In this document: positions 1 to 64,000 of the stretch, piece by piece
Layout of the letters: the number at the start of each line of letters is the position of its first letter
How positions within the stretch are numbered: the stretch's first letter is position 1
Origin: Acidimicrobiia bacterium
Lineage (GTDB): Bacteria; Actinomycetota; Acidimicrobiia; Acidimicrobiales; VFJN01
Length of the DNA stretch: 64,000 nt
NCBI GenBank assembly: GCA_009694375.1
Contig: SHVB01000003.1
Span: forward strand, 62,001 to 126,000
Direction: 5' to 3'
Made by a program: the position numbers and the translations under genes
The notes under the pieces: model-generated
Seen by the model: only the letters and a program-made list of their open reading frames with translations
Told to the model about the DNA's origin: nothing
Database searches by the model: none

Positions 1-209
1 TCGGGGTGCTTGAGGTCGACACCGATGGAACGCCGACCTCGGTTCAGAACATCTGCCGGCGGCGTGGCCGGATCGCCGCCCAAGACGTTCTGAGCACGAT
101 CGATCCGTACGACCTCTGCCCCCATGTCGGCGAGCATCATGGCGCCGAAGGGACCGGGTCCGATCCCAGCGATTTCAAGAATTTTGAGACCGTCAAGCGG
201 ACCGGGCAT
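1..209 (-). CDS. CaiB/BaiF family CoA transferase (N-terminal part)
   Basis: Only the first ~69 residues are present; the gene runs off the left edge. The translation opens MPGPLDGLKILEIAGIGPGP and continues with FGAMMLADMGAEVVRID and later GRRSIGVDLK. This is the typical N-terminus of class III (formyl-CoA/alpha-methylacyl-CoA racemase-like) enzymes: a beta strand, a GxGP loop and the LADMGAEVV(R/K)ID segment. Family members move CoA between acids or epimerise 2-methylacyl-CoA, a step needed before beta-oxidation of branched or sterol side chains. The substrate cannot be told from this fragment. The start is ATG; an AAGGAA lies about 11 nt upstream. It is followed 23 nt upstream by the end of a same-strand hydrolase gene, so the two may share a transcript. 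Confidence 0.85.
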   Translation of the reverse strand, partial: MPGPLDGLKILEIAGIGPGPFGAMMLADMGAEVVRIDRAQNVLGGDPATPPADVLNRGRRSIGVDLKHP

Positions 210-232
210 ACGGGGGGGTTCCTTCCCAGGGA

Positions 233-1120
233 TCAGACGCGGACGCGGCTGGCTAACGCGGTGACCGCTTCGACCACCTGGGCCATCATGGCGGGCGGGA
301 GATCGTGGCCCATCCCCTCGACCATGATCAAGCGCGCCCCTGGGATGAGCTCGGCCGTCCGCTGACCACCGCTGGGGGCGACGAGGGGGTCGAGATCACC
401 GTGGATCACCACGGTGGGGATGTTGAGTTGGCCCAGGCCCTCGGCTCGACTGCCGGAGGCGGCGATGGCGAGAATCTGACGAGCCACCCCGGCGGGGTTG
501 TAGCACCGGTCGTAGGCCGCCGCCGCCCGCGTGCGCACCAACGCCTCATCGAACAATGCTGGGCTGCCGATCACCCGGGACCCGTCGACACTGGCGTCGA
601 TGGCTTCTTGGCGGGTGGTACCCACCGGCCGCAGGAGCACCGCCATGGCCTCGGCGGTGGGCACACCCACCTCTGGCTCGCCGGTGGTGGACATAATCGA
701 GGTGAGGGTGCGCACACGCGTAGGGTGCTCGATGGCCATCGTCTGGGCGATCATGCCGCCCATCGATGCCCCTACGACGTGGGCTGAGGCGATCCCCAGG
801 TAATCGAGCAGGGCCATTCCGTCGGCCGCCATGTCCGTGAGTCGATAGGCCACCTCCACGGGTTCGCCCTGCGCCGCCTGCATGAAGGTAGTGAGGAAAT
901 CGGCGCCCACATCAGCGAACTTGGTGGACATACCCACGTCACGGTTGTCGTAGCGCACCACGAAAAAGCCTCGATCCACAAAGGCGTGGACCATATCGAC
1001 CGGCCAGGCGATGAGTTGTGCGCCCAGGCCCATGACCAGTAGCAACGGCGGGTCGGCGGGATCTCCATAGGTTTCGTAGGCGATTTCAATCCCGTTGACA
1101 GGGGCGAGGGCGCTAAGCAT
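233..1120 (-). CDS. alpha/beta hydrolase
   Basis: A 295-residue alpha/beta-hydrolase-fold protein. It shows the oxyanion region LLLVMGLGAQ, the RYDNRDVGMS segment, the nucleophile elbow GASMGG (Ser), the acid-containing strand VVIHGDLDPLV and the C-terminal catalytic His in VEGMGHDLPP. All triad elements look intact, so it should be an active cytosolic esterase, lipase-like or C-C hydrolase enzyme. The family is too broad to name a substrate. I chose the ATG that gives the short start MLSALAPVNGIEIAYETYG, because upstream in-frame sequence antisense to the next gene looks non-coding. A CAGGAT hexamer lies 6 nt before the ATG, which may be a weak leaderless -10. It is divergent from an F420-type oxidoreductase. 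Confidence 0.85.
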   Translation of the reverse strand: MLSALAPVNGIEIAYETYGDPADPPLLLVMGLGAQLIAWPVDMVHAFVDRGFFVVRYDNRDVGMSTKFADVGADFLTTFMQAAQGEPVEVAYRLTDMAADGMALLDYLGIASAHVVGASMGGMIAQTMAIEHPTRVRTLTSIMSTTGEPEVGVPTAEAMAVLLRPVGTTRQEAIDASVDGSRVIGSPALFDEALVRTRAAAAYDRCYNPAGVARQILAIAASGSRAEGLGQLNIPTVVIHGDLDPLVAPSGGQRTAELIPGARLIMVEGMGHDLPPAMMAQVVEAVTALASRVRV

Positions 1121-1177
1121 CGACTCATCCTGTACGCCGCTGACCAGACGGTCAAGGGACGACGGGTGGGGCGGCGC

Positions 1178-1190
1178 TAGATTCCGCCGA
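1178..1190 (+). promoter_or_regulatory. predicted leaderless -10 element (TAGATT)
   Basis: TAGATT at 1178-1183 is followed by 6 nt and then the ATG at 1190, with no Shine-Dalgarno sequence. It matches the TANNNT(6-8)ATG layout repeated throughout the window. Confidence 0.5.
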
Positions 1191-2086
1191 TGACCGTGTT
1201 CGGCGTCCACACTGGCTTGCAAAACACCGATATCGATTCGCTCCGCCATCTCTGGACCCGCATCGAGGAGGCCGGCTTCGACTGGATCTCCATCTGGGAC
1301 CACTTCTACTCGGCCGACTTCACCGGCTACGCGAGCCATGAGGCGGTGGCCTGCCACGCCGCGTTGGCGTGCCACACCACCCGCGTGCGCGTTGGATCGC
1401 TCGTCTATTGCGCGGCGTATCGCCATCCTGCGGTGTTGGCCAACGCCATCACCACCATTGATCATCTCTCCGGCGGGCGGGCCGAACTCGGCCTCGGTGC
1501 CGGCTGGGCCGAGCCCGAATTTGCGGCCTACGGGATCCCCTTCCCCGGACCAAAAGAACGTCTCGACCTACTGGAGGAAGCCATCCAGGCCATCCGCCAC
1601 CTGCTGCGCGAGGAGGTCACCAACTTCTCGGGCGAGCACGTTCAGCTCACCGAAGCCCGCTGTGAGCCCAAGCCGCTGCAACGGGAACTCCCGATTTGGG
1701 TGGGGGGCGGCGGTGAGAAACGCACGCTGCGCATCGCGGCGGCCTGGGCCGACGGCTGGAACGTGCCGTTTGTGGCCCCGGCCGAGTTGGCCCGAAAGCG
1801 CGCCACCCTGCACGACCATTGTGCGGCGGTGGGCCGGGATCCCGCCGAGATCCGCACGGCCGTCAACGTGGGCCTATGCAGGGACGAAGCCGCCCTGGCC
1901 TTGCAGTTCGGCAAGGTCGCCGAGCGAGTACGCCCCGGCGTCCTCATCGGCTCCCCCGACCAACTTGCACAGCGCATGGGCGAATACATCGAGGCGGGCG
2001 CCGATCAGATCAATATCGCCATGCGGGCTCCCTGGGACCTGTCCCTGCTCGATCTGGCCACCGACGCGACCCACCAACTTCGGTGA
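1190..2086 (+). CDS. LLM class F420-dependent oxidoreductase
   Basis: A 298-residue luciferase-like (TIM-barrel) flavin/F420 oxidoreductase. Recognisable segments are the EEAGFDWISIWDHF strand near residue 30, the RVRVGSLVYCAAYRHPAVLA segment, the GRAELGLGAGW motif near residue 100, and the late PIWVGGGGEKRTLRIAA segment. It lacks a signal peptide. Members use F420H2 or FMNH2 to reduce or oxidise varied organic substrates, and this one cannot be assigned further. The ATG start is set by the leaderless-type -10 six nt upstream. Its TGA overlaps the GTG of the downstream galactokinase-like gene by four bases, so the two are probably translationally coupled. The functional link is not obvious. 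Confidence 0.85.
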   Translation: MTVFGVHTGLQNTDIDSLRHLWTRIEEAGFDWISIWDHFYSADFTGYASHEAVACHAALACHTTRVRVGSLVYCAAYRHPAVLANAITTIDHLSGGRAELGLGAGWAEPEFAAYGIPFPGPKERLDLLEEAIQAIRHLLREEVTNFSGEHVQLTEARCEPKPLQRELPIWVGGGGEKRTLRIAAAWADGWNVPFVAPAELARKRATLHDHCAAVGRDPAEIRTAVNVGLCRDEAALALQFGKVAERVRPGVLIGSPDQLAQRMGEYIEAGADQINIAMRAPWDLSLLDLATDATHQLR

Positions 2087-3087
2087 TCACCGCCTTCGCG
2101 CCAGGGCGGGTGAACCTGATCGGGGACCACACCGATCACACCGGCGGGCTCGTCCTGCCCATGGCCATCCACCTGGGCACCACCATCTCCGGCGAACGGG
2201 AGGGTCGCGTGGTGTCGCTGCACTCCTCGATCGAACCGGAACCGGCGGTTATTCCCCTCGATGTGGACGATCCCGCCACCCTCACCCCCCTCTGGGCGCG
2301 CTACGTGGCGGGGGTGGTGGCCGAACAGCGACCCACCATCGGGTTTCGGGGGTCGGTGATCACCACCCTGCCGGTCGGGGCTGGGCTGTCATCCTCGGCC
2401 TCCCTGGAAGTGGCCCTGGCCCTGGCCCTGGGGTTTACGGGCCCCCCCGAGGAGCTGGCCCACCTCACGCGCCGAGCTGAACAGCGCGCCTCGGGCGTGC
2501 CGTGCGGGATCATGGACCAACTCACCAGCGCCGCCGGGGTGGCGGGTCATGCGCTCCGAATCGACTGCACCTCGCTGCAGATCACCCCGGTTCCGCTGCC
2601 GGAGGATCTCGAAGTGGTGGTGGTCGACTCCGGTGAGCGCCGCCGGTTGGCCACCAGCGCCTACGCCGAGCGGGCGGCGGCCTGCCAGGCGGCGCAGGCC
2701 GCACTGGGACCACTGCGGTCGGCCACCCTGGCCGACGTGGCGGGATTGGATGATGCGGTGATGCGGCAACGGGCCCGGCATGTGGTCACCGAAAATGTTC
2801 GGGTCGATCAACTCGCCGCCGCCCTCACCGCCGGTGATCGCTCCGAGATGAGCGACGCCATGGCCGCCAGCCATGCCAGCCTTCGCCACGACTTCGCCGT
2901 CAGCACCCCGGGCCTCGATGATCTCGTCCGCCGCCTCATCCACCTCGACGGGGTCATCGGAGCCCGGCTCACCGGCGCCGGCTTTGGTGGCTGCGTGGTG
3001 GCAATCGTGGAACGAGCTACCCCACTCCCGGCAGGGATGACGGCGTGGCGAGTGCGGCCATGGACCGGCGCCGGGATCGTGGGGTAA
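2083..3087 (+). CDS. galK: galactokinase-like GHMP kinase
   Basis: A 334-residue GHMP kinase. The galactokinase signature GRVNLIGDHTDHTGG is at residues 8-22, followed by the ATP-binding LPVGAGLSSSASLEVA loop and the C-terminal RLTGAGFGGCVVA motif. The signature with HTD after the glycine loop favours galactokinase (galactose to galactose-1-phosphate, Leloir pathway) over homoserine or mevalonate kinases. The GTG start overlaps the previous stop (GTGA). The protein is shorter than the usual ~380 residues: it begins almost directly at the signature and lacks the ~25-30 residues that normally precede it. No galT, galE or transporter gene is adjacent. Substrate specificity is therefore less certain than the fold. 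Confidence 0.75.
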   Translation: MITAFAPGRVNLIGDHTDHTGGLVLPMAIHLGTTISGEREGRVVSLHSSIEPEPAVIPLDVDDPATLTPLWARYVAGVVAEQRPTIGFRGSVITTLPVGAGLSSSASLEVALALALGFTGPPEELAHLTRRAEQRASGVPCGIMDQLTSAAGVAGHALRIDCTSLQITPVPLPEDLEVVVVDSGERRRLATSAYAERAAACQAAQAALGPLRSATLADVAGLDDAVMRQRARHVVTENVRVDQLAAALTAGDRSEMSDAMAASHASLRHDFAVSTPGLDDLVRRLIHLDGVIGARLTGAGFGGCVVAIVERATPLPAGMTAWRVRPWTGAGIVG

Positions 3088-3123
3088 TCCACAACCTCCC
3101 CGCCAGGATGCTAGGAACCTTCC

Positions 3124-4362
3124 ATGTCCCGACTCCTTCTGCGCTCCTTCGCCGTCAGCATCGCCCTCGTTACCACCGCCTGCTCGGGTGGGGGCGACGG
3201 AGACGATGCCGCCACCACCACTGTGAAGGCGGAACCGACCAACTTCTCCGGCCACGGTCCCTACGCCGTGGGTCAGGTGGATCTCGCCCTTGATGCCGAC
3301 CACACCGTGGCCGTGTTTTATCCGGTCGACCCCTCCGCGGTGACCCCCACCGCCGAGGCCTACGCCTACTCAGGAAAAGACGTCCTCGATCCAGCTATCA
3401 CAGCCATCCTTCCCGGGGCGCTCTCGGGTGAGGTGGCCCCGGCGAACACATGGGTGGGCCTACCGGCGAGCGAAAAGGGCCCCTTCCCCACGGTCCTGCA
3501 CAGCCATGGTTTCTCGGGCAACCTTCGCTTCGGCAATCAACACAACGCCGCCGTGGCGTCCTGGGGCTATGTGGTGGCGGCGGTGGACCATCCCGAACGG
3601 GGACTGGCGGCGGTGCTCGACGGTTTCATCGCCGGCGGTGCCCCCGCAGAGCGACCCGACGAGTACCTCGACAGCAACCAACTCCTCGCTGCCCTCGATC
3701 TTCTCACCGAGACCAACGAGGCCACCGAGTCGCCCCTGGGCGGCGCGATCGATACCGAACGGGTGGCCGCCGAGGGCCACAGCGCCGGCGGCAGTTCCTC
3801 GGGGACAGCCGCCTACGACAGCCGGGTGGATCTCTGGATCGGCCAAGCTCCGGTGGCTCCCCTGGAACCCGACACAGATCTAGCCGCCCTTTCCGGCACC
3901 GGCACCAATTTCGACACCGAGGGCCTCCTCGCCGCCACCAATCCCCCGCCGGTGCCATCAATGATCATTGCTGCCGAGGGCGACACCGTGATCGAGCTGG
4001 CTCGGGTGGAGAAGATCTACGAGTGGCTCAACGCCCCCAAGCGACTCGCCGTGATCGCCGACAGTGGCCATGCCGTGTTCGTGGATCCGTGCGTACCGAT
4101 CCGCCAAGAAGGCGGGTTGAGCGGATTCGTACGGGGCCTCGGCCTCGACCCGGCGACGGTTCCCTTGGTGGAGTTGGGCGAGAACGGATGCCTGCCGGCC
4201 GACCCGGACCCAGTCCGCGTGGGGGGTCTGATTGATCACCTCACCGTGGCCCAGCTCAACGAGGTGTTCAACATCAACCCCGCCGTGGCTGAAGCATCTC
4301 TCCAGCCGGCCTATCTCAAGACCACCTTCCCCGGCCTGCTCCGCAGCATCATCGCCAGCTAA
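3124..4362 (+). CDS. lipoprotein with alpha/beta-hydrolase (PAF-acetylhydrolase/dienelactone-like) domain
   Basis: A 412-residue secreted lipoprotein. The N-terminus has basic residues, a hydrophobic stretch and the lipobox VTTAC (Cys20), then a Gly/Asp-rich linker. The mature part shows FPTVLHSHGFSGN (oxyanion strand), the nucleophile elbow GHSAGG with Ser, an Asp-bearing strand IIAAEGDTVIE and a catalytic-type His in IADSGHAVFVDPC. It resembles bacterial PAF-acetylhydrolase/chlorophyllase-like and dienelactone-hydrolase-like esterases anchored at the outer face of the membrane. The substrate is unknown. It lies 36 nt after the galactokinase-like gene on the same strand and ends at a hairpin shared with the convergent membrane-protein gene. 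Confidence 0.8.
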   Translation: MSRLLLRSFAVSIALVTTACSGGGDGDDAATTTVKAEPTNFSGHGPYAVGQVDLALDADHTVAVFYPVDPSAVTPTAEAYAYSGKDVLDPAITAILPGALSGEVAPANTWVGLPASEKGPFPTVLHSHGFSGNLRFGNQHNAAVASWGYVVAAVDHPERGLAAVLDGFIAGGAPAERPDEYLDSNQLLAALDLLTETNEATESPLGGAIDTERVAAEGHSAGGSSSGTAAYDSRVDLWIGQAPVAPLEPDTDLAALSGTGTNFDTEGLLAATNPPPVPSMIIAAEGDTVIELARVEKIYEWLNAPKRLAVIADSGHAVFVDPCVPIRQEGGLSGFVRGLGLDPATVPLVELGENGCLPADPDPVRVGGLIDHLTVAQLNEVFNINPAVAEASLQPAYLKTTFPGLLRSIIAS

Positions 4363-4394
4363 CCCCCCGCCGCCTGGTTCGGGGGAGGGTTTTA
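4361..4394. terminator. bidirectional hairpin terminator candidate
   Basis: CCCCCG at 4364-4369 pairs with CGGGGG at 4380-4385 across a 10-nt loop. AA before the left arm and TTTT soon after the right arm flank it. It sits between two convergent stop codons and could end transcription from both sides. Confidence 0.55.
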
Positions 4395-4400
4395 GGGGGC

Positions 4401-5024
4401 CTACATCTTGTCGAGGAGTTCCTGCTTCTTCTGGGCGAACTCTTCCTGGCTGAGGATGCCCTGCTGGCGGAGCCCGTCGAGTTGCGCGATCTGCTCCGGG
4501 ATCGACGCGCCCGGTGTGCCCCCGCCGATGCGGTCGAACTTTCGGTTCTCGTTGCCTTCCATCTGCCGGTAGATCTCATGCTGGATCTGCGAGGGCCGCA
4601 TCACGTGGGAAAACTGTTGACGCCCCGTTTCGCTGGCCGACTCGATCACCAAGCTGCCCGAGCCCACCACCCGTTCGAAGATCGACTGGCTGAAGAAAAT
4701 GGTGTTGATGCGCTCAAGCGGGATCTCGATGCCGCGCTTGGCCAGCACTCCGTGCCGATAAATCAAGCGGTCGCTGGTCACCACGAAGTGGGTGGTGGCC
4801 CAGCGGGCGTAGGTCCAGCCGAACCACCCGAGGCAAGCCAGCACCGCCAGGCCCAAGGTCCAATCAACAATGTCGGGCGGTTGATCGATCCAAGCGAGCA
4901 CCATCACGCCTAGGACGATGACCACAAACAGCGCCAACATTCCGTTCAGGAAGAACACCCAGTGGGGGCGAAGGTCAAGGACAATTTCCTCGCCGTCGTT
5001 GAGCAATGTCATCGAAGAAGGCAC
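4401..5024 (-). CDS. membrane PH-domain (bPH2) protein with C-terminal SHOCT domain
   Basis: A 207-residue membrane protein. Two transmembrane helices fall at about residues 23-45 and 52-72 (WVFFLNGMLALFVVIVLGVM, then WTLGLAVLACLGWFGWTY). They are followed by a bacterial PH (bPH2/DUF304) domain with the strand HFVVTSDRLIYRHGVL and the conserved IPLERINTIFFSQSIFERVVGSG stretch. The tail EQIAQLDGLRQQGILSQEEF is a SHOCT module, a short helical hairpin common in prokaryotic membrane and stress proteins. The role is unknown. The GTG start is preferred over the ATG four codons in, because a TAGCCT hexamer lies exactly 6 nt before it. Confidence 0.85.
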   Translation of the reverse strand: MPSSMTLLNDGEEIVLDLRPHWVFFLNGMLALFVVIVLGVMVLAWIDQPPDIVDWTLGLAVLACLGWFGWTYARWATTHFVVTSDRLIYRHGVLAKRGIEIPLERINTIFFSQSIFERVVGSGSLVIESASETGRQQFSHVMRPSQIQHEIYRQMEGNENRKFDRIGGGTPGASIPEQIAQLDGLRQQGILSQEEFAQKKQELLDKM

Positions 5025-5036
5025 CGGGGAAGGCTA
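5022..5036 (-). promoter_or_regulatory. predicted leaderless -10 element (TAGCCT)
   Basis: On the minus strand TAGCCT (5036-5031) is followed by 6 nt and the GTG at 5024-5022. It decides the GTG start of the PH/SHOCT protein. Confidence 0.5.
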
Positions 5037-5040
5037 CCCC

Positions 5041-5388
5041 TTATGCCCAGCCCAGTTCGGTAAGGCGCTCATCGTCGATCCCGAAATGGTGGGCCACCTC
5101 ATGCACCACGGTGATCTGCACCTGTTCCACCACCTCGGCCTCATTGGCACACCGTGAGACGATGGGGAGGCGGTAGATCGTGATGCGGTCCGGTAACACC
5201 ATGCCGTCGTAGCCACCCCCCCGCTCGGTGAGCGGCACGCCCTCGTAGTAACCAAGGAGTCCGGAGTGGGCCCGGCCATCGCGCACCACGATCGCCACGT
5301 TGTCCATCAGATGCCCCAATTCTTCGGGAATGGCATCGAGGGCGTCGGCCACCAGTGCTTCAAAGCGAGCCTCAGAGACCTCCACCAT
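5041..5388 (-). CDS. zincin-like metallopeptidase family protein (DUF1025)
   Basis: A 115-residue cytosolic protein with a single HExxH zinc site, VVHEVAHHFGIDDERLTELG, at the C-terminus. It belongs to the small actinobacterial zincin-like (DUF1025) metallopeptidase family. The His-Glu-x-x-His and the downstream Gly-Ile-Asp/Asp-Glu-Arg-Leu segment are characteristic. The family's substrates are not established. The N-terminus EARFEALVADALDAIPEEL is helical. Either the ATG used here or the GTG one codon upstream could start translation; a TACGCT hexamer lies 8 nt before the ATG. The upstream region is shared with the divergent helicase gene. Confidence 0.85.
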   Translation of the reverse strand: MVEVSEARFEALVADALDAIPEELGHLMDNVAIVVRDGRAHSGLLGYYEGVPLTERGGGYDGMVLPDRITIYRLPIVSRCANEAEVVEQVQITVVHEVAHHFGIDDERLTELGWA

Positions 5389-5396
5389 CACCGACC

Positions 5397-5406
5397 AGCG
5401 TAGGCT
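5397..5406. promoter_or_regulatory. symmetric divergent -10 elements sharing TA
   Basis: The ten bases AGCGTAGGCT contain TAGGCT on the plus strand (5401-5406) and TACGCT on the minus strand (5402-5397), overlapping by the central TA. Each ends exactly 8 nt from its own ATG (5415 plus, 5388 minus). One symmetric element could drive both the helicase and the metallopeptidase genes. Confidence 0.45.
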
Positions 5407-5414
5407 GCACGACG

Positions 5415-7487
5415 ATGGATCCGCAGGAGCTGCTCCACGGGCTCGATGACGCCCAACGAGCGGCCGTATCGTCCGCCGCCATGCCGCTGGTGGTGTTGGC
5501 CCCGGCCGGATCGGGCAAGACTCGGGTGCTGACGCGCCGGATTGCCTACCGGGTGGCCACGGGGGACGCCGACCCCCGCCACGTGTTGGCCATCACCTTT
5601 ACCCGCAAGGCCGCCGGCGAACTCGGCGACCGCCTCGCCCGTCTCGGTCTCCGCAACGACCCCACCACCGGCACCTTCCATGCCGTGGCCTGGGGCGCAC
5701 TGCGCACCCGGTGGGCCGACCAGCGCCGCACCGCCCCCACCCTGCTCGATCGCAAGGCCGAGGTTCTGCGCGAACTCGCCCCGAAGGTGCCCGGCAAGGA
5801 CAAGCGCTCCGTGGCCGCCGGTCTGGCTACCGAAATCGAGTGGGCGAAAGCCCGGATGGTGGCACCAGAGGACTACGCCACGGCCGTGGTGGGCGCCGGG
5901 CGACGCCCGGGTCTGAAGCCCGCCGCCGTCGCGGAGGTGTACGCGGCCTATGAACAACGCAAGAACCGGGGCGGCCTGGTGGACTTCGACGATCTGCTCG
6001 ATCTCTGTGCTCGCGCCCTCGAGCAGGACAGCGCCTTTGCCACCGCCCAACGCTGGAGGTTCCGTCACTTCTTCGTAGACGAGTTGCAAGACGTCAACCC
6101 GCTGCAGTTTCGCCTGCTGGAGGCGTGGCGGGGCGATCGTTACGACATCACCGCCGTGGGAGATCCACAGCAGGCCATCTACGGATGGAACGGCGCTGAT
6201 GCCAGCTTCCTCCTCGACATCCACCGCCATTGGCCGCCAGCCGAGTTGATCGAACTCGAGCGCAGCTATCGCTCCACTCCCGAAATCCTCGACGCCGCGG
6301 CGGCGGTCCTGCGCGGGGCCAAGCAACCCGCTCGCGCCGTCACCGCGGCGCGGGCGTCGGGTCCTCCTCCACAACTCAGCGGCCACCGAGACGACCGAGC
6401 CGAGGCCGTTGCTATTGCCCGCGCCGCCCGGTTGGCCCATGCCCCCGGACGGCCCTGGGCCGAGCAGGCCATCCTCGTGCGCACCCATGCCCAGACCCAC
6501 CTCATCGTTGAGGCACTTCGTGAGAGCGGCATCCCCCACCGGGTGCGCGGAGGGGCCGCCTTTCTCGATCGCTCCGACATCCGAGCGGCCTTGCGCGACC
6601 TCCGTTTTGCCACCGTGCCTCTCGGCACCGCACTGGCTGACCTCGAACTACTCCAGAGCGAACACGGGCTCGGCGCCGACGACATCGACGCTGGCCTACT
6701 CGACGACGATGCCCAGGCTGTCGTACTCGAGCGCCACGCCGACGAACGCGCCGCCTTGGGTGCGCTGCTGCGGATGGGCCGCGACTACCTCCGGCTCGAC
6801 CCCATCGGCAGTGCCGACAGTTTCACCCGGTGGCTCCGAGCCACCGTGCAGTCCGAAGGCGACAGTGCCGGCCCGACGCGCGATGCCATCGATGTAGCCA
6901 CCTTCCACGCGGCCAAGGGGCTCGAGTGGGCCGTGGTGCATCTGGCCGGGGTAGAGGATGGGTATGTGCCAATCGCTCACGCTCGCACGGCCACCGCCCG
7001 GGCCGAGGAGGCGCGCCTGCTGTATGTCGCCATGACGCGGGCTCAGCGAGACCTCCGCATCACCTGGTGTGATCAGCGCAGTTTCGCCGCTCGCGTGCTC
7101 GATCGGCGTTGCTCGTCGTTTCTCACTCCCCTGGTGGAGGCGGCTGGCGCGACCCCTGCGGGTTCTCCGGGAGTCGCCGTCACCCCACTGATCACGAACT
7201 GGCCCGAACAACTCAGCGAACAACGTGACCGGCTCCGCCGCAATCGGGTGACCATCGCCCCGGAAGTTATGGCGCTGCGAGCGTGGCGGACTACCACCGC
7301 GCGGGCAGCGCGCATCGCCCCCGAGGCCGTGTTGTCAGACCAAATACTTGCCCGCATCGCCGCGGCCCAACCGCACAACCTCGACCAAGTGGCAGCCGTA
7401 CCGGGCGTTGGTGCGATCCTGGCCCAACACTTTGGCTCCTCCATCCTGGCCGCTCTCACCAGCGCCGAGGCGGGTGAGGCCCCATGA
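5415..7487 (+). CDS. uvrD2: UvrD2-like superfamily 1 DNA helicase with HRDC domain
   Basis: A 690-residue 3'-5' SF1A helicase. Motifs in order are Walker A APAGSGKT (29-36), motif Ia AITFTRKAAGELGDR, motif II VDELQDVNP, motif III GDPQQAIYGWNGAD, motif IV LERSYRSTPEIL, motif V TFHAAKGLEWAVVHLAG and motif VI LLYVAMTRAQRDL. The last ~80 residues (ILARIAAAQPHNLDQVAAVPGVG) form an HRDC domain, as in mycobacterial UvrD2. The four-cysteine cluster that mycobacterial UvrD2 carries between its helicase core and C-terminus is not seen; only one Cys follows motif VI. The likely role is DNA repair or replication-associated unwinding. The ATG giving MDPQELLHGL is supported by a -10-like hexamer. Its stop overlaps the next gene's ATG (ATGA). 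Confidence 0.85.
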   Translation: MDPQELLHGLDDAQRAAVSSAAMPLVVLAPAGSGKTRVLTRRIAYRVATGDADPRHVLAITFTRKAAGELGDRLARLGLRNDPTTGTFHAVAWGALRTRWADQRRTAPTLLDRKAEVLRELAPKVPGKDKRSVAAGLATEIEWAKARMVAPEDYATAVVGAGRRPGLKPAAVAEVYAAYEQRKNRGGLVDFDDLLDLCARALEQDSAFATAQRWRFRHFFVDELQDVNPLQFRLLEAWRGDRYDITAVGDPQQAIYGWNGADASFLLDIHRHWPPAELIELERSYRSTPEILDAAAAVLRGAKQPARAVTAARASGPPPQLSGHRDDRAEAVAIARAARLAHAPGRPWAEQAILVRTHAQTHLIVEALRESGIPHRVRGGAAFLDRSDIRAALRDLRFATVPLGTALADLELLQSEHGLGADDIDAGLLDDDAQAVVLERHADERAALGALLRMGRDYLRLDPIGSADSFTRWLRATVQSEGDSAGPTRDAIDVATFHAAKGLEWAVVHLAGVEDGYVPIAHARTATARAEEARLLYVAMTRAQRDLRITWCDQRSFAARVLDRRCSSFLTPLVEAAGATPAGSPGVAVTPLITNWPEQLSEQRDRLRRNRVTIAPEVMALRAWRTTTARAARIAPEAVLSDQILARIAAAQPHNLDQVAAVPGVGAILAQHFGSSILAALTSAEAGEAP

Positions 7488-7987
7488 TATTCACCATCGC
7501 ACAGCAGCTACAAGGCTCGGTGGACGCGCTGGCGCAGGCCTACGCCAACCCCGACCTGTACCGCTACCTCGCCCGGCAGCACCTCCCTACCCTTTCGAAA
7601 CCCGACGTGGTGAGCCACACCCCCAACGGCGACGTTGTGACGTTGGAGATTCGCTACCAATTTTCCGGCGAACTGTCGTCGGCGGCCCAGGCGGTTATCG
7701 ATCCGACCAAACTCACGTGGGTGGAGCGATCGGTCCACGATCTCAGCACCGCCTCCACCACGTTCACCATGCTTCCCGACCACTACGCCAGTCGCTTCCG
7801 CGCGTCGGGTTCCTACCGCTTCGAACCAAGGGCCGACGGCGGCACCACCCGACGCGGCGAGGGCAACATTCGCGTCACCGCGCTCTTGGTGGCGGGGGCG
7901 GTTGAAGGAGCCATCGTGTCGGGACTTGAGGAGCACCTCCTCCGCGAAGTGCCCATCGTAAATGCTTTCGTGGCGGCCCAACCCTGA
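7484..7987 (+). CDS. DUF2505 (SRPBCC-like) protein
   Basis: A 167-residue protein of the actinobacterial DUF2505 family. The start IFTIAQQLQGSVDALAQAYA, the central IRYQFSGELSSAAQAVIDP and LTWVERSVHDL segments, and the late GEGNIRVTALLVAGAVEGAIV are characteristic. The alternation of amphipathic strands with a long C-terminal helix resembles the START/SRPBCC lipid-binding fold. Biochemical function is not known. It overlaps the end of the UvrD2-like gene by four bases and so is probably expressed with it. The pairing does not suggest a direct DNA role. Confidence 0.75.
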   Translation: MIFTIAQQLQGSVDALAQAYANPDLYRYLARQHLPTLSKPDVVSHTPNGDVVTLEIRYQFSGELSSAAQAVIDPTKLTWVERSVHDLSTASTTFTMLPDHYASRFRASGSYRFEPRADGGTTRRGEGNIRVTALLVAGAVEGAIVSGLEEHLLREVPIVNAFVAAQP

Positions 7988-7994
7988 GACTGCC

Positions 7995-8744
7995 CTAGGG
8001 CTCGGTGGGGCCCGTCTGTTTTTCGTTCCGCTCCACCACCATGGAGGCGAGCCGACCGTCCTTCATCGAGATAAACAGGCCCTCTGCCTCGGCGCAGAGC
8101 ACCTCACCGGCCCACAACTCAGCGCGGGTCAGGATCTTCCTACCGTTCACACTCTCCAAGTAACCCACAAAACGAAGTTCCGCTTCGAGCGGAGTGGGAT
8201 GGCGATAGTTGACGGTGAGACGACCGGTCATTCCCGGTGCTCCCGACAGCGACTGGGTTGAGCCCAGCACTTCGTCGAATGCTGCCGCGATGTAGCCGCC
8301 ATGGACACACCCGGGTGGGCCCTCATAGGCAGGGCCGAAGATGGCCCGACCGGCGATGTGGTCTTCCTCCAGCCACAGTTCGAGAGGTGGGGCGAGCGGA
8401 TTGGCCCGGCCCAGCATCGGGCTGTGGTCGAAGAAGGCGAAGGACTCACCCGCGTTAGCCGACTCAGCAAAGCCCTCGTACATCGACTTATGGGAGTAGG
8501 CGATGAACCGCTTCTCGGCCTGCTCAAGATCCTGGGCGACCGCCTCGATGACATCGATCGGCGCGCTCGTCTGCACCATGCGATGCAAGACGCCGCGAAT
8601 ACCATCGGCCACCCGGAACAGGGCCAGGCGACGCGGCGACGGTGGCAGATCCCGCAGCGACTGCATGGCAGCAGGCCACCCAGGGGAGCCACGGGTGACC
8701 GTCCGGTTCGGCGGTGGCGTTTGCCCATCCTTGCTGGCCTCCAT
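7995..8744 (-). CDS. hotdog-fold (PaaI-like) thioesterase
   Basis: A 249-residue protein with a hotdog thioesterase domain in the C-terminal half. The core is PGCVHGGYIAAAFDEVLGS, with the His-Gly-Gly turn followed by Asp/Glu as in PaaI-type acyl-CoA thioesterases. The strands MTGRLTVNYRHPTPLEAELR and RKILTRAELWAGEVLCAEAEGLFI follow. About 100 N-terminal residues are helical and less conserved. It probably hydrolyses acyl-CoA esters. The ATG at 8744 forms a TGATG junction with the stop of the exonuclease III gene, so I prefer it to the TTG one codon earlier. The two genes are likely co-transcribed. Confidence 0.8.
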   Translation of the reverse strand: MEASKDGQTPPPNRTVTRGSPGWPAAMQSLRDLPPSPRRLALFRVADGIRGVLHRMVQTSAPIDVIEAVAQDLEQAEKRFIAYSHKSMYEGFAESANAGESFAFFDHSPMLGRANPLAPPLELWLEEDHIAGRAIFGPAYEGPPGCVHGGYIAAAFDEVLGSTQSLSGAPGMTGRLTVNYRHPTPLEAELRFVGYLESVNGRKILTRAELWAGEVLCAEAEGLFISMKDGRLASMVVERNEKQTGPTEP

Positions 8745-9523
8745 CAAGGATCCACCAACTCCACCACGACCGGCGCATGATCCGACGGCCGTGTGCCCTT
8801 ACGAGCGTTGCGATCGATCAGGGCCCACCGGACTCGATCGGCGAGGCCGGGTGAACCAAGGATCAAATCGATGCGCATGCCGATCCCCTTGTGGAAGTTG
8901 CCGGAGCGGTAGTCCCACCACGAGAACAACCCCTCGTCGTTCGGATAGGCGTCGCGAAACACATCGGTGAGACCCCAGTCCAACAACTTGGTGAGGGCAT
9001 CGCGCTCGGGCCCACTGCCGTGCGTGGCACCGATAAGGCTCGTCGGATCGGCAACGTCTTGATCAGTCGGGGCGATGTTGAAATCACCGCACACCGCGAT
9101 GGGCATCGAGCGATCAGCGGCAACATTGAGGTGGGCGAGCAAGCGCTCCAGCCAGGCCAGTTTATAACGATAGTGATCGTTGTCGAGGGCGCGACCGTTC
9201 GGCACGTAGGCGCTCATCACCCGCACGCCCCCGCAGGTGGCGGTGATGAGACGAGCCTCCGGGTCAGCGGGTTCGCTGTCAGCAAAGCCGGACACCACAT
9301 CATCAAGGCCCACCCGGCTGAGGATGGCCACCCCGTTCCAGCGCCCCTCGCCGTGGTGAGCACTTTCGTAGCCGAGGGCCGAGAAGTCCATCGCAGGAAA
9401 GGCCGTGTCGGCGAGCTTCGTCTCCTGCAGGCAGACCACATCTGGCTCACAGGTCACCAGCCACTCTTCCACCCGCTCCCAGCGAGCCTTGAGCGAATTC
9501 ACATTCCACGTCACCAGTCGCAC
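8744..9523 (-). CDS. xthA: exodeoxyribonuclease III (AP endonuclease)
   Basis: A 259-residue member of the exonuclease III / AP-endonuclease family (EEP fold) in base-excision repair. Motifs are WNVNS (6-10), CLQETKLAD with the metal-binding Glu, SAYVPNGR, CGDFNIAPTDQD, FSWWDYRSGNFHKGIGMRID and the terminal SDHAPVVVEL containing the catalytic Asp-His pair. Length matches the bacterial family (~260-270). The start is GTG, fixed by a TAGGTT hexamer six nt upstream. It heads a two-gene unit with the thioesterase, which overlaps it by one base. Confidence 0.93.
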   Translation of the reverse strand: MRLVTWNVNSLKARWERVEEWLVTCEPDVVCLQETKLADTAFPAMDFSALGYESAHHGEGRWNGVAILSRVGLDDVVSGFADSEPADPEARLITATCGGVRVMSAYVPNGRALDNDHYRYKLAWLERLLAHLNVAADRSMPIAVCGDFNIAPTDQDVADPTSLIGATHGSGPERDALTKLLDWGLTDVFRDAYPNDEGLFSWWDYRSGNFHKGIGMRIDLILGSPGLADRVRWALIDRNARKGTRPSDHAPVVVELVDP

Positions 9524-9535
9524 AAGGTGAACCTA
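9524..9535 (-). promoter_or_regulatory. predicted leaderless -10 element (TAGGTT)
   Basis: Minus-strand TAGGTT (9535-9530) plus 6 nt, then the GTG start of xthA at 9523. No Shine-Dalgarno sequence is needed or seen. Confidence 0.5.
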
Positions 9536-9559
9536 TCCAACCCGGCGAGGCTCCCCAAC

Positions 9560-9602
9560 GTGCAGGGGGGTGGTCCGATCGAATCGAACCACCCCCGTGC
9601 AC
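9560..9602 (-). terminator. long hairpin downstream of the NYN-S1 gene
   Basis: A 15-base arm (9560-9574) and its inverted copy (9588-9602) match at 14 of 15 positions around a 13-nt loop. No T-tract follows on the minus strand, so this would be a U-less stem terminator or an RNA-stabilising hairpin. It separates the RNase gene from xthA. Confidence 0.5.
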
Positions 9603-9635
9603 AAACGCCAACCCCTGCTGACGCAGGGATGTGGG

Positions 9636-10928
9636 TCAGCGGCGCCTGCGGGCCGGAGCCTTACGCGCCACAGCCTTCTTCTTGGCCGGAGCCTTACGCG
9701 CCACAGCCTTCTTCTTGGCCGGAGCCTTGCGCGCCACAGCCTTCTTCTTGGCCGGAGCCTTACGCGCCACAGCCTTCTTCCGGGCCGGAGCCTTGCGCGC
9801 CACAGCCTTCTTCCGGGCCGGAGCCTTACGCGCTACGGCCTTCTTCTTGGCCGGAGCCTTTCGCTTCACTGCTTTTTTTGCAGCTGCCACCTGTGCCTCC
9901 TTATTCATATGGGTTACGGAACCGCTTGCCGAAGCCGTTACAGCGGTGTCTCCCACCGCAACAACGACGACACCAGGTATGGCCAGGTCGACACCGCGGC
10001 GCGGGGTGTCGAACGCACAGACCAAGAACTCATAGGGCTGCCCCATGCTGAGCGCGTCACGGGCGCTGCGGGGTGGCGGGTCGGCCAGGTGAGCCAGCGG
10101 CAAGTAGCACCGCGCTCCGCCGGCCATCACGTAGGCGCCATGAGAGGCGAACCGCTCAACCTCGCCCGACACCAGCGTGCCTACGGGATGGGCGGCCACG
10201 AACTCGATAAAAGGCAGCGCTTCGTTGTACGGCTGGATCGCCGCCGCACTGGCGCTCGTGCCGACGCTCCGCCCACCTTGCGAACGAGAGGTGGGCCTCG
10301 CCGCAACCGTGGCAGCCTTCGCCCCGGCAGCAGCCTTCGCCCCGGCAGCAGCCTTCGCCCCGGCGGCACGACGGGCCGTGTCGTTGGCCCCCCGCTTCGG
10401 CGTCCGCCCCGAGAGCACCTTGGCCGGAGCCTTCTTGGGGGGAGCGGCCTTCGCGGGCACCGGTTTGGCTGCCTTCTTGGCGTCGCTCACCGAACGGCGG
10501 CTGAGGGGGCCCCGCACCGGCGAGCGGTCCATGAATACCCAGCCCACATGCGGTACGGGCTTACCTCCCACGAGACGACCCTGATCGAAGAGCCAGCCGT
10601 ACTGCCCGTGGAACTCTTGGAATGAGTCGTTGGACAGCACCACCGCACCGGCGCGGTCGGCGATCTGCAGCAGGAATGCATCGCCTCGACCGATCACCCC
10701 AGCGGGTGGGGAAATCAATTCACCGGCACTGAGCGCTGCTTCGAATGCGTCGCGTTCCGACGCGTCGATGCGGTTCGGAAAACTTGCGTCGACGATTACG
10801 GTCACCGTCGTAGGCGCGAACTCGTCGACGAAGGAACGCACGGCCTCGTCGAGCTGTTGCAAGCTCGGCAGGGTGCGCCCCTCTGTTGCGAGGTTGGAAC
10901 CGTCGATTGCGACGTGCTTCACTGTCAT
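9636..10928 (-). CDS. NYN-domain ribonuclease with S1 domain and histone-H1-like lysine-rich tail
   Basis: A 430-residue three-part protein. Residues 1-150 are a Zc3h12a/PIN-like NYN RNase domain: HVAIDGSNLATEG, VTVIVDASFP, GRGDAFLLQIADRAGAVVLSND, with the expected Asp cluster. A basic Ala/Lys/Pro linker follows. Around residues 255-340 lies an S1-type RNA-binding barrel (GTLVSGEVERFASHGAYVM through FDTPRRGVDLAI). The last ~80 residues are a H1-like tail of six KKKAVARKAPA-type units. A role in RNA turnover or nucleoid/ribosome-associated RNA cleavage is inferred. The tail should bind nucleic acid non-specifically. The ATG lies in a clearly more AT-rich stretch. Confidence 0.85.
   Translation of the reverse strand: MTVKHVAIDGSNLATEGRTLPSLQQLDEAVRSFVDEFAPTTVTVIVDASFPNRIDASERDAFEAALSAGELISPPAGVIGRGDAFLLQIADRAGAVVLSNDSFQEFHGQYGWLFDQGRLVGGKPVPHVGWVFMDRSPVRGPLSRRSVSDAKKAAKPVPAKAAPPKKAPAKVLSGRTPKRGANDTARRAAGAKAAAGAKAAAGAKAATVAARPTSRSQGGRSVGTSASAAAIQPYNEALPFIEFVAAHPVGTLVSGEVERFASHGAYVMAGGARCYLPLAHLADPPPRSARDALSMGQPYEFLVCAFDTPRRGVDLAIPGVVVVAVGDTAVTASASGSVTHMNKEAQVAAAKKAVKRKAPAKKKAVARKAPARKKAVARKAPARKKAVARKAPAKKKAVARKAPAKKKAVARKAPAKKKAVARKAPARRRR
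9651..9848 (-). repeat. six 33-bp tandem repeats encoding a lysine-rich tail
   Basis: Six contiguous 33-bp units, differing at only a few positions, encode 11-residue (K/R)KKAVARKAPA blocks at the C-terminus of the NYN-S1 protein. Near-identity at DNA level suggests recent expansion or homogenisation. Confidence 0.9.
10312..10365 (-). repeat. three 18-bp tandem repeats in the linker of the NYN-S1 gene
   Basis: Three 18-bp units encode GAKAAA repeats in the basic linker between the NYN and S1 domains. Confidence 0.8.
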
Positions 10929-10983
10929 TTCATTATCAAGTCAAGCAGTTGCGCGTGTTTCACCGGAGGATGGTGCACCAAAT

Positions 10984-11015
10984 CGCGCGAAAAGAACAGG
11001 ATTAACTTTTGCGCG
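10984..11015. promoter_or_regulatory. inverted repeat in the divergent NYN-S1 / M20 intergenic region
   Basis: CGCGCGAAAAG (10984-10994) and CTTTTGCGCG (11006-11015) form a dyad with one bulged base and an 11-nt spacer. It lies between two divergent starts in a comparatively AT-rich patch, so an operator or promoter dyad is possible. No known regulator consensus is recognised. Confidence 0.3.
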
Positions 11016-11036
11016 GTGCGCGATCACGCGCGCCGT

Positions 11037-11050
11037 TAGTGTCACGGCAA
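11037..11050 (+). promoter_or_regulatory. predicted leaderless -10 element (TAGTGT)
   Basis: TAGTGT at 11037-11042, 7 nt, then the ATG of the M20 peptidase. It supports this internal ATG over longer upstream reading. Confidence 0.5.
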
Positions 11051-12372
11051 TGACCAATGAAGTCACCGATCTCCTCCAACATCTCATCCGAAACGCGTGC
11101 GTGAACGACGGCCACGAAACATCCGGTCATGAATTTCGCAGCGCCGATGTACTCGAGTCATACCTCGAAGGAAGCGGCGTCGAGCTTGAGCGTTACGAGC
11201 CCGCACCGGGACGCACGAGCCTCGTCGGTCGGATCGAAGGCAGCGATCCGAACGCCCCCACTCTTCTTCTCATGGGACACACCGACGTCGTCCCGGCGAA
11301 CGCCCAGGGGTGGCGGCACGACCCCTTTGGCGGGGAACTTATCGACGGCGAGGTATGGGGACGCGGGGCCGTCGACATGCTCAACCTCACCGCGTCGATG
11401 GCCGTAGCCACCAAGCACTTGGCGCGGGGTCGTTTTCGACCCAGGGGCACCCTGATCTACCTCGCCGTGGCCGACGAGGAGGCCCTTGGCACGCTCGGGG
11501 CCGAGCACCTCGTGGCCCATGAAGCTGATGCGGTGCGGGCTGACTACGTCATCACCGAGTCCGGCGGCATCCCCATCCCGAGCCCCACGGGGCTAAAATT
11601 TCCCGTCATCGTTGGCGAGAAGGGCAGTTTCTGGGTGACCCTGCGAATCACGGGCACGCCCGGCCACGGATCCCAGCCCTACAAGACAGACAACGCGCTG
11701 GTGACCACGGCGTCGGTGGTGCAGCGGATAGCCGAGTACCAACCCCGTACGGAGATTCACGATATTTGGCGCCGGTTCCTGGAGGGAATGGATTACCCGG
11801 AGGAAATCGTGGGTCCGCTGCTAGACCCCACACGTTTCGTCGAGGCCTGCGACAGCCTCCCGGTGGGCATGGCCCGCCAGTTCCACGCCTGCACGCACAC
11901 TACCTTCGCCCCCACCATCGCCCAAGGCGGAACCAAGATCAACGTCATCCCCGACCGCGTCGAATTACAGATCGACATTCGTACCCTTCCGGGCCAGGGC
12001 AACTCCGAAGTGCGCGCCATGCTCGACGAGGCCCTCGGCGATCTAGCGCCCAAGGTTGAACTCATCACCTTCGCCGATGATCCCTCCACCGCCTCGCCCA
12101 TCGAGACACCACTATGGGACGCGCTCAGCCGTGTAACCGAGCAGTTCTACACCGGTTCAAAGATTGTCCCGTTTATGACCGTCGGGGCCACTGACGCCCG
12201 ATTCTTTCGTCGCCTCGGCACAACGTCGTACGGCTTCGGGTTGTTTTCAGAACACCTCTCGTTTGAGGACTACGGCGCGATGTTCCACGGCGACAACGAA
12301 CGAATCGACGTTGAGTCGCTCCGGCTCAGTACCGCAATGTGGGAAGCCCTGGCGCAGGACATGCTGACATGA
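11050..12372 (+). CDS. M20/M25/M40 family metallopeptidase
   Basis: A 440-residue M20 family di-zinc hydrolase (ArgE/DapE/CPG2 type). Metal ligands are visible in LLLMGHTDVVPA (His), WGRGAVDML (bridging Asp), AVADEEALGTLG (catalytic Glu and ligand Glu) and the C-terminal FGLFSEHLSFEDYGAMFHGDNE (His). The dimerisation lid domain starts near GEKGSFWVTLRITGTPGHGSQP. It removes or hydrolyses an amide-linked group from a small peptide or acyl-amino acid; specificity is not clear. Its stop overlaps the ATG of the HAD hydrolase (ATGA), so the pair is coupled. Confidence 0.87.
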   Translation: MTNEVTDLLQHLIRNACVNDGHETSGHEFRSADVLESYLEGSGVELERYEPAPGRTSLVGRIEGSDPNAPTLLLMGHTDVVPANAQGWRHDPFGGELIDGEVWGRGAVDMLNLTASMAVATKHLARGRFRPRGTLIYLAVADEEALGTLGAEHLVAHEADAVRADYVITESGGIPIPSPTGLKFPVIVGEKGSFWVTLRITGTPGHGSQPYKTDNALVTTASVVQRIAEYQPRTEIHDIWRRFLEGMDYPEEIVGPLLDPTRFVEACDSLPVGMARQFHACTHTTFAPTIAQGGTKINVIPDRVELQIDIRTLPGQGNSEVRAMLDEALGDLAPKVELITFADDPSTASPIETPLWDALSRVTEQFYTGSKIVPFMTVGATDARFFRRLGTTSYGFGLFSEHLSFEDYGAMFHGDNERIDVESLRLSTAMWEALAQDMLT

Positions 12373-13004
12373 GGTTCAAGGCGGTGTTCTTCGACTTCGG
12401 CGGTGTCGTGCTGTCCAGCCCCTTCGAGGCGTTCAACCGCTACGAAACCTCCCGCGGCCTCCCGATCGACTTCATCCGCACCGTGAACGCCACCAACCCG
12501 AACACCAACGCGTGGGCTCGCTTCGAACGAAACGAAGTTCCTTTTGACCAGTTTTGTGATGAGTTCGAAGCGGAATGCCGCGCGGCGGGGCACCCGGTGG
12601 TGGCGCGTGAGGTCCTGCCCCTTCTCGCTGGCGAAATCCGGCCCGCCATGATGCAGGCCATTCGTTGCTGCCGCCCGCGACTCATCACCGCCTGCCTTAC
12701 GAACAACTGGGCCAGGTTCGATGACGGCCCCGCCGATCAGACATCCAGTGGCTCCGCGAAGGCATTGGCCTTGTTTCACCATGTCGTCGAGTCCAGCAAG
12801 GTGGGCGTGCGCAAACCGGACCCCCGCTTTTACGAGTTGGCCTGCGAGACGTGTGCCGTGGAGCCCAGCGAGGTGGTGTTCCTTGACGACCTCGGGGTGA
12901 ACCTGAAACCGGCCGCCGCCCTGGGCATGACCACCATCAAAGTGATCGACCCAAGTGAGGCGCTGCGCCAACTCGAGGATCTGGTGGGCTTCCCCCTGGC
13001 CTGA
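12369..13004 (+). CDS. HAD-superfamily hydrolase (HAD-IA)
   Basis: A 211-residue HAD-IA protein resembling the N-terminal phosphatase-like domain of EPHX2 and ACAD10. Motif I reads FFDFGGVV: the nucleophile Asp is present, but the usual second Asp of DxD is Gly, as in dehalogenase/ACAD10-type members. Motif II is LTNNW, motif III includes SSKVGVRKPDPRFYE (Lys), and motif IV is VFLDDLGVNL. The second Asp normally acts as general acid in phosphatases, so dehalogenase-like or non-classical activity is possible. Translationally coupled to the M20 peptidase. Confidence 0.82.
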   Translation: MRFKAVFFDFGGVVLSSPFEAFNRYETSRGLPIDFIRTVNATNPNTNAWARFERNEVPFDQFCDEFEAECRAAGHPVVAREVLPLLAGEIRPAMMQAIRCCRPRLITACLTNNWARFDDGPADQTSSGSAKALALFHHVVESSKVGVRKPDPRFYELACETCAVEPSEVVFLDDLGVNLKPAAALGMTTIKVIDPSEALRQLEDLVGFPLA

Positions 13005-13040
13005 GGCCCGGGGGCCGACGTTCGGGGCCGGTGTCTCAGG
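13000..13040. terminator. branched hairpin between convergent HAD and kgd genes
   Basis: An outer CCTGA/TCAGG and an inner GGCCC/GGGCC stem overlap the HAD stop codon in the only gap before the convergent kgd gene. It is plausible as a U-less terminator for the plus strand. Confidence 0.35.
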
Positions 13041-13064
13041 AACCCCCCAACCACCCGGTGGCGA

Positions 13065-16000
13065 TCAGGGGAAATCGAGGACCTGGGCCAGGAGCTGGGC
13101 CTGCTCCTGGGCGTGCACGGCGTGGGAACCAGCGGCCGGGCTCCCCGATTCAAACCGTGACACCCGATGGATCGAATGGGTGTCGCCGAACCGGTCCTCG
13201 AGCCGGCCCTTCACAAAGTTCCAGGCGCCCATGTTCTCCGGCTCCTCCTGGAGCCACACCAGGTCCGCAGCTCCGGGGTATCGGGCCACGATGTCGTCGA
13301 GTTGTTCGAACGGCCAGGGATAGAGCTGCTCAACCCGAACCACCGCCACCGGTGCGCCAGTCGCATCACGGGCCGCCATCGCGTCGTGGGCCACCTTCCC
13401 GCAGGCCAGCACCACCCGACGCACCGCCGCCACGTCGGGCACGCCGGGGTCGTCGAGTGTCTCGTGGAACGAGCCCGTGAGGAGCTCTTCCACGGGCGAC
13501 CGCATCACTTTGGCCCGCAACAGAGACTTAGGCGTGAACAGCACGAGCGGTTTACGCACCGAGCGGCGCACCTGGCGTCGCAAGAGGTGGAACAACTGCG
13601 AAGCCTGGGTGACGTTGGCCACTTGGATGTTGTCCTCGGCGCAGAGCGTGAGGAAGCGCTCAATGCGAGCGGAGGAGTGCTCCGGACCCTGGCCTTCGTA
13701 CCCGTGAGGGAGGTACATCACGAGACCAGAGGTCTGGTTCCACTTGTCCTCGGCAGCCACCAGGAACTGGTCGACGATGGTGGAGGCGCCGTTCCAGAAA
13801 TCACCGAACTGTGCTTCCCAGATCACCAGCGACTGCTTGGCCACCACCGAATAGCCGTATTCAAACCCGAGGGCGGCGTACTCCGATAACAGCGAGTCGT
13901 AGATCCAAAACTTCCCGTGCCCGGCACCGAGATGAGCCAACGGCGTGTATTCGTTGCCGTTGGTGCAGTCGATCAGCACGGAGTGACGGTGGCTAAAGGT
14001 GCCCCGTCGAGTGTCCTGGCCTGCGATGCGCAGATCGGTGCCCTCGACGAGGAGGGAGCCGTAGGCCATGGCTTCGGCCAGGGCCCAGTCCACCATCCCT
14101 TCCTGGAACATGGCGTCGCGCGCCTCGAACTGCTTGAGCAGTTTCGGATGAACCTGAAATGATTCCGGGTGGGTGGACAAAGCACCATAAATATTCTCGA
14201 CCATCTCCCGGGCCACCCCAGTGGCGATCGGGGGCAGCACACCCGCCGCCGGCCCGGGGACCTGCGCCATCGCCTCAACCTCCGGCGCCGATTGGCGGGT
14301 CTCTTCCAGGGCCGATTGCAGCCGCCCCTGGAAGTCATCAAGGGCAACCTCAGCCTCTTCCAGGGAAAGTTGGCCCCGCTTCACCAGTGCCTCCGTGAAC
14401 AGTTTCCGCACCGACCGCCGCTCCTGGATCTTGGCGTACATGAGCGGCTGGGTGTAGCTCGGATCATCGCCCTCGTTGTGTCCGTGCCGCCGGTAGCAAA
14501 CGATGTCAACCACCACGTCCTTGCGGAACCGTTGCCGATAGGCAAACGCCAACCGAGCCACTCGCACACAGGCCTCAGGGTCGTCGCCATTTACGTGAAA
14601 AATCGGGGCCTGGATAATCTTGGCCACATCGGTGGAGTAGAAGCCCGATCGAGCCGATTCCGGGGTGGTCGTGAAGCCGATCTGGTTATTCACCACCACG
14701 TGCACGGTGCCGCCCACGCGGTACCCCTTGATGTCGCTCATGTTCAGCGTTTCGGCCACCACGCCTTGGCCGGCGAAGGCGGCGTCGCCATGCATGAGGA
14801 TGGGCAGCACGGAGAACCCCTCGGGTTCGTTGATGGCGTCCTGCATGGCGCGCACCATCCCCACTACCACTGGGTCGACCGCTTCGAGATGACTGGGGTT
14901 GGCGGCGAGCTCGACGGTGATGTCCTCACCGGAGCGGGCCACGAACTTCCCCGACTGGCCGAGGTGGTACTTGACGTCGCCGGAGCCCTGCATCGAATCC
15001 GGATCCACCTGACCCTCGAACTCCTTGAAGATCTGGTCGTAGCTCTTACCCACGATATTGGTGAGCACGTTGAGGCGACCCCGATGAGGCATGCCCACCA
15101 CCGACCCGGCCAGGCCGGCCTCTGCGGCCGCTTCGAGGACCGCATCGAGTACCGGAATAACCGACTCGGCTCCCTCCAGTCCGAACCGCTTTTGCCCCAC
15201 GTACTTGGTGGCGAGAAACTTTTCGAATGCCTCGGCGGCGTTGAGTCGCTCGAGGATGTAGCGCTGGTCGTCGAGATCCAGTTCGGGCGATACACCTTCG
15301 ACCTGCTGCTGGATCCATTCCTGCTCCAACGGGTCCTGGATGTGCATGTACTCGATGCCGATGGTGCGGCAGTAGGCGTCCCGCAGGACGTGCAGGATGT
15401 CGCCCAACGCCAAGCGCTCTCCCCCGGCGAGCCCCCCGGTGAGAAACTCACGGTCGAGATCCCAGATCGTGAGTCCGTAGGTGGCGGGGTCGAGCTCCGA
15501 GGGCATCTCGGGCTCTTTCCACCGAAGCGGATCCAGATCGGCAATGAGGTGCCCACGCACACGATGCACGCGAATGAGGTTGGCCACCGCCATCTGCTTT
15601 TCAAGCATCGACCGATCGCGGTCAATCGGATTGACATCTCGCCGCCATTGCACCGCCTCGTAGGGCACACCCAGGGCCCGAAAGACCTCGTCGTAAAATC
15701 CGTCGACGCCGAGCAGGAGGTCCTCTATCCGCTTCAGGAACAGGCCCGACTCCGCTCCCTGGATGATCCGATGGTCATAGGTGGAACTAATGGTGATGAC
15801 CTTAGAGATGCCCAACTCGGCCAGGGTGACCGGGTCGGCGGCTTTCCACTCCGGGGGATAATCGAGGCTTCCGACGCCCACGATCAGACCTTGGCCCGGC
15901 ATGAGGCGCGGCACCGACTGCTGCGTCCCAATCGTGCCCGGGTTCGTCAGGGTGACGGTGGTGCCCGCGAAATCGTCGGGGCTCAACTTATTGGCGCGCA

Positions 16001-16649
16001 CCTTCCGAATCATCTCTTCGTACGCACCCCAAAATCCTCGGAAGTCAAGACCGCTGGCGTTGCGGACCACCGGCACCAGCAGCGTGCGGCTTCCATCACT
16101 CTTTTGAAGGTCTACGGCGATCCCCAGGCTCACATTCTCGTGGCGCACGACGCGAGGATTGCCATCGGCATCTTCCCGGTAGGAGGCGTTCATCACCGGA
16201 GCGGTGTCATTGATGGCCTTCACCACGGCATAGCCGATCAGGTGCGTAAAGGACACCTTCCCGCCCCGGGTCCGGCCGAGGTATCCGTTGATGATTCGGC
16301 GATTTACTTCGAGAAGCTTGGCCGGGACAGCCCGAAAACTGGTAGCGGTGGGCACCCCGAGGCTGGCCTCCATGTTCGCCACAATCCGCGCCGCGGCCCC
16401 TCGGAGGGGCTCACCGACAGACACCGGGGTCGCCGCGGGTGTTGCCGGAACGGCCACAACAGGCAAGGGGGAAGCGGCGGTCGCCTGTGGATCGGCGTCG
16501 CGGCGGTAGTCGAGGAAGAAGTCTTGCCAACTTTCACTTACCGAGGTCGGATCGATGAGGTACTGCTCGTGCATCTCATCGACGAGCCAAGCATTAGGAC
16601 CCAGCGCACTTGCTGAAGGGTTACCCGAGGAAGGAAGTTCAGGAGCCAC
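13065..16649 (-). CDS. kgd: multifunctional 2-oxoglutarate metabolism enzyme (2-oxoglutarate decarboxylase/dehydrogenase E1-E2 fusion)
   Basis: About 1194 residues, the actinobacterial E1o with a fused acyltransferase domain. The N-terminal E1 helix WLVDEMHEQYLIDPTSVSESW is followed by an Ala/Pro linker. Next comes the 2-oxoacid acyltransferase domain ending STYDHRIIQGAESG (catalytic His), then the thiamine-diphosphate E1 core (GMPHRGRLNVL, HGDAAFAGQGVV, VVVNNQIGFTT) and the transketolase-like C-terminal third. It feeds 2-oxoglutarate into the TCA cycle or succinic semialdehyde, working with E2/E3 partners elsewhere. I set a GTG start 19 nt after the CysQ-like stop; the longer reading overlaps that gene. 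Length matches mycobacterial Kgd (~1230). Confidence 0.93.
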   Translation of the reverse strand: MAPELPSSGNPSASALGPNAWLVDEMHEQYLIDPTSVSESWQDFFLDYRRDADPQATAASPLPVVAVPATPAATPVSVGEPLRGAAARIVANMEASLGVPTATSFRAVPAKLLEVNRRIINGYLGRTRGGKVSFTHLIGYAVVKAINDTAPVMNASYREDADGNPRVVRHENVSLGIAVDLQKSDGSRTLLVPVVRNASGLDFRGFWGAYEEMIRKVRANKLSPDDFAGTTVTLTNPGTIGTQQSVPRLMPGQGLIVGVGSLDYPPEWKAADPVTLAELGISKVITISSTYDHRIIQGAESGLFLKRIEDLLLGVDGFYDEVFRALGVPYEAVQWRRDVNPIDRDRSMLEKQMAVANLIRVHRVRGHLIADLDPLRWKEPEMPSELDPATYGLTIWDLDREFLTGGLAGGERLALGDILHVLRDAYCRTIGIEYMHIQDPLEQEWIQQQVEGVSPELDLDDQRYILERLNAAEAFEKFLATKYVGQKRFGLEGAESVIPVLDAVLEAAAEAGLAGSVVGMPHRGRLNVLTNIVGKSYDQIFKEFEGQVDPDSMQGSGDVKYHLGQSGKFVARSGEDITVELAANPSHLEAVDPVVVGMVRAMQDAINEPEGFSVLPILMHGDAAFAGQGVVAETLNMSDIKGYRVGGTVHVVVNNQIGFTTTPESARSGFYSTDVAKIIQAPIFHVNGDDPEACVRVARLAFAYRQRFRKDVVVDIVCYRRHGHNEGDDPSYTQPLMYAKIQERRSVRKLFTEALVKRGQLSLEEAEVALDDFQGRLQSALEETRQSAPEVEAMAQVPGPAAGVLPPIATGVAREMVENIYGALSTHPESFQVHPKLLKQFEARDAMFQEGMVDWALAEAMAYGSLLVEGTDLRIAGQDTRRGTFSHRHSVLIDCTNGNEYTPLAHLGAGHGKFWIYDSLLSEYAALGFEYGYSVVAKQSLVIWEAQFGDFWNGASTIVDQFLVAAEDKWNQTSGLVMYLPHGYEGQGPEHSSARIERFLTLCAEDNIQVANVTQASQLFHLLRRQVRRSVRKPLVLFTPKSLLRAKVMRSPVEELLTGSFHETLDDPGVPDVAAVRRVVLACGKVAHDAMAARDATGAPVAVVRVEQLYPWPFEQLDDIVARYPGAADLVWLQEEPENMGAWNFVKGRLEDRFGDTHSIHRVSRFESGSPAAGSHAVHAQEQAQLLAQVLDFP

Positions 16650-16668
16650 TCCAGGGAGCGTAGCGGCG

Positions 16669-17481
16669 CTACGAACTGCTCTTTGGACTTTGAGCCAAGG
16701 CCACCCGCATGGCACTGACAACCCGGCCGGCGAGGTCATCCCGGCAGATCAGCAGGTCGGGCGACCACGGGTCGGACTTGTTCCAGACCAGCGGTCGCCC
16801 ATCGATGCCCGAGACGTGCAGCCCGGCGGCGGCGGCCACGGCGGCCGGCGCCGCCGAATCCCATTCGTACTGACCGCCCGCGTGGGCGTAGACGTCGGCG
16901 TCGCCCCGCACGACAGCCATGGCCTTAGCACCGGCCGAACCCATGGGCACCAAGACGGCGCCGAGGGCCTCGGCGGCCATCACGGTGGCCGGGTGGGCGC
17001 GAGTGCGGCTGACCAGCATGCGGATAGGTCCGGCATGGGGTGGCGGTAGCGGAGGTGGCGGTTCGGTACCGAAAATAAGGGACGAAGCCGGCAGCGCCAC
17101 TGCCCCTACCGTCAACCGACCCTCAACCACCAGAGCAACGTGGACGGCCCAATCCTCACGGGGTGGTTCGCCGAACTCGCGGGTGCCGTCGAGCGGGTCA
17201 ATGATCCAGATTCGCCGGGCGGTAAGCCGATGCGACACATCAGCGGCTTCCTCCGATAGTACCGCATCATGCGGGCGCGCTCGTGCGAGGGCGTCGGCGA
17301 GAAACCGCTGACTAGTGGCGTCCCCTTCCGCCTTCAGCGCGCGGGGGTCAGTGGAGCGAGCGGCGGGGCCCGTGCGCAGCTCGGTGAGTACCCGACCCGC
17401 CTCGGTGGCGAGCCACGCCGCCAGTTGATGGTCGTCGGCCTCGACTGGCAAGGCGGTGAGCGGTTCAGTCATTACCAACAT
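16669..17481 (-). CDS. cysQ: CysQ-type 3'(2'),5'-bisphosphate nucleotidase / inositol monophosphatase family protein, copy 1
   Basis: A 270-residue Li+-sensitive phosphatase-superfamily protein. Metal-binding elements are DAVLSEEAAD (Glu pair), IWIIDPLDGTREF (Asp-Pro-Leu-Asp-Gly-Thr) and GGQYEWDSAAPAAVA (Asp). The family removes phosphate from PAP/PAPS, inositol phosphates or fructose-1,6-bisphosphate; the overall pattern favours mycobacterial CysQ. It is immediately upstream of kgd on the same strand (19-nt gap). A second copy, closely similar in all these motifs, lies next to the sulfate-activation genes. The start may instead be the ATG three codons in. Confidence 0.8.
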   Translation of the reverse strand: MLVMTEPLTALPVEADDHQLAAWLATEAGRVLTELRTGPAARSTDPRALKAEGDATSQRFLADALARARPHDAVLSEEAADVSHRLTARRIWIIDPLDGTREFGEPPREDWAVHVALVVEGRLTVGAVALPASSLIFGTEPPPPLPPPHAGPIRMLVSRTRAHPATVMAAEALGAVLVPMGSAGAKAMAVVRGDADVYAHAGGQYEWDSAAPAAVAAAAGLHVSGIDGRPLVWNKSDPWSPDLLICRDDLAGRVVSAMRVALAQSPKSSS

Positions 17482-17602
17482 GGTGGCGCAATCCCGACGG
17501 TGTCTGCATCTCCACGCGCCCGATCACGGCCGGTATCCACCCTGGCGCCGCCCTGGGGCTCTAAACCGAAGGCACCGGAACAACGACGCCGGGAGGCCAG
17601 GC

Positions 17603-17812
17603 ATGGAAGCGGCACAGCCACTCGAGGGCAACAGCCCGATCTTGCCGCACCACCTCCGTAGCTTCCTCGGAGCACCGGTGGTGGCCCGCACCACCACCGG
17701 CGACATCCACGGCACGCTGCTTTCGTGCACGACACGCTCGGCATGGATCGTGGTGGGTGATGTAGACCACGTAGTGGCCCTGGCCCACCTGCGCAGCATT
17801 CGTCATCAATAG
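17603..17812 (+). CDS. small Sm/LSm-like barrel protein (hypothetical)
   Basis: A 69-residue protein. A strong Shine-Dalgarno sequence (GGGAGG, 6-nt spacing) fixes the ATG. After a short N-terminal tail the sequence HLRSFLGAPVVARTTTGDI, then HGTLLSCTTRSAWIVVGD and VDHVVALAHLRSI reads as five beta strands. The Gly/Thr-Gly-Asp-hydrophobic-Gly-x-Leu pattern is that of the Sm1 motif, with a short Sm2-like end. This suggests a small Sm-like or SH3-like barrel that may bind RNA or assemble in a ring. It is only a fold-level inference, and I do not recognise a named family. It precedes ettA by 58 nt. Confidence 0.65.
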   Translation: MEAAQPLEGNSPILPHHLRSFLGAPVVARTTTGDIHGTLLSCTTRSAWIVVGDVDHVVALAHLRSIRHQ

Positions 17813-17855
17813 CGCAACCACCAGCCTGGGTTCGAAGGCGGCTCGGGGAGACCGA

Positions 17856-17869
17856 TACTCTGCTGGCTT

Positions 17870-17870
<1 letters not shown>
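17856..17870 (+). promoter_or_regulatory. predicted -10 element (TACTCT) for ettA
   Basis: TACTCT at 17856-17861 followed by 8 nt and the ATG of ettA, without a clear Shine-Dalgarno sequence. Confidence 0.4.
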
Positions 17871-19552
<1,682 letters not shown>

Positions 19553-20131
19553 TTAGGCGAGTAACGCCAGTACTGCCGAGGCCATGGCCTCGGCAGTGCC
19601 ATCGGAGGGGCGGAGCACCAACTCGGGCTGGACCGGGGCCTCGTAGGGGTCGTCGATGCCCGTGAATCCAGTGATCTCCCCCGCTCTCGCCTTGGCGTAG
19701 AGGCCCTTGGGATCGCGCTGTTCGCAGACGTCGATCGGGGTATCGACGAAGACCTCGAAGAAGGGAAGATCAGCCGCGCGGTGGATGACTCGAACAGCAT
19801 CTCGGTCGGCCCGGTACGGGCTGATCAGGGGCACAAACACCACGATCCCGGCATCGGCCATCAACCGGGCTAGATGACCCACCCGCCGCACGTTCTCGGC
19901 GCGATCGGCGGCCGAGAAACCAAGATCACCATTGAGACCTTGGCGGATGTTGTCGCCGTCAAGTATGTAAGCCGACCGTTCAACGGCCACCAGACGCGTC
20001 TCGCAGGCCACCGCTACCGTGGATTTACCCGATCCGGACAGGCCCGTGAGCCACACGGTCGCGCCGCGCGACGGCCGGTCACCTCGTGCCACCGCTCCGG
20101 GGTGCCAAGTGAGGTTGTCGCCGGTGGCCAC
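19553..20131 (-). CDS. cysC: adenylylsulfate kinase
   Basis: A 192-residue APS kinase phosphorylating adenosine 5'-phosphosulfate to PAPS. It shows the P-loop GLSGSGKST (30-38), the ILDGDNIRQGLNGDLGF substrate loop, the REN-type AENVRRVGHLARLMADAG helix, the ISPYRADRD lid and the KGLYAKARAGEITGFTGIDDPYE segment. The initiator is GTG, overlapping the TAG of cysN by one base (TAGTG). It is third in a cysD-cysN-cysC operon. The separate, unfused kinase suggests PAPS is wanted as such, for PAPS reduction or sulfotransfer. Confidence 0.94.
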   Translation of the reverse strand: MATGDNLTWHPGAVARGDRPSRGATVWLTGLSGSGKSTVAVACETRLVAVERSAYILDGDNIRQGLNGDLGFSAADRAENVRRVGHLARLMADAGIVVFVPLISPYRADRDAVRVIHRAADLPFFEVFVDTPIDVCEQRDPKGLYAKARAGEITGFTGIDDPYEAPVQPELVLRPSDGTAEAMASAVLALLA

Positions 20132-21399
20132 TAGTCGCTGATGGGGGGCAGAATCATCCCGGCGCCCACGGTGGTGTTGGTGGACTCGTCCACCAGGATG
20201 AAACTCCCGGTGACTCGGTTACGGCGGTACTCGTCGTAGAACAGCGGCAAGGTCGTGCGCAGGGTTACCCGGCCGATTTCATTGAGGGCCAAGCCAACCG
20301 CGTCCTCGTTGCGGCTCAGCGTGTTGATATCGAGTTGATACTGCAGGTCCTTCACGAGGGCCCGGGCCCAACGCGTGGTGTGTTTGATGGCCAGCTTGGC
20401 CCCTTCCCGCAACCAACTCACCTCCGACATCCAACACACCATGGCCTCGATGTCCTGGCCTACGTGAGGTTGGTTCTTGCGTCGAGCGATCATGTCGCCT
20501 CGGCTGATGTCGAGGTCGTCGCTGAGCCGCAGGATGACCGACAGCGGCGCGAAGGCCTCGTCGATGGGGCCATCGGCGGTATCGATCCCAGCGATCGTGG
20601 ACGTGAAACCCGAGGGCAGGACCACTACCTCATCGCCCGGCCGAAGAACTCCGCCCGCCACCTGACCGGCATAGCCGCGGTAGTCGTGGGTGGTGATATC
20701 AGCCTGATTCTGCGGCCGGATCACGTACTGCACCGGGAACCGAGGGTCGATCAAATTGCGATCAGAGGCGATGTGCACCTCCTCGAGGTGATGCAGCAAC
20801 GCGCTGCCCTCATACCAAGGCATATGAACCGAGCGATCCACGATGTTGTCGCCATGAAGGGCAGAGACCGGGATGAAACTGAGATCACTCACGTCCAGTT
20901 TCATGGCAAAGGAACGGAACTCCTGCTTGATCTCTTCAAAACGCTCCTCACTCCAATCCACTAGATCCATCTTGTTGATACACAAGACGAGATGCGGAAT
21001 CCCCAGTAGGGAAGCGAGGAAGGCATGGCGTCGAGACTGTTCCAAGACGCCCTTACGGGCATCGATGAGGACGAGCGCCACATCCGCAGTGGAAGCACCG
21101 GTGACCATGTTTCGGGTGTACTGCGTGTGGCCCGGAGTGTCGGCAACGATGAATTTCCGCTTCGGCGTGGCGAAGTAACGGTAGGCAACGTCGATGGTGA
21201 TGCCTTGCTCTCGCTCGGCACGGAGTCCGTCGGTGAGCAGCGCCAGATTCGTGTACTCGTCGCCCCGTTCACGAGAGGTGCGCTCTACGGCCTCCAATTG
21301 ATCCTCGAAGATTGCCTTGGAGTCGTACAAGAGACGCCCAATAAGGGTGCTCTTGCCGTCGTCAACCGATCCGGCAGTGGCGAGGCGCAGCATCTCCAT
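20131..21399 (-). CDS. cysN: sulfate adenylyltransferase subunit 1 (GTPase)
   Basis: A 422-residue EF-Tu-like GTPase subunit of ATP sulfurylase. GTP-binding elements are GSVDDGKST (10-18), the switch segment EREQGITIDVAYRYF, the DTPGHTQYTRNM G3 box and the INKMDLVDW G4 box. Two translation-factor-type beta barrels follow (VQYVIRPQNQADITTHDYRG; INTLSRNEDAVGLALNEIGR). It lacks a C-terminal APS-kinase fusion, in keeping with the separate cysC. The ATG lies in a TGATG junction with the end of cysD; a second ATG two codons later is possible. GTP hydrolysis drives APS synthesis by CysD. Confidence 0.95.
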   Translation of the reverse strand: MEMLRLATAGSVDDGKSTLIGRLLYDSKAIFEDQLEAVERTSRERGDEYTNLALLTDGLRAEREQGITIDVAYRYFATPKRKFIVADTPGHTQYTRNMVTGASTADVALVLIDARKGVLEQSRRHAFLASLLGIPHLVLCINKMDLVDWSEERFEEIKQEFRSFAMKLDVSDLSFIPVSALHGDNIVDRSVHMPWYEGSALLHHLEEVHIASDRNLIDPRFPVQYVIRPQNQADITTHDYRGYAGQVAGGVLRPGDEVVVLPSGFTSTIAGIDTADGPIDEAFAPLSVILRLSDDLDISRGDMIARRKNQPHVGQDIEAMVCWMSEVSWLREGAKLAIKHTTRWARALVKDLQYQLDINTLSRNEDAVGLALNEIGRVTLRTTLPLFYDEYRRNRVTGSFILVDESTNTTVGAGMILPPISD

Positions 21400-22310
21400 C
21401 AGAAGTAGCCCTCCTTCTTCCGATCTTCCATACCAGCCTCACTAATTCGATCATCGGCACGAGTGGCCCCGCGCTCCGTAAGACGGGTGGCGGCCACCTC
21501 GGCGATGACCTCGTCGAGGTTCGAGGCGGTGGATTCCACCGCTCCGGTGCACGTGACGTCGCCCACCGTGCGGAAGCGCACCACACGCTCTTCCACCTGC
21601 TCTCCGGGCAGCCGGGGGATGAGCGCGGAGTCGTCCATCCACATGCCGTCGCGCGAAAACACCGGGCGAGGATGGGCAAAATAGATCGAGGGAAGCGCGA
21701 TCTGTTCGTCGGCGATGTACTGCCAGATATCCAATTCAGTCCAGTTCGACAACGGGAACACTCTGATGTGCTCCCCCTGGCGATGGCGACCGTTGTACAG
21801 GCTCCACAGTTCGGGACGCTGGTTCTTTGGGTCCCACTGACCGAACTCATCCCTGAACGAGAACACTCGCTCTTTGGCCCGAGCCTTCTCCTCGTCACGA
21901 CGCGCCCCACCGAATACGGCGTCGTAACGCTCCTCCTCAATGCCGCGCAGTAGGGTGACGGTTTGGAGCCGGTTGCGACTCGCCCGAGGACCGGTCTCCT
22001 CCACCACCCGCCCGGCGGCGAGGTCGTCCTCCACGCTGGCCACCACGAGACGAACGCCCACCTCCGCCACGATGCGGTCCCGAAAGGCGAGTACCTCGGG
22101 GAAGTTGTGACCCGTGTCCACGTGCATCGCCGGGAAGGGCACGCGCGCTGGGGCAAAGGCCTTAGCGGCGAGATGGAGCATCACGATCGAGTCCTTCCCA
22201 CCAGAAAACAGCAGGGCCGGACGCGCGAACTCGGCCGCTACCTCACGGATGATGTGGATCGCCTCCGCCTCGAGTGCCCGAAGGTGGGAGAGTTCGTAGG
22301 GCGCAGGCAT
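21399..22310 (-). CDS. cysD: sulfate adenylyltransferase subunit 2
   Basis: A 303-residue member of the PAPS-reductase/ATP-pyrophosphatase superfamily that forms APS from ATP and sulfate with CysN. The PP-motif is FSGGKDS (35-41), followed by FPAMHVDTGHNFPEVLAFRD, GGARRDEEKARAKERVFSFRD, SLYNGRHRQGEHIRVFPLSNWTELDIWQY and the C-terminal MEDRKKEGYF typical of CysD. Length equals the E. coli protein. The start giving MPAPYELSHL is supported by TATGCT six nt upstream, which excludes a longer reading. It heads the cysDNC operon and is divergent from a second cysQ-like gene. Confidence 0.95.
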   Translation of the reverse strand: MPAPYELSHLRALEAEAIHIIREVAAEFARPALLFSGGKDSIVMLHLAAKAFAPARVPFPAMHVDTGHNFPEVLAFRDRIVAEVGVRLVVASVEDDLAAGRVVEETGPRASRNRLQTVTLLRGIEEERYDAVFGGARRDEEKARAKERVFSFRDEFGQWDPKNQRPELWSLYNGRHRQGEHIRVFPLSNWTELDIWQYIADEQIALPSIYFAHPRPVFSRDGMWMDDSALIPRLPGEQVEERVVRFRTVGDVTCTGAVESTASNLDEVIAEVAATRLTERGATRADDRISEAGMEDRKKEGYF

Positions 22311-22322
22311 CCGCAGAGCATA
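22308..22322 (-). promoter_or_regulatory. predicted leaderless -10 element (TATGCT) for cysDNC
   Basis: Minus-strand TATGCT (22322-22317), 6 nt, then the cysD ATG at 22310. The whole cysD/cysQ intergenic gap is only 47 nt. No riboswitch-sized leader is possible. Confidence 0.55.
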
Positions 22323-22357
22323 CGGGCAACGGCAACCGAGGCTGGTAAGAACTGCCC

Positions 22358-23119
22358 GTGACACCCCGCCCCACCGCCGCTGACCACGCGCTGGCGGTGC
22401 GGGCCGCCGATCAAGCTGGTCGCCTCCTCCTGCGGCTGCGGGCCGATCTCATGGAGGCCGGGTTACGCCCGTCGATCGTGGGGGACGAGGGCGACCGCCA
22501 AGCCCACGATCTATTGGTTGGGTTGCTGACCCAGGAAGCGCCGGAGGGTGATGCGATCCTGTCCGAGGAGGGACGCGACGACCTCGCCCGTCTGGGCGCG
22601 GAGCGGGTCTGGATCATCGATCCAGTGGACGGTACGCATCAGTTCAGCGAGCGGGGCCGAGCGGATTGGGCGGTCCACGTGGCCCTGACGATTCACGGCA
22701 CCTTGGCGGCGGGTGCAGTGGCTCTCCCGGCTCGAGGCATCACCCTCGGCACCAGCCCTTCCCCGCCTGCGCCGGTTCCGTGGACCGGCCCGCCGCGGAT
22801 TCTCGTGTCCCGCTCCCGTCCCTCCGTCCCCGCTCGCCTCATCCGCGATGCGCTGGGAGGCACCCTCCTGCCGCTGGGTTCGGCCGGGGCGAAGGCGATG
22901 GCGGTCGTGCTGGGCGAGGCTGATGTGTACGCCCATTCCGGTGGGCAATACGAATGGGACAACGCCGCGCCCGCGGCGGTGGCTCTTGCCGCGGGCCTGC
23001 ACGCCAGTCGCCTCGACGGCAGTCCCTTGACCTACAACTGCCGAGACCCGTGGCTACCGGACCTACTGATCTGCCGCCTCGACCTAGCCGAGCATGCCCT
23101 CGATGCGCTCAACCATTAG
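22358..23119 (+). CDS. cysQ: CysQ-type 3'(2'),5'-bisphosphate nucleotidase family protein, copy 2
   Basis: A 253-residue paralogue of the gene beside kgd. Metal-site motifs match: DAILSEEGRD, VWIIDPVDGTHQF, ADWAVHVAL, LPLGSAGAKAMAVVLGEADVYAHSGG, QYEWDNAAPAAVALAAGLH. The ending DPWLPDLLICRLDL also parallels copy 1. Its position, 47 nt from and divergent to cysDNC, fits removal of PAP or excess PAPS, the classic role of CysQ in sulfate assimilation. The start is GTG. It converges with the GGDEF-EAL gene with a single base between the stop codons. Confidence 0.83.
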   Translation: MTPRPTAADHALAVRAADQAGRLLLRLRADLMEAGLRPSIVGDEGDRQAHDLLVGLLTQEAPEGDAILSEEGRDDLARLGAERVWIIDPVDGTHQFSERGRADWAVHVALTIHGTLAAGAVALPARGITLGTSPSPPAPVPWTGPPRILVSRSRPSVPARLIRDALGGTLLPLGSAGAKAMAVVLGEADVYAHSGGQYEWDNAAPAAVALAAGLHASRLDGSPLTYNCRDPWLPDLLICRLDLAEHALDALNH

Positions 23120-23120
23120 G

Positions 23121-25466
23121 TCACACCCGTCCTCGCACGATCCCGACGTTTGCGCCCACTGAATCCCCACAAGGTAAGACCTCCGGCAGATGGAACACCG
23201 GCGTGCTTAGAGGGCGAGCGAACAGAAAGCCCTGAGCAGCATCGCAACCGATAGTTCGGAGGTGCTCTAGTTGCAACGTGGTTTCTACCCCCTCGGCCAC
23301 TGTGCGCATCCCGAGATCTTTGGTCATTTCCACTAACGATCTAACGAGCACATCACCTTTTGAGTCGCCTCCAAGCGGGGAAATGAAGGATCGGTCGATC
23401 TTTACAACGTCAACCGGCAGCGTGGTGAGATAGCTCAGTGAGGAGTAACCCGTGCCGAAATCGTCGATCGCCACTTGCACCCCCTGGCTTCGTAGGTCGT
23501 CGAGACATGGTCCTATCACCCCAAAGTCGACCATGACCGACTCCGTAACCTCCACCATCAATCGCTTGGGGTCGAGACCGCATGAGGCCAACATCTCCTC
23601 GATGATCATGGACGCAGCGGGATCAAGCAGTTGCTGGGCGGCCACGTTGACCGATACCACGATTGAAGGATCGATCCAGGTGGTGGCCTCCGCACAAGCT
23701 GCCCGCATCACCCACCAACCAACGGCGCCGATGGACCCTGATCGCTCAGCGAGACCAATAAAGTCCGCCGGTTGGAGCAAGCCCCGGTCCGGGTGTTGCC
23801 ACCGCACCAGAGCCTCTTGGCCAATGACGTGCCCGGTGGTGAGGTCGATCAGCGGCTGATAGTGCAGAAGAAGTTCATCGGTCAATGACGAACCCATGAT
23901 GCCCTTCAGTAAATCCGACTCCACGTGTCGTCGTCGTCGCATTTCCTGATCGAACAATGCCACTTGAGCCTTCCCCTGAGACTTGGCCTCATACATGGCC
24001 AGGTCGGCATCCTTCAACACATCTGTAACGTCACCATAAATGGCCGACGTCAGGCCAACGCTCGCGCTCACCCGCAGGTCGTGCATTCTCACACTAAAGG
24101 GAGAGGAGAAGACCTCAATCACCCGTGCCGCCACTATCGCTCCCCTCTCGGTGGCGTCGGGTCCCCCGACAAAAATTCCGAATTCGTCTCCGCCCAGTCG
24201 CGCCACCAAGTCATCCCGACCTAGGCAGGATCGCAGACGCGCGCCGATCGCCACGAGCAGGCCATCGCCCACCTCGTGCCCCAGTTGGTCATTGACTACC
24301 TTAAAATTGTCGAGATCGATGAAGGCCACCGACAAGGCGCGAGCGGGATGCTCGTTGATCGTCGCCTGAATCACCCTTCGCAACTCGGTGCGGTTGGCCA
24401 AACCGGTCAGGGCATCGTGGGTCGCTCGGAAACGGAGTATGGACTCTTCGCGCTTGAGGCTGAACACCGCGTTGTCAAGGCTCTGAACCACTACGCCATT
24501 TTCTCGCTCGGACAAGAACGACCGAGCCATGAGCAACAGCAGCACCGCCGCCAGCAGAATTTCCTCGAAACCATTGCCGCTGAACTCGTCGCGTTGCGAG
24601 GTCGCCAGCCCCGCCACTATTGGAAGGACCATTGTGGCCAACAGGACGTTCCAGCGCGCTGGTTTCATCCGCCTGCCCGAGGATTGATCCTCAATCGGCT
24701 CGGGGATGACGGCCGCATGGGCCACCAGCGAAAAGCAAACAATCCATCCCAAGCCTGTGATGAGGGAAACGACACCGTCCGCAGGATTGGCACCCGTAGT
24801 GCCTAACTCGAGATACATAAATCCAAGGTCAGCGATAGCGAGCGCCAGAAGAGCCCATAAGATCCGGGAAAATTGAGACCGAAGACCAACCCCCCGTCGG
24901 CAGTAAATCGTGACGCCCGCACACAACATGACCAGGTCACCTAACGGGCAGGCGCTCACACTCAATGCTCTAAGAACATCACTATCGGCGCCGGCGAATA
25001 GTGACCTAAACTCTAACAAATACAGGTAACAGGTCAACAGGACGCACAGAATCGCAGCATCGACCGATGCGCTCAGACCCGTTACGTGATGATCCCATCT
25101 CGTGGGATAGAGCAGTATCCCCGCCAGGAAACACGGGATCGCCAGATTGAAACTAACATCGGCCAAATCGCTAATGCTTATCCCCATGGGGTCAAGAACA
25201 CCCTGGACCACCCACATCGCCTGCCCGAGGCCCCAACATCCGCAGGCGGCGGCGATACACCACCAGGCCTTCGCCAATCGATCGTCGGCTCGATGAGCCT
25301 TTCGGGCCGCCAACGGAGCCGCCACACCCAGAACCAGGACCGCGAGAGCTAGGTCGTAAATCGCAGAGGTGTCGGCGAGCCCCAACACCTCCATTGCCTT
25401 CGCCAGCATTGTGATCCCGGCGACAAGACCAATACACGAGACGGCGGTCCTTCGTGTCATAGCCAT
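23121..25466 (-). CDS. membrane GGDEF-EAL cyclic-di-GMP enzyme
   Basis: A 781-residue protein. Residues ~1-320 hold about nine or ten predicted transmembrane helices, a sensor I cannot assign to a named MASE class. A GGDEF domain follows, with DALTGLANR, the metal-binding FIDLDNFKVVND and an intact GGDEF at 425-429. The RxxD inhibitory site expected five residues before it is absent. The EAL domain (from ~520) keeps EALVRW (551-556), the NVAAQQL Asn, EVTESVM, DDFGTGYSSLSYL, KIDRSFI and AEGVET. Both active sites look competent, so it may make, degrade or switch c-di-GMP. Initiation could be at 25466 or the ATG two codons later. Confidence 0.9.
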   Translation of the reverse strand: MAMTRRTAVSCIGLVAGITMLAKAMEVLGLADTSAIYDLALAVLVLGVAAPLAARKAHRADDRLAKAWWCIAAACGCWGLGQAMWVVQGVLDPMGISISDLADVSFNLAIPCFLAGILLYPTRWDHHVTGLSASVDAAILCVLLTCYLYLLEFRSLFAGADSDVLRALSVSACPLGDLVMLCAGVTIYCRRGVGLRSQFSRILWALLALAIADLGFMYLELGTTGANPADGVVSLITGLGWIVCFSLVAHAAVIPEPIEDQSSGRRMKPARWNVLLATMVLPIVAGLATSQRDEFSGNGFEEILLAAVLLLLMARSFLSERENGVVVQSLDNAVFSLKREESILRFRATHDALTGLANRTELRRVIQATINEHPARALSVAFIDLDNFKVVNDQLGHEVGDGLLVAIGARLRSCLGRDDLVARLGGDEFGIFVGGPDATERGAIVAARVIEVFSSPFSVRMHDLRVSASVGLTSAIYGDVTDVLKDADLAMYEAKSQGKAQVALFDQEMRRRRHVESDLLKGIMGSSLTDELLLHYQPLIDLTTGHVIGQEALVRWQHPDRGLLQPADFIGLAERSGSIGAVGWWVMRAACAEATTWIDPSIVVSVNVAAQQLLDPAASMIIEEMLASCGLDPKRLMVEVTESVMVDFGVIGPCLDDLRSQGVQVAIDDFGTGYSSLSYLTTLPVDVVKIDRSFISPLGGDSKGDVLVRSLVEMTKDLGMRTVAEGVETTLQLEHLRTIGCDAAQGFLFARPLSTPVFHLPEVLPCGDSVGANVGIVRGRV

Positions 25467-25515
25467 CTTTCTAACGAGCCCATCCCATCACCTTAGCGGT
25501 CAGGCAACCACCCGG

Positions 25516-25553
25516 CGCGCGTCCCGGACTCGTACGTCCATCCGGGACGCGCG
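25516..25553 (+). promoter_or_regulatory. 13-bp perfect inverted repeat abutting the UbiB-family start codon
   Basis: A 13-base arm (25516-25528) and its exact reverse complement (25541-25553) flank a 12-nt loop that contains CGTACG. The right arm ends at the base before the ATG at 25554 and contains the only Shine-Dalgarno-like GGGA. In RNA the stem would hide it; in DNA the dyad could be an operator. Confidence 0.6.
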
Positions 25554-27146
25554 ATGATCAGTCCCGTGGACGCCACAGACTTGGAACTCGGAAGTTTCAG
25601 CGACGATGCCCCCTGGATTGTTGACCCACCCGCCCTTCGGTGGCGACGGTCAGTCCCCGGCCTGCGCCAGCAGATCGCTGATGACCTCCCCCGCCTTACC
25701 CGCCCCGGTCGCATTCCACCCGGGGTTCGAGTGGTACACACCGTCCGCTTGTTGGGTACTGCCCTGGCCCTGTGGTATTTGGGTGCTCGCCGGGCCGGCG
25801 GTGCCTCCTCACGGGCGGACATCTCCCGACGGCTGCGCGTGGCCGCCGAACAACTCGGACCCACGTACATCAAACTCGGGCAGCTCCTGTCCTCCGGGGA
25901 GGGGATTTTCCCAGAGGAACTTGTCGCCGAATTCAAGAAATGTCGGGACCAAGTGCCAGCCGAGCCCTTCACGACCGTGCGCCGCGTCCTGGAAGAGGAC
26001 CTCGGCCGACCGCTGGAGGCCGTCTTCAGCCACTTCGATCCGGAGCCGTTGGCGGCGGCATCTATCGCCCAGGTACATGCGGCCACTCTGCGAACCGGAG
26101 AACACGTCGTCGTCAAGGTTCAGCGACCCGCTGTGGGCGCCTTGGTGTACCTCGACCTACGGGTGATGGCCTGGATCGCGCCGTTCGCGCTCGGCCGCAT
26201 CCCCATCGCAGCCCTGGCGAACCCGCCGGCGCTGGTGGCGTTGTTCGCCGAGACCATCACCGAGGAACTGGACTTCCGCATCGAAGCCGACAACATGCTC
26301 GCCGTTGCTCGGTCCTTCGCCCTGCTGGGGCAACGGGGCTACGTCGTACCCCGTCCACATCCGGAACTGGTAACGCCGCGCGTCCTGGTGATGGAACGCC
26401 TCAGCGGGTTCAAGTTCGACGACGTTGTTGGCATGAAAGACGCGGGTGTCGATACCGAGGCGGTGGTGCGCACCGGCCTCGTGGGGTTCATGGAGGGCGC
26501 TATGATCCACGGCATCTTTCACGGAGACCTGCACGGCGGAAACCTCTTCGTGCTGCCCGATGGACGCACCGCACTACTCGATTTCGGCATCGTGGGACGC
26601 CTATCGGAACCGCGTCGTTTGGCTTTCCTCCGGCTCCTCATGACCGCCACCGCCAACGACGTCACCGGCCAGATCGAAGCCCTCCGAGACCTCGGTGCCT
26701 TGCCACCCGACACCGACATCGGCGCGGTCATCAACGACCTCGGCCTCGATCGACCAGTCATCGATCCCACCACCCTCTCGGCCGAGGAACTGGTGCACGA
26801 GATCCAGACCGTCATGAAGGCCTTGCTCGGTATCGGCGCCCAACTACCGAAAGAACTCATGCTCTTCATCAAGAACATGGTGTTCCTTGACGGCGCCGTA
26901 GCTACCCTCGCCCCCGACCTCGACATCATCGGTCAAATCGGTGAGGTATCGATGCACTTCGCCCAGGTTCACGGCGAACGCATCGCCGCCGATTTAGGAA
27001 TGGACATGGGCGAGGACTACCAGGTTGACCTCACCGGGGTGAAGGCCAGCCTCGGCATCGAAGCCTCGGTCGACACGATGACCTACCGCGATCTACAGCA
27101 ACGGAGAGAGATCATTCGCGATCGCCTCCAACGACGCGGCCAGTAG
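25554..27146 (+). CDS. UbiB/ABC1 (AarF) family atypical kinase
   Basis: A 530-residue protein-kinase-like ABC1/UbiB protein. Family motifs are the KxGQ segment [19 protein letters not shown], the Ala-rich loop [12 protein letters not shown] replacing a Gly-rich loop, VVVKVQRP (Lys), [11 protein letters not shown], the catalytic-loop-like [11 protein letters not shown] and metal-binding LLDFGIVG. Family members support quinone or isoprenoid-lipid metabolism through ATPase activity. Unlike many homologues, no clear C-terminal pair of transmembrane helices is evident. The ATG is next to a striking hairpin; a GTG four codons later is an alternative start. nucS follows after 4 nt. Confidence 0.88.
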
Positions 27147-27150
27147 CGCC

Positions 27151-27810
27151 GTGCGGCTTGTCATCGCTCGTTGCTCGGTGGACTACGAAGGGCGACTTTC
27201 CGCCCACCTGCCGATGGCCACTCGGTTGATCATGGTGAAGGCTGACGGCTGCGTAGCTATCCACGCCGACGGAGGAGCCTACAAGCCGCTGAACTGGATG
27301 AACGCGCCGAATCTCCTCGTTGAAGAACCCACCGGCTGGACCGTCACCAACCCCAAGGGCGAGATCCTGCGCATCACCATCGACGCGCTGCTCTCCGATC
27401 ACACCCATTACCTTGGCCTCGATCCTGGCCTGCAGAAAGACGGCGTAGAGGCTCACCTCCAAGCCTTACTGGCCGATGCCTGCCACCTACTAGAAGCGGG
27501 CCTGGTCTTGGTCCGTCGGGAGCACCGGACCGAGGTTGGCCCCGTCGACCTTCTCTGCACCGATGCCAGCGGCCAATCAGTAGCGGTGGAAATCAAACGA
27601 CGGGGCGAAATCGACGGGGTGGAGCAACTCGCCCGCTACCTAGAGTTCATGAACCGAGACCCAATGCTGCGACCGGTGCGGGGCATGTTGGTAGCCCAGG
27701 TGATCAAACCTCAGGCAAAGGCCCTCGCCGTCGAGCGGGGCATCATGTGTGTCGAGGTGGACTACGACACGCTACGGGGCATCGAGCGCGCCCAGACCTC
27801 GTTGTTCTAG
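27151..27810 (+). CDS. nucS: mismatch-specific endonuclease NucS/EndoMS
   Basis: A 219-residue NucS. The N-terminal DNA-binding/dimerisation domain is [20 protein letters not shown] through [10 protein letters not shown]. The C-terminal RecB-type nuclease has its active site at Asp133, Glu147 and Lys149 (GPVDLLC...AVEIKRRG) plus [11 protein letters not shown]. In actinobacteria and some archaea this enzyme makes a double-strand cut at mismatches and replaces MutS/MutL. The terminus RAQTSLF ends in a short hydrophobic peptide of the kind that contacts the sliding clamp. The GTG start lies 4 nt after the UbiB-like stop, so the two are likely co-transcribed. Confidence 0.93.
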
Positions 27811-27814
27811 GCCC

Positions 27815-28672
27815 TCAGGTGGAGTACGTAACCCGCCCGGCGTCAATAACGACGCGGCCGTCCTGTCCGCACGTCTGGAACACGGCACTGCCGTCGCCGT
27901 CCAACCACGCGTTGACCTTCAACGCCTCACCGGGCATAACCGGAGATGAGAAGCGAGCGTCGAGTCCCTTGAATCGGCTCGGATCCCCGCTGCAGAGCAC
28001 GTGCAACAACACCCGTCCGGTGAAACCGTAGGTGCAAAGCCCATGCAGGATCGGCCGGTCAAACCCGCCCATAGCGGCGAAGGACGGATCCGAATGCAGC
28101 GGGTTGCGGTCCCCCGATAAACGGTAGATGAGGGCCTGGTCGGTGCGTGTCTGCACGGTGATGCTGTGATCGGGATCGCGCTCGGGGGCCCGATTGGGCG
28201 TACCTGAGGGGCCGCGATCGCCGCCAAATCCACCTTCACCGCGAATGTAGGCCGACATGCGAGTCGAAAAAAGCGGTGCACCGGTACTCACCAGAGTGGC
28301 CGTGCTCTCCGACACGATGACCGCACCCTTGCCCTTGTCGTAAATCGCAGTGATCTCGCTCACCGCCTCGAGTTCGCCCTCCACCGGGATCTCCTGGTGC
28401 ATCGTGATCCCCTGCTCGCCGTGCACCAACATCGCCGGGTTAAAGGACCCGATGGCCCCGAAACTCCCCCCCATCGGGCCGAGCACCACCGCCATGGTAG
28501 GTAGCGCCCGCAATGGCGTGTCGTTGGTGTTCTCGGTGGTGAATTGCAGTTCGTCGAGGGGGTCGGCGGCCCCCGCTCCCACCCCGAGGGCGTAGATCAG
28601 CACGTCCTTGCTGCTCCAGGTGCGTCGGGTCGGCTCGGACTTCGTACCCACTGCTTCAGGATTGATCGGCAT
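27815..28672 (-). CDS. MaoC-family (2E)-enoyl-CoA hydratase (hydratase 2)
   Basis: A 285-residue double-hotdog hydratase. The hydratase-2 signature YRLSGDRNPLHSDPSFAA near residue 200 contains the catalytic Asp and His. The N-terminal half is a degenerate hotdog (YALGVGAGAADPLDELQFTTE). The architecture matches the C-terminal hydratase of peroxisomal MFE-2 (17beta-HSD4) and mycobacterial ChsH/Hsd4B-like proteins, which hydrate enoyl-CoA to (3R)-hydroxyacyl-CoA. The ATG has an AGGAG Shine-Dalgarno 7 nt upstream that overlaps the end of the SDR gene. Together the two genes look like a split MFE-2. Confidence 0.88.
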   Translation of the reverse strand: MPINPEAVGTKSEPTRRTWSSKDVLIYALGVGAGAADPLDELQFTTENTNDTPLRALPTMAVVLGPMGGSFGAIGSFNPAMLVHGEQGITMHQEIPVEGELEAVSEITAIYDKGKGAVIVSESTATLVSTGAPLFSTRMSAYIRGEGGFGGDRGPSGTPNRAPERDPDHSITVQTRTDQALIYRLSGDRNPLHSDPSFAAMGGFDRPILHGLCTYGFTGRVLLHVLCSGDPSRFKGLDARFSSPVMPGEALKVNAWLDGDGSAVFQTCGQDGRVVIDAGRVTYST

Positions 28673-28682
28673 TGGCCTTCTC

Positions 28683-29588
28683 CTACTTCTCGTCGTAGCC
28701 GTACATGTTGGCATTGGGACGAGCCTGAGCAACCAGCTCCGACACCTTCGGTCCCAACTCGGCGATGTCATCGGAGGGATGCTCCAGCGACGGACCCCGG
28801 TGCCAGCCTTCACTGACGGAAATCATCTGACCGGTCACATCGAACACTCGGCCGGTGACATGCGCCGCGGCGGGGCTAGCCAGCCAACACACGATCGGGG
28901 CGATGTGAGCCGGCGACATCTGCTCCTTTACCTCCTCGGAGGCGTTGCCCATGCCCAATCCCTCGGTCATACGCGTGAGGGCGGCGGGGGCGATGGCATT
29001 CACCGTAACCCCGTAACGCCCTAGTTCCTTGGCGGCGATGATCGTGAAACTGGCAATACCGGCTTTGGCCGCCCCGTAGTTGGTTTGACCCACGTTGCCG
29101 TAAATGCCCGACGGAGATGACGTATTGATGATGCGGGCGTCGTTGGTCTCACCCGCCTTCGCTCGATCGCGCCAATAGGCCGCAGCATGTCGCGCGGGGG
29201 CAAACGTGCCCTTGAGGTGCACCTTGATCACCGCATCCCACTCCGCCTCGCTCATGTTGGTAAGCATGCGATCGCGCAGAATGCCGGCGTTGTTGATCAG
29301 CACGTCGAGCCCTCCGAAGGTTTCGATGGCCGAGTTCACCAGCCGCTCGGCTCCGTCCCAGTCGCTGATGTCGTCGCCGTTGGCGATCGCCTCGCCACCC
29401 ATCGCTTGGATCTCCGCCACCACGTCGTGGGCCGGGCCCTGATCGTTGCCCTCGCCGTCCATTGACCCACCGAGGTCATTGACCACCACCCGGGCGCCGT
29501 GATGGGCCAGCAGCAGAGCATGTTCGCGGCCGATCCCCCGTCCAGCGCCGGTGATGATGGCGACCCGGCCTTCGCATAGTTTCGTCAT
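28683..29588 (-). CDS. SDR-family (3R)-hydroxyacyl-CoA dehydrogenase-like protein (17beta-HSD4 type)
   Basis: A 301-residue short-chain dehydrogenase. The nucleotide-binding motif is ITGAGRGIGREHALLLA. VVVNDLGGSMDGEG with its insert after strand beta-2 is typical of MFE-2/Hsd4A dehydrogenases. The structural NNAG is in VLINNAGILRDRML, and the catalytic Ser and YxxxK are in INTSSPSGIYGNVGQTNYGAAK. The C-terminal ~50 residues extend past the classical SDR core. It should oxidise (3R)-hydroxyacyl-CoA made by the adjacent MaoC hydratase, located 10 nt downstream. The substrate may be a branched or steroid side chain by analogy. Confidence 0.87.
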   Translation of the reverse strand: MTKLCEGRVAIITGAGRGIGREHALLLAHHGARVVVNDLGGSMDGEGNDQGPAHDVVAEIQAMGGEAIANGDDISDWDGAERLVNSAIETFGGLDVLINNAGILRDRMLTNMSEAEWDAVIKVHLKGTFAPARHAAAYWRDRAKAGETNDARIINTSSPSGIYGNVGQTNYGAAKAGIASFTIIAAKELGRYGVTVNAIAPAALTRMTEGLGMGNASEEVKEQMSPAHIAPIVCWLASPAAAHVTGRVFDVTGQMISVSEGWHRGPSLEHPSDDIAELGPKVSELVAQARPNANMYGYDEK

Positions 29589-29698
29589 CCCTACTATCCC
29601 CCTGAAGTCAGTGGCCGTGACCGGCTTCCTTCGTTTAGCCCACCCTCGGGCGGGGGGCGAATCCCATGAGGGGGTGTCGGCGTGAAAGATTAGGGGTG

Positions 29699-31477
29699 AT
29701 GAACGATATCCCCCCCGTCGCCCCCGTTGCACCCCGGGGTCTCGCCACCCCTAGCCACCTCATCGCACCCGGCCCCAGCAAGTCCACCGGCACCAAGCGC
29801 CGGTGGATCCTGGCCATCATTTCGGTTCCCATCGTTCTCCTCGTGGTGCTGATCACCGGGTGGGCGGTGGACACGGGTGCTCATCAAGTACCTCGAAACA
29901 CAAGCCTGGCCGGTGTTGCCATCGGCGGGCTCGGTGAGGATGAGTTGGCGGGACGCATCGCCGAGACCTCCGTCGGCTTTGCATCCACGCCAGTGGAGAT
30001 AGTCGCAGGGGACTCGACCTACTCCACCACCGCAGAGGCGCTCGGCCTGACCATCGACGAGGGTAAGACCACTGATGGTGCCCTGAACCCCAACTACGGC
30101 ACGCCGTTCTTGCTTCGCCCATTCGTCTGGGCCAAATCGTTCTGGACCGAACACCAGGCCCCGTTGCAATTCCAGGTCAACACCGAACAGGTTGCCGTCA
30201 ACCTGGTGGAGCTTCAGGGCGAGGACCGCGTCGAACCCACCGAGCCCTCCGTCGAACTCGTCGACGGAGGGCTCAAGGGCATCCCCGGGAAAGACGGGGA
30301 AGGGATCGATAGCGCTACCGCGGCCACTGCGCTAATGACGGCGGCTCAGGTAGCCGCCGACAACGGTGAGGCCACCATTCGCCTCACCGTGAAGCAAAGC
30401 CCCCTTCCGCCGTTGGGTTCCGAAGAAGCCGCCGCCTCCGCCGCGTCGACCGCCGAGGCGCTCACCGCCGAACCGATCGAGATCCGCGCGGGCAACACCA
30501 GCCGTACGATCAAGGGGGACACGATGCGTTCGTGGGTCACCCTTACCAGCGCAGCCGATGGCACAGTGGCGATGGCGTTTGACCCCACCAAGGTTTCTGT
30601 CGATCTGCAGCGGGCCTTCAAGGACGTCGATGGCCACCCGGTCGATGCCTCTTTCACCCTCGGCGGCAATGGCCAGCCAGTGATCGTGGCTGACCAGCCA
30701 GGCACCATCTGCTGCGGGGAGGGTGCGAGTACCACCATCCTTGCCGCTCTCAACAACAACACCCGATCCGTCGACCTCGAACTCGTGCCCGGACCGGCCC
30801 TGTTCACGGTGGCCGCTGCGAAGGCCTACGGCATTGTGCGGGCAGTGGGCGGCAACAACGCCTGGCGAGACGGCGCCCCGACCACCGCCGGGCCGGGCTT
30901 CACGACCTACCACGCCCCCACCGGCGCACGGATTACCAACATCCACCGCATCGCCGATCTCGTGCGGGGGGCGGTGATCGCGCCCGGCGCGACCTTCTCC
31001 ATCAACGACCACGTGGGGAAGCGCACCGCCGCCGATGGGTTCGTGGAAGCCGGCGCCATTAGTAACGGTGCCCATGTGAACGAGATCGGCGGCGGCATCT
31101 CACAGTTCGCCACCACCACCTTCAACGCCGCCTATTTCGCTGGCCTTCCCATCACCACATCCCAAGCCCACTCGGAGTACTTCGACCGCTACCCACGCGG
31201 TCGGGAAGCCACCATGGGGTTCCCTAATCCGGATCTCGCGTTTACCAACGACACGCCCTACGGGATCATGATCTGGACCTCTTATACCGGGACCAGCCTC
31301 ACCGTTACGCTCTACTCCACGCCCTACGCCAATGGGGCCCAAACCGACATCGTGGAAGCACCCGCCGGCCGCTGCACCGCCGTCACGACCACCAGGACCA
31401 TCACCTACCCCGATGGGAACACCGCCAACGACAAGTTCCGCGCCCGCTATCGCCCTTCGGGGAGCACCACCTGCTGA
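29699..31477 (+). CDS. VanW-family envelope protein with peptidoglycan-binding-like repeats
   Basis: A 592-residue protein with a Pro-rich cytosolic N-terminus and one transmembrane helix at about residues 37-58 (WILAIISVPIVLLVVLITGW). A large extracytoplasmic part carries two PG_binding_4-type domains (around EALGLTIDEG and, with the terminal AYGIVRAVGG, ahead of VanW). The VanW domain follows, with HRIADLVRGAVIAPGATFSIN, DGFVEAGAISNG, GGGISQFATTTFNAAYFAGL and SEYFDRYPRGREATMGFPNPDL. VanW-type proteins occur with cell-wall enzymes, but their chemistry is unproven. The ATG has an AGGGGTG directly upstream. It ends convergent to an F420-type oxidoreductase. Confidence 0.85.
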   Translation: MNDIPPVAPVAPRGLATPSHLIAPGPSKSTGTKRRWILAIISVPIVLLVVLITGWAVDTGAHQVPRNTSLAGVAIGGLGEDELAGRIAETSVGFASTPVEIVAGDSTYSTTAEALGLTIDEGKTTDGALNPNYGTPFLLRPFVWAKSFWTEHQAPLQFQVNTEQVAVNLVELQGEDRVEPTEPSVELVDGGLKGIPGKDGEGIDSATAATALMTAAQVAADNGEATIRLTVKQSPLPPLGSEEAAASAASTAEALTAEPIEIRAGNTSRTIKGDTMRSWVTLTSAADGTVAMAFDPTKVSVDLQRAFKDVDGHPVDASFTLGGNGQPVIVADQPGTICCGEGASTTILAALNNNTRSVDLELVPGPALFTVAAAKAYGIVRAVGGNNAWRDGAPTTAGPGFTTYHAPTGARITNIHRIADLVRGAVIAPGATFSINDHVGKRTAADGFVEAGAISNGAHVNEIGGGISQFATTTFNAAYFAGLPITTSQAHSEYFDRYPRGREATMGFPNPDLAFTNDTPYGIMIWTSYTGTSLTVTLYSTPYANGAQTDIVEAPAGRCTAVTTTRTITYPDGNTANDKFRARYRPSGSTTC

Positions 31478-31498
31478 TGACTCCACCCCTCCGGGGGG

Positions 31499-32536
31499 CT
31501 ACAGGTCTTGGATCCAGCCCTTTACCTGCTCGATCAGCTTCACAGGGTCTTTGCCGATCGGCGTGATGTTGAGGACCGTGACGCCACTCTCCTGGTAGGC
31601 GGCAAGTCGCTCTTTCACGTACCCCTCACTGCCGCACAGCGAGGTGGCCTCCAGCAACGCATCGGGCACCATCTGGGCGGCTTCGTCCTTCTTCCCCTGC
31701 AGATACAGGTCCTGGATGGCTTCTGCCTCGGCCTCAAATCCGTAACGACAGATGAGGTCGTTGTAGAAGTTCTTCCCCTTCGCTCCCATACCGCCCACGT
31801 AGAGCGCCACCACCGGACGGGAGTATTCGCGCACGGCCTCGGCACCCTCACCCACCGCCAGCAGGCCCCCCGCCACGACGTCCATCGGGGCACGGTCGGT
31901 GTCGCGTTTGGCGGCTCCGGCGGCCAGATCCGCCCCCCACACATCCTGAGCTCTTTCGGGTAGGTAAAACAACGGAAGCCAGCCGTCGGCCTTCTCGGCG
32001 GTCATCTCAACATTCTTGGGTCCGAGTGACGCCACGTAAATCGGGATCTCGGAGCGCACAGGATGGTTGATGAGCTTGAGGGGCTTGCCGAGGCCACTTC
32101 CCTTCCCTGCCGAAACAGGAATCTGGTAGCTCACCCCGGAGTGCTCTACCTTCTCTCGGCGCCACACCTGGCGACACACGTCGATGATCTCCCGAGTGCG
32201 CCCAAGGGGCCGGTCGTAGACAACGCCGTGGAATCCTTCGATGACCTGCGGACCCGACGCCCCGAGGCCAAGGATGCACCGGCCGTCGGAGAGAGCGTCG
32301 ATACCGGCGGCGGTCATCGCGATCAGGGTGGGGGTGCGGGTGTAGATGGGCAAAATACCGGCGGCGATCTCCACCGTGGAGGTCTTGGCCGCCAAGTACC
32401 CCATGCTGCTGACAGCATCGAAGCTGTAGGCCTCGGCCACCCACACCATGTCGAGGCCGGCCTTTTCCATTTCCACTACCTGATCCGTGCCTTGTTTGAA
32501 TCCACCGGCGTAATTCAGCGACGTAGAGAGCTTCAT
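31499..32536 (-). CDS. LLM class F420-dependent oxidoreductase
   Basis: A 345-residue luciferase-like protein of the longer F420 type. Characteristic parts are KAGLDMVWVAEAYSFDAVSSMG, VEIAAGILPIYTRTPTLIAMTAAG, GRCILGLGASGPQVIEGFHGV, and EIPIYVASLGPKNVEMTAEKADGWLP. The loop after GASGPQV with the WHG/FHG motif is common to F420-dependent alcohol-dehydrogenase-like and acyl-CoA-associated members. The Shine-Dalgarno is AGGGGA, about 6 nt before the ATG. It is followed upstream, 29 nt away on the same strand, by a small conserved hypothetical gene. The substrate is unknown. Confidence 0.85.
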   Translation of the reverse strand: MKLSTSLNYAGGFKQGTDQVVEMEKAGLDMVWVAEAYSFDAVSSMGYLAAKTSTVEIAAGILPIYTRTPTLIAMTAAGIDALSDGRCILGLGASGPQVIEGFHGVVYDRPLGRTREIIDVCRQVWRREKVEHSGVSYQIPVSAGKGSGLGKPLKLINHPVRSEIPIYVASLGPKNVEMTAEKADGWLPLFYLPERAQDVWGADLAAGAAKRDTDRAPMDVVAGGLLAVGEGAEAVREYSRPVVALYVGGMGAKGKNFYNDLICRYGFEAEAEAIQDLYLQGKKDEAAQMVPDALLEATSLCGSEGYVKERLAAYQESGVTVLNITPIGKDPVKLIEQVKGWIQDL

Positions 32537-32565
32537 GACATTCCCCTTTGTGGTGGTCGATTGAT

Positions 32566-32934
32566 TCAGCCGCCGCCGTGGCGGAGGCGGGCCTTGGCGG
32601 ACCGCTCGAGCAGATGGCTCGGCACTCCAAACGGGTTGGTATCGCCGGCGCTGTCCTGGGCCTCTCCGGCGGTGGCACCCGTGTCCGTCGCCTGAACGGC
32701 CTCTTCTTCAACACGGTCTTCTATCGGGATGAACCCCGGGGTGGCCACGATGTGGCGGCCGTCGAGTAGGCCCATCTCCACCCCGTTATCGAACAGCACT
32801 CGGTACCGGACCCAGGTAACCCCCGAGACGACCAGCACCTTGCCGGGCTCGCCCACGGGCACCCCGGGAAGGTCAGCCCAAGCCCGCACCTTTTCGTGGC
32901 GTTTCAGGTCCACCGGAACGAGCACCGAGTTCAT
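32566..32934 (-). CDS. hypothetical protein with SH3/KOW-like N-terminal barrel
   Basis: A 122-residue protein not assigned to a named family. Residues 1-75 are strand-rich: VPVDLKRHEKVRAWADLPG, then PGKVLVVSGVTWVRYRVLFD and GVEMGLLDGRHIVA. The order of turns resembles a small SH3 or KOW barrel. The remainder is acidic and low-complexity (EDRVEEEAVQATDTGATAGE) with a basic end. No signal peptide or membrane helix is visible. The start is the ATG of MNSVLVPVDLK; longer readings upstream are Arg/Cys-rich and look non-coding. Located between an F420-type oxidoreductase and an acyl-CoA dehydrogenase. Confidence 0.6.
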   Translation of the reverse strand: MNSVLVPVDLKRHEKVRAWADLPGVPVGEPGKVLVVSGVTWVRYRVLFDNGVEMGLLDGRHIVATPGFIPIEDRVEEEAVQATDTGATAGEAQDSAGDTNPFGVPSHLLERSAKARLRHGGG

Positions 32935-33005
32935 AACCCACAGCCTGACACGCACCGGGAACCGCGCCCCAAACCACGGGCAACAGTGGCGGCGGGCCAC
33001 CCATG

Positions 33006-34160
33006 TCAGTGTCGCGACTCGGACCAGGTCTGGCCCTGCTCCACATCGGCATCGTGGGGCAAGCCCAGGACCCGTTCGGCCACGATATTGCGCTGCACCT
33101 CGCCGGTTCCGCCGCCCACGGTGAGGGCAGGCGAAAAGAGAAATCCGTAGTGCCACAGTTCGGCTTCGGCGCCTTGCGGGCCGCGATCGGAGAGCATCCC
33201 CCCCGGCCCCGCTAGGTCTTTGGCAAGGCCCATGATCGCCTGGCCGTGCTCGTCGGCCATGATCTTGCGCACCGAGGCCTCGGCCCCCGGCGGCTGCCCG
33301 TTGATACGGGCCGTGACCGTTCGCAGTCGGATGAGCCGGAGCAATTCGTGTTCGATGTACAGCGCCGCGAGGCGTTGGCGTAGCACCACATCGGTGGTGC
33401 CGCCCGCAGCCCGCACCACATCGATGAGGTCCTGTGCGTTAGGCCCCATCCCCCACAGCGCCCCACCCGAGGACAGAGACACGCGCTCGTTCCCGAGCGT
33501 TACCTTGGCCAGGCCCCAGCCACGGTTCATCTCGCCCACCAGATTCTCGGCGGGAAGGCGCACCTCGTTGAGGAACACTTCATTGAACATGTGGGCCCCG
33601 GTCATCTCGATGATCGGGCGGATCTCCACACCGGGGGCGTCCATTGGACAGATGAAATAGGAAATTCCCTCATGTTTGGGAGCGTCGGTATTCGTGCGGG
33701 CAATGAGGATGCCAAAGGCAGAAAACTGGGCCAGCGACGTCCAGATCTTCTGGCCGGTCACCACCCACTCGTCGCCATCGCGCACAGCCCGGGTAGACAA
33801 CGAAGCAAGGTCAGACCCCGACCCCGGTTCGCTGAAGAGTTGGCACCAGATCTCCTCGCCGGCCAACAACGGAAACAAGTAGCGGTCCTGTTGGGCCTGG
33901 GTGCCGCCGTGCAACAGGGTGGGTCCAGCCCAGCCGATCCCAATGACGTTGGACGGTCGTTGGATGCCCGCGGCCGCCAGTTCCTCGTCGATCACGATCT
34001 GCTGGATCGGATCGGCATCGAGGCCCCACGGCTTCGGCCAGTGGGGCGCCACATAGCCCGCCTCGGCCAACTGCCGGGCACTGGGTTGCGGGTGCGCGTC
34101 GAGCCAGGCCCGCACCTCGATTCGGCGGGAGTCGTTGGCGGCGGGGAGTTCGAAATCCAC
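33006..34160 (-). CDS. acyl-CoA dehydrogenase
   Basis: A 384-residue FAD-dependent acyl-CoA dehydrogenase. It shows CQLFSEPGSGSDLASLSTRA and WVVTGQKIWTSLAQFSAF (FAD/substrate-binding strands), FLNEVRLPAENLVGEMNRGW, and the C-terminal helical bundle ending GGGTGEVQRNIVAERVLGLP. It introduces the alpha,beta double bond in acyl-CoA beta-oxidation. The C-terminal pattern resembles mycobacterial FadE proteins for large or branched substrates, but it stands alone. Those enzymes usually form heterotetramers from paired genes, and no partner is adjacent. The GTG start is fixed by TAGGTT six nt upstream. Divergent from the FadD19-like gene. Confidence 0.9.
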   Translation of the reverse strand: MDFELPAANDSRRIEVRAWLDAHPQPSARQLAEAGYVAPHWPKPWGLDADPIQQIVIDEELAAAGIQRPSNVIGIGWAGPTLLHGGTQAQQDRYLFPLLAGEEIWCQLFSEPGSGSDLASLSTRAVRDGDEWVVTGQKIWTSLAQFSAFGILIARTNTDAPKHEGISYFICPMDAPGVEIRPIIEMTGAHMFNEVFLNEVRLPAENLVGEMNRGWGLAKVTLGNERVSLSSGGALWGMGPNAQDLIDVVRAAGGTTDVVLRQRLAALYIEHELLRLIRLRTVTARINGQPPGAEASVRKIMADEHGQAIMGLAKDLAGPGGMLSDRGPQGAEAELWHYGFLFSPALTVGGGTGEVQRNIVAERVLGLPHDADVEQGQTWSESRH

Positions 34161-34172
34161 GATCGCAACCTA
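34161..34172 (-). promoter_or_regulatory. predicted leaderless -10 element (TAGGTT)
   Basis: Minus-strand TAGGTT (34172-34167), then 6 nt, then the GTG of the acyl-CoA dehydrogenase. Confidence 0.5.
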
Positions 34173-34189
34173 TCCCTGCTCGCGACTGA

Positions 34190-34204
34190 GTCGTCAAGAA
34201 CGAC
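34190..34204. promoter_or_regulatory. short dyad between divergent fatty-acyl genes
   Basis: GTCGT, 5 nt, ACGAC, centred in the 90-nt gap between the acyl-CoA dehydrogenase and acyl-CoA synthetase genes. It could be half of an operator. It does not match the KstR consensus (AAC and GTT half-sites). Confidence 0.2.
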
Positions 34205-34250
34205 CGTCACTGTAGAGTCCGCAGTCACTAACACCGCTTGAGGGGGATCT

Positions 34251-35873
34251 ATGCCGGGTTGGAACTTTGCCGATGTCTGGGAAACCGTGGCCCAACAGGT
34301 GCCCGACGCGCCGGCCCAGGTGCATGGCGACCGCCGGATTACCTGGGCCGAGTTCGACCGACGAGCGAACGGCATTGCCCGCGCCCTGCTCGATGCGGGC
34401 GTGAAGGAACAGGACAAGGTCGCTCAATACCTCTACAACGGAGTCGAGTACCTCGAGTCCATGTTCGGCACCTTCAAGGCAGGCTTGGCCCCCATCAACA
34501 CGAACTATCGCTATCTCGACGACGAACTCGTCTACCTGTGGGAAAACGGCGACGTGGTGGCGGTGGTGTTCCACGGCAGTTTCTCCGATCGCATCGAGGG
34601 CATCCGCGCGCGAGTGCCGATGGTGCGACTGTGGCTGTGGGTAGACGACGGGGCCGGCGGTTGTCCGGCCTGGGCCACGCCCTATGAAACCGCCGCCGAA
34701 GCCGGAACCTCCGAAGCGGTGGAGGGGCCGTGGGGACGCGACGGCGACCACCTTCTCCTGCTCTACACCGGTGGTACCACCGGGATGCCCAAGGGCGTGA
34801 TGTGGCGTCAAGACGATCTCTTCCGCACGCTCGTCGGCACGGTCATCCCCGATGCCCGCACGGGCGATCCCGACCTCCAACTCATCCGTGACCAAGTGCA
34901 AGGCCCCGGCCTCGTAGGCATGCCGGCCTGTCCCCTCATGCACGGCACCGGCTGTTTTACACAACTCATCGTGCTCTCGGGCGGTGGCTGCACGGTCACG
35001 TTGGTGTCCCGCACTCTTGATATCGAGGAACTCTTCGACACCGTGGAGCGCGAGGGCGTGAACACCATCGCCATCGTGGGTGATGCCTTCGCCAAGCCAA
35101 TGGTGCGCGCCCTGGATGCGAACCCCAACCGCTGGGACATCTCGAGCCTCGTGATCATCTCCAGCTCCGGGGTGATGTTCAGCGAAGGGGCCAAGCAGGC
35201 GCTCCTGGGCCATCAGAGCGGATTGATGATCATCGACGCGTTTTCGTCGTCGGAAGCCCTCGGCATGGGACAGTCGGTCAGTACGGCGGCCGGGACGAGC
35301 CTCACCGCCAAGTTCACGGTGGGACCCTTCACAAAGGTCATCACCGACGACGGCCGCTTGGTGGAGCCCGGCTCCGGCGAGACCGGCCGGGTGGCGGTGG
35401 GGGGGTTCCAGCCCATCGGCTATTACAAGGACCCGGCGAAATCAGCGGCCACGTTCATCATGTTCGAGGGCGAGCGCTACTCCGTACCGGGCGACTACGC
35501 CACCGTCGATGCCGACGGTTCCCTGACCCTGCTCGGTCGGGGTTCGGTGTGTATCAATACCGGCGGCGAGAAGGTGTACCCCGAGGAGGTGGAGGAAGCC
35601 CTCAAGACGCACGAGACAGTGGCCGACGCGGTGGTGGTGGGACTACCCGATGAGAAGTTCGGTGAGGCGATCACCGCCGTAGTCGAGATCCTCCCCGGAG
35701 CGGCCTTCGAGGAAGGGGCCATCATCAGCCATGTGAAGGGGAAGTTGGCTGCCTATAAAGCCCCCAAGCGAGTCCTGTTCATCGATACAATCGGGAGGGC
35801 CCCCAACGGCAAAGTGGACTATCGGCGACTCAAAAGTTGGGCCGCTGAACAAATGGGAGTGGACACCACATGA
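34251..35873 (+). CDS. acyl-CoA synthetase, FadD19-like
   Basis: A 540-residue AMP-forming acyl-CoA ligase. Motif A1 is LLLYTGGTTGMPKGVMW. Later motifs include DAFSSSEALGMG, VPGDYATVDADGSLTLLGRGS and the GGEKVYPEEVEEAL hinge, with the C-terminal catalytic Lys in RAPNGKVDYR. It aligns by eye with mycobacterial FadD19, the CoA ligase that activates C24 and related sterol side-chain carboxylates. Examples of the resemblance are YRYLDDELVYLWENGDVVAVVF and GDAFAKPMVRALD. FadD3- or other FadD-type specificity cannot be excluded. A GAGGGGG Shine-Dalgarno precedes the ATG. Its stop overlaps the ATG of phoU. Confidence 0.87.
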   Translation: MPGWNFADVWETVAQQVPDAPAQVHGDRRITWAEFDRRANGIARALLDAGVKEQDKVAQYLYNGVEYLESMFGTFKAGLAPINTNYRYLDDELVYLWENGDVVAVVFHGSFSDRIEGIRARVPMVRLWLWVDDGAGGCPAWATPYETAAEAGTSEAVEGPWGRDGDHLLLLYTGGTTGMPKGVMWRQDDLFRTLVGTVIPDARTGDPDLQLIRDQVQGPGLVGMPACPLMHGTGCFTQLIVLSGGGCTVTLVSRTLDIEELFDTVEREGVNTIAIVGDAFAKPMVRALDANPNRWDISSLVIISSSGVMFSEGAKQALLGHQSGLMIIDAFSSSEALGMGQSVSTAAGTSLTAKFTVGPFTKVITDDGRLVEPGSGETGRVAVGGFQPIGYYKDPAKSAATFIMFEGERYSVPGDYATVDADGSLTLLGRGSVCINTGGEKVYPEEVEEALKTHETVADAVVVGLPDEKFGEAITAVVEILPGAAFEEGAIISHVKGKLAAYKAPKRVLFIDTIGRAPNGKVDYRRLKSWAAEQMGVDTT

Positions 35874-36511
35874 CCGACCAACCACAGGAACTGCGGGTGG
35901 GGTTTCACCGCGACCTCGATGTGATCGACCAAAAAGTGGTGCGCCTGTTCGCCCTGGTGACCGAAGCACTAGCGGCGGCCAACGAGGCCCTGCTGGGCGA
36001 TAACACCGATGCCCTGGCCACGGTTCGGGCCGGCGAGAAAATGATCGACGGCCTGATGTTGGAAATCGAAGGCGACATCGAGCGACTGCTCCTCTTGCAG
36101 TCCCCGATGGCGGGCGACCTGCGGTATGCCCTGGCCATCATCCGCATCGTCCCGGAACTGGAGCGGTCGGGCGACCTCGCCGAGCACATCGCTAAGCGGG
36201 CGGGCACCGGCCTAGTGGCCCAACTCTCCCCTGCGGCACGCGGCATGCTCGAACGCATGGGGACCGTCGCCATTGAACTCTGGCGCATGGCCGCCGAGGG
36301 CTTTATCCAGCGGGATCCCACCGCGGGGGAGCGCCTGGAAGCCGCCGACGACGAGGTGGACGAGCTTCACACTCGCCTCACCGCAGAGTTGCTCGCCGGA
36401 GGCGTGGCGGGGTCTGCCGCCGCCGATGCCACCCTGGTGGCCAGGTTCTACGAGCGACTCGGAGACCACGCTGTACATATCGCCGTTCGCGTGGCGAGTG
36501 CGGTGTCCTGA
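35870..36511 (+). CDS. phoU: PhoU-family protein
   Basis: A 213-residue all-helical PhoU with two three-helix repeats. The E/DxxxD metal-cluster type motifs are seen in ATVRAGEKMIDGLMLEIEGD and EAADDEVDELHTRLTAELL. The conserved DLRYALAIIRIVPELERSGDLAEHIAKRA and ARFYERLGDHAVHIAVRV are present. PhoU normally represses the Pho regulon through PhoR and PstB. Here no pst or phoR gene is adjacent. Instead it is translationally coupled (ATGA) to an acyl-CoA synthetase, so its usual regulatory partners must lie elsewhere or it has a different job. Confidence 0.9.
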   Translation: MTDQPQELRVGFHRDLDVIDQKVVRLFALVTEALAAANEALLGDNTDALATVRAGEKMIDGLMLEIEGDIERLLLLQSPMAGDLRYALAIIRIVPELERSGDLAEHIAKRAGTGLVAQLSPAARGMLERMGTVAIELWRMAAEGFIQRDPTAGERLEAADDEVDELHTRLTAELLAGGVAGSAAADATLVARFYERLGDHAVHIAVRVASAVS

Positions 36512-36565
36512 CTTTTCACCCTGGCCGACCACCTCAACCGGCCGGGCCTGAGGCATACTGTGGCC

Positions 36566-37393
36566 ATGGCAGAGCAACGCACCTCATCTAATCCGGCCCT
36601 GAACGACAAGGCCTTCAAACGAGTCTCCGAGAGCAGCGCGGGCTGGGCCGCGGGCACCGACCAACTGGAGACCGCCTACCAGTCGCCTTCCTACCAGCCC
36701 CCGGCCACCGGTCACGCCGCCATGACGGTCAACGGGACGGTCTGGGCCACTGCCGCCCTGCTGGTACTGCTCGTGGCCGCCGGGGTGTACGGGTGGAACA
36801 GCGTGGACACCAGCGGAACCCAGGTTCAGTTCCCCGCGTGGGTACTGTTGGTCATGCTCGCCGCGTTCGGCGTGGCCCTGCTTACGATTTTCAAGCCGAA
36901 TCTGGCCCGGTTCACCGCTCCGGCCTACGCCTTGCTCGAGGGAGCGATTCTGGGGGCGATCTCGGCGGTGTACAACAGCGCCTACGACGGAATCGTCCTG
37001 CAGGCCATCGGCCTCACCATCGGGGTATTTGCGGTGATGCTGTTCCTCTTCGCCACCCGGATCATCACCATCACCGACAAACTCCGAATGGGCATTGTGG
37101 CGGCCACCGGGGCCGTGGTGTTGATGTACCTGGTCAACATCATCCTCAGCCTGTTCGGCGCGTCGGTGCCTTTCCTACACGACTCGAGCTTCTTGGGCAT
37201 CGCCATCAGTCTGGTGATCGTGGCCGTTGCGGCCTTCAATCTCCTCCTGGACTTCGACTTCGTGGAGCGCGGCGTAGCGGCCGGCGCACCCAAGCAAACC
37301 GAGTGGTACGCGGCTTTTGGACTGCTCATCACGATCGTATGGCTCTACCTCGAGGTCTTGCGCCTGCTCTCCAAGTTGCAGGGCCGCAACTAA
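36566..37393 (+). CDS. Bax inhibitor-1/YccA family membrane protein
   Basis: A 275-residue multi-pass protein with seven predicted transmembrane helices after a soluble N-terminus (SSNPALNDKAFKRVSES). It matches the actinobacterial Bax1-I family: SSAGWAAG, the short helices FPAWVLLVMLAAFGVALLTI and APAYALLEGAILGAISAVYN, and the C-terminal DFDFVERGVAAGAPKQTEWYAAFGLL with conserved acidic residues near the pore. BI-1 proteins are implicated in calcium leak and membrane stress, but the function here is not known. The ATG is 6 nt after CATACT; a GTG at 36560, closer to a GAGG, is an alternative start. Confidence 0.87.
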   Translation: MAEQRTSSNPALNDKAFKRVSESSAGWAAGTDQLETAYQSPSYQPPATGHAAMTVNGTVWATAALLVLLVAAGVYGWNSVDTSGTQVQFPAWVLLVMLAAFGVALLTIFKPNLARFTAPAYALLEGAILGAISAVYNSAYDGIVLQAIGLTIGVFAVMLFLFATRIITITDKLRMGIVAATGAVVLMYLVNIILSLFGASVPFLHDSSFLGIAISLVIVAVAAFNLLLDFDFVERGVAAGAPKQTEWYAAFGLLITIVWLYLEVLRLLSKLQGRN

Positions 37394-37482
37394 CGGTGGA
37401 CCGGCGCTGATTCGGTGGCCAGCCGGGTCGTTGCGTACGCTCCCGGTTCTTCACAAACCCCCACGAGCGCGCAGGAGTAGGC

Positions 37483-38376
37483 ATGGCTGATCTCGGTTTC
37501 GATGGCAAGGTGGCGATTATCACCGGAGCCGGGGGTGGCCTCGGCCGCTCGCATGCCCTCGACCTCGCCCGGCGGGGCGCCCTCGTGGTGGTCAATGACC
37601 TCGGTGGTGCCAGTGATGGCACCGGTCATTCGACCACCGCCGCCCAAGCGGTGGTCGACGAGATCACCGCCCTCGGGGGCGAGGCCATCGCCAACTACGA
37701 CAGTGTGGCTACCCCCGAGGGAGGGGCCGGCATCGTGCAGACCGCCATCGACACGTTCGGTCGTATCGACATCATCATCAATAACGCAGGGATTCTGCGC
37801 GACACGTCATTCAAGAACATGACGCCGGACCAGCTCAACCCCGTACTCGATGTGCACCTTCGGGGGGCCTTCTACGTCACCCAACCGGCCTGGCAGATCA
37901 TGCGAGACCAGGGCTATGGCCGCATCATCAACACCTCATCGGGGGCGGGCATCTTCGGCAACTTCGGCCAGACGAACTACGGGGCCGCCAAGATGGGTCT
38001 CGTCGGCTTCACCCGGGTGTTAGCGGTGGAAGGGGCCAAGAACAACATCAAGGCCAACGCCATCGCCCCGGTTGCCAAGACCCGCATGACCGAGGAGTTG
38101 CTCGGCGCCGCCGCCGACCGATTGGCCCCCGAACTCGTCACTCCCATTGTCACCTACCTGGCCCACGAGGACTGCCCGGTGAGCGGCGAGGTCTATTCCG
38201 TGGGGGGCGGGCGCGTGGCCCGCGTGTTCGTAGGGGTCACCCCCGGCCACTTCGATGAGCATCTCACCCCCGAGGGTGTGCGGGACAATTTTGACAAGAT
38301 CCACCAAGAAGAGGGCTACGAGGTACCCGGCAATCTCAACGAAGAGATGATGCTCGCCTTCAAGGCGATGAGCTAA
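37483..38376 (+). CDS. SDR-family (3R)-hydroxyacyl-CoA dehydrogenase-like protein
   Basis: A 297-residue SDR of the MFE-2/Hsd4A type. It shows ITGAGGGLGRSHALDLA, VVVNDLGGASDGTGHSTTAAQ, IIINNAGILRDTSFKNM, INTSSGAGIFGNFGQTNYGAAKMGLVGF (Ser, Tyr, Lys) and a long C-terminal extension (YSVGGGRVARVFVGVTPG and on). It should oxidise 3-hydroxyacyl-CoA. It is a second, separately placed paralogue of the SDR next to the MaoC hydratase. The two share the GGS/AxDG insert but differ in the C-terminal tail. A good AGGAG Shine-Dalgarno lies 5 nt before the ATG, so this gene is not leaderless. Confidence 0.87.
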   Translation: MADLGFDGKVAIITGAGGGLGRSHALDLARRGALVVVNDLGGASDGTGHSTTAAQAVVDEITALGGEAIANYDSVATPEGGAGIVQTAIDTFGRIDIIINNAGILRDTSFKNMTPDQLNPVLDVHLRGAFYVTQPAWQIMRDQGYGRIINTSSGAGIFGNFGQTNYGAAKMGLVGFTRVLAVEGAKNNIKANAIAPVAKTRMTEELLGAAADRLAPELVTPIVTYLAHEDCPVSGEVYSVGGGRVARVFVGVTPGHFDEHLTPEGVRDNFDKIHQEEGYEVPGNLNEEMMLAFKAMS

Positions 38377-38411
38377 TAAACCCTGGCCCGGCCACTCTCC
38401 GGGCTGATCGG

Positions 38412-38424
38412 TACACTGCGGTCA
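38412..38424 (+). promoter_or_regulatory. predicted leaderless -10 element (TACACT)
   Basis: TACACT at 38412-38417 followed by 6 nt and the ATG of the sulfotransferase-like gene. Confidence 0.5.
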
Positions 38425-39176
38425 TGACGGGGGGGATCGTGCTCCATGTGGGCACGCACAAGACTGGCACCACCTCGCTGCAACAGTTCCTGGCCGACCA
38501 AAACGCCGGCCTGCTGGCCGACGCCGGGATCATGTATCCGCCGGGCCTGGTCATTCCCAATTCCCACGCCGAACTTCCGTTGCTGGCCATCCGTCCTGAG
38601 CGATTTTGGCCGGCGCGCTTGCGCCTACCGGAGACCCAAGAGCCGGCATGGCTCTCCCATGCCGAGGCCCACGTGCGCGATTACGTCAGCCGCCCCGGCC
38701 CCGAAGTCGTCGTCTTTTCCCACGAAGACCTCAGCTACCTCCGGTTCGATGATGAACTGGAACGGCTGCGAGACCTGCTCGGTACTGGCCCCGTGCGGGT
38801 CATCGTGTTCCTCCGGGACAAGACCGCCTTCCTGCGGTCCTACCGCCAGCAACTCGAAGCCACCGGGTTTCCGGTGAGCACCGATCCGTCCTCCTTCGCC
38901 TATGTAGAGGACGACTCCTGGCTCCTCGACTACGACGCGCTCCTGGCCGGGTATCGGCGGTGGTTCGGCCACGAACACGTGGACGTGATCGACTACGACG
39001 CCACCATGGCCGCGGACGGTTCTGTCATCCCGGCCTTTGCCGAGCAGATCGGTATCGACCGAGCCAACCTCCCCGACATTGACCGGTATTTCGTGAATCA
39101 GACGGGAAGCCAGTTCCGCCTCACCCCCGAACAACTCGCGGCCACCCGCCGACGGCTGAAAGAACAGGCACCGTGA
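38424..39176 (+). CDS. sulfotransferase-like protein
   Basis: A 250-residue P-loop protein of the sulfotransferase superfamily. The N-terminal LHVGTHKTGTTSLQQFLADQ is the 5'-phosphosulfate-binding loop with Lys and Thr. VIVFLRDKTAFLRSYRQQLE supplies the Arg/Ser of the 3'-phosphate-binding region that recognises PAPS. There is no signal peptide or membrane segment. It would transfer sulfate from PAPS to a carbohydrate or lipid acceptor. The next gene, a glycosyltransferase, overlaps its stop by four bases, so a glycan or glycolipid substrate is plausible. The in-window cysDNC genes could supply PAPS. Confidence 0.82.
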   Translation: MTGGIVLHVGTHKTGTTSLQQFLADQNAGLLADAGIMYPPGLVIPNSHAELPLLAIRPERFWPARLRLPETQEPAWLSHAEAHVRDYVSRPGPEVVVFSHEDLSYLRFDDELERLRDLLGTGPVRVIVFLRDKTAFLRSYRQQLEATGFPVSTDPSSFAYVEDDSWLLDYDALLAGYRRWFGHEHVDVIDYDATMAADGSVIPAFAEQIGIDRANLPDIDRYFVNQTGSQFRLTPEQLAATRRRLKEQAP

Positions 39177-40327
39177 GTACCACCTTCGCTCCCGCCCCCA
39201 TCCGGTGGACCTTCCTGGCCCCGAGCTGCCCCCGCCCGACCGGTGGCGATATCGCAAGGTTCGAACTGGTGAACGCCCTCGCCCGCCTTGGCACCGACCA
39301 CGTTCGCGTCGTCCACCTTCCCCACGACGAGATGACGATCCGCAGCCAGGCGGACCTTCCCTGGTTCGCCTTCGATGAGGCCGTCGAGCACCGCTTCGGC
39401 GCCCACCTCGCCCCCGAGGAAATCCCCGACAGCGACGTAGTGGTGTACTCAACAAAACTCATCGCCACGGCCCTTGCCCCCTCCGGCGGAGCCCCCGGCC
39501 GCCGCCTGTTAGAGGCCCTGCAACAACCGGGTGCCCACCGCTGGCTACCGATCACTCTTCTTCAAGGACACGGTGTGTTTCCGGCCGCCATAGAGAATCT
39601 CGCCCTCGACCTTCCGGGTCCGAAAGTGTGCGTGGGATCCTGGATGGTGGACCTGGCGGTGAACCACGGCGTGCCGGCGAACCATGTGGTGAACATCCCC
39701 AACGGCCTCGATCACGAGCGGTTTCGGATCCTCCGGCCCATCGCCGGGCGGTCACCTCGGGCCACGATGAACTTTGATCCGTTCCCGGCGAAGCGAGGCG
39801 AGGCTGGCCTCATGGCCCTCGAGCGGCTCCATCGCTCCCTCGGTGTGCCGAGCACCGTGTTCGGGACGATTCCCTTGGCCCGGACCCTGGACCCTGGACT
39901 CGAGTTTGTTTTAGCGCCCGGCCAGGCGATCCTCGCCGAGAAGATCTACCCCGGTGCCTCGATGTTCCTCCAGCCCAGTTGGCGCGAAGGGTTCGGGATG
40001 TGTGCGGTGGAGGCAATGGCGTGCGGCTGTGCGCTGGTTACCACCGACAACGGTGGATCAGCCGATTACGCCATCGACGGCGAGACGGCCATGATCTGCG
40101 GTGGAGAGCCCGACGACATGGCCGACGTGCTCAGCCAACTCAGCGGCGACGACAATCTGCGTAGACGGATCGCCACCAACGGAGCTCACTTTGTCGACCG
40201 ATTCCGGTGGTCGGACAGCGCTCAGCGCCTCCGCTCCGTGGCCGCCGCCGGGCTGGCCGACCCACTGCGGTATCGGCGCACCGCGCCGATCGACCCCGAC
40301 CGAGACTATCCACCGGTGCTTCAGTAG
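39173..40327 (+). CDS. GT4-like glycosyltransferase
   Basis: A 384-residue GT-B fold enzyme. The N-terminal half has TFLAPSCPRPTGGDIARFELVNALA (donor-domain start with Gly-Gly loop). The C-terminal half has NIPNGLDHERF, the E-x7-E region SWREGFGMCAVEAMACGCALVTTDNGGSADY, and a late helix typical of retaining GT4 enzymes. It likely uses a nucleotide sugar at the cytosolic membrane face; donor and acceptor are unknown. The GTG start sits in a GTGA junction with the sulfotransferase-like gene. Its last seven bases overlap the end of the convergent PhyH gene. Confidence 0.85.
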   Translation: MSTTFAPAPIRWTFLAPSCPRPTGGDIARFELVNALARLGTDHVRVVHLPHDEMTIRSQADLPWFAFDEAVEHRFGAHLAPEEIPDSDVVVYSTKLIATALAPSGGAPGRRLLEALQQPGAHRWLPITLLQGHGVFPAAIENLALDLPGPKVCVGSWMVDLAVNHGVPANHVVNIPNGLDHERFRILRPIAGRSPRATMNFDPFPAKRGEAGLMALERLHRSLGVPSTVFGTIPLARTLDPGLEFVLAPGQAILAEKIYPGASMFLQPSWREGFGMCAVEAMACGCALVTTDNGGSADYAIDGETAMICGGEPDDMADVLSQLSGDDNLRRRIATNGAHFVDRFRWSDSAQRLRSVAAAGLADPLRYRRTAPIDPDRDYPPVLQ

Positions 40328-41349
40328 AGAATCGGAAGTTGCCCCACCGGATAGGCCGAGGGCGCAAAAAACCAGGACTCGATGGCGTAACGAGGACGGG
40401 TCATGGTGGGCGACAAAGCCGTTCGATGGACGAGCAGATGGTCGAACAGCAAGGCGTCGCCCGATTCGAAAACCGGACGCAGGATCGGCACAGCGCCGGC
40501 TTCCTCGGATACCGCCCGATTCGACAGCGACCAGTCAAACGGCGAATCGTCATCGCTCGCCAGCACCCGGCCCACCCGCTTGGGCACCACGTCGAGCCCG
40601 GGAGCGTCCACGCCACAGTCAGTGAGAGCCAGCCAGACATTGAACGCGCCCACCTGATCACCCAGGAAGGCTCCGTCCTGATGCCATCCGCCGTGTGGGA
40701 CCTGATCGGGCGGCACCCTTCGCATGGTGCACTTCAGGGCGGAAAGCAAGGGGCGTTCGCCGAGGAACTCCGTCATCACCGCACCGACACCCACGTCGTC
40801 CATCAGGTCGAGGAGTTCGAACAGCATCCGGGGTGAGTCGACAGTCCACATCCCCCCGCGCTGGCGCAGGAAAAGACGATGGTCGGCCTCCGAGAGTCCC
40901 CCGGCGAGGCGGTCGGGCATCGAGCCCGGGCTGTACCAACTGGCATCAACCAAGGCGGGATTCTCCGCGGCCGCATCGAGGGCGGCCAGGGAGGCATCCA
41001 TGCCGGCCACCAACAGTGCCACCCGCTCCGGTGGCACCAATCCGCGCACCAACACACATCCACTCTGCGCGAACCCCTCCCGAACCGCCGCCGCGTCTAG
41101 GTCAACCGCGTCCACCTCAAACACCTCGCCCGTCGGGGGGGTGGCCCGAATGGGCGCGGGAGCCACCGAGGGCGGCGACACCAGGGTGGCTGGACCATCG
41201 CGACGGAGACCCACCAGGGCGAGCTCAACGGCGGTGTCACGGGCCTGACGATTCTGGGCGGCCAGCAGATCGATGGCGCCGCGCGTCTCGCCCGCTGCCG
41301 CCAGTGCCTCGGCCTGATGGATCGCCAGCGTGCCCGCCTGGCTCGTCAT
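40321..41349 (-). CDS. phytanoyl-CoA dioxygenase (PhyH) family protein
   Basis: A 342-residue non-heme Fe(II)/2-oxoglutarate oxygenase. The facial triad is visible as HxD in GGWHQDGAFLGDQVGAFNVW and a distal His in LLFDHLLVHRTALS. The conserved Arg (MTRPRYAIE), which binds 2-oxoglutarate, follows. About 75 N-terminal residues before the oxygenase are helical and resemble one or two TPR-like repeats (HQAEALAAAGETRGAIDLLA). PhyH-type enzymes hydroxylate lipids, sugars or small molecules. It faces the sulfotransferase/glycosyltransferase pair tail to tail, so a tailoring role on the same product is possible but unproven. A GGGGGA lies 5 nt before the ATG. Confidence 0.85.
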   Translation of the reverse strand: MTSQAGTLAIHQAEALAAAGETRGAIDLLAAQNRQARDTAVELALVGLRRDGPATLVSPPSVAPAPIRATPPTGEVFEVDAVDLDAAAVREGFAQSGCVLVRGLVPPERVALLVAGMDASLAALDAAAENPALVDASWYSPGSMPDRLAGGLSEADHRLFLRQRGGMWTVDSPRMLFELLDLMDDVGVGAVMTEFLGERPLLSALKCTMRRVPPDQVPHGGWHQDGAFLGDQVGAFNVWLALTDCGVDAPGLDVVPKRVGRVLASDDDSPFDWSLSNRAVSEEAGAVPILRPVFESGDALLFDHLLVHRTALSPTMTRPRYAIESWFFAPSAYPVGQLPILY

Positions 41350-41560
41350 GTCGTTCCCCCGCTTTTCTGCCAGGCTGAAAACTTACCGCGGCGACGGTGG
41401 TGTGTCTAGCCGTGGCGGGGCCGCTCGGCGAGGTCTTCCGGTTGGTTTCTCCCATGCGACCACCACCGGGGCTGGTCATCGGGCACCGGCACTCGGCTGA
41501 GAGGTGGCCGCGATCCTGCCCCACGGGGCGATCCAGGATCACCCCTCATAATCCGCTGAT

Positions 41561-41986
41561 TCAGCGAGTGGCCCACCACCGCGTATCAGACTCCTCCACC
41601 GGGTCGGATGCTTCGCCGGTGCCCAGATCGATCACCGGTGGGTCGGTGACGGGTTGGAGCGCCCGCAGGGCCACCACCAACTCGGCGAGGACAAGCGGCT
41701 CCAGCAACACGAACTCGGCCCCGGCCTGGCGGGCTTGGTCACCCGCCGCCACATCGTCGGCGACGGCCAAGATGCGCACTCGGGGCGTCTCAACGCGCAT
41801 CCGATGTAGGTCATTGAAGCCCTCGCCCGCCAAATCGACGATGACGGCATCGGCCCAATCGGGCTCCCCACTGGCACCGTCGTACGACGACTGCACGTTG
41901 CAACTGCACCCGAGATTCTCCGCCTGACCCTGCACGAGTGACGCAAGATCTAGGTCGTCGGTGAGGACGAGCACTCGAAGATCCAT
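41561..41986 (-). CDS. degenerate CheY-like receiver-domain protein
   Basis: A 141-residue stand-alone receiver-type domain. The fold pattern fits CheY: LRVLVLTDDLDLASLV (Asp10, Asp11), phospho-acceptor position Asp51 in AVIVDLAGEGFND, ILAVADD and AGAEFVLLEPLVL. Two switch residues are altered. The conserved Lys before Pro is Glu96, and the Thr/Ser after beta-4 is Val/Ala. A phosphorylation-independent or metal-free input domain is therefore likely. No effector domain or adjacent histidine kinase is present. A strong AAGGAG Shine-Dalgarno, 5 nt before the ATG, sets the start. Confidence 0.72.
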   Translation of the reverse strand: MDLRVLVLTDDLDLASLVQGQAENLGCSCNVQSSYDGASGEPDWADAVIVDLAGEGFNDLHRMRVETPRVRILAVADDVAAGDQARQAGAEFVLLEPLVLAELVVALRALQPVTDPPVIDLGTGEASDPVEESDTRWWATR

Positions 41987-42113
41987 GGGCGCTCCTTCAG
42001 TTGAGCCTGTGTACCCATTGTTCCACCGAACGGTCCTTCCCGGGGGAAAAATCTCCTCACTTACCGCCCTGCCTCCGCAACATAGGCTCCTGGAGGACCT
42101 CCGCCATTGTTCG

Positions 42114-42533
42114 TCACGGTGGCGGCGCCACCGCAGAGCCGTGGTGGGCCACACAACGCCACCGCTCCCCCGTGCGCACAAAGACGTTGATGGCGGCGAT
42201 GGTTCCGCCACCGTCAACGCTGATGAGGTTCTCATCCACCGTCACCCAGGCGGTATCCCCCGCCACCGAGACGACCTCGTCGGTGAGGATGAACTGCAGG
42301 GGGTTTGGGCCTCCGAACAGAGCGAACCATGAGCCCGACACGGCGCCCCAGCCGCGGAGTGTGCGCCAACCCGGGTGGGTGCAGGAAACGCGGTCGTCGT
42401 GCACCCAGGCGTCGGACATCGCGTCGAGGTCGCGCGCCTCGAAGGCATCGTAGAAACAACGGTTCGCCGCCCGGACGGCGGCCTCATCAAGGGAGTCGCT
42501 CGGGTACTCATCGTCGGGGGCAAACTCCGTCAT
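42114..42533 (-). CDS. SnoaL-like (NTF2-fold) protein
   Basis: A 139-residue SnoaL/DUF4440-like protein. The helices ALRAANRCFYDAF-type (AAVRAANRCFYDAFEARDLDAM) and the motif WVHDDRVSCTHPGWRTLRGWGAV are the signature of the family. They are followed by strands FILTDEVVSVAGDTAWVTVDEN and VFVRTGERWRCVAHHGSAV. Members may be isomerases, hydratases or ligand-binding proteins; catalytic function is not assigned. The ATG giving MTEFAPDDEYPS is favoured because TAGCGT lies 7 nt upstream; a longer version would add ten residues. Divergent from an alpha/beta hydrolase. Confidence 0.78.
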   Translation of the reverse strand: MTEFAPDDEYPSDSLDEAAVRAANRCFYDAFEARDLDAMSDAWVHDDRVSCTHPGWRTLRGWGAVSGSWFALFGGPNPLQFILTDEVVSVAGDTAWVTVDENLISVDGGGTIAAINVFVRTGERWRCVAHHGSAVAPPP

Positions 42534-42546
42534 GGCCGCCACGCTA
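42534..42546 (-). promoter_or_regulatory. predicted leaderless -10 element (TAGCGT)
   Basis: Minus-strand TAGCGT (42546-42541), 7 nt, then the ATG at 42533. It decides the start of the SnoaL-like gene. Confidence 0.45.
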
Positions 42547-42583
42547 TTCGCCTCGGCGCCCATCGCCGGATCAAGATGTCCCT

Positions 42584-43426
42584 ATGCGTTCGCTGCCCTC
42601 CTCCTGCGGCGTCAGCCTGGCGGTCCATGACTTCGGCGGAAGCGGCCGGCCCACGCTCTTTGCCCATGCCACCGGACTCCACGGCGCGGTCTGGGAGCCC
42701 TTCGCGGCGGCCCTCGGCGACGGCTTTCAGCGGTGGGCCCTGGACTTTCGCGCCCATGGCCAATCGGTGGTGCCACCGAACCAACCGCTCCCGTGGACGG
42801 AAATGGGAGACGACGTGGAGGCGGCGGTGCACCACCTCCCGGGCCAACCCGGGCAGTTCCTCGGTATCGGCCACTCGATGGGGGCCGCCGCATTGCTCCT
42901 CGCCGAGCAGGCCCGCCCGGGCACCTTCGCCGGGCTCTGGCTCTTCGAACCCATCGCGCCACCACCGAGCCCCGCCGGGGCGATGGAGGGCGGTAAGCAT
43001 CTGTCCGAGGGCGCCGCCCGCCGGCGCGAAAACTTCCCGACCGCCGCCGAGGCCTTGGCGCACTACAGCGCGAAACCGCCTCTGAATACCTGGCAAGCGG
43101 CGGCCTTAGCGGCCTACGTCCGGCATGGATTTGTAGCCGACGAGGATGGAACAGTGCACCTGGCCTGCCGACCGGCCGACGAAGCCCAGATCTTTCGCGG
43201 TGGCGACGGCCACCAGGCCTTCAGTCGGCTCGGGGACGTGCACTGCCCGGTGCTAGTGGTGTGCGGAGACCACCTTCTTCCCCCCGGCGCCCTGGCCGAG
43301 GCCATCGCCCTCGTCCTGCCTCAGGGGAGCCTTGAACGCCACCGCTTCATGGGTCATTTCGGGCCGCTCGAAGCGCCCCGAACACTCGCCGCCTCGGCCG
43401 CCGCCTTCGCCGCCACCCTCCGCTGA
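42584..43426 (+). CDS. alpha/beta hydrolase
   Basis: A 280-residue alpha/beta hydrolase. It shows FGGSGRPTLFAHATGLHGAVW (oxyanion and HG-type loop), WALDFRAHGQS, the nucleophile elbow GIGHSMGAAALLLAEQ, an acid strand VLVVCGDHLL and a C-terminal His in FMGHFGPLEAP. It resembles fluoroacetate-dehalogenase/epoxide-hydrolase-like sequences, but the nucleophile is Ser, pointing to an esterase or related hydrolase. The upstream 50 nt hold a CAAGAT that could be a weak -10, six nt before the ATG. The substrate is unknown. Confidence 0.83.
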   Translation: MRSLPSSCGVSLAVHDFGGSGRPTLFAHATGLHGAVWEPFAAALGDGFQRWALDFRAHGQSVVPPNQPLPWTEMGDDVEAAVHHLPGQPGQFLGIGHSMGAAALLLAEQARPGTFAGLWLFEPIAPPPSPAGAMEGGKHLSEGAARRRENFPTAAEALAHYSAKPPLNTWQAAALAAYVRHGFVADEDGTVHLACRPADEAQIFRGGDGHQAFSRLGDVHCPVLVVCGDHLLPPGALAEAIALVLPQGSLERHRFMGHFGPLEAPRTLAASAAAFAATLR

Positions 43427-43462
43427 GCCAACCGCCCGCCGGTTGCTGTCACACCCCCGGCC

Positions 43463-43475
43463 TAGCCTGACGCCA
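43463..43475 (+). promoter_or_regulatory. predicted leaderless -10 element (TAGCCT)
   Basis: TAGCCT at 43463-43468, 6 nt, then the ATG of the RecB-like nuclease gene. Confidence 0.5.
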
Positions 43476-44317
43476 TGCCGTTACCCCTGCCCGCCAGCCT
43501 CTCGCCCTCGAAGGTGTCATCGTTCACCAATTGCGCCCTGTCGTTTCGGTTCTCGGCCATCGACCATCTCCCTCAAATGCCGTCGATAGCGGCCACCCGC
43601 GGGAGCCTCGTGCACGCGGCCCTCGAGCGGCTGTTCTGCCTCGAGGCCCCTGAGCGCACCTTCGAGCGCTCGCTGGTGTGCCTCGAAGAAGCCACCGCCG
43701 AGTTTCGCTCCAATCCTGATTTCACCGACCTAGCCCTGGACAACGCCGCGGAAGCCACCTTCCTCAGCGAGTCACGCGTGCTCCTTCAGAAATACTTCCG
43801 CCTCGAAGACCCCACCACCATTACGCCCATCGGCATCGAATTGAAGTTGGAGGCCGAGATCGACGGGGTGATCCTTCGCGGCATCATCGACCGCCTCGAG
43901 CTGGATGCCAACGGCGAACTCGTGGTTACCGACTACAAAACCGGCCGCGCTCCGGGTCCGCGCCAAGAACAAGAACGCCTCGCCGGCGTGGCGTTCTACT
44001 CGTTGCTCTGCGAGCGGGTCTTCGGCCAGCGACCGGCGAAGGTGCAACTGCTCTACCTCGCCAACCCAGTGGCCATTGTCTCCACCCCCACTGATCGCTC
44101 CACCAAGGGCGTCGAACGCAAGTTGGCCGCCGTCTGGTCGGCCGTGGAGCAGGCCTGCGAGGAGGAAGACTTCCGGCCCAACCCAACCCGCCTGTGCGAC
44201 TGGTGTGACTACAAGGCGTACTGCCCTTCCTTCGGGGGCGATATCGCCCTCGCCGACGCCTATCGGATCAACCGGGAGAGCGAACGACACTCCGGAGAAA
44301 CACCCGCAGTGTCCTGA
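43475..44317 (+). CDS. RecB/AddB-type PD-(D/E)XK nuclease with Fe-S cysteine cluster
   Basis: A 280-residue stand-alone PDDEXK nuclease (PF12705-type). The QxxxY-like N-terminus is SPSKVSSFTNCALSFRF, followed by RGSLVHAALERLF (catalytic His). The core ILRGIIDRLE / GELVVTDYKTGRAP carries the Asp and DxK. The end NPTRLCDWCDYKAYCPSFG contributes three cysteines. With Cys20 these can bind a 4Fe-4S cluster, as in AddB, Cas4 and mycobacterial RecB-like proteins. No helicase or cas gene is adjacent. A repair exonuclease role is inferred. Expression looks leaderless. Confidence 0.87.
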   Translation: MPLPLPASLSPSKVSSFTNCALSFRFSAIDHLPQMPSIAATRGSLVHAALERLFCLEAPERTFERSLVCLEEATAEFRSNPDFTDLALDNAAEATFLSESRVLLQKYFRLEDPTTITPIGIELKLEAEIDGVILRGIIDRLELDANGELVVTDYKTGRAPGPRQEQERLAGVAFYSLLCERVFGQRPAKVQLLYLANPVAIVSTPTDRSTKGVERKLAAVWSAVEQACEEEDFRPNPTRLCDWCDYKAYCPSFGGDIALADAYRINRESERHSGETPAVS

Positions 44318-44333
44318 AGTACCCCCCGGCCGG

Positions 44334-44348
44334 TACCCTCTCTCGCCG
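44334..44348 (+). promoter_or_regulatory. predicted -10 element (TACCCT)
   Basis: TACCCT at 44334-44339, 8 nt, then the GTG of the PAP2 gene. It overlaps a short GTACC/GGTAC dyad (44319-44336). Confidence 0.35.
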
Positions 44349-44890
44349 TGCCCCTCACTCGCGCCAAGCAACTCGTCGAGCGTTTCGACGAGGCCGTCGA
44401 CCGCAAGGTCGAACGCCTTCGAGGCCATCGTGCTCTCGACAAGGTGATGTACGGAGCCTCCGACCTGGGCGACTGGTCGCTGATCTGGCAACTCATCAGC
44501 GTGGGCCAGGGACTCCTCCCCGGCCGAGACCCGATGACCGCCGTGCGGATGTCGGCCATCCTGGCGGCCGAGTCGTTACTCGTGAACGGCGGCATCAAGA
44601 ACGCCTTTCAACGCCAGCGACCCGATTGGGAGACGGACCGACCCCGGCCCCACCCCATCCGGATCCCCCAGACGAGCAGTTTCCCCTCCGGTCACGCCAG
44701 TGCGGCGTTCACCGCCGCCGGGGTCCTGAGCCAGGGCGACCCGCTGTGGCCCTTGTACTACGGGATCGCCGCCATTGTGGCCAGTAGCCGGGTGTACGTG
44801 AAGATGCACCACGCCTCCGATGTGGTGGCCGGCGCCGCCTTGGGAATTAGTATCGCCGCCCTCGCTCGCCGTGCGTGGCCCAAGCCCTAA
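44348..44890 (+). CDS. PAP2-superfamily phosphatase
   Basis: A 180-residue membrane-associated acid phosphatase. The three catalytic motifs are complete: KNAFQRQRP (KxxxxxxRP), SSFPSGHASAAF (PSGH) and SSRVYVKMHHASDVVAGA (SRxxxxxHxxxD). Hydrophobic segments near VRMSAILAAESLLV, LYYGIAAIVAS and VVAGAALGISIAALA allow membrane association, with an amphipathic N-terminal helix. Likely substrates are phosphatidic acid, diacylglycerol pyrophosphate or undecaprenyl-type phosphates. The next lipid-related gene is a WS/DGAT acyltransferase about 0.7 kb on, and phosphatidate phosphatase activity would supply its diacylglycerol. That link is inference. Confidence 0.88.
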   Translation: MPLTRAKQLVERFDEAVDRKVERLRGHRALDKVMYGASDLGDWSLIWQLISVGQGLLPGRDPMTAVRMSAILAAESLLVNGGIKNAFQRQRPDWETDRPRPHPIRIPQTSSFPSGHASAAFTAAGVLSQGDPLWPLYYGIAAIVASSRVYVKMHHASDVVAGAALGISIAALARRAWPKP

Positions 44891-44933
44891 CTCGCTCGGG
44901 AATGGCTAGCCGGCCCGCAGCGTTAGACCACCC

Positions 44934-45542
44934 ATGAGCGATCGTCTCACATTCTCGGTGAACTGGGACTACCGATGCCCCTTCGCCCGCAACCTCCACT
45001 ACTACGTGATCACGGGCCTGCGCGCCGGCGCCGCCTGGGATGTCACCTTCGAACCGTTCTCCCTCGGCCAGATGCACCACGAGGAGGGGGAGCCCGACAT
45101 TTGGGATCACTGGCAGGACGATACGGGGATGCTGGCCCTCCAAGCCGGGGTGGTCGTACGGGACACGTTTCCCGACCGGTTCCTCGACACCCACGAGGCC
45201 CTGTTTGCGCGGCGTCACGATCACGGCGGCCAGATCCACCGCGAGGAGACGATTCGAAGCGTGTTGGAAGAACAACACGTCGATGCCGACGCCGTGTTGG
45301 CCCAGATCGCCACCGGGGAACCATTGGTGACGGTGCAACAGGCTCACGAGGCCACCGTGAAGTACCACGAGGGGTGGGGTGTTCCCACCCTCATACGAGG
45401 TTCCAGTGCCGTGTTTGCCCGCGTGATGAACCGGCCGCAAGGCCATCCGGACGAGGCCATCGCCTACATCGAACGCATCGTCGATCTCATCGACAACTTC
45501 CCTGAACTCAACGAGTTCAAGCACACGTCGCTCCCCCGCTGA
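44934..45542 (+). CDS. DsbA-family thioredoxin-fold protein
   Basis: A 202-residue DsbA/2-hydroxychromene-isomerase-like protein. It opens FSVNWDYRCPFARNLHYYV, so the CxxC position carries a single Cys (CPFA). The helical insertion and the cis-Pro loop GVPTLIRGSSAVFARVMNR fit the fold. The single Cys and absence of a signal peptide argue for a cytosolic glutathione/mycothiol-S-transferase-like or isomerase function rather than disulfide formation. Located between PAP2 and WS/DGAT genes on the same strand with short gaps (43 and 23 nt). Confidence 0.8.
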   Translation: MSDRLTFSVNWDYRCPFARNLHYYVITGLRAGAAWDVTFEPFSLGQMHHEEGEPDIWDHWQDDTGMLALQAGVVVRDTFPDRFLDTHEALFARRHDHGGQIHREETIRSVLEEQHVDADAVLAQIATGEPLVTVQQAHEATVKYHEGWGVPTLIRGSSAVFARVMNRPQGHPDEAIAYIERIVDLIDNFPELNEFKHTSLPR

Positions 45543-45565
45543 GCGGCCACTAGCGTTTCGGGACT

Positions 45566-46999
45566 ATGGCTGGAGATCGGGAACTTCGGAACGAACGGCG
45601 CATGACCGACGTCGAAGCCCTCATGTGGAACCTCGAAAAAGACCCCCGCCTCAGCGCGTCGATCGCCAACATCACGCTGTTCGATCGCCCCCCCGACCCT
45701 GATCGATTGCGGGCCCGCCTGGAGCGGGCCGTGACCATGGTCCCCCGCCTCCACCAACGGGTGGTGCCGGCCCTCGGACGTCTGGCTCCTCCCGAGTGGC
45801 GCGCCGAGCCCGACTTCGACCTCAACTACCACCTCCGCTGGACCGCTCTCCCCGCCCCGGGCACCATGGCCCAACTACTTGAACTGGCCAGCGCCCATGT
45901 CCAGCGGCCCTTCGACCGGACGCGACCACTGTGGGAGTTCCTCGTGATCGAGGGCATCGAAGGGGGCGGCGCCGCCATGGTCCAGAAGTTGCACCATTCC
46001 ATCGCCGACGGGGAGGGCAGCATCCGCATGTCGGAGCAGTTCATCGACATCGACCGAGACGCCACCGAACCCATCGCTCCCCCCCGACCCCCTCCCGAAT
46101 CGATCGATTCCACCTTGCTGGAGGCAACGATCGATACCTTCACCCACCAACTGCGCCGGGGGCTCGGGCTCGTGCGCCGCAGCGCCGAAGGGGGCGTCGC
46201 GGTGATGCGGGACCCCCGACACCTCACCGGCCTGGCGGGCGATGCCCTCGAACTCGGTCGATCGGCGCGGCGGCAAATCGGGGTGGCCGACCCCGCCCGA
46301 TCACCACTGTGGAAGCAACGATCGCTCCGCCGTGGCATTGAGGTACTCCAGGTGCCCCTGGCCGAGGCCAAGGCCGCCGCCAACACCCTCGGCGGAAGCC
46401 TCAACGACATGTTCGTGGCGGCCGCCGTCGGCGGGGCGGGGGCCTACCACCGCTCCGCCGGATCGCCGATCGACGAACTTCGCATCACCATGCCGGTGAG
46501 CACCCGCCGCGACCACTCCTCCGGCGGCAACTCCTTCACTCCTACCCGCGTGCTCCTGCCCGTCGGCCTCCACGACCCGCAGGAACGCTTCACGGCCATC
46601 CGGTCCCGACTCGACACCACCAAGCAAGAGCGGGCCATGACTTTGGTCGGCGGCCTGGCCGGGGTGGCCAACCTGCTTCCCACCTCGGTGATGACGCGCC
46701 TCGCCCGCCAGCAAGCCGAGACGGTGGACTTCGCCACCTCCAACGTGCGCGGCGCCCCCTTCCCGCTTTTCATCGCCGGGGCGCGCATCGAAGCCAACTA
46801 CCCGGTGGGCCCCACCGGCGGCACCGCCTGGAACCTCACCCTGATGTCGTACAACGGCAGCCTCGACATGGGCCTGAACGCCGACCTGGGCGCGGTGGCC
46901 GACCCGGGGGGTCTACGGGACGCGATCACGGATGAGTTCGCCGCGCTGATCGCCGCCGGCACGCGGACGAGGCCCCGACGACAAACGTCTCGGAACTAG
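45566..46999 (+). CDS. wax ester synthase/diacylglycerol acyltransferase (WS/DGAT)
   Basis: A 477-residue WS/DGAT. The catalytic HHxxxDG is HHSIADG at 143-149. Other parts are the N-terminal MTDVEALMWNLEKDPRLSAS, RPLWEFLVIEG, GGSLNDMFVAAAVGGAGAYH and the C-terminal TSNVRGAPFPLFIAGARIE plus NLTLMSYNGSLDMGLNAD. It esterifies diacylglycerol or long-chain alcohols with acyl-CoA to store neutral lipid, as in mycobacteria. Initiation could instead be at the Met 12 codons in. Its stop shares the CTAG with the stop of the convergent small gene. Confidence 0.9.
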   Translation: MAGDRELRNERRMTDVEALMWNLEKDPRLSASIANITLFDRPPDPDRLRARLERAVTMVPRLHQRVVPALGRLAPPEWRAEPDFDLNYHLRWTALPAPGTMAQLLELASAHVQRPFDRTRPLWEFLVIEGIEGGGAAMVQKLHHSIADGEGSIRMSEQFIDIDRDATEPIAPPRPPPESIDSTLLEATIDTFTHQLRRGLGLVRRSAEGGVAVMRDPRHLTGLAGDALELGRSARRQIGVADPARSPLWKQRSLRRGIEVLQVPLAEAKAAANTLGGSLNDMFVAAAVGGAGAYHRSAGSPIDELRITMPVSTRRDHSSGGNSFTPTRVLLPVGLHDPQERFTAIRSRLDTTKQERAMTLVGGLAGVANLLPTSVMTRLARQQAETVDFATSNVRGAPFPLFIAGARIEANYPVGPTGGTAWNLTLMSYNGSLDMGLNADLGAVADPGGLRDAITDEFAALIAAGTRTRPRRQTSRN

Positions 47000-47235
47000 G
47001 CGCCGACCGAAGCCCCGGCGGCGGGGTTTCTCCCGGAGGCCAACTCGGCCGCCGTGAGAAGCATCCGCACATCGAGGAGAAGATCGGATACCTCATCGGT
47101 TGATACGAGCTCCCGGTGCATCAGGTCCAACAAGCCGCCGTCAATGAGACGCAGGGCCTCATTGATCACCGCCTCATCGGTACCCTTCGCACCCGCTTCG
47201 CCCGTACCTGCTGTGGCAACCTCTGTCTTAGTCAT
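46996..47235 (-). CDS. small hypothetical protein
   Basis: A 79-residue soluble protein that I do not recognise. After a Gly/Ala/Thr-rich start the body is helical: DEAVINEALRLIDGGLLDLM, HRELVSTDEVSDLLLDVRML, then LTAAELASGRNPAAG. The pattern looks like a small helical bundle. A TAGGGT hexamer 7 nt before the ATG supports this start. The reading frame ends exactly at the convergent WS/DGAT stop, sharing the CTAG. Divergent from an F420-type oxidoreductase. Confidence 0.6.
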   Translation of the reverse strand: MTKTEVATAGTGEAGAKGTDEAVINEALRLIDGGLLDLMHRELVSTDEVSDLLLDVRMLLTAAELASGRNPAAGASVGA

Positions 47236-47248
47236 CCCCGACACCCTA
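47236..47248 (-). promoter_or_regulatory. predicted leaderless -10 element (TAGGGT)
   Basis: Minus-strand TAGGGT (47248-47243), 7 nt, then the ATG of the 79-residue gene. Confidence 0.45.
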
Positions 47249-47339
47249 CCCAAGCCTTGTGACGACGGGGCGGGATTACGCCCCCAAATGACGAACGTCA
47301 CGTCATCGGGGCCCGCCCAGGCCACCCCGGTCCAGCGGT

Positions 47340-47354
47340 TAGCGTTCGCGGTCA
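47340..47354 (+). promoter_or_regulatory. predicted -10 element (TAGCGT)
   Basis: TAGCGT at 47340-47345, 8 nt, then the ATG of the F420-type oxidoreductase. Confidence 0.4.
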
Positions 47355-48340
47355 TGGGAATGGAACGAGCCGGAGTGACCTTTGCCAGCCTCATGAACCT
47401 CGGTCCCGATACCGCCATCCGCACCTCGGTGCTGGCAGCCGACCTTGGCTACGACTCGTATTGGACCGCCGAGACCACCGGCCCGGAGGCGTTCTCGCTC
47501 CTGGCGGCGGTGGGGGCCGCCGCCCCGTCACTCGGCCTCGGCACCGGCGTGCTGGCCCTCCAACTGCGCACCCCGATGGTGGTGGCCATGGCCGGAGCCA
47601 CCCTGCAAGCCCTGCACCCCGAACGCGACATCGTCTTGGGGGTGGGTATCTCCTCGCCCGTAGTCACCCAGCGATGGCATGGCGTTGCCTACCGCGACCA
47701 TCCTCTCGGCCACACCCGCGAATACGTGGCGTTGTTGCGCCAATGCCTCACCGGCGAGAAGGTGGATTTTGACGGCGACTTCTACCAAGTCAAAGGGTTC
47801 CGGCTCGGAGTGCGGCTCGGCGAAAAGAAACCAAAGATCGTCATCGGGGCCCTCAACCCCAAGATGTTGGCCTTGGCTGGCGAAGTGGCCGACGGGGTGG
47901 CGCTCAACTATCTCCCCGCCTCCCACGTTGGATGGTCCGTTGAGCAGGTGCGCAAGGGCGGCAACGCCGAGATCTACGCCTACGTGCACGCCGGTGTGTG
48001 TGAGCGTCACGAGGGCATCGACCACGCCCGCCGCGATCTCTTCTCCTACGCCGTGGTTGATTCCTACGCCCGCAACTTTGCCCGGGCTGGCTTTGCGTCC
48101 GAGGTGGAAGCGATCCGTGCCCACCATGATGCCGGCAACCGAGAGGGGGCCTTGGCGGCGGTGTCGGATCGGATGGTGGATGCCATCGATGTGATGGGCG
48201 ACCCCGATGCCGTGCACGCCACCATGCAGGCCTACGTGGCCGCCGGGGTGGACGTGCCCATCCTCATGCCACTGCCCTGGGGCAGCGACCGACATGCCTC
48301 GGCCGACCTCAGCATCCGCGCCGGCCTCGGAAAAGCCTAG
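47354..48340 (+). CDS. LLM class F420-dependent oxidoreductase
   Basis: A 328-residue luciferase-like protein. It shows ADLGYDSYWTAETTGPEAFSLL, SLGLGTGVLALQLRTPMVVAMAGATL, ERDIVLGVGISSPVVTQRWHGV, HPLGHTREYVALLRQCLTGEK, and PKIVIGALNPKMLALAGEVADG. The conserved WHG and the nonprolyl cis-peptide region match the F420 subfamily. It starts a tight unit with an SDR (9-nt gap) and a 97-residue hypothetical gene. Two in-frame ATGs six bases apart are possible starts. Pairing with an SDR suggests sequential redox steps on one substrate. Confidence 0.85.
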   Translation: MGMERAGVTFASLMNLGPDTAIRTSVLAADLGYDSYWTAETTGPEAFSLLAAVGAAAPSLGLGTGVLALQLRTPMVVAMAGATLQALHPERDIVLGVGISSPVVTQRWHGVAYRDHPLGHTREYVALLRQCLTGEKVDFDGDFYQVKGFRLGVRLGEKKPKIVIGALNPKMLALAGEVADGVALNYLPASHVGWSVEQVRKGGNAEIYAYVHAGVCERHEGIDHARRDLFSYAVVDSYARNFARAGFASEVEAIRAHHDAGNREGALAAVSDRMVDAIDVMGDPDAVHATMQAYVAAGVDVPILMPLPWGSDRHASADLSIRAGLGKA

Positions 48341-48349
48341 GAACGACCA

Positions 48350-49141
48350 ATGGACATCACGGACAAGGTGATACTCGTCACCGGCGGGGCCAACGGCATA
48401 GGGGAAGCCCTCGTGCGCCGCTTCGTGGCCGAAGGGGCCCGAGGCGTGGCCATTGTGGATCGAGATGCGCCGCAGTCGGTGGCTCTCGCCGAAGAACTCG
48501 GCCCCACCACCATCGGCCTCACCGCTGACGTAGCGCACGAGCCCGACATCGTGGCGGCGGTGGAAACCACCGTCGCCCACTTCGGTCCGATCGACCTCCT
48601 CGTATCCAATGCCGGGATCGGCATCGGCGGTGGGGTCGAGACCCCCAACGAAGCCTGGCAAGAAATCTGGGAGATCAACGTGATGGCCCACGTCTATGCG
48701 GCGCGCGCCGTGCTGCCGGCCATGATCGCCCGGGGTGAGGGCTACTTGCTGAACACCGCCTCGGCGGCGGGGTTGCTCACCAACCTGGGTACCGCGCCCT
48801 ACAGCGTCACCAAACACGCCGCCGTGGCCCTCGCCGAGTGGCTCGCCATCACCCACGGCGACGAAGGCATCAAGGTCTCGTGCCTGTGCCCCCAAGGCGT
48901 GCGCACGAACATGCTGCTCGCCGGGGCCGATGACACCGCCGGCTCCGTGGTGCTCGCCCAGGGTGCGATTGAGGCCCACGAGGTAGCCGAAGCCGTGGTG
49001 CAGGGCCTGGCCGCCGAGACCTTCCTGATCCTCCCGCACCCGGAGGTACTCACCTACTTCCAGCGCAAAGCGGGCGACTACGACCGCTGGCTCGGCGGGA
49101 TGCGCAAACTCCAACGCCGGGTTCGCGAGGCCCTGGCGTGA
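48350..49141 (+). CDS. SDR-family oxidoreductase
   Basis: A 263-residue classical SDR. It shows [21 protein letters not shown], the cofactor Asp after beta-2 in VAIVDRDAP (NAD-preferring), [13 protein letters not shown], and the catalytic Ser/Tyr/Lys in [28 protein letters not shown]. The C-terminus [26 protein letters not shown] is typical of a mycobacterial SDR subgroup. An AGGA Shine-Dalgarno overlapping the stop of the upstream oxidoreductase gives good spacing. Its stop overlaps the next GTG by three bases' worth of GTGA. The substrate is unknown. Confidence 0.87.
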
Positions 49142-49431
49142 AAGACGAGGGGGCCACCCCGGCCGCCCTCACCGACAGCGCCCTGCTGGCGGTGGGCCTG
49201 CGCCCCGGAGACCAGGTGCGCTTCCGTCGAGCGGGAGGCGGCTCCTGGCTGGAGGCGAAGGTCGAACGCCGCGAGGGCGACGGCTCGGTGGGGGTGCGAG
49301 ACACTCGTGGGGCCGCCCGGGCCATCCCCTGGGAACGGCTCGAGGTACGCACACGCGGCCCGCGCGGAGGCGCCACCTGGGAACAGGTGGCGGAACGAGT
49401 GCAGCGCGAGGAGCAACTCGGCATCTGGTAA
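49138..49431 (+). CDS. conserved small hypothetical protein
   Basis: A 97-residue protein with a strand-rich core, [20 protein letters not shown] then [19 protein letters not shown] and [10 protein letters not shown], suggestive of a small SH3/Tudor-like barrel. It ends [21 protein letters not shown]; a similar Trp-Glu...Glu-Gln-Leu ending occurs in other small actinobacterial proteins as I recall them, but I cannot name a family. The GTG start is in a GTGA overlap with the SDR, so it is translated as the third gene of that operon. Function unknown. Confidence 0.65.
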
Positions 49432-49490
49432 TCGGCCAGCCGAGCCGGTGGGTCGACGCGAGATCCCTCCAGTGTGCAAACCTGCGGGGC

Positions 49491-50561
49491 GTGGACCGCC
49501 CCACCGTGGACATCTACGAGGAGCAAAGTTCCTTCTACGAGGCCCACCGGACGCCCCGCCACCTCGAGGCCGCCATCGCGCTCGGGCAACGGCGACCCGC
49601 CGGCCCGGTGGCGGACCTCGGTTCCGGCCCCGGCTGGTACACCGCCGCCCTGGGTCGTCCGGTGGTGGCCTTCGACGCCGCCGCCGCCATGCTGCGCCGC
49701 ACGAGGGAGGTAGCCCCCGGGTGCCTCCCGGTGCGGGGCGACCTAACGGCCCTTCCCTTCCGGCGCGGCAGCCTGCGCGCTGCCTGGGCGCGCAACTCCT
49801 ACGTGCACCTGCGCGCCACCGAGGTACCTATGGCCCTCAACGACCTCCACCACGCCCTCGCCGTGGAGGCCCCGGCCGAGCTGACGTTCTTCGGTGGGAC
49901 CGAACAAGGCCGGGGCGTGTTCCCCCACGACGACCTGCCCGGTCGCTGGTTTTCCACCTGGACGACGGAGCGATTGCAGGATGTGGTGCACGGCGCCGGG
50001 TTCGAACTCGACGATCTCGCCACCCACCCCGACCCCACCGGAGGGGCCGAGTACAGCCTAAGGACCACCCGCGCCCATGGTCTCCCCGACTTCGTGGGCG
50101 CCGGCATGCGCCTGTTGGTGAGCGGCCTCAACCCCAGCCTGCACGCCGCCGACCATGGCGTCGGATACATCAGCGCCACCAACCGCTTTTGGCCAGCCGC
50201 CCTCGCCGCCGGGATGGTGAGTCGAGACCGGGATCCCCGCCACGCCCTCGCCCACCACGGCATCGGCATGACCGATCTCGTGAAACGGGCCACGCCACGC
50301 GCCGATGCCCTCGACCCAGCCGAATATGTGGCCGGGGTGGCCCGCCTCGATCGCTTGTGCGCCTGGCTGCAGCCCGAGGCCGTGTGCATCGTGGGGTTGG
50401 CCGGATGGAGGGCCGCCGTGGACCGTCAGGCTCGTACCGGGTGGCAATCGCACTCCCTCGGAAGCCGACCGGTATACGTCATGCCGTCCACCAGCGGGCT
50501 GAACGCCCGTACCTCCCTGGCGGATCTCACCGAGCACCTACGCTCGTTCGCCATCGCGTAA
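49491..50561 (+). CDS. fusion of a class I methyltransferase and a Mug/TDG-type DNA glycosylase
   Basis: A 356-residue two-domain protein. Residues ~1-195 are a SAM-dependent methyltransferase: motif I VADLGSGPGWYTAALG (40-55), an acidic residue after VVAFDAAAAML, and YVHLRATEVPMALNDLHHALA. Residues ~205-356 match the mismatch-specific uracil-DNA glycosylase (Mug) family: LLVSGLNPSLHAADHG (Asn214 at the Mug catalytic position), ISATNRFWPAALAAG, GIGMTDLVKRATPRADAL and the intercalating loop MPSTSGLNAR (331-340). Usual Mug is ~165 residues and free-standing. The linker is continuous and no frameshift or internal stop is needed. Base-excision repair linked to methylation is a possible role. GTG start. 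Confidence 0.85.
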   Translation: MDRPTVDIYEEQSSFYEAHRTPRHLEAAIALGQRRPAGPVADLGSGPGWYTAALGRPVVAFDAAAAMLRRTREVAPGCLPVRGDLTALPFRRGSLRAAWARNSYVHLRATEVPMALNDLHHALAVEAPAELTFFGGTEQGRGVFPHDDLPGRWFSTWTTERLQDVVHGAGFELDDLATHPDPTGGAEYSLRTTRAHGLPDFVGAGMRLLVSGLNPSLHAADHGVGYISATNRFWPAALAAGMVSRDRDPRHALAHHGIGMTDLVKRATPRADALDPAEYVAGVARLDRLCAWLQPEAVCIVGLAGWRAAVDRQARTGWQSHSLGSRPVYVMPSTSGLNARTSLADLTEHLRSFAIA

Positions 50562-50574
50562 CGATGCGGTCAAC

Positions 50575-50588
50575 TACCGTGCCACTCA
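50575..50588 (+). promoter_or_regulatory. predicted leaderless -10 element (TACCGT)
   Basis: TACCGT at 50575-50580, 7 nt, then the ATG at 50588. It favours this start over the ATG eight codons upstream. Confidence 0.4.
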
Positions 50589-51592
50589 TGGCCCTGCGAC
50601 TGGAACCCCACGACGAATACATGCACGAACTCGGTCCCGAGCCGAACTTCAACGAGAGCATGTACTTCAACCTGTACGACCCCGCCCAGGGTGTGGGCGG
50701 ATGGTTTCGGTGTGGCAACCGAGCCAACGAGGGCTACGCCGAGATGACCGTGTGTCTTTACCTGCCGGGCGGTCGCGTGGCCTTCATGTACAAGCGAGCC
50801 GAGATCTCGAACAACGATGCCTTTGACGCTGGCGGCATCCGCTTTGATGTGGTCGAGCCGTTTGCACGGCTTGACGTGTCGTACTCCGGCAAAGTGGTGG
50901 TGCTCGACGATCCGCTCCAGATGGCCAACCCCAAGAAGGCCTTCACCGACAACCCCTACGCCCAGTGCGAGGTGAGCATCAACTATTCCGGGGTATCAGC
51001 CATGTTCGGCGGCGAGCCCGACACGCCGCACGAGAAACCCGGCGAGGAATTTGCCAAAGGCCACTATGAGCAGTTGATGGCGGGGAAGGGCTCCATCCGA
51101 GTGGGCGACGAGGAGTGGGAGGTCGACGGATTCGGTCTGCGCGACCACTCGTGGGGCCCCCGATTCTGGCAAGCCCCCTGGTACTACCGCTGGCTGACCG
51201 CCAACTTTGGCCCCGACTTCGGATTCATGGGATCGCGGATCGCTCGGCGCGACGACGAGGGCACCCGCGGCGGATTCGTCTGGGAAGACGGACAACTCCA
51301 TCTCTGCCACGACTTCGAAATCGCCACCGACTGGGAAGGCGAGGACAGCTACCACCAGACCATCACCGCCACGCTGCGCTCCGCCGAGAAAGAGTGGAAG
51401 GTCACCGGCAAGGTGCTCAACCTCATTCCGCTGCGAAATCGTCGCCCCGATCCCGCCACCGGCGACATGCTGGTCACCCGCATTTCCGAGGGCATGACCG
51501 AGTGGACGCTCGCCGACGGCCGCCAGGGCTACGGCATGAGCGAGTACCTCGACCAAATCATCGACGACTACCCCGTGGGTCTGGCCGAATAA
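50588..51592 (+). CDS. AttH/CrtC-like lipocalin-fold protein (DUF7064/DUF7065-like)
   Basis: A 334-residue cytosolic protein. It has the conserved segment VDGFGLRDHSWGPRFWQAPW, the RDHSWGPR hallmark of AttH / carotenoid 1,2-hydratase-like double lipocalin folds and of a large actinobacterial family often next to lipid or steroid genes. The N-terminal half (EPNFNESMYFNLYDPAQGVG, then GYAEMTVCLYLPGGRVAFMY) and the C-terminal half are both strand-rich, consistent with two barrels. It may bind or hydrate a hydrophobic substrate; the reaction is unknown. The start is chosen by the leaderless-type hexamer. Confidence 0.72.
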   Translation: MALRLEPHDEYMHELGPEPNFNESMYFNLYDPAQGVGGWFRCGNRANEGYAEMTVCLYLPGGRVAFMYKRAEISNNDAFDAGGIRFDVVEPFARLDVSYSGKVVVLDDPLQMANPKKAFTDNPYAQCEVSINYSGVSAMFGGEPDTPHEKPGEEFAKGHYEQLMAGKGSIRVGDEEWEVDGFGLRDHSWGPRFWQAPWYYRWLTANFGPDFGFMGSRIARRDDEGTRGGFVWEDGQLHLCHDFEIATDWEGEDSYHQTITATLRSAEKEWKVTGKVLNLIPLRNRRPDPATGDMLVTRISEGMTEWTLADGRQGYGMSEYLDQIIDDYPVGLAE

Positions 51593-51597
51593 CCCCC

Positions 51598-51610
51598 TAG
51601 CCTGAGGTCA
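51598..51610 (+). promoter_or_regulatory. predicted leaderless -10 element (TAGCCT)
   Basis: TAGCCT at 51598-51603, 6 nt, then the ATG of the DUF427 gene, within an 18-nt intergenic gap. Confidence 0.5.
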
Positions 51611-51891
51611 TGCGCGCTCTCTGGAACGGAACAGTCCTGGCTGAATCTGACGACACCGTGGTGGTGGAAGGCAACCATTACTTCCCCGCCTCCAGCGTGC
51701 GGGCTGACCTCTTCGAGGCGAGCGATCACCGCTCGGTGTGCCCCTGGAAAGGCACCGCGAGCTACCAGACGGTGGTGGTCGACGGGCAACGCAACGAAAA
51801 CGCCGCCTGGTACTACCCCTCGCCCTCCGACGCCGCCGCCGAGATCAAAGGCCGCTACGCCTTCTGGAAGGGCGTCACGGTAGAGGCCTGA
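51610..51891 (+). CDS. DUF427 domain protein
   Basis: A 93-residue single-domain DUF427 protein. It shows MRALWNGTVLAESDDTVVVEG, NHYFPASSVRADLFEAS, the conserved CPWKGTASYQTVVVDG and the end NAAWYYPSPSDAAAEIKGRYAFW. The family is a small Tudor-like/beta-rich fold of unknown function, common in actinobacteria and proteobacteria. It ends 4 nt from the convergent sulfatase-like gene. Confidence 0.9.
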   Translation: MRALWNGTVLAESDDTVVVEGNHYFPASSVRADLFEASDHRSVCPWKGTASYQTVVVDGQRNENAAWYYPSPSDAAAEIKGRYAFWKGVTVEA

Positions 51892-51895
51892 GGCT

Positions 51896-53167
51896 CTACC
51901 CCTCCGCCTTGGATCGGCTTTCCCGTTCGGTCCAACTGAACACACCCTTGGACATGGTGCTGCGCTCCTCGGCTGCTCGACGACCGAAGACCTCCGCCCT
52001 CACCCTGTGCACACCGGCGTCGCCGGGGGCGGCCTGAGCCGCCAACTCGGCGAGATGTCCGGCCAACCGAAGATCACCGGCGGCCGCCAACTCCGAGGCC
52101 CGCTCGGCGAGCCGAGAGGCGCCGCCGGCCAGCGCGGCCATCTCCGTGGCGATCGCGACATCCGCCGGAGGCTTTAGCCGAGCCGGGTTACCGTCGTACC
52201 ACCCGCCGTAGAGCCGCCACAGGTTCCGGACCACGAATTCCGGCTCGTCGTACACCGGCCGAAGGTAGGGCTTGTCGAGCAAATGAGCGGGAGCCTGCAC
52301 GGCCTGAACAATGTCGTCGAGCCGGGCGCCCTCGTTCATAAGAGCCAAGGTTTGGTCGACCAGGGACTCAAGTAGTTCGGCACTATCGCTCAGTGCCTGG
52401 TTGATCCGATCGCTCCCGAGAATCGGGAAGCCGTGCCCCGGCAGCAGCACCTCGGCGCCCAAGGCGGCCATCTTGCGCAGACCGATCGCCCACTCGCGCG
52501 GGTATCGCTGCACCTTCTGGGGGTTGCCACAGTTGGGGCTGGCCCAGATGAACAGGTCACCAGTACAGAGCACCTTGCGTCCGGGGTTGAACATCCAGGT
52601 GGAGTCGTCGGTCTCGCCCTTGTCGTGATGGAGTTCCCACTGCTCACCCCCCACCTCCAGCGTGTGGTGATCCCGATACACCTCGTCGGGCTGGCGGTAA
52701 TGGATGGGCCAATAGAGCTTCGGGAACTGGAACTGCCGCTGGTTGATGATGCCGTTGTACCCGGCGGTGAGGACGTAGCGCTCGAAGCGCGGGGGCACGA
52801 GTTCGTGGGCCACCACGTGCGGGGGGGTCCATCCATTGGCGAGGGCCTCCTCATCGAAGGGTGCCATGCCAAAGACGTGATCGATGTGCCCATGGGTGTA
52901 GACCACCGTGCCCAGACGGTCGCGGTTCCACTCCCGGATCCGTTCGTGGTTGGTGGCCGCCATGAACTGGTTGCCGGTGTCCACCAGCAGCAGGCCATCA
53001 TCGGTGGCGAAGGCCGAGATGTTCCCGAAGGCGCCGTTGAACGCCGTGCGGGGAGCCACTTCGGCCAGACCGAGGTCTTGGGTGACAGGGTGGTGACCAC
53101 CCCCATCGGTAGACCCCTCGCCGGTCCACATCTGCTCCGCGATCTCCAAAAGGTCGGCCACAAACAC
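51896..53167 (-). CDS. alkylsulfatase-like metallo-beta-lactamase-fold hydrolase
   Basis: A 423-residue metallo-beta-lactamase protein. It has the zinc motif THGHIDHVFG (His92, His94, Asp96, His97), KVLCTGDLFIWASPN (Asp), EVLLPGHGFPI (His) and an N-terminal AFGNISAFATDDGLLLVDTG. A ~150-residue helical C-terminal part (LLESLVDQTLALMNEGARLDDI through RPVYDEPEFVVRNLWRLYGGWYDGNPA) matches the dimerisation domain of SdsA1/BDS1-type alkylsulfatases. The C-terminal sterol-carrier-type domain of SdsA1 is lacking. It may release sulfate from alkyl or other sulfate esters. It begins with GTG. Confidence 0.82.
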   Translation of the reverse strand: MFVADLLEIAEQMWTGEGSTDGGGHHPVTQDLGLAEVAPRTAFNGAFGNISAFATDDGLLLVDTGNQFMAATNHERIREWNRDRLGTVVYTHGHIDHVFGMAPFDEEALANGWTPPHVVAHELVPPRFERYVLTAGYNGIINQRQFQFPKLYWPIHYRQPDEVYRDHHTLEVGGEQWELHHDKGETDDSTWMFNPGRKVLCTGDLFIWASPNCGNPQKVQRYPREWAIGLRKMAALGAEVLLPGHGFPILGSDRINQALSDSAELLESLVDQTLALMNEGARLDDIVQAVQAPAHLLDKPYLRPVYDEPEFVVRNLWRLYGGWYDGNPARLKPPADVAIATEMAALAGGASRLAERASELAAAGDLRLAGHLAELAAQAAPGDAGVHRVRAEVFGRRAAEERSTMSKGVFSWTERESRSKAEG

Positions 53168-53198
53168 ACTTTCGCACAGTCGCCCGCCTCACCGGGAG

Positions 53199-54167
53199 TT
53201 ACCGAGGAGCGAGATCGCGTATCGCTTGGCGGGCGTCGATGCCGAAGGGGAGCAAGGCCAGCGCCGGAGTGGTCACACCATGGTGCACATAGCGGGCGAT
53301 GTGTTCACGACACTTCTCGGGCGGACCCCACACGATGAGATCATCAACGACCTGATCGGGAATCGCCGCTAGCGCCGCCTTGCGGTCTCCCTCTTTCCAG
53401 AGACGCCACATCTCACTGAGCACCTCACCACGACCCAGCCACTCGTGGAAGGCGGCGTACACCGGCACGTTCAGGTAGGCGGCAATGGCGAAGCGGCCCA
53501 TCGCTCGCACCTTGTCGGCATCATCGGTGGGGGCGACGAAGATGCGGGCCACAATCTCCCGGTCGGCACCGCCGGCCGCCGCCTGCACGATCGGCACCAC
53601 GGTCGCTACATCCTCGGCGCTGAGCCAGTTGATGATGGCGCCGTCGCCATCTCGACCCGCCAAAGTCAACATTCCCTCTCGCAAGGCGGCAATGAGGATC
53701 GGCACGGGATGCTCGGGCCGCACACCCAAGGTGAAACTCCGCACGCTGAACGACGGCGTCTCCATCGTTACCTTCTCGCCGGTTAGCGCCGCCCGGAGAA
53801 ACCGCACCATGTCCTTCGTGCGCTGGTAGGGGTCCTCGAAGGGAATGCCGTTCCAGCCCTCCACGATCACGTTGGACGACGTACCGATGCCGAAGGCCAC
53901 GCGCCCGGGCGCGGCGTCGGCCAGGGAGGCCACCGACTGCGCCAGGCAGGCCGGGCCGCGGGTGAAGGCCGGGACAATGGCCGTGCCCAACCGCAGCGAC
54001 GGCGCCCATACCGACGCCAGGGTCAGCGGGGTAAACGCATCGGCGCCGTTGGCCTCGGCCGACCACACGTCGGTGTAGCCCAATCCCTCGAGTTCCACGA
54101 TCCACTCTCGCTGCGCATGCAAGGGAACGTTGTCGAAGGGAATCGTCATGCCAAAGCGCTGGTCCAT
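53199..54167 (-). CDS. LLM class F420-dependent oxidoreductase
   Basis: A 322-residue luciferase-like protein. It shows ELEGLGYTDVWSAEANGADAFTPL, LRLGTAIVPAFTRGPACLAQSVASLA, GRVAFGIGTSSNVIVEGWNGI, TKDMVRFLRAALTGEKV, and HPVPILIAALREGMLTLAGRDGDG. This subclass often acts in F420-dependent lipid or terpenoid metabolism in actinobacteria. No Shine-Dalgarno sequence is evident for the ATG chosen; a second in-frame ATG lies six codons later. The gene is divergent from the EthD-like gene, with 98 nt between. Confidence 0.85.
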   Translation of the reverse strand: MDQRFGMTIPFDNVPLHAQREWIVELEGLGYTDVWSAEANGADAFTPLTLASVWAPSLRLGTAIVPAFTRGPACLAQSVASLADAAPGRVAFGIGTSSNVIVEGWNGIPFEDPYQRTKDMVRFLRAALTGEKVTMETPSFSVRSFTLGVRPEHPVPILIAALREGMLTLAGRDGDGAIINWLSAEDVATVVPIVQAAAGGADREIVARIFVAPTDDADKVRAMGRFAIAAYLNVPVYAAFHEWLGRGEVLSEMWRLWKEGDRKAALAAIPDQVVDDLIVWGPPEKCREHIARYVHHGVTTPALALLPFGIDARQAIRDLAPR

Positions 54168-54253
54168 AAGAGGATCATTACCCAACCCACCCGACGAGGC
54201 AGACCGACGGGCCCCCACGAGTGGCCGGCGCGCCTACCCGGGGCATCCCCGGG

Positions 54254-54266
54254 TAGGTTCCCGCCG
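54254..54266 (+). promoter_or_regulatory. predicted leaderless -10 element (TAGGTT)
   Basis: TAGGTT at 54254-54259, 6 nt, then the GTG of the EthD-like gene. Confidence 0.5.
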
Positions 54267-54979
54267 TGGAAAAACTTGTCTACGGCCTGTGGCGCCAACC
54301 CGATCAGGACCTTGGCGCCATGCGCTCGGTGCTGCTCAACGTGGTGGCCCCTCGATTGCTCGAGTTAGGGGTGGCGGGCCTGCGGATTTGTGTGGAGGAG
54401 CCCATCGGGCGCGCCTACCGGGTGGGGGCCCAACCCGACGGAGCGGTGCTGGCCGCCTCCGTCTCCCTGTGGATCGACAACTACGACGACCGGGCGCCCC
54501 ACGAGGAGGCGATCGGCGCCGCCAACGCCCAGAGCTACGGCTGGATCGTGGCCGAATCGGTCGCCCGGGGCTACGGCGAACAGCGCTCTTGGCCCGACGG
54601 TGAACGCTCCCCCGGGCTATCCATCACCACATTCTTCGACAAGAAAGACGGCGTCGACGACGACACCTTCTACCGAATCTGGCACGGCGAGCACACCCCG
54701 CTGAGTTTCGTTATCCATCCGTTCTGGCTCTACGTCCGCAACCAGACGCTCCGAGCCGTTACCCCCGGAGCCCCCCGGGTGCGAGGCATCGTGTACGAGG
54801 CTGTCCCCCATGATGAGGACATGTTGGACTTCACCCGCTTCTTTGGCTGCGCGTCGGAGCCAGAGAAACTCATGGACCAGATCGCCATCGTGAACAACCA
54901 CATGGATACCTTCGGGAACCGCCGCGACCTGCAGTGTGTCGCCATGCGGGAGTGGATCTTCAAAACGTTCTCAACCTGA
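54266..54979 (+). CDS. EthD-like domain protein
   Basis: A 237-residue protein with the EthD (dimeric alpha/beta barrel) signature FYRIWHGEHTPLSFVIHPFWLYV in its C-terminal half, preceded by FFDKKDGVDDDTF. The N-terminal half (LVYGLWRQPDQDLGAM, then LNVVAPRLLELGVAGLRICV) looks like a second, more divergent copy. EthD-type proteins are small redox or hydroxylation helpers and polyketide-type tailoring proteins; the exact role is not known. The GTG start is six nt from a TAGGTT. It is convergent with a methyltransferase gene, with a 10-nt gap. Confidence 0.7.
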   Translation: MEKLVYGLWRQPDQDLGAMRSVLLNVVAPRLLELGVAGLRICVEEPIGRAYRVGAQPDGAVLAASVSLWIDNYDDRAPHEEAIGAANAQSYGWIVAESVARGYGEQRSWPDGERSPGLSITTFFDKKDGVDDDTFYRIWHGEHTPLSFVIHPFWLYVRNQTLRAVTPGAPRVRGIVYEAVPHDEDMLDFTRFFGCASEPEKLMDQIAIVNNHMDTFGNRRDLQCVAMREWIFKTFST

Positions 54980-54989
54980 CCAGGCCCCG

Positions 54990-55958
54990 TTAGTCCTCCG
55001 CCACCAGGGTGATCCGAGACTGGGCCGGGTCGTCTAGATCGAGATCGATGTCTCCGTGATCGAGGCCGTCGGCCTCCGCCTCGGCCACTACCTGCACCTT
55101 GGGTCGCTCGCCGAAGATCGCCTGTTCCAAGCCCAACATGGCCGCCCCCATCACCGTGCCACCGCCGGTTCGGGCCACCCGGGGTTGGTCCCAGGCCGGA
55201 TCGGGCTCGAGCCAAACCACCACGTCGGTGGCATCGGCCGCCGCCGGTGACCCATCCGGCGCCCGCACCTTGCTCACCCGCAGACCGGCTTCCTCGGCCA
55301 ATCCACGGAAGCCGTCCTGGGTGTACCAATGGATCAGCCAGGGGCGCTCCTCCACCGTTACCTCGCCGTCCGCCGTCCGCAGTTCGTAGCGCCAGGCGGT
55401 GATCTGCACCCGGTTGGCCACGTCGCGCGTCTCCGACACCGGGGTCACCGACATCTGCGCACCGTCGTCGGTGGTATGCGTGCGGGCCGCACCCAACGCG
55501 CTGCGCTCGGTACGTTCCGGTACGAATAACGCGATGCGCACGGTGCCCTCCGGTTCGAGGTGGGCGCGTATGCGCTCAAGGGCATGCCAGGCCGTGTCGT
55601 CATCGGGGAGCAGATTGAAGGTGGGCTCCGCCAGGAAGATGGACTGGTAGCGGCGGCGGAGTTCCATGGCTTCGATGGTGGAACGGTGGACCACCACCTC
55701 GACGCCGTCGGCTTCGGCCCGTAGGCGCAGTCGAGCCAGCATGTCGGCCGACGCGTCGAGCCCTTCCACGTCGAGCCCCCGGGCCCGCAGGGCGAGCAGC
55801 GGATCGCCCTGCCCACACCCCAACTCCAGCGCCGGCTCGCCGGAGGCGGCGATGAACGCGGCATAGGGCTCAGGATCAGGCACACCCGCCGAGCGGAGCG
55901 GGGCATACAACTCGGCCACCAGGCCGGCGCAGAACTTCGGTGGCTCCTGCACGTCCAT
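54990..55958 (-). CDS. class I SAM-dependent methyltransferase
   Basis: A 322-residue methyltransferase. Motif I is PALELGCGQGDPLLALR and the acidic post-motif residue is in VEGLDASADMLARLR. The central SIFLAEPTFNLLPDDDTAWHAL and PEGTVRIALFVPE strands and the TQDGFRGLAEEAGLRVSKV segment fit ubiquinone/menaquinone-type small-molecule methyltransferases. The C-terminal ~80 residues (AWDQPRVARTGGGTVMGAAM onward) are an added tail ending in an Asp-rich stretch. A GGTGGGG lies just before the ATG. It is about 40 nt from the LLM/SDR pair, on the same strand. The substrate is unknown. Confidence 0.85.
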   Translation of the reverse strand: MDVQEPPKFCAGLVAELYAPLRSAGVPDPEPYAAFIAASGEPALELGCGQGDPLLALRARGLDVEGLDASADMLARLRLRAEADGVEVVVHRSTIEAMELRRRYQSIFLAEPTFNLLPDDDTAWHALERIRAHLEPEGTVRIALFVPERTERSALGAARTHTTDDGAQMSVTPVSETRDVANRVQITAWRYELRTADGEVTVEERPWLIHWYTQDGFRGLAEEAGLRVSKVRAPDGSPAAADATDVVVWLEPDPAWDQPRVARTGGGTVMGAAMLGLEQAIFGERPKVQVVAEAEADGLDHGDIDLDLDDPAQSRITLVAED

Positions 55959-56000
55959 ACCCCACCATGCCAGGCGACACCCACCAACCGCAGGTGCGGA

Positions 56001-56864
56001 TCACCAATTAGCGATGATGTCCTCCGCAAACTGGTGAATACCCCCCACCTTGCCGGCCAGATCGGCGTCGGCACCGGCGTAGAAATACCAGGGCATGGTG
56101 ACGAGGTGGGTAACACCGGCCTCCGCCACCCGGCGATACCCATCGAGGTCCCAGGCATCCTTGGCCGAGCCAAACACGCTGAAGGGCACCTCGGTGCGGT
56201 CGTACTCCTGCCGGTACTGCTCAATCTGCTGACGGATCGCCGCCAACTCCTCGATGGTGTGCAGATCGCTCACCCAGCCGTCGTGGCGGGCGGCCCGCCG
56301 CAACGCCGCCGTCGACAGACCGCCGACGTAGACCGGCACCGTTTCGCTCGGCGCCGGCAGCATCTCCAAGGCGGGCACGTCAAAGAACTCGCCGTGGTGC
56401 TCCACGATCTCGCCGGTCCAGAGTTTCCGCATCACCTCAAGCATCTCGTCGGCTCGTTTGCCGCGCTGCGCGAACGACGTACCCATCGCCTCGAACTCCT
56501 CGGCCATCCATCCCATCCCGATGCCCAGCCCCACCCGGTTTCCCGAGAGCACGGCGGCGGTTCCCACCTGCTTGGCCACGTGCACCGGCGTACGCGCCGG
56601 AAGGATGTAGACGGTGGTCAAAAAGCGAAGCCGCTCGGTCACGGCGGCGAGATGTCCGATAGTCACCCACGGATCGGGCCAGGGGGTGCCCATCTCCCAG
56701 CGCCGCTGACCATCTTTCGTGTACGGATACGGCGAAGCGGTGGCCACCGGGTTGATGAGATGGTCGCTCACCGACATCGTGCTCCACCCACTCTCATCAC
56801 CCGCCCGGGCGAGCGGTACGAGTTCTTCGGGCTGCGAAAAAGTGGCAGAGAAGCAGAATTCCAT
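56001..56864 (-). CDS. LLM class F420-dependent oxidoreductase
   Basis: A 287-residue short luciferase-like protein. It shows DESGWSTMSVSDHLINPV, LRFLTTVYILPARTPVHVAKQ, GNRVGLGIGMGWMAEEFEAMG, RGKRADEMLEVMRKLWTGE, and VPVYVGGLSTAALRRAARHDGW. These are typical of the short F420-dependent (Rv2161c/3079c-like) group. The ATG overlaps the SDR stop by one base (TGATG), so the two form an operon, with the SDR first. Oxidation or reduction of a shared small substrate is likely, but unknown in detail. Confidence 0.85.
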   Translation of the reverse strand: MEFCFSATFSQPEELVPLARAGDESGWSTMSVSDHLINPVATASPYPYTKDGQRRWEMGTPWPDPWVTIGHLAAVTERLRFLTTVYILPARTPVHVAKQVGTAAVLSGNRVGLGIGMGWMAEEFEAMGTSFAQRGKRADEMLEVMRKLWTGEIVEHHGEFFDVPALEMLPAPSETVPVYVGGLSTAALRRAARHDGWVSDLHTIEELAAIRQQIEQYRQEYDRTEVPFSVFGSAKDAWDLDGYRRVAEAGVTHLVTMPWYFYAGADADLAGKVGGIHQFAEDIIANW

Positions 56865-57607
56865 CAGCTGTGGGTCCCGCCATCGATGCGCAGATCGGCG
56901 CCGTTGACATGGATGGCGTCGTCGGATCCAAGGTAGGCAATGGCGGCGGCCACCACCGCCGGGTCACCCATACCGGTGGGCGACATGATCCGATAGAGCA
57001 ACTTGCCATCGGCCCCTTCGGGCAGATCGAAGGCCTCGGTGATCGGCGTGTCGATCGACCCCGGGCACACCACATTGGCCCGCAGTCCCTGCTTGGCATA
57101 CTCGATGGCCAGCGTGCGGGTGAGCGCCACCACGCCCCCCTTGGAGGCCGAGTACGCCGCCGCCCACGGGTGGGCCGCCAACGCCGCTGTGGACGCCACG
57201 TTCACGATGGCGCCTTTGGTCTCCAACAAGGCGGGAATGGCGGCCTGACACACGAGGAAGGTGCCGGTGAGGTTGACGTCGAGGATCTTCTGCCAACTCG
57301 CCAGGGTCACCTCATGGGTGTGTTCGAAACGAAGGATGCCCGCCGAGTTCACGACCGTGTGGATCGGCCCGAGAGCGCGAGCGGCCGCCACCGCGGCGGG
57401 AGAGAAGCCCGGATCACTTACGTCCCCCACGAAGGGCGTCACCGCCTCCGGGCGGCAGGCATCCTGGGCCGTGGTGGTCAACCCCTCCGAGGAGAGATCC
57501 GCCGCCAGCACCGTGGCTCCCTCCTCCACGAGGCGGTGGACCGTGGCCCGCCCGATCCCGGACCCTGCCCCTGTGACCACCACGACGCGACCCTCGTACC
57601 GTTGCAT
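56864..57607 (-). CDS. SDR-family oxidoreductase
   Basis: A 247-residue classical SDR. It shows VTGAGSGIGRATVHRLVEEGA, the cofactor-selecting Asp in VLAADLSSEG, TVVNSAGILRFEHTHEV, and the catalytic Ser, Tyr and Lys in VNVASTAALAAHPWAAAYSASK. The end IAYLGSDDAIHVNGADLRID is common to 3-oxoacyl-ACP reductase-like SDRs. TAGTCT lies 6 nt before the ATG. It is the first gene of a unit with the F420-type oxidoreductase. Confidence 0.88.
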   Translation of the reverse strand: MQRYEGRVVVVTGAGSGIGRATVHRLVEEGATVLAADLSSEGLTTTAQDACRPEAVTPFVGDVSDPGFSPAAVAAARALGPIHTVVNSAGILRFEHTHEVTLASWQKILDVNLTGTFLVCQAAIPALLETKGAIVNVASTAALAAHPWAAAYSASKGGVVALTRTLAIEYAKQGLRANVVCPGSIDTPITEAFDLPEGADGKLLYRIMSPTGMGDPAVVAAAIAYLGSDDAIHVNGADLRIDGGTHS

Positions 57608-57619
57608 CCGGCGAGACTA
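57608..57619 (-). promoter_or_regulatory. predicted leaderless -10 element (TAGTCT)
   Basis: Minus-strand TAGTCT (57619-57614), 6 nt, then the SDR ATG at 57607. Confidence 0.5.
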
Positions 57620-57686
57620 GAGCCACCCCGAGGGGGTGTGGTCCACCCGGGGCCCCTCGGCCCGACGAGGAAAGGACCGAGCTCGC

Positions 57687-58487
57687 TCAATCGGGCCAGT
57701 ACCGGACCATGGTGCTCTGGCTGGCCGAGGCCAGCAGCGTGCCATCCTGCGCCCAAAGATGGACCACGCCGTGCCCGAACCCGTTGGCAATGGCGTCGAT
57801 ACGGATGTCGAGCAGCACCCACTCGCTCGCGACGAGGTTGCCCACCCGCAGGGTGTTGTCGAGGCTGTTGCCGCCGGCCCGGGCTCCCAAGGCCTGGCCG
57901 ATGCCGAAGGGGACGTAGTCGCCCAGAATGGCCAGCGTGGCCGCCGACATTTCGAGTACGTCGGGGATACGCGCCCAGAGTGCCGAACGACCGCCCGGCT
58001 GCGGGGGCCCCGGCAACTCCTCAACGCCCCGCGCGTCGGCGAGCCGCACGTCGATGCGATCCATGATCGACTCGGCACCGGGCATACGCGGCATCCGGCT
58101 CGAGCAGAGATCGGGGGCAGGCACGGTGGGCATTTCCGCCCACTGACCCCCAACGTCTAGGTCACGGTGACCCAGAGCCGCGTTCACCGTGAGGATCTCC
58201 CGATCCCCTACCTGACCCACCGCCCGCGCCTGGGTGACCTGTTTGCCGGCCACGGCGATGGTCACGTCGATGTCCATGATCGACGGCGGATTGGCGTAGG
58301 ACAGGTACTGGGCGGTGGCCCACACCACCGGCCGGCCCGAACTGCCCTCCAGGGCGGCGATGGCGGCCCCCAATCCGCATCCTCCGAACAAGAACTGATG
58401 CCCCGTGGAAATGCCCGGCGTAACCGGCAGCACCCAACGCATCGGGTTATGGGTGGGCTCAAGGCCAAGCCAGGCAGGGGCATCCAT
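57687..58487 (-). CDS. acyl-CoA thioesterase (TesB-like double hotdog)
   Basis: A 266-residue double-hotdog protein of the acyl-CoA thioesterase II type. The first half has STGHQFLFGGCGLGAAIAALE (helix after the substrate loop) and VVWATAQYLSYANPPSIMDI. The second half has LAILGDYVPFGIGQALG, NSLDNTLRVGNLVASEWVLLD and GHGVVHLWAQDGTLLASASQS. The SLDNT...SEWVLLD arrangement corresponds to the catalytic Asp/Thr/Gln region of TesB-like enzymes. It hydrolyses acyl-CoAs, probably of medium or branched chains. The start is 8 nt from TAGGTT. Confidence 0.82.
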   Translation of the reverse strand: MDAPAWLGLEPTHNPMRWVLPVTPGISTGHQFLFGGCGLGAAIAALEGSSGRPVVWATAQYLSYANPPSIMDIDVTIAVAGKQVTQARAVGQVGDREILTVNAALGHRDLDVGGQWAEMPTVPAPDLCSSRMPRMPGAESIMDRIDVRLADARGVEELPGPPQPGGRSALWARIPDVLEMSAATLAILGDYVPFGIGQALGARAGGNSLDNTLRVGNLVASEWVLLDIRIDAIANGFGHGVVHLWAQDGTLLASASQSTMVRYWPD

Positions 58488-58501
58488 CTGGGGGGAACCT
58501 A
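58488..58501 (-). promoter_or_regulatory. predicted -10 element (TAGGTT)
   Basis: Minus-strand TAGGTT (58501-58496), 8 nt, then the thioesterase ATG at 58487. Confidence 0.4.
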
Positions 58502-58541
58502 TCGGGCGGGAAACGCCTTCGGCGATGAGGCATGCTGGGCC

Positions 58542-59933
58542 ATGACCGATACCCCCTGGCTTGGTGATGCCTGCTCACTCGTCGACGCCTTCCGGGCGGC
58601 GGAAAGATCTCCCGCCGAAGAAATCGAAGCCGTCCTCGCCGCCATCGACGCCAGCCAACTCAACACCATCAGTTTCACCGACCCCGACGCCGCCCGCGGC
58701 GCGGCGAGGTCGGCGGACCCGTCCCTTCCCTTTGGCGGGGTGCCGGTGGGCGTCAAGATGCTCCAGGAGGTGGCCGGTTGGCCCAGCACCGAGGCGTCCC
58801 TAGTATTCCAGGACCGCATCGGCACGCACACCGCCACCGAAGTCACGCGGTTGGTAGAGGTAGGCGGCGGGGTGCTCGTGGGGCAGACCACCGCCAGCGA
58901 GTTCGGCGGACTCAACGTGAGTACCAATCGCCTCACCGGCACCACCCATAACCCCTGGCAGTACGGTCGCACCGCCGGTGGCTCCTCGGGGGGTTCGGCG
59001 GCGGCGGTGGCGGGCGGCATCCTTCCCCTCGCCACCGGCGGTGATGGCGGCGGATCGATCCGCATCCCGGCCGCCTTCAATGGCCTCGTGGGGATGAAGG
59101 GCACCGTTGGCCGGATCCCGCGCGGGCCCCGGATGCTGTGCGGCAACCACACCGTGGTGGCGGGCTGCCTCAGCCGATCCGTGCGCGACATTGCGCGCTT
59201 CTATGACGTCTGTGCCGGTTACGACGGACGAGACCCCTACAGCCTCCCGCGCATCGAGGGATGGGAACGCGACCTGGGCACCCACCGCCTGGCGGGCCGA
59301 CGGGCGGTGATCGCGCCCTCCCTGGGGGTAGCGATTGTGCGCCCAGAGGTGGCGGCCAACGTGGTGGCCGCCGGTGAGGCCCTCGCCCGCGATGCCGGCC
59401 TGGTACTGGTGGACACCCCCGTCGTGCTGCCCGGACTCGGCTTTGAATGGGCCGTGACCGGCCTGGCCAGCCTGCGGGCCGACTTGATCGACTTGTGGCC
59501 CGCGTGCCGAGACGACCTCACCAAAGCGATCGCTTTCGGACTCGACCTGGCCGACGGGCAGATGAGCCTGGCAATCTCGGCCCGGGCCGAGATTGCCCGG
59601 ATGCACGCCAACGAGACGATGGCCAACCTCTTCGACGAGGTGGACTTCATCATCTGCGCCACCAACCCTGATGTGGCTTATCCCGCCGAGGTCCAGATGA
59701 ACACCCGGGTGGGCGACCAGCAGACCGAGCCGGGCAACAACGGTGCCCTCACGATCCCGGCCAACATCTGCGGCAACCCGGCCATCTCCATCCCAATCGA
59801 GCCGGTGCATGGCCTCCCGGTGGGGATGCAGGTGATCGGGCGCCACCACGAGGACGCCCTGCTGCTCGATCTGGCCCTGCTGATGGAGCGCACCTGTCCC
59901 TGGCCCCTGGTGGCTCCCGGCGCGCCGCTCTAG
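58542..59933 (+). CDS. amidase-signature family amidase
   Basis: A 463-residue amidase. The Ser-cisSer-Lys triad is Lys72 (VPVGVKMLQ), Ser148 in TAGGSSGGSAAAV and Ser172 in GGDGGGSIRIPAAFNGLVGMKG. The spacing agrees with the family (for example FAAH). Two flanking loops, TSASEFG-like TTASEFGGLNVSTNR and the C-terminal NICGNPAISIPI, are also conserved. There is no GatC-type gene nearby, and the sequence looks like a general acylamide hydrolase rather than GatA. Substrates may be aryl or acyl amides. The ATG is the best start; an upstream longer reading runs antisense through the thioesterase gene. Confidence 0.87.
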   Translation: MTDTPWLGDACSLVDAFRAAERSPAEEIEAVLAAIDASQLNTISFTDPDAARGAARSADPSLPFGGVPVGVKMLQEVAGWPSTEASLVFQDRIGTHTATEVTRLVEVGGGVLVGQTTASEFGGLNVSTNRLTGTTHNPWQYGRTAGGSSGGSAAAVAGGILPLATGGDGGGSIRIPAAFNGLVGMKGTVGRIPRGPRMLCGNHTVVAGCLSRSVRDIARFYDVCAGYDGRDPYSLPRIEGWERDLGTHRLAGRRAVIAPSLGVAIVRPEVAANVVAAGEALARDAGLVLVDTPVVLPGLGFEWAVTGLASLRADLIDLWPACRDDLTKAIAFGLDLADGQMSLAISARAEIARMHANETMANLFDEVDFIICATNPDVAYPAEVQMNTRVGDQQTEPGNNGALTIPANICGNPAISIPIEPVHGLPVGMQVIGRHHEDALLLDLALLMERTCPWPLVAPGAPL

Positions 59934-59985
59934 CCAGCGGCCCTGGCCCGGGCAAACTGTCACACCCACGGAGTTGACTAGGTCC

Positions 59986-60165
59986 ATGGCTCGTCAACTC
60001 ACCCTCCTCACCACCACATCAGCCTGGCGTCTCGACGACGCCACTCGCGAACTAGGCCGCCGAGGGGTCGCCGAAGCCCGGGCATCGCTCCAGGCGGGCA
60101 TCGCCGCCCGCCCCGACAGCGATACCCCGCCAGAGCCCCCCTCGCAGGGCCGTTCCGCCGCCTGA
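59986..60165 (+). CDS. small conserved-looking hypothetical protein
   Basis: A 59-residue basic protein. The central AWRLDDATRELGRRGVAEAR is a likely amphipathic helix, and the tail is Pro/Ser-rich. I think short actinobacterial proteins with a WRLDxxTRExGxxGxAxAR pattern exist, but I cannot name the family. The codon pattern looks coding (GC-rich third positions). It sits between the amidase and the thiolase on the same strand. Could be dispensable or a false positive. Confidence 0.45.
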   Translation: MARQLTLLTTTSAWRLDDATRELGRRGVAEARASLQAGIAARPDSDTPPEPPSQGRSAA

Positions 60166-60216
60166 GTCCGCCCCCGACGACCCATCACCCCGTGGCTGGC
60201 CCGTCACTGCGTCAAG

Positions 60217-60229
60217 TAGGTTCCCACCA
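60217..60229 (+). promoter_or_regulatory. predicted leaderless -10 element (TAGGTT)
   Basis: TAGGTT at 60217-60222, 6 nt, then the ATG of the thiolase. Confidence 0.5.
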
Positions 60230-61407
60230 TGTCTGATGTCGTCATTGTTGAAGCCGTCCGAACTCCCGTGGGAAAACGCAACGGTGGCCTTTCCACCGTG
60301 CACCCCGCCGACCTTTTGGCTGCCGTACAGCGAGCGGTGGTGGAGCGTTCCAGCGTGGACCCCACCGAGATCGGGCAGGTGATCACCGGCTGCGTCAGTC
60401 AGGTGGGTGAGCAGGCGTTCAACATCGGCCGCACCGCCTGGCTCACCGCCGGCCTGCCCCTCACCGTGGCCAACACCACGGTGGATACGCAGTGTGGATC
60501 GTCACAGCAGGCCACCAACCTCGGCACCGCCCTGGTGGCCGCAGGGGTGGTGGATGCCGCGGTGGCCGGAGGGGTGGAGGTGATGAGCCGGGTGCCGATC
60601 GGCGCCAGCGGCCGCAAGGAACTAGGCCTGGGCATCCCGATCCCCCGCTCCTACTTCCCCCAGTACGAGATGACCTCCCAATTCGAAGGGGCTGAGCGAA
60701 TCGCCGACAAGTGGGGCATCACCCGAGCCGACACCGATGCCTTCGGCTTCCGCTCCCAGCAGCGCGCCGCCGCCGCCTGGAGCGAGGATCGCTTCGGCAC
60801 CCAGATCGTGCCCATCGAGGCCCCCGACCTCGATGACGAGGGCAAGCCCACCGGCACCACCCATACCGTCAGCCGCGATGAGGGCCTCCGCGAAACCACC
60901 CTGGAGAAACTCGCCACCCTCAAACCAGTGGCGCGCGAGCACGGTGTGCACACCGCCGGTTCGTCGTCGCAGATTTCCGACGGTGCCGCCGCGGTGCTGC
61001 TCATGTCGGCGGAACGCGCCGCCGCGCTCGGCCTGCGTCCCCGAGCCCGCATCGTAGATACCTGCTTGGTGGGCGTAGACCCAATCCTGATGCTCACCGG
61101 TCCGATCGATGCCACCGAACGACTGCTGGAACGCAACGGAATGTCAGCCAGCGACATCGACGTCGCCGAGATCAACGAGGCCTTCGCCTCGGTGGTGCTG
61201 GCGTGGCAAAAGGAACTGGGCTTCACCGATGCCCAAACGAACCCGAACGGCGGCGCCATCGCACTCGGGCATCCCCTCGGTGGCACCGGCGCAGTGCTGC
61301 TCACCAAGGCCCTCCACGAACTCGAGCGCACCGGGGGCCGCTACGGCCTGGTATCGATGTGCTGCGGTGGCGGCATCGGCACGGGCACCATCATCGAGCG
61401 ACTCTAG
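60229..61407 (+). CDS. steroid-type acetyl-CoA acyltransferase (FadA5-like thiolase)
   Basis: A 392-residue degradative thiolase. The nucleophile is Cys89 (TVDTQCGSSQQA), the catalytic His is in GGAIALGHPLGGTGA, and the second Cys is in SMCCGGGIGTGTIIERL. It aligns closely by eye with mycobacterial FadA5: VGKRNGGLSTVHPADLLAAVQ, GCVSQVGEQAFNIGRTAWLTAGLP, EMTSQFEGAERIADKWGITRAD, EINEAFASVVLAW. FadA5 cleaves the C24 3-oxoacyl-CoA of the cholesterol side chain. The exact substrate here is not proven. It sits alone between small genes and appears leaderless. Confidence 0.9.
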   Translation: MSDVVIVEAVRTPVGKRNGGLSTVHPADLLAAVQRAVVERSSVDPTEIGQVITGCVSQVGEQAFNIGRTAWLTAGLPLTVANTTVDTQCGSSQQATNLGTALVAAGVVDAAVAGGVEVMSRVPIGASGRKELGLGIPIPRSYFPQYEMTSQFEGAERIADKWGITRADTDAFGFRSQQRAAAAWSEDRFGTQIVPIEAPDLDDEGKPTGTTHTVSRDEGLRETTLEKLATLKPVAREHGVHTAGSSSQISDGAAAVLLMSAERAAALGLRPRARIVDTCLVGVDPILMLTGPIDATERLLERNGMSASDIDVAEINEAFASVVLAWQKELGFTDAQTNPNGGAIALGHPLGGTGAVLLTKALHELERTGGRYGLVSMCCGGGIGTGTIIERL

Positions 61408-61461
61408 CCCTCCTCTTGCCGACATCCGTCGGCCGACAGCACCACCTCCCGAAGGCCCTTC

Positions 61462-61974
61462 GTGCGTCGTTTTTTCTTACTGGCATTCCTGCTCGGCTCT
61501 TGCGCCTTCCCCGGCCGCGCCACCCCTACAGCGCGAGCCGAGGGCACCGGCATCATCGTGCGACCCATCGACGGCGACACCGTCGTGGTGGCCATCGACG
61601 GCGCACAGGAGTCGGTTCGCTTCATCGGCATCGACACGCCCGAGTCGGTCTCCCAGCAGCGACCCATCGAGTGTTATGGCCCCGAGGCCAAAGAGCGCAC
61701 CGCGGCCCTCCTCCCGCCCGGCACGGTGGTTCGCCTCGAGCGCGATGTGGAGGCCCGCGACAAATACGACCGCCTCCTCGTCTACCTCTACCGGGCCGAA
61801 GACAACACCTTCGTGAACCTTCTCCTGGTGCAAGAGGGGTACGCCGACTCCTTCCCGTACCCCCCCAACACGGCCCACCAGGCTCACTTCGCCCAGGCCG
61901 AGGCCACCGCCAAGGCCGGCCAGATGGGCCTGTGGCCCGCCTGTGGCGGCACCGACACACCAGCGGGCCAGTAG
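61462..61974 (+). CDS. secreted staphylococcal-nuclease-like (thermonuclease) lipoprotein
   Basis: A 170-residue SNase-fold nuclease with an N-terminal signal and lipobox-like LLGSC. Catalytic residues are in RPIDGDTVVVAIDG (Asp), VRFIGIDTPE (Arg/Asp/Glu) and ARDKYDRLLVYLY. The C-terminus has AQAEATAKAGQMGLWPACGG. Bacterial members degrade extracellular DNA or RNA with Ca2+. GTG start with a GAAGG 7-8 nt upstream. Its TAG stop forms part of a -10-like element for the following gene. Confidence 0.88.
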   Translation: MRRFFLLAFLLGSCAFPGRATPTARAEGTGIIVRPIDGDTVVVAIDGAQESVRFIGIDTPESVSQQRPIECYGPEAKERTAALLPPGTVVRLERDVEARDKYDRLLVYLYRAEDNTFVNLLLVQEGYADSFPYPPNTAHQAHFAQAEATAKAGQMGLWPACGGTDTPAGQ

Positions 61975-61985
61975 TCTCGCCGTTG
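61972..61985 (+). promoter_or_regulatory. predicted leaderless -10 element (TAGTCT) overlapping a stop codon
   Basis: TAGTCT at 61972-61977 begins with the TAG stop of the SNase gene. Seven nt follow, then the GTG at 61985. Confidence 0.4.
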
Positions 61986-62818
61986 TGACATCACTCGCCG
62001 AGCGCCTGGGCTACGGGCCCGATGATCGCCTTTTGATCATCAACTGCAACGGCCTCGGCTCCTGTCATGCGGCCAACCTGGGGATCTATGAAGCGCTGCG
62101 GGAGGGTATCGCCACCAGCGCCACGCTCATGGTGCCCTGCCCGTGGGCCCGCCCCGCATCGGCCGACTACCAGGGCGAAGACATCGGGGTGCGCCTTACC
62201 CTCAACGCCGAGCACAGCCACTACCGCTGGGGGCCGATCACCTATGCCCCCTCCTTGCTCGATGGCAACGGCGGCTTCCCTCTCACCGTGGCCGACGTAT
62301 GGGATCACGCCGATATCGACGAAGTGCGGCGAGAACTGCAAGCCCAGGTGGAGCGGGCCATGCTGTGGGGCATCGACATCAGCCACCTCGACAGCCACCT
62401 GGGCACCCTGCAACTACGCCCCGAATTCTTCGACGTCTACCTCCAACTGGCGGTGGACTTCGCCCTGCCCCTGCGCCTGTCGGGGGCATCGAGCGAGCGG
62501 GCCATTGGCTTCCCGTTCCGCCGCCTGGCCCGAGAGGCCGGCGTGGTGTTCCCCGACCACTTCATGACCGTGCGCGGGCGCGGGTCCCGAGGCACCGTCG
62601 AGGGGATCATCGCCACGCTGCGCCCCGGAGTGACCGAGGTGTACGTCCACCCGGCGCAAGACACCCCCGAACTCCGAGCCCTCACCAGTGCGTGGGAATC
62701 CCAGGTAGACGACTACGCCCTGGTCACCGGCACCACGAGCCTGCGCGGCGAGCTCGACCGAGCCGGCATCCAACGGATCGGCTACCTCCCCCTCCGCGAC
62801 CTCCAACGGGCCCAATGA
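61985..62818 (+). CDS. YdjC/ChbG-like deacetylase homologue with substituted metal ligands
   Basis: A 277-residue protein of the YdjC/ChbG carbohydrate-deacetylase-like fold. It keeps LGIYEALREGIATSATLMVPCPWA and DISHLDSHLGTLQLRPEFFDVYLQLA with the usual His-x-Asp-x-x-x-His (His134, Asp136, His138). But the N-terminal catalytic NADD(F/L)G motif reads NCNGLG (20-25), and the GxHLTL His is Arg70. The metal-binding Asp pair and one His are thus missing. A catalytically altered or inactive homologue is likely. The GTG start is set by a leaderless-type hexamer. Its stop overlaps the ATG of the next gene. Confidence 0.8.
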   Translation: MTSLAERLGYGPDDRLLIINCNGLGSCHAANLGIYEALREGIATSATLMVPCPWARPASADYQGEDIGVRLTLNAEHSHYRWGPITYAPSLLDGNGGFPLTVADVWDHADIDEVRRELQAQVERAMLWGIDISHLDSHLGTLQLRPEFFDVYLQLAVDFALPLRLSGASSERAIGFPFRRLAREAGVVFPDHFMTVRGRGSRGTVEGIIATLRPGVTEVYVHPAQDTPELRALTSAWESQVDDYALVTGTTSLRGELDRAGIQRIGYLPLRDLQRAQ

Positions 62819-63201
62819 CCCTGCATCGCGCCGCCCTGGTCCTCGTCCTTGGAGCAACCTTGCTGCTGGCGTCCTGCGCGGACGAATCCGTCCCCACCGG
62901 GACCGTCCCTACCCTCGTCCCCCGCAACGTTTACCCCAAAAAAGTCATCACTGTGGACGACGCCGGCTTCGACGCCTCGGCGGTAGAAATCGTCTCAGGG
63001 CAGGTGCTCGTTATCGTCAACACCGGCGACGAGCCCCACTCCTTCAGTTCCACCGAGCGCTTCGACACGGGTCTCCTGGATCCCGGGACGACCTCCACGG
63101 TGCTGCTCACCAAACCGGGCAAGATCCGCTTTTTCGACAAAGCGAATCGAGACCACAAGGGCACTGTCACCGTCACCACCGCAACAGACATCCCAAGTTA
63201 G
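62815..63201 (+). CDS. cupredoxin-like lipoprotein lacking most copper ligands
   Basis: A 128-residue lipoprotein with lipobox LLASC (Cys21) and a cupredoxin-like C-terminal domain. The first histidine ligand is His75 in NTGDEPHSF. The usual C-x2-H-x2-M end is replaced: FFDKANRDHKGTVTV has Asp108 where Cys is expected, Asn for His, and His114 for Met. A classical type 1 copper site is therefore unlikely. It may bind another ligand or serve structurally. The ATG overlaps the YdjC-like stop. It converges with the SCP2-like gene, overlapping by four bases. Confidence 0.78.
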   Translation: MTLHRAALVLVLGATLLLASCADESVPTGTVPTLVPRNVYPKKVITVDDAGFDASAVEIVSGQVLVIVNTGDEPHSFSSTERFDTGLLDPGTTSTVLLTKPGKIRFFDKANRDHKGTVTVTTATDIPS

Positions 63202-63584
63202 TACGTGGTCTCGGCGTCGAGCCGCCGCAGCACAGACCGGTATGGCTCACTCCCGGTCAGGGGGATCAGCCCCATCACCAGCCCCATCGGGCCCACCACC
63301 TTCACCCGGCCCCGCATAAACGACACACTGGCGTCTACCTCGCCCCTGCTGACGGCCATGAAATCGCTGTAGGTCTGGGTGAGGGTTACCTCGGCGGCGG
63401 GGTCGTCGCCAAGCGCCAGTTCGACCCAGCGGCCATTGCGGGCCGCCTGGTGATAGCGCACCTCCCCCTCGGGCCCACCGGTGACCACCACCTGGACCCG
63501 GGCCGTGGCCCCGGGACATTCCGGGAGGTCAGTGGTGAGTTCCCGGTGCCGGTCACACCAGGCCTGGCTCAAGTAGGAGACCAT
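63198..63584 (-). CDS. SCP2-like sterol-carrier fold protein
   Basis: A 128-residue protein of the SCP2 sterol-carrier type. Strands ATARVQVVVTGGPEGEVRYHQAARNGRWVE and AEVTLTQTYSDFMAVSRGEVDASVSFMRGRVKVVGPMGLVMGLIP-type segments are found with the typical D/E-F-M...G...F-M-x-G-x-x-K-x-x-G motif. It is probably a hydrophobic-ligand or lipid-binding protein. Sterol-like lipid binding would be in line with the FadA5-like thiolase 1.8 kb away, though that is not a tight link. The ATG lies 6 nt from a TAGCCT hexamer. Confidence 0.8.
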   Translation of the reverse strand: MVSYLSQAWCDRHRELTTDLPECPGATARVQVVVTGGPEGEVRYHQAARNGRWVELALGDDPAAEVTLTQTYSDFMAVSRGEVDASVSFMRGRVKVVGPMGLVMGLIPLTGSEPYRSVLRRLDAETTY

Positions 63585-63596
63585 GCCCCGAGGCTA
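63585..63596 (-). promoter_or_regulatory. predicted leaderless -10 element (TAGCCT) overlapping a stop codon
   Basis: Minus-strand TAGCCT (63596-63591) starts with the TAG stop of the mca gene, followed by 6 nt and the SCP2-like ATG at 63584. Confidence 0.45.
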
Positions 63597-64000
63597 GGAG
63601 ATCGGGGCGTCGGCGTGGAGCCCGGCGAACAGGTCGTCTTCGAGGCTCGAGACCGGCACCCGGCTACTGGCCCGGATGTAGTCGTCGTAGGGGTGGATCG
63701 ACGCCGCCACCTCCCGGGGCAGCCCAAACCAGAACGGTGATTCGGGGTCGATCTGGGTGGCGTGAGCCAACAGCGCCTCGAAGCGCACCTCGCCATAGCC
63801 ATCGATGGGGATGGAGGCGTTGATGCGGTCGTCCTGCCAGGGCCGATCAAGCCACTCCTGGCTATACGGCGACTCCAGCCCCAGTTCCAGATATTTGGTG
63901 TGAGTGAGTTCGATCCGCTTTTTCGACCACACCGAGTAATAGACCTTGGCCACCTGCCAGGGCTCCCCGGCGTCGCTAACCCACGTCGCATCGGCTGCTT
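63594..64000 (-). CDS. mca: mycothiol S-conjugate amidase Mca (C-terminal part)
   Basis: The frame is open to the right edge; ~134 C-terminal residues are present. It reads EPWQVAKVYYSVWSKKRIEL, then YLELGLESPYSQEWLDRP, DRINASIPIDGYGEVRFEAL, LAHATQIDPESPFWFGLPRE and VAASIHPYDDYI. These segments match the end of actinobacterial Mca, the LmbE/PIG-L-type zinc amidase that cleaves mycothiol S-conjugates to release mercapturic acids for detoxification. Its metal ligands lie in the missing N-terminal part. MshB shares the fold but not this ending. It supports a mycothiol-making actinobacterium. Confidence 0.87.
   Translation of the reverse strand, partial: AADATWVSDAGEPWQVAKVYYSVWSKKRIELTHTKYLELGLESPYSQEWLDRPWQDDRINASIPIDGYGEVRFEALLAHATQIDPESPFWFGLPREVAASIHPYDDYIRASSRVPVSSLEDDLFAGLHADAPIS

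Follow-up and report, generated by a model that had tools for sequence, protein, structure and literature searches.

A methyltransferase-Mug glycosylase fusion gene of Acidimicrobiales and its hollowed-out relatives

Background

Why should a methyltransferase be joined to a Mug-type DNA glycosylase in one gene, and which part of the joint protein has been kept in evolution? The question is raised by a locus in a 64,000-nucleotide stretch of an Acidimicrobiia genome (hereafter the window), where a frame at 49491..50561 on the forward strand carries both parts. Enzymes of the Mug/TDG type include the glycosylase of active DNA demethylation in animals, and the sequence-only reading of this locus suggested that the fusion could couple methylation to base excision, or that the two parts might be neutral partners. 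We found no earlier description of a methyltransferase-Mug fusion in the open-access papers searched, and one may exist elsewhere.

Results

Architecture of the fusion gene

The frame starts with GTG and runs uninterrupted through 356 codons to its stop. Its first residue is shared with the relatives, in which the start codon is either ATG or GTG. Pfam, NCBIfam, AlphaFold and Foldseek agree on two folds within the 356 residues, a class I SAM-methyltransferase (residues 1-195; 49491..50075, +) followed by a Mug/TDG glycosylase (residues 196-356; 50076..50558, +), and thus bear out the earlier proposal that a single gene holds both. The AlphaFold model of the whole protein, built with 55 natural fusions, has no weak segments (pLDDT = 96.1, pTM = 0.93), and the high pTM suggests that the two domains may be held in a fixed arrangement.

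The N-terminal half is predicted to adopt a Rossmann-like methyltransferase fold (AlphaFold and Foldseek) and matches the class I methyltransferases 3e23, 3h2b, 3l8d, 8ys9 and Trm9 (5cm2) in Foldseek. It is also recognised by Pfam (Methyltransf_25/11), the Methyltransf_25 match covering residues 40-124 (2.1e-8, above the curated cut-off). Motif I, earlier placed at residues 40-55, was found there as D42-x-G44-x-G46-x-G48 (residues 40-48; 49608..49634, +), and these four residues are 100% conserved in the 55 intact fusions, as are H106 (49806..49808, +) and R152. D62 (49674..49676, +) is the acidic residue after strand 2, which we take to be the SAM ribose contact expected of class I methyltransferases; it is present in 96% of the fusions and replaced by E in the remainder. 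H106 is invariant in the free relatives as well, and a D-[FL]-P-G-R-x-F-S-x-W loop occupies residues 148-157 (49932..49961, +). A lack of obvious DNA-methyltransferase catalytic motifs had already been noted for this gene, and across the 55 fusions the methyltransferase portion nowhere shows the classical motif, [DNS]PP[YFW] or PCQ/PCN. Scores for the named families BioC, UbiE, DVU_1556 and daptide reach at most 20.1 bits against NCBIfam cut-offs of at least 155. In the lineage of the window, where it is intact and subject to purifying selection, the SAM-binding half is probably still SAM-active, with a small molecule or a nucleic acid as putative substrate.

The C-terminal half is matched by the Pfam UDG family over residues 200-343 (7.1e-11, above the curated cut-off) and by the NCBIfam Mug model (1.5e-21), although its 76.8 bits lie below the equivalog cut-off of 144, so it represents a divergent member and not an equivalog of the E. 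coli type. E. coli Mug (3.8e-18) and human TDG were matched in the PDB by phmmer, and the top Foldseek matches are 1mug (TM = 0.88 of target) and then TDG; the predicted structure therefore shows the Mug fold where a missing glycosylase fold had been considered. All four glycosylase motifs lie where they had been read, namely GLNP (residues 212-215), NRFW (residues 231-234; 50181..50192, +), GIGMTDLVKRAT (residues 257-268; 50259..50294, +) and SGLNAR (residues 335-340). The first belongs to glycosylase motif 1, GLNPS (residues 212-216; 50124..50138, +), in which N214 aligns with the catalytic Asn of Mug/TDG; the last overlaps motif 2, STSGLNA (residues 333-339; 50487..50507, +), whose aligned counterpart in E. 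coli Mug is NPSGLSR. G212, N214 and P215 of the G-[IL]-N-P motif are invariant in the 55 fusions, the matching residues are likewise so in 32 half forms (described below), and S216 is also invariant across the intact fusions. Given the fold and N214, excision by the Mug half is most likely directed at uracil, thymine or exocyclic adducts that face G, through the usual Asn-water mechanism.

Distribution and selection

Of 396 Acidimicrobiales genomes, about 80 have the full fusion (counted from the match table), and 41 of 60 relatives have matches to it. In the genus of the window, one genome carries it at 87% identity (G003) and another at 96-98%, there cut by a contig end (G001). The collection scan returned 80 loci, nearly all of them full-length fusions of about 345-370 residues with the same start, and almost all carry the label Acidimicrobiia/Acidimicrobiales or Actinomycetota. 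Among named records the nearest is labelled Candidatus Microthrix parvicella RN1 isolate TH-08apr19-254. A missed stop or frameshift between the domains had been raised as a concern; the fusion is present in same-genus genomes and spans its full length in dozens of further genera, and conservation within the genus and across the order rules out a sequencing artefact or frameshift as its origin. Rather than being restricted to one genome, the arrangement is conserved across the order. Outside Acidimicrobiales, no fused form was seen in the 396-genome phylum sample, in which Mug and methyltransferase are always separate and matches cover the Mug part only or, elsewhere in the genome, the methyltransferase part only. 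Annotation as 'methyltransferase' or 'Mug' alone is a misnomer for these proteins across a whole bacterial order. The surveyed genomes are mostly MAGs, and very decayed remnants may be overlooked by the scans.

Both halves are under purifying selection, as dN/dS among close pairs lies at 0.09-0.45 in the methyltransferase half and at 0.11-0.28 in the Mug half.

Hollowed-out forms

Many genomes of the order match the fusion only from near residue 105-160 onward. We retrieved 40 such regions in addition to those from the scan of 60 relatives; loci cut by contig ends (L016, L017 and L019) were left out of the count. In at least 46 related genomes the SAM-binding half is gone, leaving an intact Mug and a remnant of ~75 residues. 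In most of the retrieved regions a normal Mug follows some 70-90 residues in which LPxxLAxLHR and GAGF are kept. The part retained corresponds to residues 112-195 of the window protein (49824..50075, +). When 32 half forms are compared with the 55 intact fusions, the invariant residues Y9, D42, G44, G46, G48, D62, L88, P89, H106 and R152 are mostly gone, as is the 148-157 loop, whereas P113 (97%), L116 (100%), A117 (97%), H120 (94%), GAGF at G168-F171 (84-97%) and R194 (94%) are kept. One half form (L166), modelled together with its relatives, gives a confident predicted fold (pLDDT = 94.7, pTM = 0.92) in the order strand, helix, strand, helix, two strands and then Mug, and Mug is again its top Foldseek match.

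Two half forms keep their first residues (TFAVYEGAAER in L161 and STVEVYDA in L167) and continue in frame from residue ~104 or ~112; with the N-terminal TxxVYE/D retained, these are internal deletions and not cases of a missing start. Several others have a stop codon just upstream of the start. The half forms occupy the same chromosomal slot as the fusion, with an SDR or a small gene upstream and a convergent luciferase-like gene downstream. We rejected the idea that they are split genes: among the half-form loci retrieved, the missing N-terminal half of the methyltransferase lies upstream only in L162, a genuine frameshift split that was set aside, and one weak upstream match to it (E = 5e-4) was seen in L200.

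In some members of the clade (G002, G454, G561 and G619) the methyltransferase is almost entirely lost, and the half-domain is thus not indispensable. In G002, which belongs to the genus of the window, Mug directly follows the small upstream gene. The locus concerned (L153; G002:C110:18996-29481) has a solo Mug, an SDR without its middle and fragments only of the metallo-hydrolase, pointing to several deletions or assembly trouble, and with the SDR and metallo-hydrolase shortened in this MAG region the loss in G002 is to be read cautiously. Two further variants were observed. An in-clade Mug without methyltransferase is longer by roughly 115 residues at its C-terminus (L029; G009:C30), and a solo-looking Mug (GINPS) in G669 (L206) has a strongly decayed half-domain remnant (RLHFEARRRPGG...LNGF), possibly a further stage of erosion.

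Phylogeny

In the tree of Mug domains, the methyltransferase-linked Mugs form one clade apart from the ordinary solo Mugs (SH-aLRT = 100). Full and half forms are interleaved within it, and 27 changes of the half label are required over the 46 half forms, at least five of them forced by strongly supported branches; given the modest inner support of this tree, 'many' losses can safely be stated and the exact number cannot. The fused methyltransferases also form one clade (90), which adjoins free methyltransferases of Acidimicrobiales (97). Two genomes, G043 and G467, have both a free methyltransferase of the fused type and an ordinary Mug. The trees support a single fusion event, and the simplest history of these sequences is one in which the SAM half was lost repeatedly afterwards. 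What stays constant is Mug together with the half-domain next to it, and we take methylation to be optional.

Neighbourhood and other repair genes

A short-chain dehydrogenase (SDR; 48350..49141, +) lies upstream of the fusion, with a small gene of 97 aa without Pfam match (49138..49431, +) directly before it, and a luciferase-like oxidoreductase (53199..54218, -) is convergent with the fusion; the SDR and the luciferase-like gene are kept in many relatives, and for all three genes the link is one of synteny only. In several families the 97-aa gene stands beside the fusion (about 47-64% identity), in others it occurs elsewhere, and its presence in only 15 of 60 relatives excludes it as an obligate partner. 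Across 44934-54979 the window also encodes a WS/DGAT acyltransferase, a second luciferase-like oxidoreductase, a DUF7064/7065 protein, a DUF427 protein and an alkyl-sulfatase-like metallo-hydrolase at conserved positions. We rejected this neighbourhood as a functional operon, since its position is conserved yet a tie to repair is not evident.

The neighbours of the free methyltransferase were likewise discarded as a clue to the substrate, as they vary between G043, G467 and G616. In G043 this gene, which is similar to the fused type, stands beside egtB- and egtD-like ergothioneine genes (L150, 1885-5741); such neighbours occur only there among the genomes checked, those in G467 and G616 being unrelated.

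The genome of the window also encodes a family 1 UNG and a GLAPA-type UDG, which rules out the fusion as essential by virtue of being the sole uracil repair enzyme. No C5-cytosine DNA methylase was detected in it, so G:T pairs derived from 5mC are not an obvious substrate. Taken together, neither uracil nor deaminated-5mC repair seems an obvious sole task.

Discussion

We favour, with a probability of roughly 0.6, the reading that the protein is a glycosylase of the Mug type extended by a structural part of methyltransferase origin, which was gained once early in Acidimicrobiales and whose SAM half is optional. A class I methyltransferase would have joined the N-terminus of a Mug/TDG-type glycosylase in a single early event. 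Residues 112-195 (helix, strand, helix, two strands) most likely pack on Mug as a fixed extension, which may help to keep in place the enzyme, the DNA it acts on or a partner. The SAM-binding half would then represent an optional activity, intact in the lineage of the window and repeatedly deleted elsewhere. The structural role is read from the pattern that Mug plus half-domain is what most lineages keep; some free methyltransferases likewise have P113, H120 and GAGF, and retention of these residues need not imply contact with Mug. A more specific version comes close to an even chance in our judgement, namely that a metabolic-type methyltransferase was captured by Mug and was repeatedly and independently stripped to the same half-Rossmann module of ~75 residues, which now serves as a working accessory domain.

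The fusion might instead be a neutral bifunctional protein, combining an unrelated small-molecule methylation with Mug repair on one chain, the remnants being products of slow decay. The persistence of a solo Mug in the same-genus G002 and in G454, G561 and G619 is consistent with this, as are the occurrence of both parts as free proteins in other genomes and the resemblance of the methyltransferase to small-molecule enzymes. However, plain decay would not spare the same half so often, P113, L116, H120, GAGF and R194 are retained in 32 divergent half forms while other residues vanish, and a confident fold is predicted for the remnant; we consider neutrality unlikely.

Coupling of methylation to excision as the purpose of the fusion, raised as a possibility in the sequence-only reading, is not supported as a general rule, for many relatives have deleted the SAM-binding half, which makes methylation dispensable to whatever keeps both parts together. 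In its fuller form, both reactions would belong to one pathway, with the methyltransferase working at the lesion on the DNA, the abasic site, the base released by excision or a repair protein. The long retention of the fusion, its SAM site intact and purifying selection acting on it in many lineages, and the predicted fixed arrangement of the domains speak for such a coupled repair enzyme, but the SAM half is repeatedly lost while Mug stays, the DNA-methyltransferase catalytic motif is absent, enzymes for small molecules, lipids and tRNA (Trm9-like) are among the closest folds, and the genome has no detected C5-cytosine DNA methylase. It appears improbable. Least of all do we expect the methyltransferase fold to be a sensor that methylates nothing and tunes Mug in response to SAM or SAH: the SAM-binding residues are invariant in intact fusions, but the catalytic-side H106, R152 and W157 are conserved like the SAM site, which suits an enzyme, and that site is often lost.

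These proteins offer a clear case in which the catalytic half of an enzyme domain was lost many times and the other half retained. One glycosylase is available as a matched set, intact, half and solo, which makes the contribution of each part directly assayable. If the more specific version given above is true, an enzyme was repeatedly turned into a scaffold, and intact and stripped versions exist side by side in one order.

Comparison with known systems

UbiE/BioC/Trm9-like class I methyltransferases (3e23, 3h2b, 3l8d, 8ys9 and 5cm2) have a fold like that of the N-terminal half at 14-22% identity; with such low identity and no family model reaching its cut-off, their substrates cannot be transferred to the fusion. 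Closer are the free DDFPGR-type methyltransferases of Acidimicrobiales (L207, L208, L209 and L213), which are 34-40% identical over the methyltransferase half and share the SAM motif, H106 and the FPGR...W loop. They differ in being about 190 aa long, stopping before the Mug part and having a residue other than His at position 120, and their neighbours are not conserved and give no substrate clue.

On the glycosylase side, solo actinobacterial Mugs (GINPG/GINPS; L121, L158 and L210-L217 among others) belong to the same Pfam and fold family at about 33-43% identity, but are without the methyltransferase part and form a separate clade (SH-aLRT = 100; L210-L217 were outside that tree). E. coli Mug (1mug) and human TDG, of family 2 of the UDG superfamily, share with the fusion the fold (by target length, TM = 0.88 for Mug and about 0.76 for TDG), the catalytic Asn, NRFW and the order of motifs. 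Mug occurs as a free protein, as had correctly been stated for the usual case, and TDG carries other tails. The fusion is set apart from both by the attached N-terminal methyltransferase, or its half, and by a motif 1 that reads NPS instead of NPG.
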